64,000 nt of DNA from Noviherbaspirillum soli (GTDB taxonomy: Bacteria > Pseudomonadota > Gammaproteobacteria > Burkholderiales > Burkholderiaceae_D), in contig NZ_JACYOX010000012.1 of assembly GCF_015352955.1 (NCBI RefSeq), positions 1 through 64,000 on the forward strand, written 5' to 3'. This document shows, piece after piece, positions 1 to 64,000 of the stretch (position 1 is the stretch's first letter; each line of letters opens with the position of its first letter). The notes below the pieces were generated by a model. It had not been told where the DNA came from, ran no database searches, and saw only the letters and a list, made by a program, of their open reading frames with translations. The translations under genes were made by a program, and so were the position numbers.

Positions 1-1461
1 TGAGCGGGTCTCGTCGCTGTAGCCAATGTAGGGCGAATACAGCAGCCCGGGGCGCGCCAGTTCGGCCAGCAGCAGCGCCACCTTGGCTTCCTCGTCCAGC
101 GCGGCATAGTCGGACTCGACCCGTGCGCAGGCGAACAGCTCGGCCAGCACCCGCTCATGCACGTCCGAACTCTGGCGCATGTCCAGCGTGGCTAAATGAA
201 AGCCGAAGATCTCGGATGCCCGCAGCAGCGACGCCAGGCGCGGCCGCACCATGGCCGCGCCGAAATGGCTGGTCAGCGAGTCGACGATGACCTGCAGGTC
301 CAGCGTGAATTCGATGGCGCTGGCATACGGTTCGGCATGGCCGACTTCCTTGCGCAGGATGTTGGTCGCGCCCAGCGTTCGGGCGCTGGCAGCCAGCCTG
401 GCATAGATGTAGATCAGCGCGCGCCGGTACGGTTCGTCATTGCGATGGTCCGACAGGTCGGGCGAGGCATCGGCCAGCGCCTGCAGTTCCGGGCTGACGC
501 CCACCAGCAGCGTGGAAATCGACAGTTCCGCGCCCAGCGCATGCACTTCCTGCAGGTAGAAGTCGAGGATGGTGGTGGACTGGCGCACCAGCGCGTGCTG
601 CATCGTGGCCGCGTTCACGTTCGGGTTGCCGTCGCGGTCGCCGCCGATCCAGCTGCCCATCTGCACGAAGGGCGGCAGCTTGGGGCTGGCGCTCTTGTTG
701 CGCAGCTGCGGGAACTGGGCGGCGAACTCGACTTCCATGTCCTCGTACAGCGCCGGCAGTTCGCGCAGGAAGGTGATGCGGTAATAGGAGAGCGCGTTCT
801 CGATCTCGTCGGCCACGGTCAGCTTGGTGTAGCGCAGCATCCGGGTTTGCCACAGCGTGGCGACCTGGGCATGCAGCAGTTCGCCGTTGCGGGTGCGTTC
901 GCGCGGCGTCAGCGGCAGGTCGCGTTCGGCCAGCAGGCGGGCGATTTCATGTTCCGCATCCAGGATGCTCTTGCGCTGCACTTCGGTTGGGTGCGCGGTC
1001 AGCACCGGCGACACCAGCGCGCCATCGAAGAATTCCCGGATCGCCGCGCCAGGCACGCCGGCATCGTCCAGCTTCGATAGCGCATACGGAATGCTGCCCG
1101 GCTGCGCGGCCGAACCGGCCAGCAGATGGGCGCGGCGGCGCCGGTTGTGATGCTGGTCCTCGGCGATGTTGGCCAGATGGGAAAAGTAGGAAAAGGCACG
1201 CACCACGGAAATGGTCTGCTCGCGCGTGAGCTTCTTGAGCATGCGGTTCAGCTCGGCTCCAGCCGCCGAATCGGCCTCGCGCCGGAAGCGCACCGCGGTC
1301 TGGCGCACGGTTTCCACCACGTCGTAGACGGCGTCGCCTTCCTGTGCACGCAGCACATCGCCCAGCAGGCGGCCCAGGAGGCGTATGTCCTCCTTCAGCG
1401 GCTCGTCCTTGGCGATGGTGGAAGATGCGGGCCGGGTGGATGTCTTTACCTGCTTTGCCAT
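1..1461 (-). CDS. ppc: Phosphoenolpyruvate carboxylase, N-terminal part (cut by window edge)
   Basis: Cytosolic enzyme that adds bicarbonate to phosphoenolpyruvate to give oxaloacetate, refilling the TCA cycle. The minus-strand frame is open from ATG at 1461 to base 1 and gives 487 residues (family about 900), so roughly the N-terminal half is here. The conserved VLTAHPTEVQRKS block with the catalytic His and the GGDRDGNPNV block are both visible. The protein starts MAKQVKTSTRPASS. The gene is divergent from hemC, with about 95 bases between them. The truncation is due to the window edge only. Confidence 0.95.
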   Translation of the reverse strand, partial: MAKQVKTSTRPASSTIAKDEPLKEDIRLLGRLLGDVLRAQEGDAVYDVVETVRQTAVRFRREADSAAGAELNRMLKKLTREQTISVVRAFSYFSHLANIAEDQHHNRRRRAHLLAGSAAQPGSIPYALSKLDDAGVPGAAIREFFDGALVSPVLTAHPTEVQRKSILDAEHEIARLLAERDLPLTPRERTRNGELLHAQVATLWQTRMLRYTKLTVADEIENALSYYRITFLRELPALYEDMEVEFAAQFPQLRNKSASPKLPPFVQMGSWIGGDRDGNPNVNAATMQHALVRQSTTILDFYLQEVHALGAELSISTLLVGVSPELQALADASPDLSDHRNDEPYRRALIYIYARLAASARTLGATNILRKEVGHAEPYASAIEFTLDLQVIVDSLTSHFGAAMVRPRLASLLRASEIFGFHLATLDMRQSSDVHERVLAELFACARVESDYAALDEEAKVALLLAELARPGLLYSPYIGYSDETRS

Positions 1462-1518
1462 GATGGGGGTACGCGCTCCGTATAGGGGGATGGGGTCAGC
1501 GGACGAAAGTCGGCATGC

Positions 1519-1524
1519 TAAAAT
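1519..1524 (+). promoter_or_regulatory. Possible -10 box for the hem operon
   Basis: TAAAAT lies about 33 bases before the hemC start in the ppc-hemC divergent gap. No convincing -35 hexamer is seen, so this is only a candidate. Confidence 0.3.
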
Positions 1525-1556
1525 CGGCCGCCTTCCGCCCCTGAAAAGAGTCTGTC

Positions 1557-2510
1557 TTGAATGCCGCTGCCTTGAATCCTTTTACCGGAAAACTTGTCAT
1601 TGCCTCACGCGAGAGCCGGCTGGCGATGTGGCAGGCCGAAACGGTACGCGCCCAGTTGCGCGAATTATATCCGCACAGTTCAGTTGAAATTCTGGGAATG
1701 ACCACCCGCGGCGACCAGATTCTCGATCGCACGCTGTCCAAGGTCGGCGGCAAGGGCCTGTTCGTGAAGGAGCTGGAAATCGCCATGCTGGAAGGCCATG
1801 CCCACCTGGCGGTGCATTCGCTGAAGGATGTGCCGATGGAGCTGCCGCCGGAATTTGAACTGGCCGCGGTGCTGGAGCGCGAGGATGCGCGCGACGCCTT
1901 CGTCTCCAACGACTACGACAGCCTGGCCGACCTGCCGGCCGGCGCCGTGGTCGGCACCAGCAGCCTGCGCCGCCAGGCATTGGTCGCAGCCCGCTTCCCG
2001 CACCTGGTGATCCAGCCGCTGCGGGGCAATCTTGACACCCGGCTTGCCAAGCTCGACCGCGGCGACTATGCCGCCATCATCCTGGCCGCCGCCGGTTTGA
2101 AGCGCCTCGGCCTGCCGCAGCGCATCCGAAGCCTGCTGGAGCCCGAGCAAAGCCTGCCGGCGCCGGGGCAGGGCGCAATGGCAATCGAGATTCCCGCCGG
2201 CCGCGAAGACCTGCGCGCGCTGCTGGCGCCGCTGAATCATGCGGACACCTCGGCCGCGGTGCGCGCCGAACGCACCCTGTCGCGGGTATTCGGCGGCAGC
2301 TGCCAGGTGCCGCTCGCCGCCTATGCCACCGTGAGCGGCGGCCAGTTGCACATGCGTGCCATGGTCGGCACGCCCGACGGGCAGCGCATCGCCAGGGCCG
2401 AGGCCAGCGGCCCGGTCGACGCACCCGAAGCGCTGGGCGAACAGATCGCGGCGGCGCTCAACACCCAGGATGCGGCCGCCATCCTGGCGGCATGCAAGGC
2501 GGATGCCTGA
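1557..2510 (+). CDS. hemC: Hydroxymethylbilane synthase (porphobilinogen deaminase)
   Basis: Joins four porphobilinogen molecules into hydroxymethylbilane in haem synthesis. It is 317 residues, normal for the family. The N-terminal [15 protein letters not shown], the HSLKDVP motif near 88-94, the SSLRRQ and RGNLDTRL substrate-binding blocks, and the dipyrromethane-cofactor Cys249 in [10 protein letters not shown] are all present. The start is TTG at 1557; the nearby ATG at 1560 is out of frame and runs into a stop at once. It is the first gene of hemC-hemD-hemX-hemY, and its stop overlaps the hemD start. Confidence 0.95.
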
Positions 2511-3273
2511 TCCCGTCGTCATTACCCGGCCCGCGGCGCAGGCCGCCGCGCTGGCGCAGCGGGTAGCCGCGGCGGGCCACGAGGCCGTCGTCTTTCCGCT
2601 GCTGGCGATCGATCCCTTGCCTGACCAGTCGGCCCTGCGCGCCGCCCTGGCCGATGTCTCCCCCTATGCGCTGGTGGCCTTCGTCAGTCCGAATGCGATC
2701 GACGCTGCCTGCGCCATCCGCAGCGAATGGCCGCGCGAAGTGACGCTGGCGGTGGTGGGCGAGGGCAGCCGCGCCGCGCTGGCCCGGCATGGCATCACCG
2801 ACGCTAATGCCACCATCGTCAGCCCGGCAAACACCCGGCGCACCGACTCCCAGACCCTGCTGGAAACCCTGGATCTCGACCGCCTGCGCGGCGGCCGGGC
2901 GCTGATCGTGCGCGGTGAAACCGGACGTGAACTGCTGGGCGATGCACTGCGCAGCGCCGGCATGCAAGTGCAGCAGCTAGCCGCTTACCGGCGCAGCATT
3001 CCGCTACTGGATGACGACCGCCGCCGGCAGCTGCTGCGGCTGCTTGATGCGGACAGCCTCTGGATCATCACCAGCTCGGAAGCCCTGCGCGGCCTGATCG
3101 GGATGGCGACCCAAGCCGGCGGCAGGGATTGCGTTGTAAAATTGCAACAAAAGCGCCTGCTGGTTCCGCACGAGCGGATCGAGGAAACCGCGCGGGAACT
3201 GGGTTTCTCCTCTGTGGCGCTGACCGGATCAGGCGACGAAGCGCTGCTTGCCGCGTTACAATTCCGCGGATGA
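2503..3273 (+). CDS. hemD: Uroporphyrinogen-III synthase
   Basis: Closes and inverts ring D of hydroxymethylbilane to make uroporphyrinogen III. It has 256 residues, usual for HemD. The family is weakly conserved; support comes from the opening [17 protein letters not shown], the [12 protein letters not shown] segment, the RGETGRELL region and the [12 protein letters not shown] segment, together with its place between hemC and hemX. ATG at 2503 overlaps the hemC stop, so translation is probably coupled. The reading frame is open further upstream, but that part only overlaps hemC. Confidence 0.92.
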
Positions 3274-4376
3274 ACGAACCGCCTTACAACCCTGACCTTC
3301 CCCAGCCGCCGCACCTTGCGGCGGGAACAGCGGACCCCATGGCGCCTTATCTACGCAATCGCAACGGACGTATCGGTTATGTGCTGCTGGCTGTGCTGGC
3401 CCTGCTGCTGGCATTGCAATGGTGGAGCAACCGCTCGGAGCTGCGCCAGCTGCGGCGCGAGATGGCGCAGCGGCTCCAGACCGGCGACACCATGGCCACC
3501 GAGAGCCGCGCGATCGCAAGAACTGTCCAGGATGACGTCAAGGAATTGCAGGCCAAGGTCTCGGTGCTCGAAAACAAGCAGGTGGAAGGGCAGAGCCAGC
3601 AACTGGCGCTGGAACAGCTGTACCAGGAACTGTCGCGCAACAGCGACGACTGGGCGCTGGCGGAAATCGAGCAGGTGCTGTCAACCGCCAGCCAGCAGCT
3701 GCAACTGGCCGGCAACGTGCAGGGGGCGCTGATCGCGCTGCAGAATGCCGATACCCGGCTGTCCCGCTCCGACAAGCCGCAATTCATCACGATACGGCGC
3801 GCCCTGGCGCGTGACATGGAAAAGCTCAAGGCGCTGCCTTCGGTCGACGTGACCGGCATCGCATTGCGGCTCGACAGCCTGATCAGCCAGGTCGACCGGC
3901 TGCCGCTGCTGTCCGATGAAAAGCCGGCGTTGCCGGCGACGCCGGCGAAGAACCATGCCGCCGCGGCGGACGGCAAGCCGGCGCCGGCGCCGGCCTGGAT
4001 CGGCGCGCTGAGCGACAAATGGCAGAGTTTTTCCAGCGAGATGTGGACCGAAATCCGCCAGCTGCTGCGGGTGCGCACCGTCGACACGCCCGACGCGCTG
4101 ATGCTCTCGCCCAGCCAGGCCTATTATGTGCGCGAAAACCTGAAGCTGCGCCTGCTCAGCGCCCGCCTGGCCTTGCTTTCCCGAAATGAAAACGCATTCC
4201 GAAGCGACCTGATGGCGGCGCAGGACACGATCAACCGCTATTTCGACACCCGCGCGCGCCAGACCCAGTCGGCGCAGACCCTGCTGAAGCAGGTGCAGGC
4301 GAGCGACCTCACGATCGAGATGCCGACCCTGAACGAAAGCATCGGCGCCGTGCGCAACTACAAGTCCAAGCCCTGA
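3270..4376 (+). CDS. hemX: HemX-type membrane protein (uroporphyrinogen-III C-methyltransferase-like family)
   Basis: 368-residue inner-membrane protein of the HemX family (PF04375). One membrane segment lies near residues 37-52 after a proline-rich cytoplasmic tail, followed by a long Gln/Leu-rich helical region, probably coiled coil, then a low-complexity Ala/Pro linker and a conserved C-terminal helical domain. ATG at 3270 overlaps the hemD stop as ATGA. The methyltransferase name is historical: no SAM-binding motif is visible. Its role in haem synthesis is inferred from operon position. Confidence 0.88.
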   Translation: MNEPPYNPDLPQPPHLAAGTADPMAPYLRNRNGRIGYVLLAVLALLLALQWWSNRSELRQLRREMAQRLQTGDTMATESRAIARTVQDDVKELQAKVSVLENKQVEGQSQQLALEQLYQELSRNSDDWALAEIEQVLSTASQQLQLAGNVQGALIALQNADTRLSRSDKPQFITIRRALARDMEKLKALPSVDVTGIALRLDSLISQVDRLPLLSDEKPALPATPAKNHAAAADGKPAPAPAWIGALSDKWQSFSSEMWTEIRQLLRVRTVDTPDALMLSPSQAYYVRENLKLRLLSARLALLSRNENAFRSDLMAAQDTINRYFDTRARQTQSAQTLLKQVQASDLTIEMPTLNESIGAVRNYKSKP

Positions 4377-4381
4377 ACCTC

Positions 4382-5578
4382 ATGCGCATCTTTCTCTGGC
4401 TCGTCGCACTGCTGGCAACCGCGATCGGACTCGCGGTGATGGCCCGCTTCAATGCCGGCAACGTGGTGCTGTTCTATCCGCCGTACCGGGTCGATCTGTC
4501 GCTGAACTTCTTCCTGCTCTTGCTGTTGCTGCTGTTCCTGCTGAGCTATGGCGTGCTCAATGCCATCCGGACGGCGCAGAAAATGCCGGTCCGGGTGGCG
4601 CAATATCGCCGCAGCCGGCGCGAGCGGGAAGGCAACCGCGCCTTCCGCGAAGCGCTGAAGGCCTTGTTCGAGGGCCGCTTCGGCCATTCGGAAAAGGCAG
4701 CGGCCCGGGCCGAAGACCTGGAGGAAAACCGCGGTCTGGCAGCGCTGATCGGCGCGCGCGCGGCGCACCGGATGCGCCAGACGGCGCGGCGCGACGCCTG
4801 GCTGGCCAAGGCCGAAGCCGAACCGGCGCTGAAGGCCGCCCGGCTGATGACGGCCATCGAATTGCTGGTCGACGAGGACAAGCCGGAAGCCGCGCTTGAC
4901 CATGTGCGCGAACTCAATTCGACCGGCACCCGCCATATCCACGCGCTGCGGCTGGCGCTGAAAGCCAACCAGCGCGCCAAGAACTGGCCGGAGGTGTTGC
5001 GCCTGACCCGCTCGCTGGACAAGAACAATGCACTGCATCCGGCGCTGTCGCAGCGCTTGCGTGAACTTGCCTATGACGACCTGCTGTCGGCCCGCAGCCA
5101 CGATGCCGAGTCGGTGCGCCGGGTCTGGGCGGAAGTGCCGGCAGCGGACCGCATCAAGCCGGCGATTGCCATACGCGCCGCCGATGCCTTCAATACCCAC
5201 GGCCTGCATGAGGAAGCGGCCGGCGTCGTGGAGAAGGCGCTGGCCGAGGGATGGGACGACAGGCTGGTCTGCGCCTATCGCCGCGCCGCCGCGCCGGGAG
5301 GATCGCCGGCACTGCTGGCGCAGATCGAGCGTTGCGAGCAATGGGCGCGCAGCCATCCGGGCGATGCCGAGCTCGGCCTGACGCTGGGAACGCTGTGCCT
5401 AAAGCAGAAACTGTGGGGCAAGGCGCAGCACTATCTGGAACAGGCGCTGTCGGATGCGATCGATTCGGGCACCGTACGGGAAATCCACCTGAAACTGGCG
5501 CAGCTGCATGAGGCGCTGAACCATCCCGAGCAGGCAGCCGCCCATTATCGGCAGTGCGCGCTGACCAGCCTGATCTGA
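4382..5578 (+). CDS. hemY: HemY-type TPR membrane protein of haem synthesis
   Basis: 398-residue protein of the HemY family: two N-terminal membrane helices (about residues 3-20 and 41-60, the second with a long Leu run) followed by Ala/Glu/Leu-rich helical pairs typical of tetratricopeptide repeats. This is the proteobacterial HemY, not the protoporphyrinogen oxidase that shares the name in Bacillus. It starts 6 bases after hemX and is the last gene of the hem operon. Its precise role in late haem synthesis is known only from family context. Confidence 0.88.
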   Translation: MRIFLWLVALLATAIGLAVMARFNAGNVVLFYPPYRVDLSLNFFLLLLLLLFLLSYGVLNAIRTAQKMPVRVAQYRRSRREREGNRAFREALKALFEGRFGHSEKAAARAEDLEENRGLAALIGARAAHRMRQTARRDAWLAKAEAEPALKAARLMTAIELLVDEDKPEAALDHVRELNSTGTRHIHALRLALKANQRAKNWPEVLRLTRSLDKNNALHPALSQRLRELAYDDLLSARSHDAESVRRVWAEVPAADRIKPAIAIRAADAFNTHGLHEEAAGVVEKALAEGWDDRLVCAYRRAAAPGGSPALLAQIERCEQWARSHPGDAELGLTLGTLCLKQKLWGKAQHYLEQALSDAIDSGTVREIHLKLAQLHEALNHPEQAAAHYRQCALTSLI

Positions 5579-5622
5579 TGGCCGGCTTGATCCGCGTCTC
5601 GTGCGCTGAGCGGCAAAGCCGT

Positions 5623-5628
5623 TATAAT
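5623..5628 (+). promoter_or_regulatory. -10 box of the ppa promoter
   Basis: A perfect TATAAT lies 41 bases before the ppa start. The -35 region is poor, so the assignment rests on the -10 box and position. Confidence 0.45.
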
Positions 5629-5668
5629 CTGCCGACTTAAAATTCTTACCACTTCTGGAAAGCACACC

Positions 5669-6217
5669 ATGAGTCTCAACGACGTCAATTCGGGCCGCGA
5701 CGTGCCCAATGATTTCAATGTCATTATTGAAATTCCGATGAATGCCGATCCGATCAAGTATGAAGTGGACAAGGATTCCGGCGCGATTTTCGTGGACCGC
5801 TTCATGGGCACAGCCATGCACTATCCATGCAACTACGGCTATGTGCCGAAGACCATCTCCGACGATGGCGACCCGGTCGACGTGCTGGTGATCACGCCGT
5901 TCCCCCTGATCCCGGGCGTGGTGGTGCGCTGCCGTCCGCTGGGCATGCTGAAGATGAGCGACGAAGCCGGCGGCGACGCCAAGGTGCTGGCGGTGCCGGT
6001 GGATAAAGTGCTGTCGATCTACAGCCACTGGCAAAAGCCGGAAGACCTGAACGAACTGCGCCTGCAGCAGATCCAGCATTTCTTCGAGCACTACAAGGAC
6101 CTGGAAAAAGGCAAGTGGGTCAAGGTCGAAGGCTGGGTTGGCCCGGAGGAAGCCAAGCAGGAAATCCTGGGCGGCATCGAGGCCTACAACAAACTGGAAG
6201 CCCAGGGCCAGGCCTGA
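5669..6217 (+). CDS. ppa: Inorganic pyrophosphatase, family I
   Basis: Cytosolic Mg2+-dependent enzyme that splits pyrophosphate and so drives biosynthetic reactions forward. It has 182 residues, the normal bacterial size. The diagnostic stretch with [10 protein letters not shown] (metal-binding Asp residues) and the KYE, NYGYVP and KVLAVP blocks are present. It is monocistronic: TATAAT upstream and a strong terminator directly downstream. Confidence 0.97.
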
Positions 6218-6241
6218 TTCTGGTCCTGATCGCCTGATGAG

Positions 6242-6283
6242 CGGGCGCGCCGATCCGAAAGGGGCGGCGCGCCCGTTTTTTAT
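6242..6283 (+). terminator. Rho-independent terminator of ppa
   Basis: A 10-bp GC-rich stem (CGGGCGCGCC at 6242-6251 with GGCGCGCCCG at 6266-6275) is followed by a T run at 6276-6281. Confidence 0.85.
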
Positions 6284-6354
6284 TGGACGGAGTTGTGCTT
6301 GGGCTTACGTCGACCAGGGAACATCGCCGCTATGACCATTCCGGTTTGCGACGA

Positions 6355-6455
6355 TGGTGCAATGCCCTGCGGGTATTGCACCCTGCGGGGGCAGACCTTC
6401 CGAGTCTCTCGGGCTGGATTTCGTAGGGTGTAATACCCCGATGGGGCATTACACC
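6355..6455. repeat. Paired-palindrome intergenic repeat, copy 1
   Basis: Two palindromes (6356-6382 and 6423-6455) of the form GGTGYAATNCCC...GGGNATTRCACC lie between the convergent ppa and GNAT genes. In this copy the GTAGGG/CCCTGC flanks face inward. The rest of the 6284-6543 gap shows no further signal. Four other copies lie at 10675, 39835, 50282 and 61988. Confidence 0.85.
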
Positions 6456-6543
6456 AATGGTCGTTAAGCAAAGATTTCCAATCTTGCCATGCAAGCTGAA
6501 ATCCCTTGATGGATTGCAAAAATGTCCCCGAGCCTATCGCTCG

Positions 6544-7629
6544 CTAGCCGCCCGCCTCCCGCCCCTTCCTGAACGGATTACGCTCGTCCAGCTCATCCAT
6601 GTAGGCAGCAATCCCGCCGCTTTCCTGCTCCAGAAAACGCTCCACCGCATCGCTGAAGGCCGGATGCGCCAGCCAGTGGGCCGACCAGGTTTTCTGCGGC
6701 AGGAAACCGCGCGCCATCTTGTGTTCGCCCTGCGCGCCGCCTTCGAAAGCGGCCAGGCCGCGCTCGATGCAGAATTCCAGCGGCTGGTAGTAAGCCGTCT
6801 CGAAATGCAGGCAGTCATGCTGCTCCAGCGCGCCCCAATAGCGGCCGTACAGGGTCTGGCTGTCATGCACCACCAGCGACGAGGCGATCGGCCTGCCGTC
6901 GCGCTCGGCGATCACCAGCAGCAGGTTGTCCGGCATGGACGCGCCGATGCGCAGGAAAAAGTCCAGGTTCAGGTAGGGCGAGGAATAATGCGCCGCATAG
7001 GTGTGGTCGTAGCAGCGCTTGAAGAAGCGCCAGTCGGCTTCGCCGATTTGCGCGCCTTCCAGGCGACGGAAGGTAATGCCTGCGTCCCGCACCTTGCGCC
7101 GCTCGGCCCGGATGTTCTTGCGCTTCTTCTGTTCCAGCGTGGACAGGAACTGCTCGAAATCGTCGTATCCGTCATTGAGCCAGTGAAACTGCACGCCGTT
7201 GCGCAGCAGGAAACCGGCGCGCTCCAGCGCTTCGGCCTGCTGCGGCGGCGGATACAGCACATGGGTGGATGACACATCCGCCTGCTGCTGCAAGGCCAGC
7301 AGCGCCTTGACCAGCGCCGACCTGGCGGTTTCATCGCGCGCCAGCAGCCGGCCGCCGGTCACCGGCGTGAAGGGAATCGCCGACAGCAGCTTGGGGTAGT
7401 ACTCCAGGCCGTTGCGCCGGTAGGCGTCGGCCCAGGCCCAGTCGAACACATATTCGCCATAGGAATGGCTTTTCACGTACAGCGGCATGGCTGCCGCCAG
7501 CGTGTCGTCCTGCCACAGGGTCAGGAACTGGGGTTGCCAGCCGGACTTGCGCGCGGCGCTGCCGGAGGCATGCAGCGCTTCGAGGAAGGCGTAGGACAGA
7601 AACGGGTTGGCGTCCGCCTGCAGCGACAA
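6544..7629 (-). CDS. GNAT/FemAB-like acyltransferase family protein (COG3146 type)
   Basis: Predicted cytosolic protein of the FemAB-like GNAT family (PF04339); substrate unknown. The family blocks NPFLSYAFLEAL at the start, KSHSYGEYVFDWAWADAYRR, YYPKLLSAIPFTPVTG, HFETAYYQPLEFCIERGL and a GEHKMARGFLP stretch near the end are all visible. The annotated start is TTG at 7629. The reading frame continues upstream with family-like sequence to a CTG at 7695 that has GAGG 6 bases before it, and no ATG/GTG/TTG exists before 7629, so the true start may be the rare CTG at 7695. Confidence 0.85.
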   Translation of the reverse strand: MSLQADANPFLSYAFLEALHASGSAARKSGWQPQFLTLWQDDTLAAAMPLYVKSHSYGEYVFDWAWADAYRRNGLEYYPKLLSAIPFTPVTGGRLLARDETARSALVKALLALQQQADVSSTHVLYPPPQQAEALERAGFLLRNGVQFHWLNDGYDDFEQFLSTLEQKKRKNIRAERRKVRDAGITFRRLEGAQIGEADWRFFKRCYDHTYAAHYSSPYLNLDFFLRIGASMPDNLLLVIAERDGRPIASSLVVHDSQTLYGRYWGALEQHDCLHFETAYYQPLEFCIERGLAAFEGGAQGEHKMARGFLPQKTWSAHWLAHPAFSDAVERFLEQESGGIAAYMDELDERNPFRKGREAGG

Positions 7630-7991
7630 CAGGGAAGTCCATTGCGCCTGGCCGGCCTCGGCCAGGGAAGCAATAATGCGCGTGCGATAATTCAGGGTCA
7701 GCCTCGTTCAAGCATGATTGATGGAAGAATCGCCAGGGCGCCGACCGCTGCAGTGGTGCTCCGGGTTTGCCGGAATCCCAGTTTGCCGATGGCCGGCGCG
7801 GGGCAGGGCTGTTGCTTGGCCCGGCGCGAGCAGCCCATTCTACGCAAAATCCGTCGCCGCGTTTGCGCCGCCCGGCCGACGGCGACAGCGGCGGGAATGC
7901 ATGGAGCGCTTCCCGGTCCAAGCGTTTCCGGCAGAAGCACAAGAACCGAGCATGTCATCAACCGCCCACTGGGCATTCCAAGGCAGAGCAC

Positions 7992-10046
7992 ATGAATAAC
8001 AAGGACTTCTTCAATCTCTATTCCCACGATTTTGCCCGCGTATCGGTCGCCATTCCTTATTGCCGCGTCGCCGATCCGGCATTCAATGCGAAGGAAACGA
8101 TTGCACTGGCAACCGAAGCGGCCAATCGCGGCGCGGTACTGATCGCCTTTCCGGAGCTGGGCTTGTCGGCTTATACCTGTGACGACCTGTTCCATCAGCG
8201 CGCGTTGCTGGATGCCTGCAAAGCGGCGCTGGCAAGCATCGTCGAGGCATCCCGGACGCTGCCGGCGGCGCTGGTGGTTGGCCTGCCGCTGCAGGTGGAT
8301 CATATGCTGTTCAACTGCGCCGCGGTGGTCGCCGGCGGCCGCATACAGGGTGTAGTGCCCAAGACCTACCTGCCCAACTACGGCGAATTTTACGAAGCCC
8401 GGCAGTTCAGCGAGGCCGACGCCGCCATCAGCGACCAGATCGAGCTGCTGGGCCAGAACGTGCCGTTCGGCGCGGCCCTGCTGTTCGAAGTGGCCAACAT
8501 GCCGCTTCTGCGCTTCCACGTGGAGATCTGCGAAGACCTGTGGACGCCGATTCCGCCGTCGTCCTATGCCGCGCTGGCCGGCGCCACCGTGCTGGTGAAT
8601 CTCTCGGCCTCCAATATCGTGGTCGGCAAGTCGCGCTATCGCCATCAGTTGGTGGGCCAGCAGTCTGCGCGCTGCCTGTCGGCCTATCTGTACTCGTCGG
8701 CCGGACGCGGCGAATCCTCGACCGACATGGGCTGGGATGGCCAGGCGCTGATCTATGAGAACGGCGAACTGCTGGCGCAATCGGAGCGGTTTTCCGACGC
8801 GTCCCACCTGATCTGCGCCGACATCGACCTGGAGCGGCTGTCGCGCGAGCGCATGCATGTGACGACCTTCGGCGACAGCGCCCGTCGCCATCGCGACCAG
8901 GTGACGGAATTCCGCACGATTTCCTTCGAAGTGAATGTTCCCGTGTCCGGGCCGCTGAAGCTGGAGCGGCATGTCGAGCGCTTCCCCTATGTGCCGTCTG
9001 ACCACCGGCTGCGCGACGAGCGCTGCATGGAGGTCTACAACATCCAGGTGCAGGCGCTGGTGCAGCGGCTGTCGGCTTCCGGCATCAGGAAGGTGGTGAT
9101 CGGCGTTTCGGGCGGCCTCGATTCCACCCATGCGTTGCTGGTCTGCGCCAAGGCGATGGACAGGTTGGGCCTGCCCCGCACAAACATCCTGGGCGTGACC
9201 ATGCCGGGCTTCGCCACCAGCGGCCGCACCCTGGAGCAGGCCAGAAAGCTGATGGAAGTAGTCGGCTGTTCGGCCAGCGAGATCGACATCCGGCCAAGTT
9301 GCCTGCAAATGCTGAAGGATATCGGCCATCCGTACGCGGAAGGCCAGGAAGACTACGACGTCACCTTCGAGAATGTGCAGGCGGGCGAGCGCACCAGCCA
9401 CCTGTTCCGCCTGGCCAATTTCCACAATGGCATCGTGCTCGGCACCGGCGACCTGAGCGAACTGGCGCTGGGCTGGTGCACCTATGGCGTGGGCGACCAT
9501 ATGTCGCACTACAACGTCAACGCCAGCGTGCCAAAAACGCTGATCGTCCATCTGGTGCGCTGGGTTGCGGAAACCCACCAGATTGGCGCCTCAGGTTCCG
9601 ATGTGCTGATCAAGGTGCTGGAAACCGACATCAGCCCCGAACTGGTGCCCGGCAAGTCGGCCGACGTGCCAGACCAGAAGACCGAGAACGTGATCGGCCC
9701 CTACGAACTGCAGGATTTCAATCTCTACTACACCCTGCGTTTCGGCCTTACCCCGACCAAGGTGGCTTTCCTGGCGCTGTCGGCCTGGGGCGACCGGGAA
9801 GCGGGAAGCTGGCCGGAAGGCCCGCATGTGGCGCGCAATCAGTACACGCTGGCCGAGATCAGGAAAAACCTCGGAATTTTCCTGTATCGATTCTTCAAGA
9901 CCAGCCAGTTCAAGCGTTCATGCATTCCGAACGGACCCAAGGTCGGCTCGGGCGGATCGCTTTCGCCACGCGGCGACTGGCGCGCGCCCAGCGACTCCGA
10001 AGCGTCGGTCTGGATGGAGGATCTGAAAAATATTCCCGAACAATAA
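7992..10046 (+). CDS. nadE: Glutamine-dependent NAD+ synthetase
   Basis: Last step of NAD synthesis: amidates nicotinic acid adenine dinucleotide using ATP and ammonia released from glutamine. The 684-residue length is the long two-domain form. The N-terminal nitrilase-type glutaminase has the Glu55/Lys124/Cys180 triad ([24 protein letters not shown]), and the C-terminal synthetase has the P-loop [15 protein letters not shown] near 362-376. ATG 7992 is chosen because [17 protein letters not shown] matches the expected N-terminus; the frame is open further upstream without family sequence. glnB follows about 175 bases later. Confidence 0.95.
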
Positions 10047-10136
10047 GCGGGCCAGTTGCGCCGCCGGACTTATTTATCGGAGAAAATTGCAAGGCGTCGG
10101 CTATACTCCCGGCCGGTTATCGCAATGATGGTGTAA

Positions 10137-10559
<423 letters not shown>

Positions 10560-10674
10560 TGCTTACGGCGGTGCCGCCATGGCCCCGCGAGCAGCCAGCC
10601 TCTAGCGCATTTCCAACCTGACTGGCATCAGCCGGCCAAGCAAGATTGCCTTTAGAAGATTCGCCCAGGGGTTG

Positions 10675-10789
10675 GTAGGGTGCAATACCCGAAGGGCATT
10701 GCACCGCGGTCGCATACCGTAAAGATCATCTCAAGGACCTTCGCTGGTCCACGCATGGTGGAATGCCCCTTCGGGGTATTCCACCCTAC
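10675..10789. repeat. Paired-palindrome intergenic repeat, copy 2
   Basis: A left palindrome at 10675-10705 (GTAGGGTGCAATACCC then GGGCATTGCACC) and a right one at 10757-10789 (GGTGGAATGCCCC then GGGGTATTCCACCCTAC) have their GTAGGG/CCCTAC ends facing outward. It occupies the gap between the convergent glnB and Smr genes, where nothing else is seen. Confidence 0.88.
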
Positions 10790-10874
10790 GGCACCAGGGG
10801 CATGCCAAGGGCGCAGGACGCGAGGTGTGCCGCACCTGGGTCTGCAGCATGAGGCTAGTCTGGCCAAATTCGCT

Positions 10875-11516
10875 CTAGCTCTGCGCCTTCAGCAGCACCA
10901 TCACCGCGCCGGCGCCGCCGTCAGCGGCGCGTGCCTGGCAGAACGCCAGCACTTCATCCTTTTGCACCAGCCAGTTCCGCACCTTTTTCTTCAGCACCGG
11001 TTCGCGGTTGACCGAACCCAGTCCCTTGCCATGAATCACCCGCACGCAGCGCAGGCCGCGGCGGGTAGCGAGCCGCAGGAATTCCGCCAGCGCCTCGCGC
11101 GCCTCGTCGGTGCGCAGGCCATGCAGGTCGAGCTGGCTTTGCGTGACCCAGTGCCCGCGCCGCAGCTTGCGCACCACTTCCTGGCCTATGCCCGTGCGGG
11201 CATAGCTGAGCCCCTCGTCGGTTTCCAGCAGCGACTCGATACTGAACTCGTCCGATAGCGACTGCGCCAGCGCCGCTTGCTCATCGGCCAGATGCTGGCG
11301 CGCCACCGGTTCGGGCAGCGGCGGGGCGTGCGGCGCCTTTTCGCTGGCGCGCAGCGGCGCCACATTGCCGATGCTGTGCCGGAACAGGTTGGCTTCGCGC
11401 TGCGCCAGCGCTTCTTCCTCGCGCCGCCTGGCCTCGGCCCGCGCGCGCGCTTCTTCCTGCTCCTTCAGCCGGTCGCGCAGCGATTGCAGCGCCGCGAAGT
11501 CCTTGATGCCCGCCAT
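10875..11516 (-). CDS. Smr-domain protein
   Basis: 213-residue protein with a charged N-terminal coiled-coil-like region rich in Arg/Glu/Ala (about residues 10-45) and a C-terminal Smr domain with LDLHGLRTDEAREAL and the VIHGKGLGS signature. Smr domains are associated with endonuclease activity on branched or structured nucleic acid; the exact target here is unknown. ATG 11516 (MAGIKDFAALQSLRD) is preferred over the longer open frame. It lies 28 bases after the trxB stop on the same strand, so it may be co-transcribed. Confidence 0.88.
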   Translation of the reverse strand: MAGIKDFAALQSLRDRLKEQEEARARAEARRREEEALAQREANLFRHSIGNVAPLRASEKAPHAPPLPEPVARQHLADEQAALAQSLSDEFSIESLLETDEGLSYARTGIGQEVVRKLRRGHWVTQSQLDLHGLRTDEAREALAEFLRLATRRGLRCVRVIHGKGLGSVNREPVLKKKVRNWLVQKDEVLAFCQARAADGGAGAVMVLLKAQS

Positions 11517-11544
11517 GACTGCTTCATCCGATGAATGACGATGA

Positions 11545-12588
<1,044 letters not shown>

Positions 12589-12634
12589 TCATGCCGGTCG
12601 GGCCGAATTCAACCAGTGCGGATTTCGTACAGTG

Positions 12635-12663
12635 TTGCAGCCTGAAAATGGTTAAGATTATAG
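12635..12663 (+). promoter_or_regulatory. Candidate sigma-70 promoter for ftsK
   Basis: TTGCAG (12635-12640) and TTATAG (12658-12663) are separated by exactly 17 bases in the trxB-ftsK divergent gap, about 90 bases before the ftsK start. Confidence 0.45.
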
Positions 12664-12753
12664 ACCAAGCCATCCGGCAGTCTGGCTTGATCCCCAGAAA
12701 CATTCCACGTAGCAATACCCAGCCCCCAGCCGTTTGTTGCACGCCTCCGATTT

Positions 12754-15081
12754 ATGACAAGAACGAGCCAAACCTATACCCGCGACACCAGTCCGCAACC
12801 GCAGTTGCCCAGCCGCCTGGTGCGCCTGCTGTCGGAAGCGAAGTGGCTGGTGCTGACGGTGCTGACCACTTATCTGGTGCTGATCCTGCTGACCTATGCC
12901 AAGGCCGACCCCGGCTGGTCGCATGCCAGCATGGTGCCGCGGCTGCACAACTGGGGCGGACGCATCGGTGCCTACATTGCCGACCTGGCGCTGTTCATCT
13001 TCGGCCTGTCGGCCTGGTGGTTCTGCGCGCTGCTGTTCAAGGCGGTCTGGCTGGGTTACCGCCGGCTGGCCGACGGCGGCATAGAGGAGCCGGAAGCCAT
13101 TTACCGGCAGGAAAAGATCATCCGTGCAATCGGCTTCGTGATGATGCTGGCCGGCAGCGTCGGCCTGGAGCATGTGCGCATGTACAGCCTGAAGGTGGCG
13201 CTGCCGCGGGCGCCGGGTGGCGTGCTTGGCGCCCTGATCGGCGGCAGCGCCCAGAATGCGCTCGGCTTCACCGGCGCCACGCTGCTGCTGGTGCTGCTGT
13301 TCGGCCTGGGCTTTTCGCTGTTCTTCCAGGTGTCCTGGCTGACGCTGGCCGAGCGCATCGGCGGCCTGCTGGAGAATTCGGTGACGTCGGCGCAGAAGCT
13401 GTACGCGGCCCGTGTCGACCGCAAGCTGGGACAGGTCGCGGCCGTGAAGCGCGACGTGGCGGTGGTGCAGGAGCGCGCCAAGATTGTCGAGGCGCCGCCG
13501 GTGCGCATCGAGCCGCAGATCGTCACCGTGCCCAAGGCCGAGCGGGTGGTCCACAAGGACCGGCAGGCCAGCCTGTTTGGCGTCGACAGCCGCGACACCA
13601 ATCTGCCGCCGCTGTCGCTGCTGGATGACGCGCCGCCGGCGCAGGAGACGGTCAGCGTCGAAACCCTGGAATTCACCAGCCGCCTGATCGAGAAGAAGCT
13701 GTCGGACTTCGGCGTCGACGTCAAGGTGGTGGCGGCCTATCCGGGGCCGGTGATCACCCGCTATGAAATCGAGCCCGCCACCGGCGTCAAGGGCAGCCAG
13801 ATCGTCAACCTGGCGCGCGACCTGGCGCGGGCGCTGTCGCTGACCTCGATCCGCGTGGTCGAAACCATCCCCGGCAAGAACTACATGGGCCTGGAGCTGC
13901 CGAATCCGAAACGGCAGATCGTGCGCCTGACCGAGATCCTCGGCTCCAAGGTCTATAACGACGGCGTCTCCAGCCTGACCGTCGCGTTGGGCAAGGATAT
14001 CGCCGGCCATCCGGTCGTCGCCGACCTGGCCAAGATGCCGCACCTGCTGGTGGCCGGCACCACCGGCTCCGGCAAGTCGGTCGGCATCAACGCCACCATC
14101 CTGTCGCTGCTCTACAAGGCCGACCCGAAGCAGGTGCGTCTGATCCTGATCGACCCCAAGATGCTGGAACTGTCGATCTACGAAGGCATTCCGCATCTGC
14201 TGGCGCCGGTGGTGACCGACATGAAGCAGGCCGGCCATGCGCTGAACTGGGCGGTCAATGAAATGGAGCGGCGCTACAAGCTGATGTCCAAGCTGGGCGT
14301 GCGCAACCTGGCCGGCTACAACCAGAAGATCGCCGACGCCGAGAAAAGCGAGCAGAAGATACCGAATCCGTTCAGCCTGACGCCGGACGCGCCCGAGCCG
14401 CTGGAGAAGCTGCCCACCATCGTCATCATCATCGACGAGCTGGCCGACCTGATGATGGTGGTTGGCAAGAAGATCGAGGAACTGATCGCCCGCATCGCGC
14501 AGAAGGCGCGCGCGGCCGGCATCCACCTGATCCTGGCAACCCAGCGGCCATCGGTGGACGTGATCACCGGCCTGATCAAGGCCAACATCCCGACCCGCAT
14601 CGCGTTCCAGGTCAGCAGCAAGATCGATTCGCGCACCATCCTCGACCAGATGGGCGCCGAGGCATTGCTGGGCATGGGCGACATGCTCTATATGCCGCCC
14701 GGCACCGGCCTGCCGGTGCGCGTGCACGGCGCCTTCGTGTCCGACGATGAAGTGCACCGGGTGGTCGACCACCTGAAGGAGCAGGGCGAGCCGAATTACA
14801 TCGAGGGCATCCTCGAAGGCGGCTTGGCCGAGGAGGGCGGCGAAGCTGGCGCAGCAGTGGGCGAGGGCGGCGGCGAAAGCGATGCGCTGTACGACCAGGC
14901 AGTGCAGGTCGTGCTGAAGAACCGGCGCGCATCGATCTCGCTCGTGCAACGACACTTACGAATTGGTTACAATCGCGCCGCCCGCCTGCTGGAACAAATG
15001 GAACAGAGCGGCGTCGTATCCAGCATGCAATCCAACGGCAACCGCGACATCCTGGTCCCGGCCGGCAATACTGCAGAATAG
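12754..15081 (+). CDS. ftsK: DNA translocase FtsK
   Basis: Septal ATP-driven motor that pumps chromosome DNA and activates XerCD at dif. It has 775 residues, the short-linker form. Four membrane helices fill roughly residues 30-205, then a charged linker. The RecA-like motor follows, with Walker A GTTGSGKS at 435-442, the [21 protein letters not shown] block, and [15 protein letters not shown] as Walker B. The C-terminal winged-helix gamma domain ([25 protein letters not shown]) reads KOPS sites. lolA starts 8 bases downstream. Confidence 0.96.
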
Positions 15082-15089
15082 GACAGCAC

Positions 15090-15722
15090 TTGACCCTGAA
15101 AGCCCGAATCAAACCGTTGCTAGCGTTCGCGCTGGTACTGCCCGCGCTGGCGCAGGCCGCCGCGCTTGACCAGTTCAAATCCTTTGTCGGCAGCACCAAG
15201 ACCGCGCGCGGCGAATTCACGCAGCGCCTGGTCAAGAACGAGGGCGGCGCCGCCAAGGTGTCCAATACGTCCACCGGCACCTTCGAGTTTTCCCGTCCGG
15301 GCAAATTCATCTGGATCTACAAGAAACCGTACGAGCAGCAGTTGCAGGCCGACGGCGAAAAACTCTTCATCTACGACAAGGACCTGAACCAGGTCACCGT
15401 GCGCAAGCTCGGCAATGCGCTCGGCTCGTCGCCGGCGGCCATCCTGTTTGGCAGCAATGACCTGGAAAAGAACTTCACGCTGAAGGATGCCGGCGAACGC
15501 GACGGCATGGAGTGGCTGCAGGCCATACCGAAAGCCAAGGACACCACCTTCGACCAGATCGGCATCGGCCTGCGGGACGGCGTGCCGGTGGCGATGGAGC
15601 TGCGCGACTCCTTCGGCCAGGTATCGCTGCTGACCTTCACCCGGTTCGAGAAGAATCCGTCGCTGCCGGATAGCCAGTTCCGCTTCACGCCGCCCAAAGG
15701 CGCGGACGTGTTCGAGCAGTGA
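15090..15722 (+). CDS. lolA: Outer-membrane lipoprotein carrier LolA
   Basis: Periplasmic chaperone that carries lipoproteins from the LolCDE complex to LolB. It has 210 residues with a Sec signal peptide ([23 protein letters not shown]) and the family blocks [23 protein letters not shown] and [11 protein letters not shown]. The start is TTG at 15090, fixed by the signal peptide. It lies between ftsK and rarA, a common gammaproteobacterial and betaproteobacterial order. Confidence 0.94.
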
Positions 15723-15750
15723 GCCGTCCCGGCACCGCAGGCAGCGCGCC

Positions 15751-18494
<2,744 letters not shown>

Positions 18495-18533
18495 AGCGCA
18501 TTTTCCCTATTCCAATTCTGGAAACCCCTCTGC

Positions 18534-18539
18534 TATAAT
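18534..18539 (+). promoter_or_regulatory. -10 box of the tRNA-Ser promoter
   Basis: A perfect TATAAT lies 42 bases before the tRNA. A leader hairpin (CCTTGCGG 18546-18553 with CCGCAAGG 18564-18571) lies between the -10 box and the tRNA and may take part in 5' processing. Confidence 0.5.
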
Positions 18540-18581
18540 TCAGCGCCTTGCGGGACTGCGGTGCCGCAAGGAATCAGACCA

Positions 18582-18672
18582 GGAAAGGTGGCAGAGTGGT
18601 CGAATGCGCTGGACTCGAAATCCAGTGTACAGTTATGCTGTACCGTGGGTTCGAATCCCACCCTTTCCGCCA
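18582..18672 (+). tRNA. tRNA-Ser (anticodon CGA)
   Basis: 91-nt tRNA including encoded CCA. The acceptor stem GGAAAGG (18582-18588) pairs with CCTTTCC (18662-18668) and the discriminator base is G. The anticodon stem-loop is CTGGA-CTCGAAA-TCCAG with anticodon CGA at 18616-18618, reading UCG. The long class-II variable arm (TGTACAG...CTGTAC) and T-loop GGTTCGAATCC are present. Confidence 0.97.
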
Positions 18673-18694
18673 CAAATTCAAGTAGTTGGCAGCA

Positions 18695-18728
18695 CAAAAC
18701 AAGCCCCTGAAAAGGGGCTTTTGTTTTT
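18695..18728 (+). terminator. Terminator after tRNA-Ser
   Basis: The stem AAGCCCC/GGGGCTT (18701-18707 with 18714-18720) with loop TGAAAA is followed by TTTTGTTTTTG. The imperfect outer pairing AAAACA/TGTTTT extends it. Confidence 0.8.
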
Positions 18729-18861
18729 GTCGCGCACAAATTCTCGTGTCACGGATGTCAACGCGCAGCGTGCCCGTTCAACGCTTCAAATTACAGCGCC
18801 GGCACACTCCTACAGGCTTTGAAGTGTTTTTCTGACTGAACCTTCGGTCGATATTGTCTAC

Positions 18862-18928
18862 TATAACTTCGTCTCCTCCTCCGTCCCCTTGGATGGATTT
18901 GGCCCGCATCAGGTGCGGGCCTTTTTCG
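18862..18928 (+). ncRNA. Candidate short small RNA with CU-rich 5' part and terminator
   Basis: A -10-like TATAAC (18862-18867) is followed by a CTCCTCCTCC tract (18872-18881), complementary to Shine-Dalgarno sequences. A strong terminator hairpin comes next (GGCCCGCA 18901-18908 with TGCGGGCC 18914-18921, then CTTTTT). The hairpin does not belong to the tRNA-Ser unit, which already has its own terminator, so a separate transcript of roughly 50-55 nt is possible. No good -35 is seen. It could also just be a terminator of readthrough. Nothing else is seen in 18729-18861. Confidence 0.35.
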
Positions 18929-19003
18929 TTGGGATTGGGTATCAAGCGTCAATTGTTCAAAGTCAGGTGCTGCTTGCTGAAACACGGGTACATTTCGAAA
19001 ACC

Positions 19004-19381
19004 ATGACTAGTCGCGATGTCTCTTTCAAGGAACGCGTGGGAAACAGGCTCCGGTACGTGTGGCGGCTGGCTATTCCCTTGTGGCAGTTTCGGGATGCGA
19101 ACCGGGGCACGATCGAGCAGCGCATTGCAAATTACCGCTTCAACCGTGAAATGCGCAACATCCTTCCCTTTTTCATGCTCAAGTGGGCAGGCATGGCACT
19201 GTGCCTGATGAAGATGACCGAGTTGTTGTCCGGACTCATGCTGAGCAATACAGCACAGAGCGCGGATCACCTGTGTGCCGCGTTTCTATGCATGGGCGCG
19301 GGCATCGCCTTTGCATTCGCATGCATCGTGCTGCTCGTGCTGACCACCAGCTATCTTTACCTGAGCTGCGTCGAGCGCTGA
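19004..19381 (+). CDS. Small membrane protein of unknown function
   Basis: 125 residues from ATG 19004 (MTSRDVSFKERVGNRLRY). A basic N-terminal half is followed by two hydrophobic segments, about residues 60-79 (FFMLKWAGMALCLMKM) and 90-118 (Cys-rich, ending LLVLTTSYLYLSCVE), so two inner-membrane helices are likely. No known family is recognised. The open frame begins earlier (18854), but that part overlaps the candidate small RNA and lacks a ribosome site. It has a more AT-rich, less codon-biased character than the genes before serS. Confidence 0.6.
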   Translation: MTSRDVSFKERVGNRLRYVWRLAIPLWQFRDANRGTIEQRIANYRFNREMRNILPFFMLKWAGMALCLMKMTELLSGLMLSNTAQSADHLCAAFLCMGAGIAFAFACIVLLVLTTSYLYLSCVER

Positions 19382-19408
19382 AACTCGTGATGGCGCCGCT
19401 ACCCCGAT

Positions 19409-19996
19409 TTACTGCGGGGCCACATGAATGTGATAAAGGCCCCACGGACACAGGCCAAAACGCTGATTGAGCGGCTTTGCAGCCATGTCCGGAAAACGGT
19501 CGGCGTCATACACAGCCCACAGCGGACCCAGTCCACCCAATGCCATGGGTTGCCCATCAAGCCGGGTGGCAACGATAAAGCGGTACTTGCGCAGATCGCT
19601 TGCCTCGACTCTGACTGCGTAGCCATCGATTGCCCGCAGCAGAACGCTTGCATTGGCGGCTCCTCCGGCGGCCTTCAGCACATCCTCTACCGTCGGGCCC
19701 GAGAGTTGGTGCGCTTTTTCATCATATTCGATGACCGGGGAAATGGTCTGCCGGGGGAGTCTGTCGAGCGCTGCGAAGTCAAAGGTAAACGCCCGGTCGA
19801 AGCTCAGCTTCTGCTTGGCCATTAATTGGTCGAGCGCGGGATCAAGGGCACCGCGGTTGGCCCTGGTGATTGCGCCAGTCACGGTTAGCAGCGCAGGGCC
19901 GCCGGACTGTGTCGCGCTTGCCTTTGCGTGCGTAAATGGAGAAAGAATTGCGGCCGCTGCCGCGGCCGTCGTATGCAGGAATGCGCGTTTTTTCAT
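19409..19996 (-). CDS. Periplasmic molybdopterin-binding-fold (SUOX-like) protein
   Basis: 195 residues with an N-terminal export signal (MKKRAFLHTTAAAAAAILSPFTHAKA). The body resembles the short oxidoreductase molybdopterin-binding domain (PF00174-like): LLTVTGAI, FDFAALDRLPRQTI, LSGPTVEDVLKAAG, LRAIDGYAVRVEASDLRKY and ATRLDGQPMALGGLGPLWAVYD. The Cys that ligates Mo in sulfite oxidases is not found in the expected place, so cofactor binding is doubtful and a non-enzymatic or signalling role is possible. It is not linked to a redox partner here. Confidence 0.75.
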   Translation of the reverse strand: MKKRAFLHTTAAAAAAILSPFTHAKASATQSGGPALLTVTGAITRANRGALDPALDQLMAKQKLSFDRAFTFDFAALDRLPRQTISPVIEYDEKAHQLSGPTVEDVLKAAGGAANASVLLRAIDGYAVRVEASDLRKYRFIVATRLDGQPMALGGLGPLWAVYDADRFPDMAAKPLNQRFGLCPWGLYHIHVAPQ

Positions 19997-20023
19997 GGGA
20001 GTTGGAAGAAAATCGAGGGGGCA

Positions 20024-20833
20024 TCAATCTTCAAAATACTCGGCGCCGGCCAGCATGGCAATCTTCCCATGCAGCGTGCCCTGCAGGCGACTTTCTACCG
20101 TCGCCAAATCAGCGTTGTAGCTTTCTTCACTGCTCTCGAGCCACATCATGCGGCGGAAGACAGCGCGCGCCATATTCGCGGTAGTTGTATTCGGTGACTG
20201 AATCTGGGTTTTTGTAGAATGCTCGGACAAGGTAGTGATGAAGGGGAAAAGCGCGGCCGCCTTCAACTCTCCACTGACCATGCCGTGATTCAGGTAGACG
20301 TCATATTCCGTGTCCACCGGGACGCCTGCTTCCAGATAGGCCAGCAGTTTGCGCCTGGACGCGCCGTTGACCACATATGCGGTAGCCCCGATAAAGGGGA
20401 TTTTGGCTAAATCCAACGGGATTACCGTACGCCTTTCCATTAACTGACTTCGGTTAAGGGCAAGCATCATCATGGTTTCCATTCGCAGAGGGTTAATATC
20501 GGTAAAGAGCAGATCCCATTGCGCACTGCGGTTTTCAGCCAGAACGCCTTCGATGACTTCCAGACTGGTCAGCCCGAATTGCGCATCGTCTTCCAGGACC
20601 ACAAATGATCGGCCGTCGTCCGGCTGCTGTTCTATCAAGCTTTTATGACTCAGAAAACAGCCTTTTTCGCGCCAGCTGCGCTTTCCAGGGATCTTGTTTT
20701 TTTCGGCTGTCGCTTCGTCAAGAGCAACAAATCGCTTCAGTTCCCAACCTTCACGGCGGCACCTCGCAAAGTTGGCTTCCAGAGTAGACCGACGCTCGAC
20801 GGCACTATCTAGGTTGATGTAATGGCATTCCAT
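20024..20833 (-). CDS. Glycosyltransferase family 25 (LPS-type)
   Basis: 269-residue protein starting MECHYINLDSAVERRSTLEANF, the usual GT25 opening. It continues with a GCFLSHKSLIEQ block and FVVLEDDAQF, whose acidic motif binds metal and sugar nucleotide. The family transfers galactose or similar sugars to lipopolysaccharide or protein, and the acceptor here is unknown. It is 27 bases from the SUOX-like gene on the same strand and divergent from the methyltransferase at 21009. Confidence 0.85.
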   Translation of the reverse strand: MECHYINLDSAVERRSTLEANFARCRREGWELKRFVALDEATAEKNKIPGKRSWREKGCFLSHKSLIEQQPDDGRSFVVLEDDAQFGLTSLEVIEGVLAENRSAQWDLLFTDINPLRMETMMMLALNRSQLMERRTVIPLDLAKIPFIGATAYVVNGASRRKLLAYLEAGVPVDTEYDVYLNHGMVSGELKAAALFPFITTLSEHSTKTQIQSPNTTTANMARAVFRRMMWLESSEESYNADLATVESRLQGTLHGKIAMLAGAEYFED

Positions 20834-21008
20834 AGTGAATTCACCTTATGTGAAGTGGTGGAATAGTGGAAGCTGAGGATAGAACTTGCTCAGTTTCAAT
20901 GTTACTAGTTGAGTAACGTCATGCCGAATGTTGCTAAAAATCAATGAGCAGTCGGCCATGCTTAGTGTTTGTAATCCCTTCCTTAATTGACTTTTTCTGA
21001 AAAGATAA
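20834..21008. other. AT-rich divergent intergenic region
   Basis: Gap between the divergent glycosyltransferase and methyltransferase genes, clearly more AT-rich than most of the window. It contains a small palindrome (GTTACT at 20911 pairing with AGTAAC a few bases on) and a TTGACT close to the 21009 gene. It probably holds two promoters but no complete -35/-10 pair is convincing. Confidence 0.4.
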
Positions 21009-21662
21009 ATGGATTCAGGCCCAACTCATCAGAATCAATCCGCGGAAGCACCCGAATACACCGCTGATTGGTTTAATGCCGCCCGTCCCGTATGGGATAG
21101 GCTATTGCCACAATTGGATGCGCGGCTGGTACTGGAAATCGGCTCTTATGAAGGTGCGAGCGCGTGTTATCTCATCGATGTACTAGGCCAAAAAGCGCCA
21201 TTGGAAATTCACTGTATCGATCACTGGAATGGCGGCATCGAGCATCGCGCCGCTGCCGTCGACATGGCGCGGGTGGAGCAGCGTTTCCTTCGCAATACCG
21301 CCATCTCGATCGCTAATAGCGCATTCCCGGTGGACCTGCATATCCACAAGGGCAGTTCGGAAAGCTGCCTCGGCGCCTTGCTGAGCCGGCAGCCCAAGCC
21401 GCAGTTCGATTTCATTTACGTCGATGGCTCCCACCAGGCAGCCGACGTGCTGCTTGACGCCAGCATGGCATTCCGGCTGCTCAGGGTCGGCGGCATCATG
21501 GTCCTGGACGACTATCTCTGGCATGAGACGCTGGCGGGAGACAGGGACCCGCTGACGGTGCCGAAGATGGCGATCGATGCCTTTATCAACTGCCATTTCA
21601 ACCGGGTGCGCATGGTTTCGGCGCCGCTTTATCAGATTTTCCTGCAGAAGCTGGTTGAATGA
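21009..21662 (+). CDS. Class I SAM-dependent methyltransferase
   Basis: 217 residues of the Methyltransf_24 type. The SAM-binding glycine motif is VLEIGSYEGASACYLIDVL near 45-63, followed by an acidic IHCIDHWNGG and the FDFIYVDGSHQAADVLLD block typical of the family. The last part holds GGIMVLDDYLW. Substrate unknown; the neighbouring family-25 glycosyltransferase suggests surface glycan work, but that is inference. Confidence 0.82.
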   Translation: MDSGPTHQNQSAEAPEYTADWFNAARPVWDRLLPQLDARLVLEIGSYEGASACYLIDVLGQKAPLEIHCIDHWNGGIEHRAAAVDMARVEQRFLRNTAISIANSAFPVDLHIHKGSSESCLGALLSRQPKPQFDFIYVDGSHQAADVLLDASMAFRLLRVGGIMVLDDYLWHETLAGDRDPLTVPKMAIDAFINCHFNRVRMVSAPLYQIFLQKLVE

Positions 21663-21783
21663 TCACGACCCGGAGCCTGCGGTGTTGAATGCCGAAGCAA
21701 CCGGTCGCTGTGCATCGGGCTAGAATGTGCCGTGAATCGCAGCTGGTCCTGATGCTGCGGCACCGACAAGGGAGAGCAAGCAG

Positions 21784-22911
21784 ATGGCAGGCCCGCTGGC
21801 TGGATTGAAAGTGCTTGAAATGGCCGGTCTCGGCCCTGCGCCGTTTTGCGCGATGATGCTGGCCGACATGGGCGCGGACGTGGTGCGCATCGAGCGTCCC
21901 GGCAATACCAGCGTGACCGGCACGACCGGGGCATACGATGTCCTGTCGCGCAACCGCCGCATTTTGAAGCTGAATCTGAAGGAGGGCGCCGCATTGGACA
22001 GCGTGCTGGCGCTGGTGGAGCGGGCCGACATCCTCATAGAGGGATTCCGGCCGGGCGTGATGGAATGCCTGGGTCTCGGGCCGGAGATCTGCCTCTCGCG
22101 TCGTCCCTCTCTCGTCTATGGCCGCATGACAGGATGGGGGCAGACCGGGCCGTTGTCTCATGCCGCCGGGCATGACATCAATTACATCGCCCTGAGCGGC
22201 GCGCTGCATGCGATAGGCAGGCCGGGAGAACCACCTGTAGTGCCGCTGAATTATGTCGGTGACTTTGGCGGCGGCGCCATGATGCTGGCCTTTGGCTTGC
22301 TCTGCGCGCTGCATCATGCCCGGCTCACCGGACAGGGGCAGGTAGTCGATGCCGCCATGACGGATGGCGCTGCATTGCTGTCGGCAATGATGTACGGCAT
22401 GCATGCGGCCGGCGTCTGGAGCAACCGGCGCGGCGAGAACATGCTCGACGGCGGCGCCCATTTCTACGGTACTTATGCCTGTGCCGACGGGAAATACGTA
22501 TCGGTTGGCGCGATAGAACCCCAGTTCTATGCGCTGTTGCTGGAAAAGGCGGGCATCGCCGATGCCGCGTTTTGCGACCAGAACGCTACACGGCACTGGC
22601 CGCAACTCAGGGAACGCCTGGCGCATATCTTTCTTACCAAGACTCGGGCCGAGTGGTGCGCGCTGCTGGAAGGCAGCGATGCCTGCTTCGCGCCAGTGCT
22701 GGACTGGGACGAGGCGCCGCTGCATCCCCATAACCAGGCACGGCAGACTTTCGTGACGGTGGACGGCGTGCTGCAGCCGGCGCCTGCGCCGCGCTTCAGC
22801 CACACACCCGCGGCAACGCCCGCGTATGCGGCAGCTGCCCCGGACGACAGTGCCGGCATCATTGACGAATGGGGAAGGACGGACCTGGGCGGAAACAAGG
22901 GCGGGAGCTGA
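21784..22911 (+). CDS. CaiB/BaiF-type CoA transferase (alpha-methylacyl-CoA racemase-like)
   Basis: 375-residue class III CoA-transferase family enzyme. It opens with [38 protein letters not shown]. The middle block ([34 protein letters not shown]) is very close to alpha-methylacyl-CoA racemases, with the GHDINY active-site region intact. It probably epimerises 2-methyl branched acyl-CoA or moves CoA between acids. It stands alone between unrelated genes. Confidence 0.9.
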
Positions 22912-23034
22912 GCGGTCCCATGCAGCATGCATGCGCCGCCAGGCCAGGCCTCGATGCTGTTCTTTGGACTCAACACAAGCAGGCAACATAGGGTCTGGCG
23001 TAGCATGCGCAGTAACGATTCCGATGGAGCGCCC

Positions 23035-23535
23035 ATGAAATTACGTACGCTGCTGCTGTTGCTGCTACTGCTGGCCATTACCCTGTTCGTCGCATTGAAC
23101 TGGCCGGTCATCATTGCACCGACCACCCTGTCGCTGCTGGTGACGACGGTGGAGGCGCCGCTGGGCTTGATCATGCTCGGCATGCTGGTCTTGCTGACAG
23201 GTGCGTTCGCCGTTTTCGCCGGTGTGCATCAGACCTCGATTCTGCTAGAGGCGCGGCAGCAGGCCAAGGAACTGCAGGCGCAGCGCAAGCTGGCTGACCA
23301 GGCCGAGGCATCGCGCATTACCGAACTGCATCAGCTGCTCACTGCCACGCTGCAGAAGCTGGATCAGCAGGCCCAGGAAAACCGCCTGGCGACCCACGCC
23401 CGCATCGACGCGCTCGAGCAGAGCCTGCGCGCCGCCCTCAGCCAGGAAACCACCACGCTTTCCGCCTATATCGGCGAACTGGAAGACCGTCTCGAGCGCG
23501 GCACGGCGGGCAGCCATCCGCTGCGTGGCGGCTGA
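23035..23535 (+). CDS. LapA-domain-like membrane protein
   Basis: 166 residues: two N-terminal membrane helices (about 4-24 and 41-62), then a long Gln/Ala/Leu-rich cytoplasmic helical stretch likely to form a coiled coil. The layout and first 90 residues resemble the LapA (DUF1049) family linked to LPS assembly, but the match is moderate. ATG 23035 is fixed by GGAG at 23026-23029, 5 bases upstream; an open frame continues upstream without a ribosome site. Confidence 0.65.
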   Translation: MKLRTLLLLLLLLAITLFVALNWPVIIAPTTLSLLVTTVEAPLGLIMLGMLVLLTGAFAVFAGVHQTSILLEARQQAKELQAQRKLADQAEASRITELHQLLTATLQKLDQQAQENRLATHARIDALEQSLRAALSQETTTLSAYIGELEDRLERGTAGSHPLRGG

Positions 23536-23660
23536 GGAACAAGTATCAGCATGGCATCGGTGCGCCAGCTAACCGACACCTGCAATCGGGGCCGGTATGT
23601 TTGCTGGTCGCTGTCTCGTCCGAGTAAAAGACAGCGAGTCATCCGTCGTGGAGAATGAAA

Positions 23661-23846
23661 ATGCAAAACCCTTCCGAGAATATTCCGCTGATCCAGATGC
23701 AGCAGGCTGAAAGCGGGCAGTGGCATGTCAACCAGGTTGGTCTGGCCGAACCGCTGGCTTCCTTTGCGGAGATGGAAGCCGCAGTCGATTATGCAAGCGA
23801 TTTTGCTCAGACCAGCGGTGGCCGCATCGTCCAGCATCTTGACTGA
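23661..23846 (+). CDS. Small DUF2188-like protein
   Basis: 61 residues (MQNPSENIPLIQMQQAESGQ onward). The GQWHVNQVGLAEPLASF, AVDYASDFAQTSGGRIVQHL pattern resembles DUF2188 small proteins, with a W near the start of the domain and GGxxxxH near the end. ATG 23661 has GGAG 7 bases upstream; the ATG at 23655 would be 1 base from it. Its stop overlaps a possible TTG start of the YihY gene. Function unknown. Confidence 0.6.
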   Translation: MQNPSENIPLIQMQQAESGQWHVNQVGLAEPLASFAEMEAAVDYASDFAQTSGGRIVQHLD

Positions 23847-24729
23847 GCCAGTGGCGCAAGGCCGTCCCGGGCTGCGCGCCATGCTGGAACTGGTACGGGA
23901 TGCGGTGTCGGCCTGGAGCCGCGACTATGCGCCCAGCATGGGCGCGGCGCTGTCGTATTACACGATCTTTTCGATTGCTCCGCTGCTGCTTATCGTCATT
24001 TCCATCGCCGGCATGTTCTATGGCGAGGAAGCGGCACGCGGTGCCGTGTTCTATCAGGTCAGAGACCTGATGGGCGATGGCGCCGCAGTCGCGCTGCAAG
24101 GACTCCTGGCCAGCGCGCGCAAACCGGCCGATGGCATCGTTGCCGCTTTCATCGGCGTGGTGCTGCTCATTGTCGGCGCAAGCTCGGTGTTTGGTGAACT
24201 GCAGAGCGCACTGGACAGGATCTGGCGCGTTCCCGAGCAGGAAAAATCCGGCGGCTTATGGAAGCTGCTGCGCACTCGCTTGGTCTCCTTCGCCATGATC
24301 ATTGGCATAGGACTGCTGCTGATTGCCTCGCTGCTTGCAAGCGCCTTGCTGGCGGTGCTTGAAAAGTGGTGGGGTGCGCTGTTCGGCGCCCGTGCGCTGC
24401 TGGCCAGCGCGCTCAACATCGGCTTGAGCTATCTGATGGTCACCGTGATGTTTGCGATGATCTACAAGATCATGCCGCGCATTCGCATCGCCTGGCGTGA
24501 CGTCTGGACCGGTGCGGCGATCACATCGCTGCTCTTTACGGCCGGAAAGTATGCAATTGGCCTGTACATTGGCACCAGCGGCGTCAGCTCCACCTTCGGC
24601 GCCGCCGGCTCGCTGGTCGTGATCCTGGTATGGGTGTATTACTCGGCGCAGATTTTCCTGCTGGGCGCCGAATTTACCTGGGTATATGCCCACCGCTATG
24701 GCTCCCGCCGTTCTTCTCAAAACACCTGA
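23839..24729 (+). CDS. YihY/BrkB family inner-membrane protein
   Basis: 296 residues with about six membrane helices and the family motifs AVSAWSRDYAPSMGAALSYYTIFSIAPLLLI, GASSVFGELQSALDRIW, and FGAAGSLVVILVWVYYSAQIFLLGAEFT. The role of the family is unclear; despite older names it is not an RNase. The start is uncertain: TTG 23839 (overlapping the previous stop), GTG 23851 or ATG 23881 all work and none has a good ribosome site. Confidence 0.85.
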   Translation: MTEPVAQGRPGLRAMLELVRDAVSAWSRDYAPSMGAALSYYTIFSIAPLLLIVISIAGMFYGEEAARGAVFYQVRDLMGDGAAVALQGLLASARKPADGIVAAFIGVVLLIVGASSVFGELQSALDRIWRVPEQEKSGGLWKLLRTRLVSFAMIIGIGLLLIASLLASALLAVLEKWWGALFGARALLASALNIGLSYLMVTVMFAMIYKIMPRIRIAWRDVWTGAAITSLLFTAGKYAIGLYIGTSGVSSTFGAAGSLVVILVWVYYSAQIFLLGAEFTWVYAHRYGSRRSSQNT

Positions 24730-24790
24730 CGATATGTCCTCCGGCGCCGTTGCGCCAGTTCTCCGAACTGCCTGTGCGGGCAGTACGGGC

Positions 24791-24812
24791 ACGCCTTGCC
24801 GGCGTTTTTGCT
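24791..24812 (+). terminator. Weak candidate terminator after the YihY gene
   Basis: A short stem ACGCC/GGCGT around 24790-24803 is followed by TTTTT. The stem is only 5 bp, so confidence is low. Confidence 0.3.
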
Positions 24813-24866
24813 GGATGCTTTTAGTTTCCGTCGTTCGAACAAAAGATCTTTTGTCGGCTTGAATCG

Positions 24867-24896
24867 GGAACAGGGGATTTCTTTGCGTTACTCAAC
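24867..24896 (+). promoter_or_regulatory. Candidate ECF-sigma promoter of the export operon
   Basis: GGAAC (24867-24871), 15 bases, then GTTACTCAAC (24887-24896), about 60 bases before the tolC-like start. The same arrangement with identical spacing (GGAAC-N15-GTTGCTCAAC) lies before the 66-residue gene at 33346. GGAAC is a usual ECF -35 core. The spacing to CGTT is slightly short for well-studied ECF sigmas, so the assignment is inference from the duplicated motif and the ECF gene in this operon. Confidence 0.5.
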
Positions 24897-24956
24897 GCAC
24901 TGCTCAAGCAAAAAAATTCCTCAAAAGTCCGGTTTGCAACGTCCAGTCCTTTCCGA

Positions 24957-26558
24957 ATGCTACTAGCCGGCTCAACGATAAAAATTCATTCATTGCGTGC
25001 CTTGCGGAGCATTTCATGCCACCTTGCCGGCATTCGCCTTTGCGTCCGGCTTCTCCCCATCCTGGGGATGTTCTTCACATGCGGCTCCGCATCGGGCCAG
25101 CAGTTCAGCGGCAGGCTGCTCGATGCGGTCAGGCTGACGTTATTGCATGAGCCGCAAATAGGCGCCGCCAACCGGCAGTTGATGCTCAGCGAAGGCCAGC
25201 TCCAGGTCGCCCGCGGTGAATTTGACACAGCGCTCACTACCGGAGTCGAACTGGCGCAGGCGCGCTCGCCCTTGCTGCAGGCGCTGCAAAGCCCCGCAGC
25301 AAGCCAGGTCGAAAGCAGCACCGCCTCCTATTTGCTGGGAGCGACAAGCCGTCTGCGTTCGGGTGTGACGGTAGCGCCCAGCGTCAGGATCAATCGGGTA
25401 CGCGACAACATCCAGTCGCTGACTTCGCCGGCCACAGGCACCGTGGCGCTCAATTTCACTGTGCCCCTCCAGAAGGGCAGGGGCACCCGCTTCAATACCG
25501 CTGCGGAACGGGCAGCGGAGCAGGTGCTGGCCTCGGCAGACATGGGTCTGCGGCACACCATCGCGTCCCGGATCAGTCGCAGCGTCAATGCCTACTGGGA
25601 TTACCTGGCCGCACTGCAGGCGCTGGATATCCGCCGGCTCTCCGAAAACCGTTCCCTGCTATTGCTCGATGATGCCCGCCGACTGGCCAGGGGTGATGAA
25701 ATTCCGCAGGCCGATGTGCTCCAATACGAGGCACAAGTGGCGCGCGACCGCGGCCTGCGTATCGCCGCCGAGCAGTCGCTGGCGGAAGCGCGCGCGGCGC
25801 TGGTGCTGGCCATGGGGATCGCCGGACAGCCCGATACGCCAACGCCTGCGCCAAGTGACGACTTTCCCGAGTTGCCTGCTGCCGTCATGGAATCGCTGTC
25901 CAGGCCATGGCCCTATTCGGCACTGGCTGCGCGCTTTGACGTCAGGGCGCAGCAGCGCCGCGTTGACGCTGCCGAGATTCTTTATGAGGCAACGCGGCGT
26001 GACCCGATCTCGCAGCTCGACCTGACCTTGTCGGTTGGCTATAGCGGCCTGCGTGAAAACCGTGCCGCGCTCGCCGCCTGGCAGGCCCTGAATGCGCCGG
26101 CGTCTGGCTTGAACGCGTCGATCGGCCTGGTCTACGTGCTGCCGGTGCAAGGCAATACCCAGGCTGGCCTAGTCCGCCAGCGCGCGGCGCTTGCCGAGCA
26201 GGCGCGCCTTGAGCTTGACGGCCTGCTGCAGGCCGCGCATGCCACTGTCAGCGTGCAGCGCGCCAGCGTTTTGAGTGCGGCCCTGCAGCTGGAACAGGCG
26301 CGGCAGCAGGTGAGGCTGCAGACACAGGTGTTTGCCGACGAGCGCAAGAAATACCGCCTTGGCCTGGCCACCGTGCTGGATCTGCTCACCGCCGAGGCAA
26401 GGCTTACCGCCGACGAGCTTGGCGTGATCGATGCCCGCCGCCGTCTTGCCCAGGCACTGGCCAGCTACCGTTTCGAGACCGCCACGTTGCTGGGCGCTGA
26501 CGGCGACGAGCAGCGCGTCACCATGGAATCATTGACGACCCTTCCGGAGCTGCCATGA
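24957..26558 (+). CDS. TolC-family outer-membrane export channel
   Basis: 533-residue outer-membrane efflux protein. After an N-terminal hydrophobic signal (about residues 25-47, ending near GSASGQQ), two long alpha-helical repeats rich in Ala, Gln, Arg and Leu follow, as in TolC, with a typical C-terminal YRLGLATVLDLLTAEARLTADELG block. It gives the type I exporter below its outer-membrane exit. Its stop overlaps the HlyD-type start by 4 bases. The start at 24957 is uncertain: no ribosome site is visible and the N-terminal stretch before the signal is long. Confidence 0.85.
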   Translation: MLLAGSTIKIHSLRALRSISCHLAGIRLCVRLLPILGMFFTCGSASGQQFSGRLLDAVRLTLLHEPQIGAANRQLMLSEGQLQVARGEFDTALTTGVELAQARSPLLQALQSPAASQVESSTASYLLGATSRLRSGVTVAPSVRINRVRDNIQSLTSPATGTVALNFTVPLQKGRGTRFNTAAERAAEQVLASADMGLRHTIASRISRSVNAYWDYLAALQALDIRRLSENRSLLLLDDARRLARGDEIPQADVLQYEAQVARDRGLRIAAEQSLAEARAALVLAMGIAGQPDTPTPAPSDDFPELPAAVMESLSRPWPYSALAARFDVRAQQRRVDAAEILYEATRRDPISQLDLTLSVGYSGLRENRAALAAWQALNAPASGLNASIGLVYVLPVQGNTQAGLVRQRAALAEQARLELDGLLQAAHATVSVQRASVLSAALQLEQARQQVRLQTQVFADERKKYRLGLATVLDLLTAEARLTADELGVIDARRRLAQALASYRFETATLLGADGDEQRVTMESLTTLPELP

Positions 26559-27811
26559 AGCAGGAGATGTTTCGCAAGTCGGCGCTGGACAGCCTCGCCA
26601 CGCCTGACCGGCTTGATGAAGCCATGCGGATTACCCGTCCGCGCGCCTGGATTGCCCTGGCAGCCATTCTGTTGATTCTTCTTTCCAGCCTGGTATGGAG
26701 CATTTTCGGCACGCTGCCCGCCAGCGTAGAGGGGCAGGGCATCATCATTCGCGAGGGCGGCACCTTCAACGTCGTCTCCTTCGGTACGGGCGTGCTAACG
26801 GAAATGGCCGATCTCGATCTCGGCGACCCGGTCCGCCCAGGGCAGGTGCTGGGTCGGATTGCCCAGCCTGAAATGGAGCAGCAGGTCGCGGCGCAACGCA
26901 AGGTGGTGCGGCAACTGACTGACGAGCAAAATGACCTGATCAGCCGCACCGATGCCTTGCGGCCGGTACAGGAAAAGGCCGTAAAACTTCAGCAGGCAGT
27001 GCTGCTCCACACCATCGCAACCCGGCAGGAGCAACTGCAATCTCTCCGTACCATGCTTGACGGGCAGCGGGAATTGCTGGGCGATGGCCTGATCACCCGC
27101 CAGCGCTACGAGCAGACCCGGCAGCAGGCGCTCGGTGCGGAAAGCGATATCGACAATGCCCGTACCATGCTGCAGAAGCTTTCCGTCGAGCAGATCGAGG
27201 TTGCCGCAGCGCGCGAGAACCGTTTGCGCGAGGTGGGCAACCGCCTGTTGCAGGCACAGAGCCGGCTCGAGGACCTGCTTTTGCAGCATGATCTCGCGTC
27301 CCGCATCGTCAGTCCGCATGAAGGCATCGTGGTCGAAACGATGGCGATGCAGGGTGACGTCGTCAAGAACGGCCAGCCCATCGTCAGTGTTGAAATCAAT
27401 GAAGGCTTGCTGGAAGCCGTGGTCTACCTGCCGCCCAATTCCAATGCCAAGCTGCTCAAGGCAGGCATGCCCGCCCAGATTTCACCGGCAACCGCCAAGA
27501 AGGAACGGTTCGGCTACCTGGTCGGCACCGTGACGGCGGTGGCGCAATACCCGGCGACCGAGCTGGGCATGCTGTCGCTGTTCAACAATGCCACGCTGGT
27601 GCGCGAGCTGACGCGCAACGGGCCGCCCATTTCTGTTCAGGTTCAGTTGACCAAAGATGCCGGCACCCGCAGCGGCTATCGCTGGTCGTCCAACGCCGGA
27701 GCCAAGGTCGAACTGTCCAGCGGGACCCTGGCAACGGGCACCTTCGTCGTGGAAAAAAAGCGCCCGATCAGCCTGCTTATCCCTTTGTTGCGCGAACTGA
27801 CCGGGACCTGA
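26555..27811 (+). CDS. HlyD-type adaptor of an NHLP-type export system
   Basis: 418-residue membrane-fusion protein. A cytoplasmic N-terminus (MKQEMFRKSALDSLATPDRLDEAMRITRPRAW) leads into one membrane helix (about 29-51), then a barrel-sandwich half (VEGQGIIIREGGTFNVVS), a long periplasmic coiled coil (about 105-245) and the second lipoyl half (ASRIVSPHEGIVVETMAMQGDVVKNGQPIVSVE). The short N-terminal FRKSALDSLATPDRLD is typical of the NHLM HlyD subfamily (TIGR03794 as I recall it). It bridges the ABC transporters to the TolC-type channel. Confidence 0.88.
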   Translation: MKQEMFRKSALDSLATPDRLDEAMRITRPRAWIALAAILLILLSSLVWSIFGTLPASVEGQGIIIREGGTFNVVSFGTGVLTEMADLDLGDPVRPGQVLGRIAQPEMEQQVAAQRKVVRQLTDEQNDLISRTDALRPVQEKAVKLQQAVLLHTIATRQEQLQSLRTMLDGQRELLGDGLITRQRYEQTRQQALGAESDIDNARTMLQKLSVEQIEVAAARENRLREVGNRLLQAQSRLEDLLLQHDLASRIVSPHEGIVVETMAMQGDVVKNGQPIVSVEINEGLLEAVVYLPPNSNAKLLKAGMPAQISPATAKKERFGYLVGTVTAVAQYPATELGMLSLFNNATLVRELTRNGPPISVQVQLTKDAGTRSGYRWSSNAGAKVELSSGTLATGTFVVEKKRPISLLIPLLRELTGT

Positions 27812-27813
27812 CC

Positions 27814-30021
27814 ATGGGCAAGTGGAACACGTTGTTGCGCCACATTAACGGCTGCAGGATAAAGACACCGACGGTGCTGCAGATGGAAGCGGTGGAATGT
27901 GGCGCGGCTGCCCTGGGCATCGTGCTGCAGCATTATGGCCGCTACGTGTCGCTGGAAGAGTTGCGCATCGCCTGTGGCGTGTCGCGCGATGGCAGCAAGG
28001 CCAGCAGCGTGGTGCGTGCCGCACGCGCGCACGGGCTCAAGGCCCAGGGTATGCGGCTTGACATCGACGCCCTGTATGGTCATGCCTGCCCGATGATCCT
28101 GTTCTGGAACTTCAACCACTTCCTTGTCCTGGAAGGACTGAATGACAAGAAGGCGTGGATCAATGATCCGGCGACTGGCCCGCGCACCGTTGCCATGGAT
28201 GAATTCAATCGATCCTATACCGGCATCGCGCTGCTGTTTGAGCCCGAGTCCCATTTCGAACGTTCACCTGATCCCAACGGGATCGTCGGCGCACTGAGCC
28301 GTCGGCTGCGCAATGTGCGGGGTGCTGCGGCCTATGTCCTGCTTGCCGGTCTGGGTATGGTCATTCCCGGCCTTGCCATCCCCGTGTTTTCGCAGGTCTT
28401 TGTCGATAGCTATCTGATAGGCCGGCTGCAGGGTTGGGTCAAGCCCCTGTTGCTGGGCATGGCGCTGACCGCCGTGCTCAGGGCCTTGCTGACCTGGCTT
28501 CAGCTGTCCTATCTGCTCAGGCTTGAAACCCGCCTCTCTCTTACGGCGTCGGCCAATTACTTCTGGCATCTGTTGCGACTTCCTATCGACTTCTTCAGCC
28601 AGCGGCACGCCGCCAGCATTGGCCAGAGGGTAAGCATCAACGACGGTATCGCGCGCCTGGTTGCCGGGGAGCTTGCGGTCAACGTGGTGAGCCTGGTGAC
28701 GCTGGTCTTCTATCTGGCCATCATGCTCTCCTATGATGTGCTGCTGACAGTAATCGGCGTATCGCTCACCATGCTCAATGTGCTGCTGCTGGCCGTGGTC
28801 TCACGCAAGCGACGCGACCGCACCATGCGCTTGCAGCAGCAGCGAGGCAAGCTTGGCGCCACGCTGGTTGGCGGCATCCAGACCATTGAAACCATCAAGG
28901 CGGGCGGCGGCGAAGCCGATTTCTTCAGCCGCTGGTCGGGCCTCAAGGCGGGCGTCAACAATACCGAGCAGGACCTGCTGTTCTACACCCGGCTGCTTGG
29001 CACCCTGCCTTTGCTGGTATCGGCAGCCATCACCGCCTCTATTCTGGGCCTGGGCGGTTTGCGTGTCATGTCGGGCGAGATCACGATCGGGATGCTGATC
29101 GCATTTCAGAGCCTGATGGTCTCCTTTTCCAGTCCGGTCAACAATCTCATGGGCCTGGCCGGCAGATTGCAGGAAGCCGACGCCGACCTCAAGCGCCTGG
29201 ATGACACGCTGCGTTATCAGGTTGATCCACGATTCATGGCCTCCGATGCGCCGGCAAACCCATCGGAGCAGGATGCGCCGGGGCTTGAGGAAAAACTTCA
29301 GGGCGCCCTGGAGCTGCGTCATGTCAGCTTCGGCTACAGCAGGCTGGAACCGCCCTTGCTGGAAGACTTCAGCCTGAGTCTTGCGCCGGGGCAGCGCGTT
29401 GCGCTGGTCGGCGCATCGGGAAGCGGCAAGAGCACGGTGGCGAAACTGGTAATGGGACTGCATCAGCCGTGGTCGGGTGAAATCCTGTTTGACGGGCGTC
29501 GCCGCGCCGACATCAGCCCACGCGTCCTCAGCGCCAGCCTGGCCGGCGTGGATCAGGATATCCATCTGTTCTCGGGGCGCGTTCGCGACAACTTCACGCT
29601 ATGGGACAGCAGCGTGGCAGAGCCGGACGTCGTGCGCGCCGGGCAAGATGCAGCAATCCATGACACCATCGCCAGCCGCGCTGGCGGCTACGATACACAG
29701 GTCACCGAGGGCGCCAGCAATTTTTCCGGAGGCCAGCGGCAGCGTCTTGAAATCGGTCGCGCGCTCACGGGCAATCCGCGCATCCTGGTGCTGGACGAAG
29801 CCACTGCGGCTCTCGACACGGCCACCGAGAAGGAAATCGACGACAGCCTGCGCCGTCGAGGCTGCACTTGCCTGATCGTTGCGCACCGCCTCTCCACGAT
29901 ACGCGACTGTGATGAAATCATCGTGATGGACCATGGCCGTATTGTCGAGCGAGGCACCCATGACACGCTGCTGCGTCGCGCAGGCGCCTACTCAGCACTG
30001 GTTGGCGAGATCGCAGCATGA
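27814..30021 (+). CDS. C39-peptidase/ABC exporter (NHLP bacteriocin type, ABC1)
   Basis: 735-residue bacteriocin-type exporter that should cut a leader peptide and export the mature peptide. The N-terminal C39 cysteine protease has QMEAVECGAAAL with Cys29, His102 (NFNHFLVLEG) and Asp118 (INDPATGPR), so the triad is complete. A six-helix membrane domain spans about 165-420. The ATPase has Walker A GASGSGKST, signature FSGGQRQR, Walker B ILVLDEATAALD and H-loop VAHRLST. Start MGKWNTLLRHINGCRIKTPTVLQMEAVECG. It is 2 bases after the HlyD stop and overlaps the next ABC gene. Confidence 0.94.
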   Translation: MGKWNTLLRHINGCRIKTPTVLQMEAVECGAAALGIVLQHYGRYVSLEELRIACGVSRDGSKASSVVRAARAHGLKAQGMRLDIDALYGHACPMILFWNFNHFLVLEGLNDKKAWINDPATGPRTVAMDEFNRSYTGIALLFEPESHFERSPDPNGIVGALSRRLRNVRGAAAYVLLAGLGMVIPGLAIPVFSQVFVDSYLIGRLQGWVKPLLLGMALTAVLRALLTWLQLSYLLRLETRLSLTASANYFWHLLRLPIDFFSQRHAASIGQRVSINDGIARLVAGELAVNVVSLVTLVFYLAIMLSYDVLLTVIGVSLTMLNVLLLAVVSRKRRDRTMRLQQQRGKLGATLVGGIQTIETIKAGGGEADFFSRWSGLKAGVNNTEQDLLFYTRLLGTLPLLVSAAITASILGLGGLRVMSGEITIGMLIAFQSLMVSFSSPVNNLMGLAGRLQEADADLKRLDDTLRYQVDPRFMASDAPANPSEQDAPGLEEKLQGALELRHVSFGYSRLEPPLLEDFSLSLAPGQRVALVGASGSGKSTVAKLVMGLHQPWSGEILFDGRRRADISPRVLSASLAGVDQDIHLFSGRVRDNFTLWDSSVAEPDVVRAGQDAAIHDTIASRAGGYDTQVTEGASNFSGGQRQRLEIGRALTGNPRILVLDEATAALDTATEKEIDDSLRRRGCTCLIVAHRLSTIRDCDEIIVMDHGRIVERGTHDTLLRRAGAYSALVGEIAA

Positions 30022-32681
30022 TGGCCACGGACAGCGCCGATATGGCGGCACACTTGGTGCAGTTGCTTGCGCCCCATGGGCAAAGGCAGTTTCCGCTTGC
30101 CCTGGAACCGGTCGTTCTGGGTGTCAGCGACACGGTGTGGCTGGTGGAGCAGGGCGGAGTCGACCTGTTTCATGTGGCAATCGCCGGCAGCGTGCCGGCT
30201 GGAGTGCGACGTCATGTATGTCGTATCAAGCCGGGCGAAGTCATCCTCGACAGGCCTGGATCGCCCGATTCTGCATTGATGGCAGTCGCCCTGTCGCGCA
30301 CCTCATGGATTCGACTGGAAAACGCCGGCGAAGGCGTGGCAGGCGACCAGGTTGCCGAGCAGGCCCTGCAACAACTGAAAGAGAACTGGCATCGCACGCT
30401 GTTGCGTGCAATACCCGGCTTGCCTGCGGAAGCGGTTCAGGCAAAGGCCAATCATGTTGCGCTGTTGAACGTGCTGGACGATCAAGCCGGCCAAGCGCAG
30501 ATGCGGGAGCATGCACAGCTCCAGCAGGGTGCGCTGGCCGAACTGCAGCAGATGCAGCATGCGCTGTCCGAGGTGGCTCAGGTCCTGTCGACTTCGGAAA
30601 CCGCGCTGCCTGCAGCGATTGGCAATCCGCTGCAGGCAGCTTGCACGCTGGTGCTGCGCGCCTCGGGTATCGCACTTCCTGGTTTGAAGGCCATCGCGTT
30701 GACGGCATCGGGCAGCGAGCCCTGGCTGGAAAGCTTTTGCCGTGAACATCAGTTGATACAGCGCCGGGTCAAACTGAAGGGTCCGTTCTGGTGGCGCCAG
30801 GATCACGGTGCGCTGCTGGCCTTTCATGAGGGATATAAAAGACCGGTTGCATTGATTCCGAATGCCAGCGGCTATGTGTTGAGCGACCCGGAAACCGGAA
30901 CGACGTGCCGTGTGGATGCTGACATCGCCAACAGCCTGACGACCCATGCAGTCCAGTTCTTTCCCTGCCTGCCCGGTGCGGCGCTTCGTTTCAAGGACCT
31001 GGTGTGGTTTGGCCTGACCGGCAGCCGCCGTGACCGCCTGAGACTGATCGTTTTCGGAATGGCGGGCGGGGCCGCTGGCATGATCTCCCCCATCGCCATG
31101 CAGGTGCTGACCGATTCCGTGCTGCCCTCTGCCGACCGCGACGAGCTTGGGCAATTGATTGCGCTGCTATTCATGACCGGCATCTGCATGACGGCGTTTA
31201 CCTTCTGCCGCGTGCTGGCAACGATGCGCATCCGCACACGTCTCGGCAACAGCGTTCAATGCGGGGTTATACATCGGCTGCTGGGGCTGCCGGCCGCTTT
31301 CTTCCGCGATCATGAGGCGGGCGATCTGGCGCAGCGGGCCATGGGGATCGATGCAGCACTGCAAACTATCAGCAATACCGTGGAAAGCGCCATTTTTGGC
31401 TGGCTGTTCGGCTTATTCAGTCTGCTGTATCTGTTTTTCCTGGACCTGCGCCTTGCTGTCATGGCCATCCTGCTGGTGGGCGTGCAATTGGCCTGGACGT
31501 TGGTGATGAACTATCGGGCATTGCTGGTCGAGCGCCAGAGCGCCGCTTTGTCCGGGCGTATCGCCAGCCAGGTTTTCCAGCTGCTCACAGGCATCGCAAA
31601 ACTGCGCGCCCATGGCGCGGAGCGGCGAGCGTTTTCAATCTGGGCCGGGCTTTTCGCGCAGCAGAAGGCGTTGGATATGCGCATCCATCGGATCGGCAAC
31701 GCCAGCGCCACCTTCGATGCCGGCTTTGGGCTCTTGTGCAGCATTCTGCTGTTCGGTGCTGTCGCATTCTTGTTGCCCGACATGCGTGCGGGTGAATTCC
31801 TGTCCTTCAGCGCCGCTTTTGCGCAGTTCCTGGGAGCAACCATGGCGTTGGGCAGCGCCTTGACCAGCAGCCTCGGCGTGATACCGCTGTACGAGAGGGC
31901 GCGGCCAATACTGCAGGCCATTCCCGAGGCCGTCGCAAGCGCGCATTTGCCCGGCAGACTCAACGGCGCAATCGATATCAGTGGACTGTCGTTTGGCTAT
32001 GGGGCGGATGGGTCCGACGTGCTCAGCGATATCAACATCGCCATCCGCCCCGGGGAATTCATCGCCCTGGTTGGCGCATCGGGCTGTGGCAAGTCGACTT
32101 TGCTGCGCCTGTTGCTCGGTTTCGAAACGCCGCGCTCCGGAGCGATTTACTACGACGGCCAGGACCTGTCCGGGCTGGACAAGGTGGCAATACGGCGGCA
32201 GATCGGCACCGTGCTCCAGAGCGGGAAGCTGATAGCGGGCGATATGTTCACCAATATTGTCGGCACCGCGCCCCTGACCATGGAGGACGCATGGGAAGCC
32301 GCCCGGATGGCCGGACTGGACGAAGATATCAAGGTCATGCCTATGGGCATGCATACGATGATCAATGACGGCGCAACCACAATTTCCGGAGGGCAAAGGC
32401 AACGCATGATGATCGCGCGTGCCATTGTCAGCAAACCAGCCATTCTTTTACTGGATGAGGCAACCAGCGCTCTCGATAACCGCACACAGGCCACTGTGAC
32501 AAGCAGTATCGCCAGCTTGAAAGCCACCAGGGTCGTCGTTGCCCACCGTCTTTCAACGATTGCCGGGGCCGACCGCATTTTCTTTATCGAACGAGGACGC
32601 ATTGTGGAGAGCGGGACTTACCAGGAATTAATGGCACTAAACGGTCGTTTTAAAACACTGGCTGAAAGGCAACTCATATGA
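30018..32681 (+). CDS. Second ABC permease/ATPase of the NHLP-type exporter (ABC2)
   Basis: 887-residue partner ABC protein. A long N-terminal region without protease motifs (about residues 1-340; NHLM ABC2 proteins carry a degenerate cyclic-nucleotide-like and C39-like part) is followed by about six membrane helices (345-630). The ATPase has Walker A GASGCGKST, signature ISGGQRQR, Walker B ILLLDEATSALD and VAHRLST. It probably forms a heterodimer with ABC1 and is diagnostic of NHLP loci (TIGR03797 as I recall). ATG 30018 overlaps the ABC1 stop, and its own stop overlaps the sigma-factor start. Confidence 0.9.
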   Translation: MMATDSADMAAHLVQLLAPHGQRQFPLALEPVVLGVSDTVWLVEQGGVDLFHVAIAGSVPAGVRRHVCRIKPGEVILDRPGSPDSALMAVALSRTSWIRLENAGEGVAGDQVAEQALQQLKENWHRTLLRAIPGLPAEAVQAKANHVALLNVLDDQAGQAQMREHAQLQQGALAELQQMQHALSEVAQVLSTSETALPAAIGNPLQAACTLVLRASGIALPGLKAIALTASGSEPWLESFCREHQLIQRRVKLKGPFWWRQDHGALLAFHEGYKRPVALIPNASGYVLSDPETGTTCRVDADIANSLTTHAVQFFPCLPGAALRFKDLVWFGLTGSRRDRLRLIVFGMAGGAAGMISPIAMQVLTDSVLPSADRDELGQLIALLFMTGICMTAFTFCRVLATMRIRTRLGNSVQCGVIHRLLGLPAAFFRDHEAGDLAQRAMGIDAALQTISNTVESAIFGWLFGLFSLLYLFFLDLRLAVMAILLVGVQLAWTLVMNYRALLVERQSAALSGRIASQVFQLLTGIAKLRAHGAERRAFSIWAGLFAQQKALDMRIHRIGNASATFDAGFGLLCSILLFGAVAFLLPDMRAGEFLSFSAAFAQFLGATMALGSALTSSLGVIPLYERARPILQAIPEAVASAHLPGRLNGAIDISGLSFGYGADGSDVLSDINIAIRPGEFIALVGASGCGKSTLLRLLLGFETPRSGAIYYDGQDLSGLDKVAIRRQIGTVLQSGKLIAGDMFTNIVGTAPLTMEDAWEAARMAGLDEDIKVMPMGMHTMINDGATTISGGQRQRMMIARAIVSKPAILLLDEATSALDNRTQATVTSSIASLKATRVVVAHRLSTIAGADRIFFIERGRIVESGTYQELMALNGRFKTLAERQLI

Positions 32682-33247
32682 GCAAGCTGCTGCTGGCTGA
32701 GGGCGATAAATGGGTCGAACAGGCCCGGAACGGCAACCAGGACGCATTCAACAAGCTGATGGAAGCCTATTACAGCAGGGTATGGCGGTTCCTCCTCAAA
32801 TGGGTGAAGAACCGCGACGATGCCGAGGAACTGACGCAGGAAACCTTTCTGGCGGCATGGCGCGCGCTGCCTGGCTACCGGGCCGGATCGCAGTTTTCCA
32901 CCTGGCTGCTGGGCATTGCGCTCAACCTGGCACGCAACCATCACAACCGGGTGGTCAAAAAGCGCCTGAACGATGTGGAACTGGACGAGTCGCTTTACCT
33001 GGAACGGCCGGGTGGGCATGATATCGAACCGGAATCGCAATACCAGCGCAAGCAGGCGATGATCGCGCTGCAGCAATCCATAGACCGATTGCCCGAGGAC
33101 ATGCGGGAGGTCATGGTCATGGTCAAGCTGGAGGGCATGCTGCTTGAAGATGTCGCCAGCATGCTGGGCATTCCTTCCGGAACGGTGAAAAGCCGGCTGT
33201 CGCGCGCCAAGACCAAGTTGATGGAAGATATGGGACGTCATCTCTAG
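32678..33247 (+). CDS. ECF-family RNA polymerase sigma factor
   Basis: 189 residues. Region 2 is clear: DAFNKLMEAYYSRVWRFLLKWV, DAEELTQETFLAAWRALPGYR and FSTWLLGIALNLARNHHNR. Region 4 has LPEDMREVMVMVKLEGMLLEDVASMLGIPSGTVKSRLSRAKTKL. It is translationally coupled to the exporter (ATGA overlap with ABC2), so its amount should follow that of the transporter. No membrane or zinc anti-sigma factor is encoded beside it; the only downstream gene in the unit is the 66-residue one. Confidence 0.92.
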   Translation: MSKLLLAEGDKWVEQARNGNQDAFNKLMEAYYSRVWRFLLKWVKNRDDAEELTQETFLAAWRALPGYRAGSQFSTWLLGIALNLARNHHNRVVKKRLNDVELDESLYLERPGGHDIEPESQYQRKQAMIALQQSIDRLPEDMREVMVMVKLEGMLLEDVASMLGIPSGTVKSRLSRAKTKLMEDMGRHL

Positions 33248-33269
33248 TCAGGAGGCGGCGGCCGCAGTC

Positions 33270-33299
33270 GGAACGAAACGCCGACCGCAGTTGCTCAAC
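33270..33299 (+). promoter_or_regulatory. Candidate ECF-sigma promoter of the 66-residue gene
   Basis: GGAAC (33270-33274), 15 bases, then GTTGCTCAAC (33290-33299), 46 bases before ATG 33346. It matches the motif before the tolC-like gene in sequence and spacing. Confidence 0.5.
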
Positions 33300-33345
33300 C
33301 TGTCGAACGCACCCGTTCTCATCGACTCTTACCAAGGACATCAAC

Positions 33346-33546
33346 ATGAATGACAAGGAATCCAAACTCGACCATCTGCTGGCGGATCTGGCGGCATCCT
33401 ATGCCCGTAGCGCGCCGCCGCGGGACGGGCTGGAAAAGCTGAAGCGCCGCATGCAGGCAGAGACCAATACGCTGTCGGACGCCGACCTGGAATGGCTTGC
33501 CGCTGCCGGCAAGGCCCTGGAGATAAAAGGCCACAAGGACGAATGA
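33346..33546 (+). CDS. 66-residue protein, candidate substrate or sigma partner of the export locus
   Basis: Acidic/basic soluble protein with no Cys and no hydrophobic segment, preceded by AAGGA with good spacing. An Ala-rich helix (LDHLLADLAASYARS) and a second helix are followed by NTLSDADLEWLAAAG and a short basic tail KALEIKGHKDE. The LSDADLEWLAAAG part resembles the LSDEELEAVAGG end of NHLP/Nif11-type leader peptides, with AG in place of GG. It could be a peptide precursor for the C39 exporter, giving an 11-residue core, or a regulator of the adjacent ECF sigma. No family is firmly recognised. Confidence 0.65.
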   Translation: MNDKESKLDHLLADLAASYARSAPPRDGLEKLKRRMQAETNTLSDADLEWLAAAGKALEIKGHKDE

Positions 33547-33897
33547 AGGTTCAAACAGTCAGGTCCGGCAGCCTCCGGCAGCCAGGTCTGGCAACGCAAG
33601 CCTGGTCGTCAAGCCGAAGCCCGGCTGATCGCCGCAGCGAGCGGGCGCACCGCCAGCCCTTGGGTCCTGCGCCAATAAATACCGCGCACGCTTCATTTCC
33701 CCTCTGAGCTTCATTTCCCCTTTGAATATCCCCGCAGATACCTGCGGGCGGCCATTGTTGATCCCCTTTCCCTGAAGGCAGTACACTGTTGCGGCATTTG
33801 ACGCGATTTTCGCGCTGCCTAGCGACTGGCATGGATGCAGATGGTGGCTTCCGCCCGCCTCCCGAGGCTCATCACAGGCGCTCGCGGCATGGTCCTG
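33547..33897. other. Intergenic region with a small tandem duplication and a hairpin
   Basis: No convincing gene is seen. An 18-bp unit (starting GCTTCATTTCCCC) is repeated in tandem at 33690-33707 and 33708-33725 with one mismatch. A GC hairpin (CCCGCAG 33731-33737, CTGCGGG 33742-33748) follows without a T run. The right part holds the dyad and sigma-54 promoter listed separately. Confidence 0.5.
33777..33792 (+). promoter_or_regulatory. Possible activator site upstream of the beta-propeller gene
   Basis: GGCAGT-ACAC-TGTTGC: one perfect TGTTGC half and a degenerate partner with 4-base spacing, 107 bases before the -24 element. It is weaker than the copies at 35646 and 42778. Confidence 0.35.
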
Positions 33898-33913
33898 TGG
33901 CATGGTGCTTGCA
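33898..33913 (+). promoter_or_regulatory. Sigma-54 promoter of the beta-propeller/cytochrome b561 unit
   Basis: TGGCATGGTGCTTGCA: GG at 33899-33900, ten bases, GC at 33911-33912, exactly the -24/-12 arrangement; 71 bases before ATG 33984. Confidence 0.75.
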
Positions 33914-33983
33914 CGGTCTTGCCATCCAGGCCAAGCCTTCCGCCGCCGTACCGGCCTCATCAATAAGAAAACCAGGAGATGTA

Positions 33984-34940
33984 ATGAATCAGTGTCCCGT
34001 GAAGTTTTCCAGTGTCCTGCGCCTGCTGGGAAGCGCGTTGCTCATTCCCGGCCTTGCGCTTGCCAGTCCGTTCGCCTATGTACCCAATGAGAAGTCAGGC
34101 ACGGTGTCGGTCATCGATGTTGCCAACGACAGCGTAGTCACCGACATCAAGGCCGGCAGCAAGCCGCGCGGCCTGGCCATCGCCGGAAACCGGCTGTATG
34201 TCAGCGACCAGCCGGCCAACGCCCTCGTGGTGATCGACCTGGCCAGCCGCAAGCCCAGCGGAACGGTCGCGCTCGGCGAGTCGCCGGAGGGCGTGTCGGC
34301 TTCGGCGGCCGGGGACTGGATCGTCGCGGCCAGCGAGGTCAGCAATGCAGTCAGCTTCATCGATGTCGCTACCGGGAAAAAGGCGTTTTCCGTCACCACG
34401 GAAGGCAAGAATCCGGAGCATGCGGTGTTCAGTCCCGACGGCAAGCTGCTGCTGGTCAGCGCCGAGGAAGCCGACAGCGTGGACGTGGTGGATGTGGCGC
34501 AGCGCAAGCAGGTGGCGTCGATCAAGGTGGGCATGCGGCCGCGCGGCATTGCCTTCCGGCCCGACGGCGCTGTCGCCTATGTCGCCTGCGAACTGGCCAG
34601 CACGGTGTACGCGATCGACGTGCCCGGCCGCAAGGTGATCAAGGAAATCAAGGCCGGCAACTTTTCGAATGGCGTGACCATGGCGCCCGACGGCAAGCGG
34701 GTCTATGTCTCCAACGGCAAGGATGGCAGCGTGTCGGTGATCGACACCGCCGGCAATGCGGTCGTTGCCACGATTCCGGTTGGAAAGCGACCCTGGAACA
34801 TGGCGATCACGCCGGATGGCAGCAAGCTCTATGTGGCCAATGGCCGATCCAATTCGGTGTCGGTGATCGACACCGCCAGCAATACGGTCAGCAAGGAGAT
34901 TAGCGTCGGAGAAATGCCATGGGGAGTCGTGATCCAATGA
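33984..34940 (+). CDS. PQQ-catabolism-associated YVTN beta-propeller protein
   Basis: 318-residue periplasmic beta-propeller with a Sec signal (about residues 1-28, ending LALAS). Seven blades carry repeated V-x-V-I-D motifs (GTVSVIDVANDSVV, ALVVIDLASRK, VSFIDVATGKK, VDVVDVAQRKQ, VYAIDVPGRK, VSVIDTAGNAV, VSVIDTASNTV). It fits the propeller family found beside quinoprotein alcohol dehydrogenases (TIGR03866 as I recall); its biochemical role is not known. ATG 33984 has AGGAG 5 bases upstream. Its stop overlaps the cytochrome b561 start. Confidence 0.85.
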   Translation: MNQCPVKFSSVLRLLGSALLIPGLALASPFAYVPNEKSGTVSVIDVANDSVVTDIKAGSKPRGLAIAGNRLYVSDQPANALVVIDLASRKPSGTVALGESPEGVSASAAGDWIVAASEVSNAVSFIDVATGKKAFSVTTEGKNPEHAVFSPDGKLLLVSAEEADSVDVVDVAQRKQVASIKVGMRPRGIAFRPDGAVAYVACELASTVYAIDVPGRKVIKEIKAGNFSNGVTMAPDGKRVYVSNGKDGSVSVIDTAGNAVVATIPVGKRPWNMAITPDGSKLYVANGRSNSVSVIDTASNTVSKEISVGEMPWGVVIQ

Positions 34941-35521
34941 ATGCCATCGTAGAAGGGAAGGCGCTGCAGGCACAGGCCAGGCCGGCTGCCCGTTACACCT
35001 GGCAGGCCATTGCGCTGCACTGGCTGCTGGCGGCGCTGATCATAGGCATGCTGGTGCTCGGCTATTCGCTGGAAGACATTCCGCGCAATACGCCTGCGCG
35101 CGGCTTCTATGTGAACCTGCACAAGTCGTTTGGCGTGCTGGTGCTGGTTCTGGTGCTGGTGCGGCTGGGCTGGCGTTTCACGCACAGGCCGCCGCCGCTG
35201 GAAGCCGGCGTGCCGCGCTGGCAGGCGGTCGCCGCCGCCTGGAGCCACGGGCTGCTGTATCTGTGCATCCTGCTGCAGCCCTTGTCGGGCTACCTGGGAT
35301 CCTCGTTCGGCAAGTACGGCGTGAAGTTCTTCGGAATCGAACTGCCCAACTGGGGCTGGGAAGACAAGGCGCTGCGCGGCTTCTTCGGGGAAGTGCATGA
35401 AGCGGTCGGGTTCGCGCTGGCGGTGCTGATCGCCATCCATGTGCTGGCGGCGCTGAAGCACCTGCTGATCGACCGTGACCAGGTGTTCCAGCGCATGATG
35501 CCGGGCGGGCGCAGATCCTGA
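34937..35521 (+). CDS. Cytochrome b561 family protein
   Basis: 194-residue inner-membrane dihaem cytochrome with four membrane helices. Haem-ligating His residues sit in ALHWLLAALIIG, LHKSFGVLVLVLVLVRLGWRF, EVHEAVGFALAVLIAIHVLAALKH. It probably passes electrons between the periplasmic alcohol-oxidation proteins and the quinone pool. ATG 34937 overlaps the propeller stop as ATGA. Confidence 0.88.
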   Translation: MNAIVEGKALQAQARPAARYTWQAIALHWLLAALIIGMLVLGYSLEDIPRNTPARGFYVNLHKSFGVLVLVLVLVRLGWRFTHRPPPLEAGVPRWQAVAAAWSHGLLYLCILLQPLSGYLGSSFGKYGVKFFGIELPNWGWEDKALRGFFGEVHEAVGFALAVLIAIHVLAALKHLLIDRDQVFQRMMPGGRRS

Positions 35522-35549
35522 CTGCACTGGCGATTTCTTCCACTTCCAG

Positions 35550-35572
35550 AACCGGCCGCGCGCCGGTTTTTT
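35550..35572 (+). terminator. Terminator after cytochrome b561
   Basis: AACCGGC (35550-35556) pairs with GCCGGTT (35562-35568) and is followed by TTTT. Confidence 0.8.
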
Positions 35573-35645
35573 CTTGGCCGCGACGGCGCCGGCATCTTGA
35601 CGTCATTCCCTGCCGGCCGCTGCCTCGCCGCCGTTATCACAACTT

Positions 35646-35661
35646 GGGACAGTGTTGTTGC
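35646..35661 (+). promoter_or_regulatory. Possible activator dyad upstream of the aldehyde dehydrogenase
   Basis: GGGACA-GTGT-TGTTGC, a partial dyad of the form GNNACA-N4-TGTTGC, about 130 bases before the -24 element, a usual distance for a sigma-54 enhancer site. A closely related site lies at 42778-42793. Confidence 0.5.
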
Positions 35662-35788
35662 AAAAGGGAGCAGCCGTTCAGGTCGTTGCCACGCGAACCG
35701 GGATAAGGCGCCTGCGACCAGCGGCGCAGCATGGGCCATCCATGGGAAAAACGGCGGGACCGGCCGACGGACGGCATGTCGGGCGAGC

Positions 35789-35804
35789 TGGCACGTGGAT
35801 TGCG
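35789..35804 (+). promoter_or_regulatory. Sigma-54 promoter of the aldehyde dehydrogenase operon
   Basis: TGGCACGTGGATTGCG: a consensus-grade -24/-12 element (GG 35790-35791, GC 35802-35803, ten bases between), 68 bases before ATG 35872. The remaining gap between 35573 and 35871 shows no gene. Confidence 0.85.
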
Positions 35805-35871
35805 TTAATAGCGATGGCAGCAGGCGAACCATCGCTTCAACCATCCCATGACAGATAAAGAGGAAGACACC

Positions 35872-37392
35872 ATGAATCTCGCAGACATCAGCAAGCTCGG
35901 CATCAAGAACCCGTTCAAGGAGCGCTATGACAACTTCATCGGCGGCAAATTCGTCCCGCCAGTGAAGGGCCAGTACTTCGAGAACATCAGCCCCGTGATC
36001 GGCAAGACCTTCTGCGAAGTGGCGCGCTCCACCGCCGAGGACGTTGAGCTGGCGCTGGACGCCGCCCATGCCGCGAAGAAGGCCTGGGGCAAGACTTCGC
36101 TGGCCGAGCGCTCGCTGATCCTGAACCGCATCGCCGACCGCCTGGAAGCCAACCTGCAGCTGCTGGCGACCGCCGAAACCATCGACAACGGCAAGCCGAT
36201 CCGCGAAACCATGGCGGCCGACATTCCGCTGGCGATCGATCACTTCCGCTATTTCGGCGGCGTGATCCGTGCCCAGGAAGGCTCGATCGCGCAGATCGAT
36301 TCCGAGACCTATGCCTATCACTTCCATGAGCCGCTGGGCGTGGTTGGCCAGATCATTCCCTGGAATTTCCCGATCCTGATGGCCGTGTGGAAGCTGGCGC
36401 CGGCGCTGGCAGCCGGCAATTGCGTGGTGCTGAAGCCGGCCGAGCAGACGCCTGCCTCCATCATGGTGCTGATCGAGCTGATCGCCGACCTGCTGCCGCC
36501 TGGCGTGGTCAACATCGTCAATGGCTTTGGCCTGGAGTGCGGCAAGCCGCTGGCGTCTTCCAAGCGCATCGCCAAGATCGCCTTCACCGGCGAGACCGGC
36601 ACCGGCCGCCTGATCATGCAATACGCGTCGCAGAACATCATCCCGGTGACGCTGGAACTGGGCGGCAAGTCGCCCAACATCTTCTTCGAAGACGTGATGG
36701 ACAAGGACGACGCCTTCTTCGACAAGTGCCTCGAAGGCTTCGCGATGTTCGCGCTGAACCAGGGCGAGGTCTGCACCTGCCCATCGCGCGTGCTGGTGCA
36801 GGAGTCGATCTACGACCGCTTCATGGAGCGCGCGGTCAAGCGGGTCGAGGCGATCAAGCAGGGCAACCCGCTCGATTCGTCGACCATGATCGGCGCCCAG
36901 GCTTCGCAGGAGCAACTGGAAAAGATCCTGTCCTATCTCGACATCGGCCGCCAGGAAGGCGCCAGGGTGCTGACCGGCGGCGCGCAGAACATGCTCGAGG
37001 GCGACTTCGCCGGCGGCTACTACGTCAAGCCGACCATCTTCGAAGGCCACAACAAGATGCGCGTCTTCCAGGAAGAGATCTTCGGGCCGGTGGTGTCGGT
37101 GACCAGGTTCAAGGATGAAGCCGAGGCGCTGGAGATTGCCAACGACACGCTGTATGGCCTGGGCGCCGGCCTCTGGACCCGCGACAATGCGCGCGCCTTC
37201 CGCGTCGGCCGCGAGATCCAGGCCGGCCGCGTCTGGACCAACTGCTATCACCTGTACCCGGCCCATGCGGCGTTCGGCGGCTACAAGCAGTCCGGCATCG
37301 GCCGTGAAAATCACAAGATGATGCTGGAGCACTATCAGCAGACCAAGAACCTGCTGGTCAGCTACAGCCCGAACGCGCTCGGCTTCTTCTGA
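35872..37392 (+). CDS. NAD+-dependent aldehyde dehydrogenase (acetaldehyde-type)
   Basis: 506 residues; oxidises the aldehyde made by the quinoprotein alcohol dehydrogenase to the acid. Active-site blocks are intact: IIPWNFP with Asn165, LELGGKSP with Glu262 and [10 protein letters not shown] with catalytic Cys301. The sequence type is that of ExaC/AcoD-like enzymes that work on short aldehydes. ATG 35872 is chosen for the AGGAAG ribosome site just upstream; an in-frame ATG 8 codons earlier lacks one. A sigma-54 promoter precedes it and DUF779 and PQQ-dehydrogenase genes follow. Confidence 0.95.
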
Positions 37393-37404
37393 GCCGGCGT
37401 ACAG

Positions 37405-37432
37405 CCAGGCGCATGCCGCCGCATGCGCCTGG
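37405..37432 (+). other. Perfect 12-bp hairpin between aldehyde dehydrogenase and DUF779 genes
   Basis: CCAGGCGCATGC (37405-37416), loop CGCC, GCATGCGCCTGG (37421-37432). There is no T run, so it is not a standard terminator; it may be an mRNA processing or stabilising element that sets different levels of the first and later genes. Confidence 0.6.
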
Positions 37433-37463
37433 CATCGATGTGATACCGAGATGGGATGGAGTC

Positions 37464-37901
37464 ATGGAAGCACTGGTACCCCGAGTCACCGCCACGCCGG
37501 CCGCGCTGGAACTGATCGCGCAGTTGCGGCAGAAGCATGGCCCGCTGATGTTCTTCCAGTCGGGCGGCTGCTGCGACGGCAGCTCGCCGATGTGCTATGC
37601 GGCAGGCGAATTCAATGTGGGCGATGAAGACGTCTATCTCGGCAATCTGGATGGCGTGCCGTTCTATATCGGCGCCGACCAGTTCGAGTACTGGCAGCAC
37701 ACGCAACTGATCATCGATGTGGTCAATGGCATGGGCGGCATGTTCTCGCTGGATAACGGGACGGGCAAGCGCTTCCTGACCCGTTCGCGCATCTATACCG
37801 ACGAGGAGTCGGCGCAGCTGGAAGGCAAGCGCACCCATGGCGACAGCCTGCGCAGCGGGCAGCCGGGATATCCATCGCATCAGGCAGAACAACCGCAGTA
37901 A
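37464..37901 (+). CDS. DUF779 protein linked to aldehyde dehydrogenase
   Basis: 145 residues of the DUF779 family, which is repeatedly found beside acetaldehyde dehydrogenase genes. Conserved features are [19 protein letters not shown] with three Cys, a possible metal or redox site, then [19 protein letters not shown] and the C-terminal [11 protein letters not shown]. The activity is unknown. ATG 37464 ([17 protein letters not shown]) fits the family; the open frame upstream covers the hairpin. Confidence 0.88.
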
Positions 37902-37918
37902 TTTCCGAGGAGACTGTA

Positions 37919-39667
37919 ATGCAGAAGAAGAGCTTAGCCATTTTCGTTGCCCTGGCCCTGTCGGCGTCGCTTGGCGCGCAGGCGGCGGGCGTGACCAACG
38001 CCATGCTTGAGAGCACGGGCAAGGACAACGCCAGCGTGCTGAACTGGGGCATCAGCCAGGACGGCCAGCGCTTTTCGCCGCTGACCCAGGTCAATACCAA
38101 GAACGTGTCCAAGCTGGTGCCGGCCTGGTCGTTCTCGTTTGGCGGCGAGAAGCAGCGCGGCCAGGAGTCGCAGCCGCTGATCTATAACGGCAAGATGTTC
38201 GTCACCGCGTCCTACTCGCGCATCTTCGCGCTGGATGCCAAGACCGGCAACAAGCTGTGGAAGTACGAGCACCGCCTGCCGGACGGCATCATGCCGTGCT
38301 GCGACGTGGTCAACCGCGGCGCCGCGCTGTACGACAACCTGGTGATCTTCAGTACGCTGGACGCGCAGCTGATCGCGCTGAACCAGGACACCGGCGAAGT
38401 GGTATGGAAGGAGAAGGTCGACGACTATGCCGCCGGCTATTCCAACACCGCCGCGCCGCTGATTGCCAAGGGCCTGCTGCTGACCGGCGTGTCGGGCGGC
38501 GAGTTCGGCGTGGTGGGACGCGTCGAGGCGCGCGATCCGAAGACGGGCCAGATGGTCTGGTCGCGCCCGATGGTCGAAGGCCACATGGGCTACAAGTACG
38601 ATGCCGACGGCAAGGCCATCGAGAACGGCATTTCCGGCACCACCAACAAGACCTGGCCGGGCGACCTCTGGAAGACCGGCGGCGCGGCCACGTGGCTGGG
38701 CGGCACCTACGATCCCAAGACCGGCCTGGCCTACTTCGGCACCGGCAATCCCTCGCCCTGGAACAGTTATCTGCGTCCTGGCGACAACCTGTACTCCTCG
38801 TCCACCGTGGCGATCGACGTGACCACCGGCCAGATCAAGTGGCACTACCAGACCACGCCGCATGACGGCTGGGACTTCGACGGCGTCAACGAGTTCGTCA
38901 CCTTCGACCAGGGCGGCAAGCGCCTGGGCGGCAAGGCCGACCGCAACGGCTTCTTCTACGTGGTCGACGCGAACAACGGCAAGCTGGAAAACGCCTTCCC
39001 CTTCGTCAAGAAGATCACCTGGGCCACCGGCATCGACCTGAAGACAGGCCGGCCGAACTACACGCCTGACGGCCGTCCCGGCGACCCGACCAAGGGCGCG
39101 GACGGCAAGAAGGGCCAGTCGGTATTTGCCGCGCCGTCCTTCCTGGGCGGCAAGAACCAGATGCCGATGGCGTACAGCCCGAAGACCAACATGTTCTACG
39201 TGCCAGCCAACGAATGGGGCATGGAGATCTGGAACGAGCCGATCACCTACAAGAAGGGCGCGGCCTTCCTCGGCGCGGGCTTCACCATCAAGCCATTGAA
39301 CGACGACTACATCGGCGCGCTGCGCGCGATCGATCCCAAGAGCGGCAAGATCGCCTGGGAAGTCAAGAACAATGCGCCGCTGTGGGGTGGCGTGCTGGCC
39401 ACCGCCGGCGACCTGGTGTTCTATGGCACGCCCGAAGGTTACCTGAAGGCGCTGGACGCGAAGTCGGGCAAGGAGATGTGGAAGTTCCAGACCGGCTCCG
39501 GCGTCGTGGCGCCGCCGATCACCTGGCAGGAAGGCAATACGCAATATGTGGCCGTGGTGTCGGGCTGGGGCGGCGCAGTGCCGCTGTGGGGCGGCGAAGT
39601 GGCCAAGAAGGTGAATTTCCTTGAGCAGGGCGGCTCGGTCTGGGTGTTCAAGCTGTCGTCGCTGTAA
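37919..39667 (+). CDS. PQQ-dependent alcohol dehydrogenase with lanthanide-type active site
   Basis: 582-residue periplasmic quinoprotein (Sec signal [22 protein letters not shown]). It oxidises primary alcohols and passes electrons to a cytochrome c. The beta-propeller W-motifs, vicinal Cys127-Cys128 (MPCCDVV), metal-ligand Glu195 (GGEFG), Asn277 (GTGNP) and catalytic Asp319 are visible. Asp321 two residues later (WDFDG, 38873-38881) is the extra carboxylate that in XoxF/ExaF/PedH enzymes coordinates a lanthanide; calcium enzymes of MxaF type have Ala there. It is 17 bases from DUF779, in the same operon. Confidence 0.93.
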
Positions 39668-39709
39668 ACACGTTTCGTTACAGGCTCTCCCGCTGCCTTC
39701 AGGCAGACT

Positions 39710-39744
39710 TGCCGGTGACCACGCTGTGGTTGCCGGTTTTTTTT
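39710..39744 (+). terminator. Terminator of the alcohol dehydrogenase operon
   Basis: CCGG-TG-ACCAC / GTGGT-TG-CCGG (39712-39736) is followed by an eight-T run. Confidence 0.75.
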
Positions 39745-39834
39745 GCCTGCGGCACGGGGAACATTTAGGCGGGTTGGCGGCGCGGCTTCGGTAATCAGGG
39801 GCGTTGCCGGGACGGCAGCGGGTTCAGCCGCCTT

Positions 39835-39949
39835 GTAGGGTGCGATACCCGAAGGGCATTGCAACGTGGTCGCAAGCCGGCATCGCTTTGCCGGCCGGCT
39901 TCCCTGATTGACCAATGGCGGAATGCCCCTGCGGGGTATTCCGCCCTAC
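39835..39949. repeat. Paired-palindrome intergenic repeat, copy 3
   Basis: The left palindrome (39835-39865) reads GTAGGGTGCGATACCC...GGGCATTGCAAC; the right (39917-39949) reads GGCGGAATGCCCC...GGGGTATTCCGCCCTAC. The outer ends face away from each other. The spacer keeps CGTGGTCGC and GATTGACCAATGG, as in copy 4. Confidence 0.88.
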
Positions 39950-40008
39950 GACGCAACACCTTTTTTGCCGCCCATGGCACGCCGCGGCGCGTCGACCGGC
40001 AGCGGCAT

Positions 40009-40037
40009 TTGCAGTTTCTACTTCGCCTGTGTACAAT
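40009..40037 (+). promoter_or_regulatory. Sigma-70 promoter of tRNA-fMet
   Basis: TTGCAG (40009-40014), 17 bases, TACAAT (40032-40037), ending 13 bases before the mature tRNA. Confidence 0.7.
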
Positions 40038-40050
40038 GCGACCTCTCAGA

Positions 40051-40127
<77 letters not shown>

Positions 40128-40140
40128 AGGTTTCAATGCA

Positions 40141-40170
40141 AAAGGCCCGCAATCGCGGGCCTTTTGCTTT
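40141..40170 (+). terminator. Terminator after tRNA-fMet
   Basis: AAAGGCCCGC (40141-40150) and GCGGGCCTTTT (40155-40165) form a strong hairpin with loop AATC, followed by a T-rich tail. Confidence 0.85.
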
Positions 40171-40189
40171 TCGTCGTGACAGCGCGCCG

Positions 40190-40900
40190 TCAGCGCGGCT
40201 TGTACTCCACCAGTTCCATCGCCACCCGGCCGCCGCTGTAGAAGGTGGTGGCAAGACGTTCGACCCGCTCCAGCTTCACCAGGCCGACGCCGCGGCAATA
40301 CCATTCGGTGGTAGTCACTGGCACCTTGTTGAAACCGCGCACCGGGTCAGTGAAGAGCGTCATCTCGGCATGGCCGGCGACCCGGGCGCAATGGTCGTAG
40401 CTGCCGGCGGCGACAGTCAGCTTCTCGTCCAGCGCCTCGACCGTGTAAGTCATCAGCAAAGGCCGGCCGTACTTGATCTCGCGCGGATACTCATTCTTGC
40501 GCAGCACGGTGTAGGCCACGGTCGGCGCGCGCCAGCTGTCGCCAAGCTTCAGCGGCAGCCTCAGCACCGTGCGCGGCGCTTCGTCCAGGCTGGCCTGTTC
40601 CTGCAGGTCCAGGCGCTGGGCAATGCGCACGATGCCGTCGGGCTCTTCGCGCAGCCAGTACTCGACGCCGATGTTGTCGGGCGTCTCGCTGCGCCGGATG
40701 AACAGCGGCTTGCCGTCGTAGACGCGTTCGTCAAGCACCCGTATGGTCTGCTGGCCGCGGCTGGTGGCGCCGTCGCTTTCGGTCTCCACCGCATACGTCC
40801 AGCGCGCACCGGGCTGCAGCGGGAAGTAGGAACTGCTGTCCTTGGCGCCGCAGCCGGACAGTAGCAGGCAGGCGAGCAGGGTGGTTGCGCGCATGCTCAT
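40190..40900 (-). CDS. Lipoprotein, last gene of the ExbB/ExbD-like operon
   Basis: 236 residues. The N-terminal signal has the lipobox LLLSGCGAKD, so the mature protein is lipid-anchored at Cys17. The rest is a mostly beta periplasmic domain (YFPLQPGARWTYAVETE, IKYGRPLLMTYTVEALDEK). No retention Asp follows the Cys, so outer-membrane sorting is likely. It overlaps the preceding gene by ATGA, showing operon membership. A second ATG at 40894 has GGAG 8 bases upstream and could be the real start. No known family is recognised with confidence. Confidence 0.75.
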   Translation of the reverse strand: MSMRATTLLACLLLSGCGAKDSSSYFPLQPGARWTYAVETESDGATSRGQQTIRVLDERVYDGKPLFIRRSETPDNIGVEYWLREEPDGIVRIAQRLDLQEQASLDEAPRTVLRLPLKLGDSWRAPTVAYTVLRKNEYPREIKYGRPLLMTYTVEALDEKLTVAAGSYDHCARVAGHAEMTLFTDPVRGFNKVPVTTTEWYCRGVGLVKLERVERLATTFYSGGRVAMELVEYKPR

Positions 40901-41409
40901 TTCTCCGGCAGTTGAGGGGAGGGCGCGTCGCTGATGCGGATCTTGATCTTGGGGTCGGCCGCGTTGCGCAGCCACGAGTTGCTCGCGCCCAGCGCCGGCG
41001 GCTCGGTCGAGCCGATCTGGCTTACGCCCTGGCGGTTCTTCTTCATGGCCTCGCCCAGCAGCGCATGCAGGTCGCGCGCATAGGGCAGCTTGTAGGCCCT
41101 TGGCTCCTGCGCCGGCTTGTTGTCGCGCAGTGCATTGACCCAGATGTAGAGCGCACCCTGCTGCTTTCTCTCCTTGTCGGGCTCTTCCACCACCACCGCC
41201 AGCAGCACGAACTTTTCCGGCGGGGTGTTCGGCGCCGGCCAGCCCAGCATGCCCTGGAATGCCGCCTGCGCGACGAAGTAGGACGCGGTCACCAGCAGCA
41301 CCATGCCGGCCTTGACCCATAGCGGCCAGCGCGTTGCCAGGCACAGAAGCAGCAGCAGGAAGGCCAGGGCAACATAGAGCAGGGTCAGCAGCAGGGGATG
41401 ATCGGTCAT
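40897..41409 (-). CDS. Membrane protein of unknown function in the ExbB/ExbD-like operon
   Basis: 170 residues. Two or three N-terminal hydrophobic segments (LLLTLLYVALAFLLLLLCL, then WVKAGMVLLVTASYFVAQAAF) are followed by a hydrophilic C-terminal part with LLAVVVEEPDKER, RAYKLPYARDLHALLGEAMKK and a Pro-rich tail. No family is recognised. It overlaps genes on both sides by 4 bases, so it is translated with the ExbD-like and lipoprotein genes. Confidence 0.7.
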   Translation of the reverse strand: MTDHPLLLTLLYVALAFLLLLLCLATRWPLWVKAGMVLLVTASYFVAQAAFQGMLGWPAPNTPPEKFVLLAVVVEEPDKERKQQGALYIWVNALRDNKPAQEPRAYKLPYARDLHALLGEAMKKNRQGVSQIGSTEPPALGASNSWLRNAADPKIKIRISDAPSPQLPEK

Positions 41410-42011
41410 GGCGATTGGACGATGGTTTTTGGCAGGGTGTTGATATCGGCGACGTTGCCGTCGGCGGTGACGGTGAAGCGCACCGCGGTGCGTTCGGCCC
41501 CTTTGGCCGGCAGCCTGACGCTGCCGTAATAGACAACGTCGGCGCGCGGATTGACCTTGACCACGGACACGGTCACGTCCACCGGCGACTGGTTGCGGCT
41601 TTCGTAGTACTGCACGTTGACGGTGTATTCGCCGGGCGCGAAGCCGCGCAGCGTCACTACTTCCTGGTTCAGCGGATTGACCACTTCGCGGCCATTGACC
41701 AGCAGGGTGTCGCCGACGGTGCCGCGGTCGTCGCGGTCCAGGTGCATCAGGCCGCCTTCGCGCTGGCGGAACCAGGCCAGGTTGCCGGCCGGGTCCTGCA
41801 CCCAGGTGTCGATGTCGTTGGGGTCGTTGTCGGGCCAGCTGACCGTGATGATGAATTCCGCCTTGGCCGGCACGTCGCCCGCCTTCTTCGCCTTCGGATT
41901 CATCGCCAGCACCGCGATGATGAAGCAGAACACGAAGGCGATCAGGATGTTGAACAGCATGTCGTAGAACGGGTCGACATCGCTGTCGCGCCGGCTGCGC
42001 CGCCTTGGCAT
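41406..42011 (-). CDS. ExbD-like protein with a periplasmic beta-sandwich domain
   Basis: 201 residues. A basic N-terminus, then DVDPFYDMLFNILIAFVFCFIIAVLAM: one membrane helix with Asp17 placed as the proton-carrying Asp in ExbD/TolR. Instead of the usual ExbD periplasmic fold, a domain with ITVSWPDNDPNDIDTWVQDPAG and FAPGEYTVNVQYY follows, resembling DUF2135/pre-peptidase-like beta-sandwich domains. Probably the stator partner of the upstream ExbB-like channel. It overlaps both neighbours. Confidence 0.75.
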   Translation of the reverse strand: MPRRRSRRDSDVDPFYDMLFNILIAFVFCFIIAVLAMNPKAKKAGDVPAKAEFIITVSWPDNDPNDIDTWVQDPAGNLAWFRQREGGLMHLDRDDRGTVGDTLLVNGREVVNPLNQEVVTLRGFAPGEYTVNVQYYESRNQSPVDVTVSVVKVNPRADVVYYGSVRLPAKGAERTAVRFTVTADGNVADINTLPKTIVQSP

Positions 42012-42676
42012 CAGGCGGCCTGCCCGAGCGCGGTCTCGGCGTACTGCATCGCGTCGGCCAGCAGTGCATCCGCGCAGCGGTCGAGCCGGGTCAGCTGCAG
42101 GCCCAGCAGCATGTTGGCCACCAGGCCCACCGCGGTGGTCAGGAGCGCAATGCCGAGGCCGCCGGTCAAAGTCTTCAGCAGGTCCTGGGTCTGGCTCGGG
42201 TCGAAGCTTTCCAGCCGCGAGATCTGGATCGCCAGTATCGAAAAGCCGATCACCTTGCCCAGCAGGCCCAGCTTGATCTGGATGCCGTTGACCCACCAGG
42301 CGCCGTCATTGGGGCCGTGCAGCCGCTCGGCCAGCACATCGGCCAGGCGGCCGCGCGCGCCGGCATCGGCCGGCTGCTGCGCCAGCAAATTGCGGAAGTA
42401 ATCGTCGATATGGCTGTGCGGCCGGCCGCGCATGCCGCGCCGCCAGCCTTCCATGCTGGCGCGCTCGGCGCACAGCCAAAGGCTGCGCCGGCCGCACCAC
42501 AGGGTGGCCACGGCGAAGATGGCGACGATGGTCATGGTGATGCCGGTCGGGTCGGCATCCAGCAGCATGCGCCAGACGCCGTACTGCCACAGCAGCACTG
42601 CCGCAAACAGCAGCACGCCGGCGAAGGCCAGCCAGGTCAGGAAAAGCGTGTCGGCGGAAGCGGCGTCGCGCTGCAT
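42011..42676 (-). CDS. MotA/TolQ/ExbB-type proton channel protein
   Basis: 221 residues. Two N-terminal membrane helices (LFLTWLAFAGVLLFAAVLLW and TGITMTIVAIFAVATLW), a cytoplasmic middle, then the family core GLLGKVIGFSILAIQI and TGGLGIALLTTAVGLVANMLLGL, the ExbB/TolQ signature. It should form a proton-driven pentameric channel with the ExbD-like protein. ATG 42676 has GGAG 5-6 bases upstream, preferred over an earlier ATG at 42739. A sigma-54 promoter lies 35 bases upstream. Confidence 0.85.
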   Translation of the reverse strand: MQRDAASADTLFLTWLAFAGVLLFAAVLLWQYGVWRMLLDADPTGITMTIVAIFAVATLWCGRRSLWLCAERASMEGWRRGMRGRPHSHIDDYFRNLLAQQPADAGARGRLADVLAERLHGPNDGAWWVNGIQIKLGLLGKVIGFSILAIQISRLESFDPSQTQDLLKTLTGGLGIALLTTAVGLVANMLLGLQLTRLDRCADALLADAMQYAETALGQAA

Positions 42677-42710
42677 GGTTTCTCCATCGTTCTTGTGATG
42701 GAAGACCGAC

Positions 42711-42726
42711 GCAATTTCCATGCCCC
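42711..42726 (-). promoter_or_regulatory. Sigma-54 promoter of the ExbB/ExbD-like operon
   Basis: On the minus strand GGGGCATGGAAATTGC, with GG at 42724-42723 and GC at 42712-42711, ten bases apart. Confidence 0.7.
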
Positions 42727-42777
42727 GCGGCATGGACATGGGAGACAGCCGGCCCGGCGTCCGCGCTGCTCCAGCAG

Positions 42778-42793
42778 GAAACAGTGCTGTTGC
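42778..42793 (-). promoter_or_regulatory. Possible activator dyad upstream of the ExbB/ExbD-like operon
   Basis: On the plus strand GAAACA-GTGC-TGTTGC; on the operon strand GCAACA-GCAC-TGTTTC. It is about 60 bases upstream of the -24 element and closely related to the site at 35646. Confidence 0.5.
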
Positions 42794-42817
42794 AAATTGG
42801 GACAGCCGGGCAGGCTC

Positions 42818-44800
<1,983 letters not shown>

Positions 44801-44926
44801 AACCGCTCCTTCTTGGTTTGGGGGCGTGGTGCACTTTAAGTAGCTATTTTTTTCGCCATGGTACACCTGTTGAGAAATGGCGCAACCGTTTAACGAACAA
44901 CGCGCAGTGCAAGGCAGAAAGCCGGC

Positions 44927-44942
44927 TGGCACGGCAATTGCG
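44927..44942 (+). promoter_or_regulatory. Sigma-54 promoter of the pedF operon
   Basis: TGGCACGGCAATTGCG: GG 44928-44929 and GC 44940-44941, ten bases apart; 41 bases before ATG 44983. Confidence 0.85.
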
Positions 44943-44982
44943 GTAGGGATGGCATCCGCTTTTCATACACAGGAGACACTCC

Positions 44983-45450
44983 ATGCGCAAGACATCCTTC
45001 CTCTGCACCCTGGTCCTGGCGGCTTCCGCCTTTCTTTCGCCGGCGGCGCATGCCCACGGCGATGTGACGCCGCAGGTGGTCGATACCAAGACGCTGCCGC
45101 CGCTGGGCGACAAGTGGGCCGCCGAGAATCCCTATCGCGACAACAAGGAGGCGCAAAAAGTCGGGGCCTCGGCCTACGGCGCCAACTGCGCGCGCTGCCA
45201 CGGGATCGACGCGATATCGGGCGGCATCGCGCCGGACCTGCGCCTGCTGGACCGCGACTGCATGACACAGAAAGTGGAAGCCAAGCGCAAGGCCTGCATC
45301 AAGGACAACGATGACTACTTCAGCAACAGCGTGCGCAAGGGCAAGGTGCGCAACGGCGCGGTCTACATGCCGCCGTTCGAGGGCGTGCTGAACCAGGAAG
45401 CGGTGTGGGCCATCAAGGCTTATCTGGAAACCCGGCGCGAGGTGAAGTAA
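44983..45450 (+). CDS. pedF: Cytochrome c-550 (PedF-like)
   Basis: 155-residue periplasmic cytochrome c (signal MRKTSFLCTLVLAASAFLSPAAHA). Haem site CARCH, distal Met near MPPFEG, and the AHGDVTPQVVDTKTLPPLG start and DCMTQKVEAKRKACIKDND segment characteristic of PedF-type cytochromes. It accepts electrons from the quinoprotein alcohol dehydrogenase. First gene of the unit pedF, binding protein, NosR-like gene, apbE. Confidence 0.88.
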   Translation: MRKTSFLCTLVLAASAFLSPAAHAHGDVTPQVVDTKTLPPLGDKWAAENPYRDNKEAQKVGASAYGANCARCHGIDAISGGIAPDLRLLDRDCMTQKVEAKRKACIKDNDDYFSNSVRKGKVRNGAVYMPPFEGVLNQEAVWAIKAYLETRREVK

Positions 45451-45517
45451 CGCCGTACCCCGTGCCCACCAGGCCGCCACGCAACGATGGCGGCCGTATA
45501 AAAATATTGGAGACCTC

Positions 45518-46348
45518 ATGTTTTTTCCCCTCATACGCTGCGCTGCCACGCTGATCCTGGCCTGCCTGGCGCTGACGATGTCGGCGCCGGCCAGCGCCGA
45601 CATGGACAAGATCCGCCAGTCGGGCTCGCTCAAGGTGGCGGTCTACAAGGACATGGCGCCGTTTTCATCCGACGACGGCGGCATCGATGTCGACATCGCC
45701 GACGCGCTGGCGAAAAAGCTGGGCCTGAAGCTGGCGCTATTGCCCTTTCCCGCCGGCGAGGAAGTGGGCGACGACCTGCGCAACATGGTGTGGAAGGGCC
45801 ATTACCTCGGCTACGGACCGGCCGACGTGATGCTGCATGTACCGGTGGACCGCTTCCTGATCGCCCGCAATGACAAGGTCGAGATCTTCGCGCCGTACTA
45901 CCGCGAGACGGTGCGCCTGGCCTACAGCAAGGAAGCGGTGCCGCGCTTCGACGGCCTGGATTCGCTGCAGGGACGCGAGATCGGCGTGGAAAAGGTGTCG
46001 ATCGCCGGCGTGCTGCTGCTGGGCGAAGGCGACGGCAAGTTCCGCGACAAGGTGCGCATCTATCCGACCGCGGTCGAGGCGCTGCAGGACCTGAAGGCCG
46101 GCAGGCTGGCCGGCGTGCTGGCCCACCGCTCCGAGATCGAGTCGGTGCTGCGGGACGATGCCCGTTTCGGCATCCAGCAGGTGGCGTTCCAGCGGCTGCC
46201 GGCGCAGGGCTGGGCGGTCGGCATGGCGGTGAAGAAGGAAGCGCGCGACCTGGCGCAGGCGCTGCAGCAGGCGCTGGCCGAGCTCACCGCCTCGGGTGAA
46301 ATGGGCCGCATCTTTGCCAAGCATGGCGTCCAGCCCGTCACGCCTTAG
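45518..46348 (+). CDS. MxaJ/XoxJ-like periplasmic binding protein linked to quinoprotein dehydrogenase
   Basis: 276 residues with a Sec signal (ending SAPASA) and a solute-binding-protein type II fold: SGSLKVAVYKDMAPFSSDDGGIDVDIADALAK. It belongs to the group found beside PQQ dehydrogenases (MoxJ/XoxJ, TIGR03871 as I recall), thought to help assemble or activate the enzyme rather than to import a nutrient; no ABC transporter genes are near. Its 3' end overlaps the next gene. Confidence 0.85.
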   Translation: MFFPLIRCAATLILACLALTMSAPASADMDKIRQSGSLKVAVYKDMAPFSSDDGGIDVDIADALAKKLGLKLALLPFPAGEEVGDDLRNMVWKGHYLGYGPADVMLHVPVDRFLIARNDKVEIFAPYYRETVRLAYSKEAVPRFDGLDSLQGREIGVEKVSIAGVLLLGEGDGKFRDKVRIYPTAVEALQDLKAGRLAGVLAHRSEIESVLRDDARFGIQQVAFQRLPAQGWAVGMAVKKEARDLAQALQQALAELTASGEMGRIFAKHGVQPVTP

Positions 46349-48455
46349 GGCAACGCTGCTCGCCGCGCTGCGGACGGCGTTCGCCTTGCTGCTGCTGGCG
46401 TGGTTCGCCGCCGCGCCGGCGCTGGCCGGCGCGCTCGCGCGCGACGCGCTGGCGCGTTATTTCCCGTCGCCGCTGATGGTGGGCGAGCGCGACGCCGCGC
46501 TGCCGGTCTGGCCGCTGCTGCGCCAGAATGCCACCGCCACCGAACTGGTGGGCTATGCCTTCGAGTCGATCGACTTCGCGCCGGTGCCCGGTTTTTCCGG
46601 CGTGCCGATCAATCTGCTGGTGGCCATCGATCCCAAGGGTCAGTTTCTCGACGTGCGGGTGGTTTCCCACCATGAGCCGGTGTTTCTCGAAGGACTGGGC
46701 GAGGCGCCGATGGCGCGCTTTGCCAGCCAGTACCGCGGCCTGGCGCTGCACCAGAGCATTGCCATCGATACCGCGCCGCGCGCCGGACCGAAGCAGGATG
46801 GCAATGTGGTCCATATCGACGGCGTGGCCAAGGCCACCGCCTCTGTGCGCATCATCAACCAGAGCGTGCTGTCGTCGGCGCTGAAGGTGGCGCGCGCCCG
46901 GCTGGGCTTTGCCGGCGCGGCCGACCCGGACCAGATCGCGCGCCTGAAGCCGGATGTGTTCGAAAGCCTGTCCTTCGAGGCATTGCAGGCGGAGGGATTA
47001 GTCAAGCGGGTGACGCTGACCAACCGCCAGGCCGAAGCCGCATTTGCCGACAGCGACGCGGCCGGCATCGATGCCGAGGCGCTGGCCAAGCCGGATGCGG
47101 TGATGAGCGACTTCTACGTCGCGCTGGCCTCGGTGCCCAGCGTCGGGCGCAACCTGCTCACGCCGGCATCCTGGAACAGGCTGGCAGGCCGGCTCGATCC
47201 GGGCGACCATGCGCTGCTGGTGCTGTATGAAGGGCGCTACGGCATCATCGGCGACGACTTCGTGGCCGGCACCGCGCCCGACCGCCTGCTGCTGAAGCAG
47301 AACGGGCTGGCCATCGAAATGCGCGACCTCGACCTGGATCTGAAGACCAGCGAGCCGGCGCTGCGCGGCAAGTCGCTGCGGGTGTTCCGCATCATTGCCC
47401 AGTCCGGGCTGGACCTGGCGCATCCGCTCGAACTGGCGCTGGTGGTCAGGCGTGCCAAGGGCATCATCTATCCGGAGCGCTTCCAGCGCGAGTTTGCCAG
47501 CCGGCTGTCGCTGCCGGCGCGCTTCTACGATGCACCGGTTGCCGCCGACAAGACCTGGGTAGCGGTATGGAAGCAGCGCTGGCCCGACCTGGCGTTGCTG
47601 GCAGCCGGGCTGCTGGTGCTGACGGTTGCGCTGCTCCGGCAAAAAACGCTGACGGCCAGCCAGCGCCGCTTCGCCTGGTTCCGCCAGGGCTATCTGTTGT
47701 TTACCGCCTTGTTCATCGGCTGGCATGCGCAGGGCCAGCTTTCCATCGTCAACCTGACCGGCCTGCTGCAGGCGATGCGCGACGGCCGCGACCTGTCCTT
47801 CTTCCTCTACGACCCGATGACGGTGTCGCTGTGGGCCTTCGTGCTGGTGTCGCTGCTGGTCTGGGGCCGCGGCACCTTCTGCGGCTGGCTGTGCCCGTTC
47901 GGCGCGCTGCAGGAATTGGTCGGCAAGGCGGCGCGCCTGCTGCGGGTGCCGCAGATCAGGCCGCGGCGCGCCACCGACGCCCGGTTGAAGCTGCTGAAGT
48001 ACCTCGCGCTGGCGGCCATCCTTGGCAGCGTGTTCCTGGCGCCTGCATGGACCGACGCACTGGTGGAAGCCGAGCCTTTCAAGACCGCGATCACGCTGAA
48101 CTTCGTGCGTTCCTGGCCTTTCGTGCTGTATGCCGGCGGCCTGTTGCTGGGCAGCGCGGTGGTCTACAAGTTCTTCTGCCGCTACCTGTGCCCGTTTGGC
48201 GCCGGCCTGGCCGTGCTCGGCCGGTTCCGGCTGCTCGACTGGCTGCCGCGCCGCAAGGAATGCGGCAAGCCGTGCCAGACCTGCCGCCACCGCTGCGAGT
48301 ACGAAGCGATCCGCGCGGACGGCCGGATACGCTATGACGACTGCTTTCAATGCATGGACTGCGTGGTGATCCACCAGAGCGACGCCCTGTGCGCGCCGCT
48401 GATCCTGGAAAAGAAGCGCGCCCGGGTCATTCCCGTGCATTCCCTGTCTTCCTGA
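46323..48455 (+). CDS. NosR-like FMN-binding, iron-sulfur membrane protein
   Basis: 710 residues. An N-terminal membrane/signal segment, then a periplasmic FMN-binding domain (about 45-180) with DGVAKATAS, where Thr172 is the expected flavinylation residue. After a second periplasmic part come five to six membrane helices with FCGWLCPFGALQE and CRYLCPFGAGL, then a C-terminal ferredoxin-like region with two Cys clusters (CGKPCQTCRHRC and CFQCMDC). The layout is that of NosR-type transmembrane electron carriers. ApbE, the enzyme that attaches FMN to such proteins, is encoded next. ATG 46323 lies inside the preceding gene; the start is not certain. Confidence 0.85.
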   Translation: MASSPSRLRATLLAALRTAFALLLLAWFAAAPALAGALARDALARYFPSPLMVGERDAALPVWPLLRQNATATELVGYAFESIDFAPVPGFSGVPINLLVAIDPKGQFLDVRVVSHHEPVFLEGLGEAPMARFASQYRGLALHQSIAIDTAPRAGPKQDGNVVHIDGVAKATASVRIINQSVLSSALKVARARLGFAGAADPDQIARLKPDVFESLSFEALQAEGLVKRVTLTNRQAEAAFADSDAAGIDAEALAKPDAVMSDFYVALASVPSVGRNLLTPASWNRLAGRLDPGDHALLVLYEGRYGIIGDDFVAGTAPDRLLLKQNGLAIEMRDLDLDLKTSEPALRGKSLRVFRIIAQSGLDLAHPLELALVVRRAKGIIYPERFQREFASRLSLPARFYDAPVAADKTWVAVWKQRWPDLALLAAGLLVLTVALLRQKTLTASQRRFAWFRQGYLLFTALFIGWHAQGQLSIVNLTGLLQAMRDGRDLSFFLYDPMTVSLWAFVLVSLLVWGRGTFCGWLCPFGALQELVGKAARLLRVPQIRPRRATDARLKLLKYLALAAILGSVFLAPAWTDALVEAEPFKTAITLNFVRSWPFVLYAGGLLLGSAVVYKFFCRYLCPFGAGLAVLGRFRLLDWLPRRKECGKPCQTCRHRCEYEAIRADGRIRYDDCFQCMDCVVIHQSDALCAPLILEKKRARVIPVHSLSS

Positions 48456-48471
48456 CCTGCAAGGAGCCGCG

Positions 48472-49470
48472 ATGCAACGTCGTACCTTTCTCTCTGCCGC
48501 AATCGGCCTGGGCACGGCCGGCGCGCTGGGCTGGGGCCTGTTGCAGCCGGCGGCCGGCGAGCTTGCGCGCGGGCCGCGGGCGCGGCTGCGCATGCATGCC
48601 GGCGCCGATCTTGCGTTTGGCACCGAGATCAGCGTCAAGGTGCTGCACCACGATCCCAGCGTTGCCGAGCTGGCGATCGCGGATGCGCTGGCGCAGGCGC
48701 GCACGGTCGACGCGCTGATGAGCATCTACCGGCCCGGCAGCCAGGTGCATACCCTGAACCGCGACGGCTGCCTGGCGCAGCCCAGCCATCACCTGCTGGC
48801 GGTGCTGCAGGAAGCGGCCCGGCTGTCGGCCCTGAGCGACGGCGCGTTCGATATCACCGTCCAGCCGCTGTGGGACCTGGCGCGGCACGGCCGGGACTGC
48901 GCGCCGGCGCTGCCGCTGATCGGCTGGCGGCGCATCAGCGCGGATGCCAGCGGCGTCATCCTGCGGCCCGGCATGGCGATCACCCTGAACGGCATCGCGC
49001 AAGGCTATGCGCTGGACCTGGCGCGCGCGGCGCTGGCGGCGCGCGGCATCCGCCATGCGCTGATCGACACCGGCGAATTCGGCGCGCTGGGCCAGGCCGA
49101 GCAGGGCAGGGCCTGGACGCTCGGCGTGCGCGACCCGCGACGGGCAGAAGGCTATGCCGGCGCGCTCGAACTCGACAGCCGCTGCGTCGCCACCTCCGGC
49201 GACTATGCCAGCGCCTTCAGTGCCGACTTCAGCCGCCATCACATCTTCGACCCTGCCACCGGAGCCTCGCCGGCGGAGCTGGCAGCAGTGACCGTCGTTG
49301 CGCCCACAGGCATGCTGGCGGACGGCCTGTCGACCGCCTGCATGGTGATGGGCGCCCGGCGCTCGCTGGCGCTGGCGGCCGGCATCGAAGGCGTCGACCT
49401 GCTGGCCATCGACAAGGCAGGCCGGCGCTGGCATAGCGCCGGCCTGCGCTGGCTGCCGGCGGCGGGATAG
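48472..49470 (+). CDS. apbE: FAD:protein FMN transferase
   Basis: 332 residues; transfers FMN from FAD to a Thr of partner flavoproteins, here most likely the NosR-like protein encoded 16 bases upstream. The family blocks are visible: MSIYRPGSQVHTLNRDG, LSDGAFDITVQPLW, ITLNGIAQGYALDLARAAL, SGDYASAFSADFSRHHIFDPATG and DGLSTACMVMG. The N-terminus (MQRRTFLSAAIGLGTAGALGW) looks like a twin-arginine export signal, so the enzyme acts in the periplasm. ATG 48472 has AAGGAG upstream. Confidence 0.92.
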   Translation: MQRRTFLSAAIGLGTAGALGWGLLQPAAGELARGPRARLRMHAGADLAFGTEISVKVLHHDPSVAELAIADALAQARTVDALMSIYRPGSQVHTLNRDGCLAQPSHHLLAVLQEAARLSALSDGAFDITVQPLWDLARHGRDCAPALPLIGWRRISADASGVILRPGMAITLNGIAQGYALDLARAALAARGIRHALIDTGEFGALGQAEQGRAWTLGVRDPRRAEGYAGALELDSRCVATSGDYASAFSADFSRHHIFDPATGASPAELAAVTVVAPTGMLADGLSTACMVMGARRSLALAAGIEGVDLLAIDKAGRRWHSAGLRWLPAAG

Positions 49471-49605
49471 GCAGGCCTGACGCGGTTCCGTCGCCGGCAT
49501 GCCTTGCCTCTCCGCAAGGCAGGGCGCGTCGTCATTTGCTGTTACCATTCCCGCCTTTGCCTTGCTGTCCACCTTTCTTCCAGTTCAACTCTCCACCGTC
49601 CCGCC

Positions 49606-50259
49606 ATGCCTTCCATCCTTGCGCTGAACCGTTTTTTCCTTTTGTTTGCGATGCTGTTCCTTGCCGTCTGCGGACTGGCGCAGGCCCAGGAAGCGCCCGA
49701 CGTGCTGATACGCCGCGTCAGCCAGGAAGTGATGGATCTCGCCCGCAACGATCCGGCCATCCAGGCCGGCGACCGCAGGCGCATTTATGCAGTGGTCGAG
49801 TCGCGCATCATGCCGCACCTGGATTTCCAGCGCGGCACCGCCCTGACCATGGGCCGCAACTGGCGCCAGGCCACGCCCGAGCAGCGCCAGAAGCTGTCCG
49901 AGGAATTCCGCAACCTGCTGCTGCACACCTATGCTGGCGCGATGTCGCAGATCAAGGACCAGACCATGACCTTCAAGCCGCTGCGCATGGACCCGACCGA
50001 CACCGATGTCGAAGTGCGCTCCGAGGTACGCATGCCGCGCCGGCCGGAGCCGGTGGAGGTGAGCTACCGGCTGCACAAGTCCGCCAGCGGCTGGAAGATC
50101 TATGACGTCAATGTGATGGGCGCCTGGCTCAGCGAAACCTATCGCACCACCTTTGCGTCGGAAGTGAGCAAGGGGGGGATCGATGGCCTGATCCATACGC
50201 TGGAAGAGAAGAACCGGCAGCTGGCATCGCGTGATGCGCAGGAGAGTGGCAAGCCGTAA
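49606..50259 (+). CDS. mlaC: Phospholipid-binding protein MlaC-like
   Basis: 217-residue periplasmic protein (Sec signal ending GLAQAQ) of the MlaC/Ttg2D family that moves phospholipids between the membranes. Family blocks are ARNDPAIQAGDRRRIYAVVESRIMPHLDF, MGRNWRQATPEQRQKLSEEFRNLLLHTYA and WKIYDVNVMGAWLSETYRTTF. No mlaFEDB genes are near, so this is an isolated copy. ATG 49606 is fixed by the signal peptide; the longer open frame is not. Confidence 0.9.
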   Translation: MPSILALNRFFLLFAMLFLAVCGLAQAQEAPDVLIRRVSQEVMDLARNDPAIQAGDRRRIYAVVESRIMPHLDFQRGTALTMGRNWRQATPEQRQKLSEEFRNLLLHTYAGAMSQIKDQTMTFKPLRMDPTDTDVEVRSEVRMPRRPEPVEVSYRLHKSASGWKIYDVNVMGAWLSETYRTTFASEVSKGGIDGLIHTLEEKNRQLASRDAQESGKP

Positions 50260-50281
50260 GGGAAACGTTTTCGTGGTGTTC

Positions 50282-50396
50282 GTAGGCTGCAATACCCGAA
50301 GGGCATTGCAGCACGGTCGCCAACGGGAATGGCATTGCCGCCCGAGTCAGCCGATCGACCAATGGTGCAATGCCCCTCCGGGGTATTGCACCCTAC
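50282..50396. repeat. Paired-palindrome intergenic repeat, copy 4
   Basis: The left palindrome (50282-50312) reads GTAGGCTGCAATACCC...GGGCATTGCAGC; the right (50364-50396) reads GGTGCAATGCCCC...GGGGTATTGCACCCTAC. The end-to-end change GTAGGG to GTAGGC on the left is matched by CACC to CAGC on the other arm. It lies between convergent mlaC and the gamma-glutamyltransferase gene. Confidence 0.88.
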
Positions 50397-50423
50397 GAAA
50401 TCTGCCTTATGCCTGCCTGAACA

Positions 50424-52031
50424 TTACCAGCCCGCCGCAGCGCCATCGCTGCGCGGATCCGAACCGCCTTCCAGCAAGCCATTTGGATGGCGGATGATCG
50501 CGCCGGCATGGCCCATCGTTTCATCCCAGGCCTCCAGCACATCCACCTCATGCCCCATTTCCCGCAATGCGGCAACCGTCCCGTCGGAAAAGCGTGCTTC
50601 CAGTTTCAGGGAGTCGCTGGTCTGGCCCCAGGTGCGGCCCAGCAGCCAGCGCGGCGCGCTGATGGCGGCCTGCGGGTTCATGCCGAACAGCGCGATGCGC
50701 GAAAACACCGCGCTCTGCGATTGCGGCTGGCCATCGCCGCCCATGTTGCCGTAGACCAGCGTGCGGCCGTCGTCGAACCGGGCCAGCGCCGGGTTCAGGG
50801 TATGGAAGGGCTTGCGGCCCGGTGTCAGCGGGTTGCGCGCCGCCGGGTCGAGGCTGAAGCTGCAGCCGCGGTTCTGCCAGTTCACGCCCGACGCGGGCAG
50901 CACGATGCCGCTGCCGAACTCATGGTAGATGCTCTGGATGAAGCTGACCGCCACGCCGTCGCGGTCGATCACGCCCATCCAGATCGTGTCGGCCGGGCCC
51001 ATGCCCTTGCCCCAGGGTGCGGCATGCCGCGGGTCGATGGCGGCAGCCATGCGGTCCAGCGCGTCGGGCGCCAGCAGGCTCTGCGGGTCGACGCTCATGT
51101 AGGCCGGGTCGGTGATGTCGCGGTCGCGGATGGCGAAGGCGCGCTTGGTTGCCTCGACGCAGGCATGCACGAAGGGCGCGCCGGCAGGGTCCATGCCGGC
51201 CTCTAGCAGCCGGTCGATCTGCCCCAGGATCAGCAGTGATACCAGGCCCTGCGTCGGCGGCGGCATGTTGTAGACCGTGCCCAGGCTGTGCCGCAGCGCC
51301 AGCGGGGTTTTCCATTCGGCGCGGTGGCGGGCCAGATCGTCCAGCGTCAGCGGGCTGTCCAGCCGCGCCAGGTCAGCGGCCATGGACCGGGCCAGGTCGC
51401 CGCGATAGAAGTCGTCGAGGCCGGCGCGGGCCAGCTGTTCGAGCGTGGCGGCCAGTCGCGGCTGCAGGAACAGGCTGCCGGCGTCGGGCGCAGTGCCGTT
51501 GGGCAGGAAGGTGTCGGCAAAGCCGGCGATGCCGGCCAGTTCGTCGCGCTTGCCGGCCGTGCAGCGCGCCTGGCTCAGCGTCACCGGGATGCCGTGGCGG
51601 GCATAGTCGATCGCATCCTGCAGCAGCCGCGCCAGCGGCAGGCGTCCGCCCAATGCCTCGCGCGAATAGCCCTGTGCCGCATCCCAGCCGGAAATGGTGC
51701 CGGCTACCGTGTTGGCCGCGACGCCGCCGCGAAACGGGATGGCGGACAGGCCACGCTCGCGGTAGGAAGCAATGCTGGCCGCGGCTGCGGCGGCGCCGCA
51801 GGCTTCCAGGCCCCGCGGCGCCTCGCCCGGCCGGGCAATCAGCCAGAAGCCGTCGCCGCCGATGCTGTTCATGTGCGGATAGACCACGGCGATCGTGGCG
51901 GCCGCGGCAATCATCGCTTCGACTGCATTGCCGCCCTCGCGCAACACCGCCATCGCGCTTTGCGCCGCCAGCGCGTTGGGGGCGGTTGCCATGCCATGCC
52001 GGCCGCGCGCCGGGTTGGGGGATGAATTCAT
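50424..52031 (-). CDS. Gamma-glutamyltransferase family hydrolase
   Basis: 535-residue N-terminal nucleophile hydrolase. The large-subunit part has AAQSAMAVLREGGNAVEAMIAAAATIAVVYPHMNSIGGDGFWL; the self-cleavage/nucleophile Thr is in GPADTIWMGVIDRDGVAVSF, and the small subunit has GNMGGDGQPQSQSAVFS. There is no signal peptide, unlike classical periplasmic GGT, so it may be a cytosolic oxamate-amidohydrolase or GGT-like enzyme. It lies 19 bases downstream of the symporter gene and is probably co-transcribed with it. Confidence 0.88.
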   Translation of the reverse strand: MNSSPNPARGRHGMATAPNALAAQSAMAVLREGGNAVEAMIAAAATIAVVYPHMNSIGGDGFWLIARPGEAPRGLEACGAAAAAASIASYRERGLSAIPFRGGVAANTVAGTISGWDAAQGYSREALGGRLPLARLLQDAIDYARHGIPVTLSQARCTAGKRDELAGIAGFADTFLPNGTAPDAGSLFLQPRLAATLEQLARAGLDDFYRGDLARSMAADLARLDSPLTLDDLARHRAEWKTPLALRHSLGTVYNMPPPTQGLVSLLILGQIDRLLEAGMDPAGAPFVHACVEATKRAFAIRDRDITDPAYMSVDPQSLLAPDALDRMAAAIDPRHAAPWGKGMGPADTIWMGVIDRDGVAVSFIQSIYHEFGSGIVLPASGVNWQNRGCSFSLDPAARNPLTPGRKPFHTLNPALARFDDGRTLVYGNMGGDGQPQSQSAVFSRIALFGMNPQAAISAPRWLLGRTWGQTSDSLKLEARFSDGTVAALREMGHEVDVLEAWDETMGHAGAIIRHPNGLLEGGSDPRSDGAAAGW

Positions 52032-52050
52032 GATTTGGTGCTCCTTGGCC

Positions 52051-53037
52051 TTATCGTTTCAGGGGAATCAGAACCTGCTGCCTGCGCGCATAACGCTGCG
52101 CCAGCATCGCGCACAGCATCAGCTGGATCTGATGGAACAGCATCAGCGGCAGCACGATCATGCCCACCGCATGGCTGGCGAACAGCACCTTGGCCATCGG
52201 CACGCCGCTGGCCAGGCTTTTCTTGGAGCCGCAGAACACGAGCGTGATTTCATCCTCGCGAGACAGGCCCATGCGGCGGCTGATCAGGGTGGATATTCCC
52301 AGCGCGGCGCCGAGCAGCAGCAGATTGATCACCACCAGGCCGGCCAGCGCCGAAGGCGGCAGCTGCTGCCACAGGCCCTGGATCACCGCTTCGCTGAAGG
52401 CGGTATAGACCACCAGCAGGATCGAGCCCTGATCGATCAGGCGCAGCGACGGCTTGTGGCGGTCGACGAAGCCGCCGATGCGCGGCCGCAGCATCTGGCC
52501 GGCGGCGAAGGGCAGGAGCAGCTGCACGATGATCTTGAGGATGGAGTCGAAGGAGGCGCTGGCCGAAATGCCGTGCACCACGAACAGGCCCACCAGCACC
52601 GGGGTGATGAACATGCCGATCAGGTTGGACGCGGAGGCGCTGCAGATGGCGGCAGGCACGTTGCCGCGCGCCACCGCCACCAGAGCGATCGACGATTGCA
52701 CCGTGGACGGGAGCATGCACAGGAATAGCAGCCCGGTGTAGAGCTGCGGCGTGATCAGCGTCAGGGCCAGCGGCTTCATCAGCCAGCCCAGCAACGGAAA
52801 GACGATGAAGGTGCTGGCCAGAATCACCAGGTGCAGCCGCCAGTGGGTGGCGCCGGCGACGATGGCTTCGCGCGGCAGCTTGGCGCCGTGCAGGAAGAAC
52901 AGCAGCGCGATCGAGACGCTGGTCACGTCATGCGCGACATCGGCCACGCGGCCGGAACAGGGCAGCACGCTTGCAAGGATCACGGTGAGGGCAATGGCCA
53001 GCGTGAAGTTGTCCGGGAAATAACTAGGGCGTGTCAT
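52051..53037 (-). CDS. Bile acid:sodium symporter-like transporter
   Basis: 328 residues with about ten membrane helices. It fits the SBF-like family (PF13593): SIALLFFLHGAKLPREAI, LLFLCMLPSTVQSSIALVAVARGN, ASASNLIGMFITPVLVGLF and CGSKKSLASGVPMAKVLF. Probably a sodium-coupled importer of an organic anion; linkage to the gamma-glutamyl hydrolase suggests a shared substrate path, which is inference. Confidence 0.88.
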   Translation of the reverse strand: MTRPSYFPDNFTLAIALTVILASVLPCSGRVADVAHDVTSVSIALLFFLHGAKLPREAIVAGATHWRLHLVILASTFIVFPLLGWLMKPLALTLITPQLYTGLLFLCMLPSTVQSSIALVAVARGNVPAAICSASASNLIGMFITPVLVGLFVVHGISASASFDSILKIIVQLLLPFAAGQMLRPRIGGFVDRHKPSLRLIDQGSILLVVYTAFSEAVIQGLWQQLPPSALAGLVVINLLLLGAALGISTLISRRMGLSREDEITLVFCGSKKSLASGVPMAKVLFASHAVGMIVLPLMLFHQIQLMLCAMLAQRYARRQQVLIPLKR

Positions 53038-53587
53038 GAGGCAGGCAATCCGTTGATGAAAAACAGCCGCGTATGATACGCGCCCGGAAAAATCTTTGCT
53101 TCCCTATAAGCAAGCAGTATGCCGGCCCGCAAGCCTTGTCGGGCGGGCGGGAAGTCGCCCTTGCTCAGTTTTGTGGACGAAACCGGTTCGCCGCCGGGGT
53201 CGGCGGGTTGATCCGACATGCGGCTGATCTCGCAAAACAGGCAGCCTCGCGGCGGCCCTTCTTCAGGAATGCTGCAAAAATGTAAATGAAATGTTGTCGG
53301 CTTAATTTACACATTCATGCCTGCGCCTTTTTCAATTTTAAGTAAATCACTGAATTGATACGCCTTTGTCTGGCTGGCCCGTTTCGTGCAATTACCTGCT
53401 TTGCCCGCTTTCAGAATTGCAGGGGCATTGCGGTTGTTATTTGCGTCAGATATGTATGCCGATGCTGGCTGCGAGGATTTATGGATGGCGGAGTGATGTA
53501 ATTAGATCAATCGAGAATGTCATTTCGATATCGCCGTCACATTGGCGCATACGATCTGGCCCTGATTATTCGTATCAAGGAAATATC
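53038..53587. other. 550-bp AT-richer intergenic region
   Basis: No convincing gene. It contains a small hairpin CGCGTATGATACGCG near 53070 and an inverted repeat TGTAAAT (53281-53287) / ATTTACA (53305-53311). The right half is clearly more AT-rich than the window average. Confidence 0.4.
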
Positions 53588-53872
53588 ATGGAAACCATAC
53601 TGTTAAAAGGCAAGGCGGTTCCAAAATTTGATCATGCACTGGTTGCATTTCTGGGCGTACCTGAAGTGGAAGCAATTACCGACGGCAGCATTCGCCAGTT
53701 CGGCATAGAAAACGGCGACGGCGAGGTTTATCGCATCGTCGGCGCCGAGAGCGAGCAGGTTTATGACGCGCTGATCGGGAGGCTGCGCAATTTGCACTAC
53801 CGGATTGAGCCGCTGGGAAAGAGCGGCTTTGACAAATTCAGGGCGGTAGCACGGATGCCGCCCGGACTCTGA
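53588..53872 (+). CDS. Small protein of unknown function
   Basis: 94 residues from ATG 53588 with AAGGA 8 bases upstream. Soluble, mixed alpha/beta (LKGKAVPKFDHALVAFLGV, IENGDGEVYRIVGAESEQVYDALIGRLRNLHYRIEPLG), no signal or membrane part. No family is recognised. It has its own strong terminator and sits between an AT-rich gap and a decayed kinase. Confidence 0.6.
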   Translation: METILLKGKAVPKFDHALVAFLGVPEVEAITDGSIRQFGIENGDGEVYRIVGAESEQVYDALIGRLRNLHYRIEPLGKSGFDKFRAVARMPPGL

Positions 53873-53947
53873 CTGCAGGTTTGATTGCCGGTTCGTGCAA
53901 GGACTAATAGCGTGATCGCACACGCCAGGTGTCATCGGTCTTTCGTG

Positions 53948-53990
53948 AAAGCCGGCATGCATCATTAATCATGGTGCATACCGGCTTTTT
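53948..53990 (+). terminator. Terminator after the 94-residue gene
   Basis: AAAGCCGG-C-ATGCAT with TGCAT-A-CCGGCTTTTT: a long stem with loop, ending in a T run (53948-53990). Confidence 0.8.
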
Positions 53991-54033
53991 CCCGTGCCGA
54001 TGAATGCAATTCAGATTCAGTTCCAGGGGAACA

Positions 54034-55048
54034 TGAAGAATGCAAAGGCATCGATGTGCAGCTATAGGGCAATAAGGGGCAGATACGACAGGAATATTAT
54101 TGTAAGAATACAAGCTGTTTTCGATCTGGTATATGTTGGGATTGGCGCAGGTTGCAAGGTAAATGCCCAGCGTGCATTTTTCTTGTTCAATTTCAACCTT
54201 TCCCACCTCGCTTCCTCCGACCAGCCGGATCAACCCGGTTTCGATCATCCGCCCACATTCCGCGCCGCCGTTGCGCTCGCCGCGGATAAGGGAGACCAGG
54301 GCGCGGAAGCGCTGGCCGAACGTTTTGGCATCACGCCGCAGCAGGTACTGGCTCGGCACGACGAGTTGCTCGAAAACGCCGGCCCGGCATTCCGGAACGC
54401 GGGCGACGCGGCATCGGCGGCGCGGTCCGGCCATGCCGAACTGGCGCTGGCGATTGCCGAGAACTCGACGCAGGGTTTTGCGATGATGGACCAGAGCGGC
54501 TACCGCCGCTACGCCAACCGCGCCTGGCTGGAGATGACGGGTTACACGGTGGATGAAATCCGGTCCAGGCCACTGCATAGCTGGTTCATCATCACTACCC
54601 GGATGGCCGGCCCTATCCGATGGCAGCCTGCCCGATCGACCGTGCACTACCGGAATACTTCGATGTCCGCGCCCATGAAGAGCTGTTCTTCCGCAGGGAT
54701 GGCAACACCTTCCATGTGCTGATGTCAGGACCATTGTGCCGGATGCGGTGGAGCCGGTGCGCGCCGCCGTCGTGACGCCGCGCCATCGCCTGATGGTGCA
54801 ACTGGCGCCCGAATCCGCACTGGTTTGGGCCGACCGCAAGCGGATGGTGCAGGTGCTGGTGAACCTGCTGCACAACGCCGTGAAATACACGCCGGAAGAA
54901 GGCGGCATCGTGGTCTCCATCGACGTGCAGCCGGAGCGGGTGCTGTTCGCCGTGTAGGACAATGGCATAGGCATGTCGGCCGGCTTCGATCATCACTTTG
55001 TCAGGCCGGTATATTCCGCCGGCATTCTTTCCCTTACTGAAAACCATT
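54034..55048 (+). pseudogene. Decayed PAS-type sensor histidine kinase with a transposase-like N-terminal helix-turn-helix
   Basis: One frame gives an N-terminal region like the helix-turn-helix of IS3-type transposase OrfA (FRAAVALAADKGDQGAEALA, AERFGITPQQVLARHDELLE), then a PAS domain (LALAIAENSTQGFAMMDQSG, RYANRAWLEMTGYTVDEI). Near 54590 the PAS continues in another frame ([32 protein letters not shown]). Near 54723 the sequence jumps to a histidine-kinase ATPase start ([39 protein letters not shown]) without the HisKA part. TAG at 54955-54957 interrupts VLFAV-stop-DNGIGM. So at least one frameshift, one deletion and one stop. Confidence 0.8.
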
Positions 55049-55212
55049 AATTAATTGTAATTGTCAATTTCTGGTTAGTTCATTGTCGGCTTTTATTACA
55101 CAAGTTAACAGATGATAGGAAAAGGATTTACTTAAGTATTTGATTGGAAAGTAAAAGGAAATTTTGGCCCGGAAATTGCATTGTTAAATGAAAAACTGGC
55201 ATTTAACAAATT

Positions 55213-56373
55213 ATGGCAACCCGCGATTTCCGCCTAGACACGCTTCGTGGTGTCTTTCTTGCAATTATGATGATCGACCATCTCGGTACCCGGATGGCCG
55301 AGTTCACTTACCAGCCCTTCGGCTTTGTATCGGCGGCGGCGGCGTTCGTGATGCTGTCGGGCTATATGAATGCCTTCACCTCGCCAGCTGCCTATCCCGG
55401 CATGCGCGCGCTGCTGCGCCAGGCGTGGAAGCGTGCCTCGCGCGTCTACCGCTATCACTTCGTGCTGCTGCTGGCGCTGCTCGCCCTTGCCGTGTTCATG
55501 ACCGCCTATCTGCAGCGTTCCACGCCGCTCTATCCCGACCGCGGCGGCGCGCTGGGCATGCTGGCCTATGGCGCGCTGCTGCTGCACCAGCCGTCCTACA
55601 TGGACATCCTGCCGATGTATTTTCTTTTCCTGCTGCTCAGCCCGGCGCTGCTGGCAGCGCTGCACAGGGGGCATGACTGGATCGTGATCGGGGGCAGCAT
55701 CGCATGCTGGTTCCTGGGCCAGTTGCTCGATCCGCAGGAGTGGCTGGAAGCCACTTTCGGCACCGGCGCCAGTACCGGCTCATTCAACCTGCTTGCCTGG
55801 CAACTGCTATGGGTGGCCGGCCTCTATGCCGGTTTCCTGCACAAGGTGCGACGCCAGACGGCATTCTTCCACCATCGCGTCCTTTTATGGGTAGCGGTCG
55901 CCATCACGGCCGGCTTCTTCCTGGTCAGGCATCAGCTGCTGCCGGTCAGCGATGTCTTCCTGGCGCATGTGGAGAAGGAAGACCTGCGCATTCTGCGCGT
56001 GGCCAACATCGCAAGCCAGGTGGTGCTGTTCTGCTGGCTGATCCGGCTGGTGCCGGCCAGCCGCGGCCTGCCGTGGTTTCGTCTGCTCGGCAGGTATTCT
56101 CTGCCGGTGTTCTCCTTTCATATTCTTCTGGTCTATCTGCTCGAACCGCTGTCCTGGCGTGTCGCCTACTGGTTTGGCTATAGCGTGAATTTTCTCTATA
56201 CGGCGGCGGTGCTGGCCACCCTGACCCTGCCGGCATTGTTCTACCGCGCGTATGAACAGGCGCTGGCGGCAGGCGGCGCCCGCACCTGGGCAGGGCGGCT
56301 GCAGGCGATGGTGCTGGCGGGAAGGCATCCATTCTCGGGCGGAAAGTCGGCGCGGGCATTGGAAGCCAAGTAA
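55213..56373 (+). CDS. OpgC-family membrane acyltransferase-like protein
   Basis: 386 residues with about ten membrane helices. It opens RDFRLDTLRGVFLAIMMIDHLG, as in OpgC (PF10129), with AFVMLSGYMNAF and LLLHQPSYMDILPMYFLFLLLSP. OpgC adds succinyl groups to periplasmic glucans; no opgGH genes are present here, so the substrate is open. The preceding AT-rich gap (55049-55212) shows no further gene. Confidence 0.85.
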   Translation: MATRDFRLDTLRGVFLAIMMIDHLGTRMAEFTYQPFGFVSAAAAFVMLSGYMNAFTSPAAYPGMRALLRQAWKRASRVYRYHFVLLLALLALAVFMTAYLQRSTPLYPDRGGALGMLAYGALLLHQPSYMDILPMYFLFLLLSPALLAALHRGHDWIVIGGSIACWFLGQLLDPQEWLEATFGTGASTGSFNLLAWQLLWVAGLYAGFLHKVRRQTAFFHHRVLLWVAVAITAGFFLVRHQLLPVSDVFLAHVEKEDLRILRVANIASQVVLFCWLIRLVPASRGLPWFRLLGRYSLPVFSFHILLVYLLEPLSWRVAYWFGYSVNFLYTAAVLATLTLPALFYRAYEQALAAGGARTWAGRLQAMVLAGRHPFSGGKSARALEAK

Positions 56374-56497
56374 GGCGGGGCTTCGGTCGGCATGGCCGCA
56401 CGGCGACGACGGTCGTTGCGGCACTGGCGCAAAGTCGCCATGCGGTTCAGGACGATGCCAGCGCTTGCGATCCGGCTGCCGCAGCGGCGCCCGGCCA

Positions 56498-56860
56498 TCA
56501 GTCCAGCGTCAGCAGGTACGCCACCATATCCTGCGCATCCTGCTCGCTTACGCCAAGCGCCGGCATGGCGGTGTGCGGATCGATTTTCTGTGGCTCGCGT
56601 ATCCAGCGCGCCAGGTTCTCCGGCGTGCTGGGCAGGTTGCGGGCAATGATGCGCCGGGTCGCGAAGCCCTTGAGGGTCGGACCGACATACACCTCGGAGC
56701 CGGTGATGCCCGGAATCTGGTGGCAGGCATGACAGGCGTACTGGGTCAGGGCGAGCCTGCCGCGCGCCGGGTCGCCGGCGACGCCGGCCGGCGCCGATGG
56801 CTGGCCGCAGGCGGCGAGCATGCCTGCCAGCGCCAGCACGCCTCCTGCGCGCCGGCTCAT
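56498..56860 (-). CDS. c-type cytochrome lipoprotein
   Basis: 120 residues. The signal has a lipobox (GMLAACGQPS), then a mono-haem domain with CHACH and a C-terminal Met in HTAMPALGVSEQDAQDMVAYL. It overlaps the upstream cytochrome gene by ATGA. It is probably anchored in the periplasm and feeds the divergent oxidase. Confidence 0.88.
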   Translation of the reverse strand: MSRRAGGVLALAGMLAACGQPSAPAGVAGDPARGRLALTQYACHACHQIPGITGSEVYVGPTLKGFATRRIIARNLPSTPENLARWIREPQKIDPHTAMPALGVSEQDAQDMVAYLLTLD

Positions 56861-57390
56861 TGCGCAGCCTCCGCCATCGTTGCATAGTCGCGCGGCGACA
56901 AGGCCGGCAACTGCGCCATGAAGGCCACCACGGCCCAGATGTCCTCGTCCGCCAGCCGGAATTCCCAGGCCGGCATGCCGCTCATCTTGATGCCGTGCCG
57001 GGTGATCCAGTACATCTCGCCCGGCTTCCAGCGCCTGGCCGCGTCGACCAGGGGGCCCGGAATCGGCTGCATGCTCTTGCCGATGTCATGCTGCGCCACG
57101 CCTGGCGCGCCATGGCACTGCACGCAGCGCGCGGCGTAGATCGATGCGCCCTGGCGCACCATGCGCGGCGCCGACAGGTCGGGCGGCGTGATGTCGCGGG
57201 CATGATGGCGCACCGAATAATGCATGCCTCTTTCCAGCACGGTATAGACCGGCTGCCAGTGCTGCCTGGTGGCGCCGATGTTGTACCAGCCGGAAAAAAG
57301 CAGCAGCGTGCCGGCAAGCGCGGCGAGCATGATGCCCGCCGCCAGCGTGGCGGCCACTGTCAGCAGGACCAGGCGCTTGTTGGAAGTCAT
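56857..57390 (-). CDS. Membrane-anchored c-type cytochrome
   Basis: 177 residues: one N-terminal membrane helix (about 8-32), then a mono-haem domain with CVQCHGAPGVAQ and Met in HGIKMSGMPAW. ATG 57390 (MTSNKRLVLLTVAATLAAG) is chosen over a longer open frame reaching 57663. Divergent from the oxidase genes and overlapping the next cytochrome gene. Confidence 0.88.
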   Translation of the reverse strand: MTSNKRLVLLTVAATLAAGIMLAALAGTLLLFSGWYNIGATRQHWQPVYTVLERGMHYSVRHHARDITPPDLSAPRMVRQGASIYAARCVQCHGAPGVAQHDIGKSMQPIPGPLVDAARRWKPGEMYWITRHGIKMSGMPAWEFRLADEDIWAVVAFMAQLPALSPRDYATMAEAAQ

Positions 57391-57692
57391 GGGAGCGTTG
57401 ATGTGATGCAAGCGATATGCCGCGTGAACATGAATGCTCCTCATTCTGCACAGCCTGCGCAGCCTGTCGCCGCGTCTGCGCAAGCGCAGGCGCTCCGAGC
57501 TCGGCAATTTCCGCCTTTCTTGTGCGGACCGTAGCGGCAGCGGAGGAAAACTTGGCAGAATCTGCCATCGCGTACTGCGCAAACTTTCTTTCGGACGCTT
57601 CCTGAACCCGCCGCCATGAATCCGCACTGTTTTCCTTTTCCTTTTCCTTGCCGGGCCCTGCATCGAACCGCGGCACGGAGCAGGGGCTGAGC
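57391..57692. other. Divergent regulatory gap of the oxidase cluster
   Basis: 302 bases between the two divergent cytochrome units. It should hold both promoters; no clear -35/-10 or -24/-12 pair is seen. Confidence 0.35.
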
Positions 57693-58082
57693 ATGGCGCG
57701 ACGCGGCCATGCCTGCGCTATGCGCGCTGTCGGCACTGCGCTGTGCCTGCTGTTGCTGGCTGCCTGCGGCCGCGACGACGAAAAGGCGCCGCGGGTTGCC
57801 GGTGGCGACGCCGTGCGCGGCATCGCGCTGATGGCGCAATACCAGTGCGGCGCCTGCCATGCGATCCCCAAGGTGCAGGCCGCGGGCGGCGAGGGCGGCC
57901 CGTCGCTGGAGAGCTTCGGGCGGCGCAGCTATATCGCCGGACGCCTGCCCAACATGCCGGACCGGCTGGTGGCATGGATCGTCGATCCGCCGGCCCTGGT
58001 GCCCGGCACCCGCATGCCCGTGATGGGCGTGTCGGAAAACGATGCGCGCCATATCGCGGCCGCGCTCTACACCCTGCAATGA
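57693..58082 (+). CDS. c-type cytochrome lipoprotein of the oxidase operon
   Basis: 129 residues with a lipobox (LLLLAACGRDD) and a mono-haem domain with CGACHAIPKV and Met in GTRMPVMGVSENDARHIAAAL. It begins the oxidase operon; its stop overlaps the subunit II start by 4 bases. An in-frame ATG at 57720 is an alternative start. Confidence 0.87.
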   Translation: MARRGHACAMRAVGTALCLLLLAACGRDDEKAPRVAGGDAVRGIALMAQYQCGACHAIPKVQAAGGEGGPSLESFGRRSYIAGRLPNMPDRLVAWIVDPPALVPGTRMPVMGVSENDARHIAAALYTLQ

Positions 58083-59086
58083 CACGGCGCGCCCGCCATC
58101 GCCTGGCCATGCTGCCTGCGCCGCTGCTGTCGGGCTGCGGCGCGCAGCTGTCGCAGTCGGTGCTGCATCCGGCCGGCCCGGATGCGGCCATCATCACGCA
58201 GCTGACCTGGCTGCTGTTCGGCGGCGGCCTGATCGTCTTCCTCGGCGTGATGCTGCTGCTGGCGCTGTCGCTGCGCGGCGGCCGGCCGGCCGGCACGCTG
58301 TTGTGGATCGCCGGCGGCGGCATTGCGCTGCCGGTGGCGGTGCTGTCGGCGCTGCTGCTGTTTTCCACCTGGCGCAGCGGCCAGCTCAGCACCCGCACCT
58401 CGCAGGATGCGCTGCATGTGTCGGTGACGGCGCGCATGTGGTGGTGGGAAGTGCGCTACCGCGATCCGGCCAGCGGCCGCGACATCGTGCTGGCCAATGA
58501 ACTGCATGTGCCGGTCGGTCGCAAGGTCTACGTCGGCCTGACCGCGGCCGACGTGATCCACAGCTTCTGGGTGCCGGCGCTGGGCGGCAAGATGGATGCG
58601 ATGCCGGGCCGCGTCAACGGCCTGGTGCTGCATGCCGACCGGCCCGGCATCCACCGCGGCCAGTGCGCCGAATACTGCGGCGAGCAGCACGCGAAAATGG
58701 CGCTGCACGTGGTGGCCGAGAGCCAGCAGGAGTTCGATGCCTGGCTGGCCGCCCAGGCGCGGCCGGCGGCGGCGGCGGCCGGCAATGCGCTGCTCGAGCG
58801 CGGCCGCGCCGCCTTCCTGGCGCAGCGCTGCAATGCCTGCCACGCGATACGCGGCGTGACCGAAGGCGCCGACGACGCCGGCGAGGGCACGCTGGGTCCG
58901 GACCTGACCCATGTCGGCAGCCGCCGCTACCTGGCCGCGGGCGCGCTGCCCAACCATGCCGGCGCGCTGGCGGGATGGATCGCCGGCGCGCAGGCGGTCA
59001 AGCCGGGCGCGCGCATGCCGTCGTTCGAGCGCATCGACGGCGCCAGCCTGTCGGCGCTGGCGGCCTACCTGGAGCACCTGAAATGA
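58079..59086 (+). CDS. coxB: Cytochrome c oxidase subunit II fused to cytochrome c
   Basis: 335 residues. Lipobox-like LLSGCG, two membrane helices (about 38-62 and 72-96), then the CuA domain with HSFWVPALGGKMDAMPGRVN and the ligand set QCAEYCGEQHAKM. A C-terminal mono-haem cytochrome c domain (CNACHAIRGV, Met in ARMPSF) makes it a caa3-type subunit. It overlaps both neighbours by 4 bases. Confidence 0.93.
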   Translation: MTRRARHRLAMLPAPLLSGCGAQLSQSVLHPAGPDAAIITQLTWLLFGGGLIVFLGVMLLLALSLRGGRPAGTLLWIAGGGIALPVAVLSALLLFSTWRSGQLSTRTSQDALHVSVTARMWWWEVRYRDPASGRDIVLANELHVPVGRKVYVGLTAADVIHSFWVPALGGKMDAMPGRVNGLVLHADRPGIHRGQCAEYCGEQHAKMALHVVAESQQEFDAWLAAQARPAAAAAGNALLERGRAAFLAQRCNACHAIRGVTEGADDAGEGTLGPDLTHVGSRRYLAAGALPNHAGALAGWIAGAQAVKPGARMPSFERIDGASLSALAAYLEHLK

Positions 59087-61617
59087 ACCAGCGCGCGCCT
59101 TCCTGCGCCGACGGCCTGCCCAGCTCGCTGCCACGCCCCGACGGCGAACTGGCGCGGCTGGAGGCGATATGGAAAACCCCGCGCGGCTGGCGCTTCTTCA
59201 AGAGCGTCAACAACACCAACATCGGCCTGCTCTATATCGGCACCGCGCTGCTGTTCTTCCTGCTGGCCGGCGTCCTGGGTTTGCTGATGCGGCTGCAGCT
59301 GGCCGTGCCCGACAACACCCTGCTCGGCCCGGCCGCCTACAACCAGGTCTTCACCATGCATGGCACGGTGATGATGTTCCTGTTCGCCATTCCCGTGGTG
59401 GAGGCGATCGCGGTGTACCTGCTGCCCGGCATGCTGGGCGCGCGCGACCTGCCGTTTCCGCGGCTGTCGGCCTATGCCTACTGGGCCTATGCCTTCGGCG
59501 GCCTGGCCTTCTTCTGCACGCTGTTCGTCGGCCTGGCGCCGGACGGCGGCTGGTTCATGTATCCGCCGCTGACCGGCACGAAATATTCACCGGGCATGAA
59601 TGCCGACTTCTGGCTGCTGGGCATCGGCTTCATCGAGATCTCCGCGATCGCCGGCGCGATCGAGCTGATCGTGGGCATCCTGTTCACCCGCGCGCCGGGC
59701 ATGACGCTCTCGCGCATGCCGGTCTATGCCTGGGCCATGCTGGTCGTGGGCGTGATGATCGTCTTTGCCTTTCCCGCCATCATCGCCGGCACCGCGCTGC
59801 TGGAAATGGAGCGCGCCTTCGACTGGCCCTTCTTCATTGCCGAGCGCGGCGGCGATCCCTTGCTGTGGCAGCACCTGTTCTGGTTCTTCGGCCATCCGGA
59901 GGTCTACATCATCTTCCTGCCGGCGGCCGGCATGGTCTCGACCATGATCCCCGCCATTGCCGGCCAGCCGCTCGTGGGGCGCGGCATGGTGATCGTGGCG
60001 CTGGTGGCGGTGGGCTTCTTCAGCTTCGGGCTGTGGGCGCATCACATGTTCACCGCCGGCCTGGGCCTGATGTCGATGAGCCTGGTGTCGGTGGCCAGCA
60101 TGGCGGTGGCGGTGCCGACCTCGATCCAGGTGTTCGCATGGATCGCCACGCTGTGGCGCGGCACGATACGCATGAGCGCACCGGCGCTGTTCCTGCTCGG
60201 CTTCATGTTCATCTTCGTGCTGGGCGGCCTGACCGGCGTGATGGTGGCGGTGCTGCCTTTCGACTGGCAGGCGCATGACACCTACTTCATCGTTGCGCAC
60301 CTTCACTACGTGCTGATCGGCGGCATGGTGTTTCCGGTGTTTGCCGCGATGTACTACTGGCTGCCGCTGGTCAACGGCAACCAGCTGTCGGAGCGGCTGG
60401 CGCGCTGGATCTTCGGGATGATGTTCGGCGGCTTCAACATCGCCTTCTTCCCTATGCACCTGACCGGCCTGCTGGGCATGCCGCGCCGGGTATATACCTA
60501 TGGCGCGGAGCAGGGCTGGGGGCTGCTCAACATGGTCTCCACCGTCGGCGCCTTCCTGTTCGCCGGCGGCGTGCTGCTGTTCATCGTCGATGCGGCGCGG
60601 GCGCTGCGCCGGCCCGCGCGCGAAGCCGGCAATCCATGGCGCGCATCCACGCTGGAATGGCTGCCTTCGGAAGACTATGCCACCCGCAGCATCCCGCAGG
60701 TCGATAGCGCCGATCCGCTGTGGGACCGGCCCGCGCTGATGGAGGAGGTGGAGGCCGGCCGCCACTGGCTGCCGGGCACGGCGACCGGGCTGCGCGAAAC
60801 CATCGCCACCTCGCCCATTGCCGCGCGTCCGCGTTACCTGATGGTGCTGCCGGGCGACAGCTGGTGGCCGCTGGTCGCCGCTGCCGGCACGGCCGGCTTT
60901 TTCCTGCTGCTGACGATGAAGCTGCATGTGGCCGCATGGCTGTGCGGCCTGGCCGCCATCGCCGGCATTGTGGCGTGGCTGTGGCAGTCCGACCAGCCGC
61001 CGCCGCAAGCCACGGCCAGGGTGTCGGATGGGCTCTGGCTGCCGGTCAATGCGACCGGCGCGGCGTCGCAGTCATGGTGGGCCACGCTGATCATGCTGGT
61101 GGTCGACGCCATCGTGTTCGCTTCCTTCCTGTTTGCCTTCATCCATCTTTCTATGCGCCTGGACACCTGTCCGCCGCCGGGCGCCGCCTTGGCCCAGCCG
61201 CTCTGGCCGCTGCTGTCCAGCGGCCTGCTGGCGGCGGGTTCGCTGCTGATCGCATGGGCGCGGCGGGCATTGACGGCGCAATCCTCGCAGCGCGGGTTGC
61301 GGATTGCGGTGGCGGCGGCAGCCGTCTGCGCCACCGCCGCCTTCGCCGCCGAATGGCATGGCCAGCTGCAGGCGGGCCTGGCGCCGTCCTCGCAGGCATG
61401 GAGCGCGACGGTGGCTGCAATGCTGAGCTACCAGGGCCTGCATGTGCTGGTGCTGCTGCTGATCGCGCCTTACCTGCTGGCCCGTTCCTGGAGCGGCCGC
61501 CTGGGCGCGGCCAGCCGGGCCACCATGGACAACAGCGCCTTGATCTGGCATTACACGACGCTGCAGGGTCTTGTGTTTGCGGCAGCGGTCAATGTGCTGC
61601 CGCGCATGATGGGCTGA
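59083..61617 (+). CDS. ctaD: Cytochrome c oxidase fused subunit I/III
   Basis: 844 residues. The subunit I core (12 helices, about 40-560) has the haem a ligand His in FTMHGTVMMF, CuB/Tyr motif GHPEVYIIFLP, CuB ligands WAHHMF and the a3/a ligands VAHLHYVL. After a soluble linker (about 525-600) the C-terminus has further helices like subunit III. A haem-copper oxidase that reduces O2 to water. The fusion of I and III is typical of this small oxidase cluster type in soil Proteobacteria. ATG 59083 overlaps the coxB stop. Confidence 0.93.
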   Translation: MNQRAPSCADGLPSSLPRPDGELARLEAIWKTPRGWRFFKSVNNTNIGLLYIGTALLFFLLAGVLGLLMRLQLAVPDNTLLGPAAYNQVFTMHGTVMMFLFAIPVVEAIAVYLLPGMLGARDLPFPRLSAYAYWAYAFGGLAFFCTLFVGLAPDGGWFMYPPLTGTKYSPGMNADFWLLGIGFIEISAIAGAIELIVGILFTRAPGMTLSRMPVYAWAMLVVGVMIVFAFPAIIAGTALLEMERAFDWPFFIAERGGDPLLWQHLFWFFGHPEVYIIFLPAAGMVSTMIPAIAGQPLVGRGMVIVALVAVGFFSFGLWAHHMFTAGLGLMSMSLVSVASMAVAVPTSIQVFAWIATLWRGTIRMSAPALFLLGFMFIFVLGGLTGVMVAVLPFDWQAHDTYFIVAHLHYVLIGGMVFPVFAAMYYWLPLVNGNQLSERLARWIFGMMFGGFNIAFFPMHLTGLLGMPRRVYTYGAEQGWGLLNMVSTVGAFLFAGGVLLFIVDAARALRRPAREAGNPWRASTLEWLPSEDYATRSIPQVDSADPLWDRPALMEEVEAGRHWLPGTATGLRETIATSPIAARPRYLMVLPGDSWWPLVAAAGTAGFFLLLTMKLHVAAWLCGLAAIAGIVAWLWQSDQPPPQATARVSDGLWLPVNATGAASQSWWATLIMLVVDAIVFASFLFAFIHLSMRLDTCPPPGAALAQPLWPLLSSGLLAAGSLLIAWARRALTAQSSQRGLRIAVAAAAVCATAAFAAEWHGQLQAGLAPSSQAWSATVAAMLSYQGLHVLVLLLIAPYLLARSWSGRLGAASRATMDNSALIWHYTTLQGLVFAAAVNVLPRMMG

Positions 61618-61955
61618 TGACCATGCGCGGCGACGACCACCTGATGCCCATCCTGTTGCGTGCCAGTGCGCCGCTGCTGGTCTGGGGCGCGCATTTCTTC
61701 CTGTGCTATGCCTTCATCGCGATCGGCTGCGCGGCTGGCATCGGCGGGACGATGTTGAAGGCGGTGCTGCTGGCGGCCACCGCGCTGGCGCTGGCCGCCG
61801 CGGTGGCGATGGCGGTGCGGCCCTGGCGCCGCATCAACGGCCCGGCGCCGGGGCGGCTGCGCGACCTGGCGGCGCTGTGCGGCGCCGGCCTGGCCGTGAT
61901 GGGCATGGGCTGGACGCTGATTCCGCTGTGGCTGCTGGGGGTTTGCGGTCGATAG
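61617..61955 (+). CDS. Small membrane protein at the end of the oxidase operon
   Basis: 112 residues, three to four membrane helices (LLVWGAHFFLCYAFIAIGCAAG, AVLLAATALALAAAVAMAV, LAALCGAGLAVMGMGWTLIPLWLL). ATG 61617 overlaps the preceding stop (TGATG). Similar small proteins close such oxidase operons and are assumed to help assembly; no function is proven. Confidence 0.7.
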   Translation: MTMRGDDHLMPILLRASAPLLVWGAHFFLCYAFIAIGCAAGIGGTMLKAVLLAATALALAAAVAMAVRPWRRINGPAPGRLRDLAALCGAGLAVMGMGWTLIPLWLLGVCGR

Positions 61956-61987
61956 GCTGACGGGCAGTCTTGCGGCGGAGGCGCTTC

Positions 61988-62132
61988 GGTGGAATGCCCC
62001 TGCGGGGTATTCCACCCGACGACAGTCGCTGCAGCTTCCCCGCATTGGACACGGTAGTCCCGGCACATCCAACGAGATTGCAAAGCAACGCAGCCCGCAG
62101 TAGGGCGGAATACCCCGCCGGGGCATTCCGCC
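61988..62132. repeat. Paired-palindrome intergenic repeat, copy 5
   Basis: The left palindrome (61988-62016) reads GGTGGAATGCCCC...GGGGTATTCCACC; the right (62100-62132) reads GTAGGGCGGAATACCCC...GGGGCATTCCGCC. As in copy 1, the GTAGGG/CCCGAC flanks face inward. The remaining part up to the riboswitch (62133-62352) shows no gene. Confidence 0.85.
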
Positions 62133-62352
62133 AAGCGGTCGATCAAGGCGATGCTTCGCAGGCGCCGGCTGTATTGTGCGCAACGCCAGGGGAACCAGTG
62201 CCGCCCGTAGCTTGCCAGGCGCCGCAGGCCGATGCGCAGACAGACGCCGCACCTTTCGCGTCCCGGACAAGACTGCTGCGGCACACTCGACGCAATTGCA
62301 AACGAACCGGCAAGGGCACGCGCATCAAACCCGACCCTTTCGCCATCGCCGC

Positions 62353-62381
62353 TTAAACAATTGCGCCGATCATGTTATATT
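62353..62381 (+). promoter_or_regulatory. Candidate promoter of mntP
   Basis: TTAAAC (62353-62358), 17 bases, TATATT (62376-62381), ending just before the riboswitch. Confidence 0.45.
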
Positions 62382-62387
62382 CCCGCG

Positions 62388-62510
62388 TCCTTTGGGGAGT
62401 AGCCTGCTTCCGTCCCCCGGAAGCGCCCGCGTCAACATACTCGGCGATGTTCCATCCCGTGGCGCCGGCAGCCTAATCAGGTTGGCGAGACTAATGGCAT
62501 GACGGCGCGC
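62388..62510 (+). promoter_or_regulatory. yybP-ykoY manganese riboswitch
   Basis: Both halves of the conserved core are present: GGGGAGTAGCC (62394-62404), CGTCAACATACTCG (62430-62443) and the closing GGCGAGACTAATGG (62484-62497). These match the Mn2+-sensing yybP-ykoY aptamer found upstream of mntP in E. coli. High Mn2+ should raise expression of the efflux pump downstream. Confidence 0.88.
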
Positions 62511-62563
62511 CCAGGTCGGGCCGCGCCGCGTGCCTTTTTTCGTGCCCGACCCGGAATATCCAG

Positions 62564-63139
62564 ATGAATTTTGCCGCTACCTTCCTGCTTGCCCTTGCCA
62601 TGTCCACCGATGCCTTCGCCGCCGCGGTCGGCAAGGGCGCCGCACTGCATCGTCCCCATCTGCGCGAAGCTCTCCGTACCGGCCTGATCTTCGGCGTCAT
62701 CGAAGGCCTGACCCCGGTGGTCGGCTGGCTGCTGGGCCAGGTGGCGGCGCCCTATGTGTCCGCCTTCGACCACTGGATCGCCTTCGTGCTGCTGGGCGGC
62801 CTGGGGCTGCGCATGATACGGGAAGGCTGGTCGGGCGACGAGGAAGAGGCGGAAGCGGAAAAGCCGGGCCGTCATTCCTTCTGGCTGCTGGCCATCACCG
62901 GCGTGGCCACCAGCATCGACGCCATGGTGGTGGGCGTGGGCCTGGCCATCATGAATGCCGACATTGCCGTCACTGCCGCCGCGATCGGTTTCTCCACCTT
63001 CGTGATGGTGACGCTGGGCGTGATGCTTGGACGCGTGCTGGGCCGCATCGCCGGCAAGCGCGCCGAGATCATCGGCGGCATCATCCTGATCGGCATCGGC
63101 TCGCTGATCCTGTACGAGCACCTGAGCGCGCCGGTCTAG
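62564..63139 (+). CDS. mntP: Manganese efflux pump MntP
   Basis: 191 residues, six membrane helices in two repeats. Each repeat carries the family motif with acidic metal ligands ([20 protein letters not shown] and [18 protein letters not shown]). Exports Mn2+ from the cytosol. Controlled by the upstream Mn2+ riboswitch. Its stop overlaps the convergent diguanylate cyclase stop. Confidence 0.95.
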
Positions 63140-64000
63140 AAAATCTCCACGCTGCCGCTCGGCGACTGCACCTGCAGCAGCCGCGCGGCCACCAGCTGGT
63201 CGTACAGCTGGATCTGGTTGCGGCCATGCTGTTTCGCATAATAGAGCGCCTGGTCGGCATGGCCCAGGATCACCACCGGCGCGTCGCTGCTGATGCTGGC
63301 ATAGCCCACGCTGACGGTGACCCGGCCCACCTGCGGAAAATCATGCTCCTCCACGGCCTTGCGAAACCGCTCGAAGGCCAGCGACGCATTCTTCAGCGTG
63401 ACCGCGCGCAGCAGCACCACGAACTCCTCGCCGCCAAAGCGGAAGATGCGCTCGTTGGAGCGGAAGGAGGCCTTGAGCATATTGGCCACCAGGATCAGCA
63501 CCTCGTCGCCGTACACGTGGCCGAAGCGGTCATTGATGTTCTTGAAGTGGTCGATGTCGACCACCGCCAGCCAGTTCTCCCTGGCCTGCGCGCTGTGCCG
63601 CCGCTCGGCGCGGCCGGGCAGCTGCGGCTGGCGGGCATGGCCGCCCTGCGCGGTCATGCGGGCGAAGCGGGTATCGAAGGTGCGGCGGTTGAGCAGCCCG
63701 GTCAGGGCGTCGCGCTCGCTGTAGTCGATCAGGTTCTTGTGGTTGGCATAGACCTGGACGATGCCCCTGATCAGCGCCCTGGTGTCGGCGTCGCAGGGAG
63801 CGGCGTATTCCAGCCTGACGCAGCAGCAGACCCGGTCGCCCAGGCAGACCGGCAGCCAGAGCAGGCAATGGCCGTTGCCATCCGTCTGTTCCAGTTCGAC
63901 CGCCTTGCGCCGGATGGCATCGGCCAGCGCGGCATCGCAGGGAATCACGCGCACCGATTTTTCCGGGTCGGCCGGTGCTTCGAACTCGCAGCGGACGCGG
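63136..64000 (-). CDS. Diguanylate cyclase, C-terminal part (cut by window edge)
   Basis: At least 288 residues, open to base 64000; the frame reads through the GTG at 63954, so the true start is outside. The GGDEF domain has [35 protein letters not shown] and the active-site FRFGGEEF, so it should make cyclic di-GMP. Between the two N-terminal GGDEF segments is a basic linker (about [20 protein letters not shown]). The upstream part with several Cys residues ([12 protein letters not shown]) may be a GAF-like sensor. Confidence 0.9.

Follow-up and report, generated by a model that had tools for sequence, protein, structure and literature searches.

An exporter operon of the NHLM type in Noviherbaspirillum soli, equipped with a C39 peptidase, encodes an ECF sigma factor which, in the reading we favour (at a probability of about 0.6), is HrpL/BtrS-like and activates its own expression together with that of the exporter and of a type III-type regulon, with a 66-amino-acid partner protein behind a second promoter. 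On this model, the sigma factor would read GGAAC-N15-GTTAC promoters and switch on its own exporter operon, a positive feedback. Like HrpL and BtrS, it would also switch on a scattered set of genes for type III secretion, chaperones and effector-like proteins and, from a variant GTTGC promoter, the 66-aa protein, a negative feedback.

Architecture of the exporter operon

We analysed a window of 64,000 nucleotides (contig NZ_JACYOX010000012.1, positions 1 to 64,000), in which the genes and promoter sites mapped here lie on the forward strand. A TolC-type outer membrane channel gene (tolC, 24957..26558; Pfam OEP, 82 bits, a passing score) is followed by genes for an NHLM-type HlyD adaptor (hlyD, 26555..27811; TIGR03794, 322 bits, cut-off 156), ABC1, which joins C39 peptidase, permease and ATPase (27814..30021; TIGR03796, 1046 bits, cut-off 853), ABC2, a permease and ATPase without peptidase (30018..32681; TIGR03797, 814 bits, cut-off 709), and an ECF sigma factor of 189 aa (32678..33247; TIGR02937, 108 bits, cut-off 43). 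An earlier note on this DNA had described these genes as one tight run, and rechecked coordinates and junctions bear this out: ATGA overlaps join tolC to hlyD, ABC1 to ABC2 and ABC2 to the ECF gene, and 2 bases separate hlyD from ABC1. The C39 peptidase family PF03412 spans ABC1 residues 18–146, and the catalytic triad Cys29/His102/Asp118, which the note had read as intact, is so and is conserved across six aligned ABC1 proteins.

The NHLM identity proposed there also stood up to profile searches, in which HlyD, ABC1 and ABC2 all exceeded the curated NHLM/NHLP cut-offs of NCBIfam; because they did, a generic type I exporter was ruled out. The TolC protein matched TIGR01844 weakly (78 bits, under the NCBIfam cut-off of 225). 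The substrate had been left open for want of a nitrile-hydratase-like precursor, and our searches of the whole genome with two precursor families agree: for NHLP (TIGR03793) the best E value was 0.98, under cut-off, and for Nif11 (TIGR03798) there were zero matches at E 10. On these results, an NHLP or Nif11 precursor in this genome was rejected.

Pfam recognized sigma regions 2 and 4 in the ECF protein (PF04542 and PF08281), with region 3 unmatched. Compared with genome G015, the ECF gene has a dN/dS of 0.014 against 0.08–0.15 for the exporter genes, a far stronger constraint that fits a regulator of many promoters; a beta-propeller gene outside the operon is also strongly constrained (0.032). 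A search of plasmids with the ECF protein returned 18 records, every one below 60% identity.

Promoter motifs at the operon and at type III genes

A predicted ECF-type promoter lies ahead of tolC at 24867..24898, with GGAAC at 24867–24871, a 15-base spacer, GTTAC at 24887–24891 and then TCAACGC; 65 bases separate GTTAC from the tolC ATG. The same GGAAC-N15-GTTAC motif sits 5' of tolC in four Noviherbaspirillum genomes (this one and those of loci L014, L015 and L018), at orthologous positions whose spacers have diverged. In a Herminiimonas metagenome-assembled genome (MAG), with the split operon of L016, it stands before the ECF unit and, separately, before the hlyD unit, two such sites at this locus. 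A second GTTAC site, behind one conserved gene, is syntenic in 4 of 4 Noviherbaspirillum genomes examined. The variant GGAAC-N15-GTTGC (33270..33294), 5' of the small ORF, is kept in the gap between the ECF gene and that ORF at 6 of 6 loci and is absent from the rest of the 619,803 bases scanned; shuffled gaps yielded it 0–2 times per 20,000. Rugamonas has the GTTGC site only, with no GTTAC site at tolC. The GTTAC sites ahead of the exporter units support one half of the self-reinforcing circuit suggested in the earlier note, namely positive feedback between sigma factor and exporter.

The other half, a closed circuit for peptide secretion or signalling, is not supported as it stood, given the wider distribution of the motif. 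When extended by NNARY, it has between 5 and 18 places in each of five genomes and recurs 5' of sct operons, CesT-type chaperones and LRR proteins. It matched 47 times in these genomes against 11 for a backwards control, or 37 against 11 without the 10 sites that supplied the extension, an enrichment that depends on the extension, which was picked after inspecting about ten sites. Raw counts of plain GGAAC-N15-GTTAC showed no enrichment (across four genomes, 24 hits and 41 for the pattern read backwards), nor did the GTTAC motif in Rugamonas (1 against 1). The own genome taken alone has a small excess of the extended motif (6 against 3), and G015 has 7 places. Sites precede sct operons in G017, G055 and G078, as they do the exporter operon, and genes downstream of or linked to sites encode CesT, LRR, SycD-like, SctV, SctD, SctN and SctY proteins. 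Of the 18 sites in the MAG, 14 are followed, 29–208 bases downstream, by the start of an ORF on the same strand (taking the longest nearby ORF of at least 60 aa), and SctV and SctD share one 18-kb contig with the ECF locus. Several sites fall inside or across other frames. A 38-site matrix has core columns fixed by the search pattern; by judgement it omits sites of L119, L120, L135, L136, L146, L147, L149 and L087 and keeps some others whose frames overlap, L134, L137 and L140 among them.

The motif of the exporter promoter thus also precedes type III genes in relatives, which makes the exporter look like part of a type III programme, not a self-contained peptide circuit. In G106, from another type III secretion lineage, the 35 kb read held no such ECF and no site at sct genes, and the single motif match lies within a long ORF. 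The own genome holds an SctV fragment and SctD, and G015 has no SctV above cut-off, which suggests that in these two there is hardly a working type III system left for the regulon to serve. A stretch considered as a type III cluster, C16:285–337 kb, was dropped when no sct gene was found by eye. The exporter operon survives in both genomes where type III is decayed or missing. A weaker promoter-like match (20882..20912, 3 mismatches) precedes a methyltransferase gene (21009–21662) and is one of 8 window matches at that level against 5.3 expected, within chance; in G015, the orthologous gene has a site that matches the shorter pattern exactly, and the gene is a possible further regulon member.

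Two other accounts of the operon were weighed against this one. Were it a self-contained, self-reinforcing operon for peptide export or signalling, the ECF would control the exporter only and a precursor would await discovery elsewhere; the completeness of the NHLM exporter, the promoter ahead of the operon and its persistence where SctV is fragmentary or absent would all suit that picture. We nevertheless consider it improbable, given the recurring kinds of genes downstream of the extended motif in five genomes, the lack of NHLP and Nif11 precursors in the whole-genome searches and a constraint on the sigma gene far beyond that on the exporter genes. Alternatively, the operon might be a mere client of another regulator. 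G055 and G078 have another ECF, 35–36% identical, inside the type III cluster, and in G143 a similar ECF is encoded some 13 kb from SctV; the former could be the true reader of the GTTAC box, leaving other sites, perhaps GTTGC alone, to the operon's ECF. The second ECFs of G055 and G078 have no motif site upstream, as for a top-level regulator, and the retention of the GTTGC site alone in Rugamonas points the same way. This account, which we hold to be rather unlikely, sits poorly with the 6 and 7 extended-motif places that the own genome and G015 keep despite their decayed or absent type III genes, and with the lack of a second ECF at the type III remnant of the own genome.

A small protein linked to the sigma factor

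The 66-aa ORF (33346..33546) has homologues directly behind the ECF gene in 6 of 6 genomes with the locus. Among 392 genomes of the family it is present in six, exactly those that carry the operon's ECF, always as a single copy and always with both exporter and ECF. The range covered by the earlier note, 24957–33546, ends precisely at the stop of this ORF, which is unmentioned there. No Pfam or NCBIfam family matched the protein, sequence comparison with the PDB yielded no match under E 0.05 and a plasmid search found nothing; a monomer model of low confidence has three helices (pLDDT 63, pTM 0.30). Class-wide matches to a small-ORF profile (10 of 369) were judged noise, those outside the own locus having E values of 4.7e-5 to 0.008 and falling on parts of long frames.

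Within the protein, a helix resembling a C39 leader, LSDADLEWLAAA (33472..33507), has invariant Leu43, Leu48 and Leu51 in six homologues, at positions −12, −7 and −4, where C39 leaders are described as needing hydrophobic residues (PMC6363468). A leader-motif scan of 14 sequence sources picked up the small ORF at each of its six loci along with four further frames: the window and L015 each have one antisense to a conserved gene, L015 has another, and the fourth is in L022. In a control of 332 ORFs of at least 150 aa (136,729 residues), the loose pattern matched 4 times and the strict one 0 times. On this basis the protein could be what the exporter handles, namely a short precursor with a leader ending in that helix and a hydrophilic tail of 12–17 residues that would be freed as a signal peptide. 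The leader-like part is conserved while the tail varies, and the restriction of one copy to genomes with exporter and ECF would also be expected. We find this reading doubtful: residues −2/−1 are Ala-Ala in 6 of 6 homologues in place of the GG, GA or GS given for C39 leaders (PMC10885120), an invariant Trp occupies −5, the small gene stays with the ECF gene and not with the exporter at the split L016 operon, and no known modifying enzyme was seen beside it.

Adjacency to and co-occurrence with the sigma gene, as looked for in an anti-sigma gene, hold at 6 of 6 loci. The 66-aa protein is probably the partner of the sigma factor, and most likely an anti-sigma factor or modulator that would bind it. 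We tentatively offer a further step, itself unlikely as it stands: the adjacent exporter might capture or eject this anti-sigma by its leader-like helix, so that exporter assembly and occupancy would determine how active an HrpL-like sigma factor is. Such control would follow the logic of FlgM and BtrA, with an ABC/C39 exporter as the outlet, and would join peptide export to the type III programme.

If the favoured reading is right, a RiPP-type C39 exporter belongs to a type III secretion regulon, which in turn gains an ECF encoded in an ABC exporter operon together with its own small partner. It would suggest that these soil bacteria deploy peptides alongside injected proteins, or that the peptides outlive them, and would provide a test case for exporter-gated sigma control beyond flagella and injectisomes. 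The GTTAC and GTTGC motifs are an immediate handle for tracing the substrate, which is still missing, and further members of the regulon.

Comparison with known systems

The −10 element of the hrp box is CCAC. That of the present motif is GTTAC, and the ECF described here differs from HrpL also in being encoded in an ABC exporter operon, in seeming to activate itself and in having a small partner ORF. What it shares with HrpL (ECF32), the master regulator of type III secretion among plant-associated bacteria, is ECF membership and a GGAAC-type box, in our case its predicted target, ahead of scattered genes for type III secretion, chaperones and effector-like proteins (PMC8999054, PMC3093359). 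As in the NHLM/NHLP exporters of Haft 2010 (PMC2887384), the usual trio is present, with all three proteins over cut-off and the C39 triad intact; unlike in those systems, no NHLP or Nif11 precursor was found, and the ECF and small ORF lie where one might be expected. The word 'sigma' occurs 0 times in the main text of that paper.

In the SigX-CfrX pair, as described in PMC8999054, the ECF factor has a putative anti-sigma that is small and soluble, and the setting is a mechanosensing complex instead of an exporter; both systems encode a small partner along with the ECF, a likeness by description. In Bordetella, BtrS has a secreted anti-sigma, BtrA, whose export is proposed to couple secretion to expression (PMC7498569). 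The partner here is of 66 aa, lacks a family match and is set beside BtrA by description only, and the neighbouring exporter is of the ABC/C39 kind, through which export of the partner is hypothetical. The two systems have in common an ECF for a type III regulon, predicted in our case, and a partner gene adjacent to it.

An NHLM exporter operon and the small gene behind it

The earlier note had described a tolC-hlyD-ABC1-ABC2 run coupled to an ECF sigma gene, and gene coordinates checked in the window confirmed both the run and its overlaps (tolC 24957-26558, hlyD 26555-27811, ABC1 27814-30021, ABC2 30018-32681, ECF 32678-33247; all + strand). All three NHLM models were passed in NCBIfam profile searches: the HlyD adaptor scored 322 bits for TIGR03794 (cut-off 156), ABC1 1046 bits for TIGR03796 (cut-off 853) and ABC2 814 bits for TIGR03797 (cut-off 709). 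ABC1 carries the C39 triad Cys29/His102/Asp118, conserved in 6 of 6 proteins aligned. Absence of NHLM features had been named as grounds for rejecting the exporter's identity; since the three models were passed and the triad is conserved, that question is answered in the note's favour. Neither a classical NHLP precursor (TIGR03793, best E 0.98) nor a match to the Nif11-type model TIGR03798 was found in the own genome.

Absent from the earlier account is a 66-aa ORF (33346-33546, + strand) that starts 98 bases after the ECF gene. Six genomes were found to carry it or a homologue, always directly 3' of the ECF gene: that of the window, G015, Noviherbaspirillum suwonense, N. pedocola, a Herminiimonas MAG and Rugamonas rubra. 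The same six were recovered in a family sample of 392 genomes; in another, the ABC2 protein occurs in 9 of 145. The remaining three of these nine, G001, G106 and G027, show neither this ECF nor the ORF at their exporter loci (L020, L019, L022). A second G001 locus (L023) gave a 31-residue match (E 0.003) inside a 195-aa protein, cyclic-nucleotide-binding by eye, and was judged chance. The ORF is single-copy in its own genome and has no fitting family in Pfam or NCBIfam; a structure model from five sequences gave three helices, but its confidence (pLDDT 63, pTM 0.30) was too low to compare folds.

Several neighbours were also recorded. A BrkB-family gene upstream (window 23725-24729) and a cytochrome b561 gene in the downstream flank (34032-35521) recur in N. 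suwonense, N. pedocola and G015 (L014, L015, L018), and a downstream beta-propeller gene is kept in the latter two. In R. rubra, a frame between ABC2 and ECF (L017:8797-9950) resembles a periplasmic amino-acid-binding lipoprotein by eye and is possibly a sensor for this operon. The Herminiimonas MAG has a second HlyD-like adaptor, more classical by eye, directly upstream of the ECF unit (L155:12294-13709). Besides ABC1, the window's genome encodes a single C39 protein, on contig C26, whose peptidase is preceded by cyclic-nucleotide-binding-like domains; its locus (G000:C26:2077-2463; L001, L024) matches family 2B encapsulin and CRP-type models.

ECF-type sites and a proposed type III-like regulon

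An exact ECF-type site, GGAAC-N15-GTTAC-TCAACGC, lies upstream of tolC (from 24867, + strand), with similar GTTAC sites there in G015, N. suwonense and N. pedocola. The units are split in the Herminiimonas MAG, with a GTTAC site ahead of the ECF unit and TGAAC-N15-GTTAC ahead of the hlyD unit. Between ECF and the 66-aa ORF, GGAAC-N15-GTTGC occurs in 6 of 6 loci (a seventh row in the scan, L155, repeats the Herminiimonas MAG contig already counted as L016). Elsewhere in the 619,803 bases of loci scanned it is absent, with about 1.2 expected by base counting, and letter-shuffled gaps produced it 0-2 times in 20,000. Because the variant is in every gap, absent elsewhere and rare in shuffles, the small gene appears, from sequence, to possess an ECF-type promoter of its own in which the -10 element is altered.

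The plain motif GGAAC-N15-GTTAC gave 24 matches in four Noviherbaspirillum genomes versus 41 for a backwards control, and raw counts therefore show no excess. The extended pattern GAAC-N15-GTTAC-NNARY, its extension derived from ten sites already seen, gave matches/control of 6/3 in the window's genome, 7/2 in G015, 5/1 in N. suwonense, 11/2 in N. pedocola, 18/3 in the Herminiimonas MAG and 1/1 in R. rubra. Excluding the last, this is 47 versus 11, or 37 versus 11 without the ten source sites. In the MAG, a same-strand ORF starts 29-208 bases downstream of 14 of the 18 sites. A further site is syntenic in all four Noviherbaspirillum genomes, behind one conserved gene with diverged spacers. Behind it, the window's genome and G015 encode homologous proteins (47% over 442 aa); those of N. 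suwonense and N. pedocola, also Ser/Pro-rich by eye, gave no BLAST match at 1e-10. In the window's genome this 47% protein is the first of three tandem Ser/Pro-rich low-complexity proteins (G000:C16:285147-289606; L112). Region 20882-21662 of the window holds a Methyltransf_24 protein with a degenerate promoter-like match, and its G015 orthologue has an exact extended match.

Behind or beside extended-motif sites lie CesT chaperones (L130, L134, L145, L146) and LRR proteins (L125, L131, L144, L150), as well as a GNAT-domain protein (L133) and sub-threshold F-box-like (L132) and ElaD/SseL-like (L128) proteins; 5 of 20 site-linked proteins scanned, a subset of the site loci, had no Pfam match at 0.01. 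Type III structural operons with the motif or a near form occur in the Herminiimonas MAG, N. suwonense and N. pedocola (SctV, SctD, SctU, SctC, SctN, SctY and a SycD-like chaperone checked, remaining sct names by eye). One 18-kb contig of the MAG carries SctV, SctD and the ECF-exporter locus. G106 also has a type III system (SctV above cut-off); the 35 kb read there held no similar ECF and one motif match, within a long ORF on the opposite strand. A type III remnant in the window's genome (G000:C94:97914-100595; L178:9914-12595) comprises a gene resembling SctD together with a C-terminal piece of SctV.

Which sigma factor reads the motif

N. suwonense and N. pedocola hold two candidate readers. 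One is the ECF of the operon; the other lies within the type III cluster, is 35-36% identical to the first, and could share or own the GTTAC motif. The R. rubra operon ECF, 49% identical, fits this, as only the GTTGC site is present there. Against it, the promoter of the operon ECF itself is kept in five genomes, and the extended motif persists at six and seven places in the window's genome and G015 despite an SctV fragment in the former and no SctV above cut-off in the latter. Between these two genomes the operon's ECF also has a dN/dS of 0.014, far below its operon partners (0.08-0.15); flanking genes gave 0.09, 0.032 and 0.13.

A leader-like helix and the proposed circuit

In six aligned sequences the 66-aa protein ends in L-S/T-D-x-D/Q-L-D/E-W-L-A/S-A-A-G and a variable hydrophilic tail. 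For the NHLP/Nif11 cleavage region, Haft 2010 (PMC2887384) gives acidic residues at 1, 4 and 6, Leu at 2 and 7, Ser/Thr at 3, Val/Leu at 10 and Gly-Gly at 12-13. Positions 2, 3, 4, 7 and 10 agree in 6 of 6 and position 6 in 5 of 6, whereas position 1 mostly disagrees. Work on LahT shows Leu-12, Leu-7 and Val-4 occupying hydrophobic pockets (PMC6363468), and where GG, GA or GS is the usual cleavage pair (PMC10885120), this protein has Ala-Ala. Among 136,729 residues of 332 ORFs of at least 150 aa, a loose leader motif matched four times and a strict one never. A weak cytochrome c match covers part of the helix, and unrelated proteins may carry helix-capping motifs that look similar, so the likeness may be chance. 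The leader-like helix makes capture or ejection of the 66-aa partner by the C39 exporter a concrete, if unlikely, possibility.

The earlier interpretation, a self-reinforcing secretion or signalling circuit, is partly supported and has been overtaken. Exporter and sigma factor are each of known kind; among the matches listed in the literature searched, we found no description of their arrangement. Most likely, the ECF of the operon acts as a regulator akin to HrpL and BtrS: it would activate its own exporter operon, a type III-type regulon and the gene of its 66-aa partner, which probably restrains it. As a putative type III-regulon activator it resembles HrpL (ECF32), which is described as present in Herbaspirillum (PMC8999054, PMC3093359), and BtrS of Bordetella, an ECF factor that serves a type III system and is paired with an exported anti-sigma, BtrA (PMC7498569).
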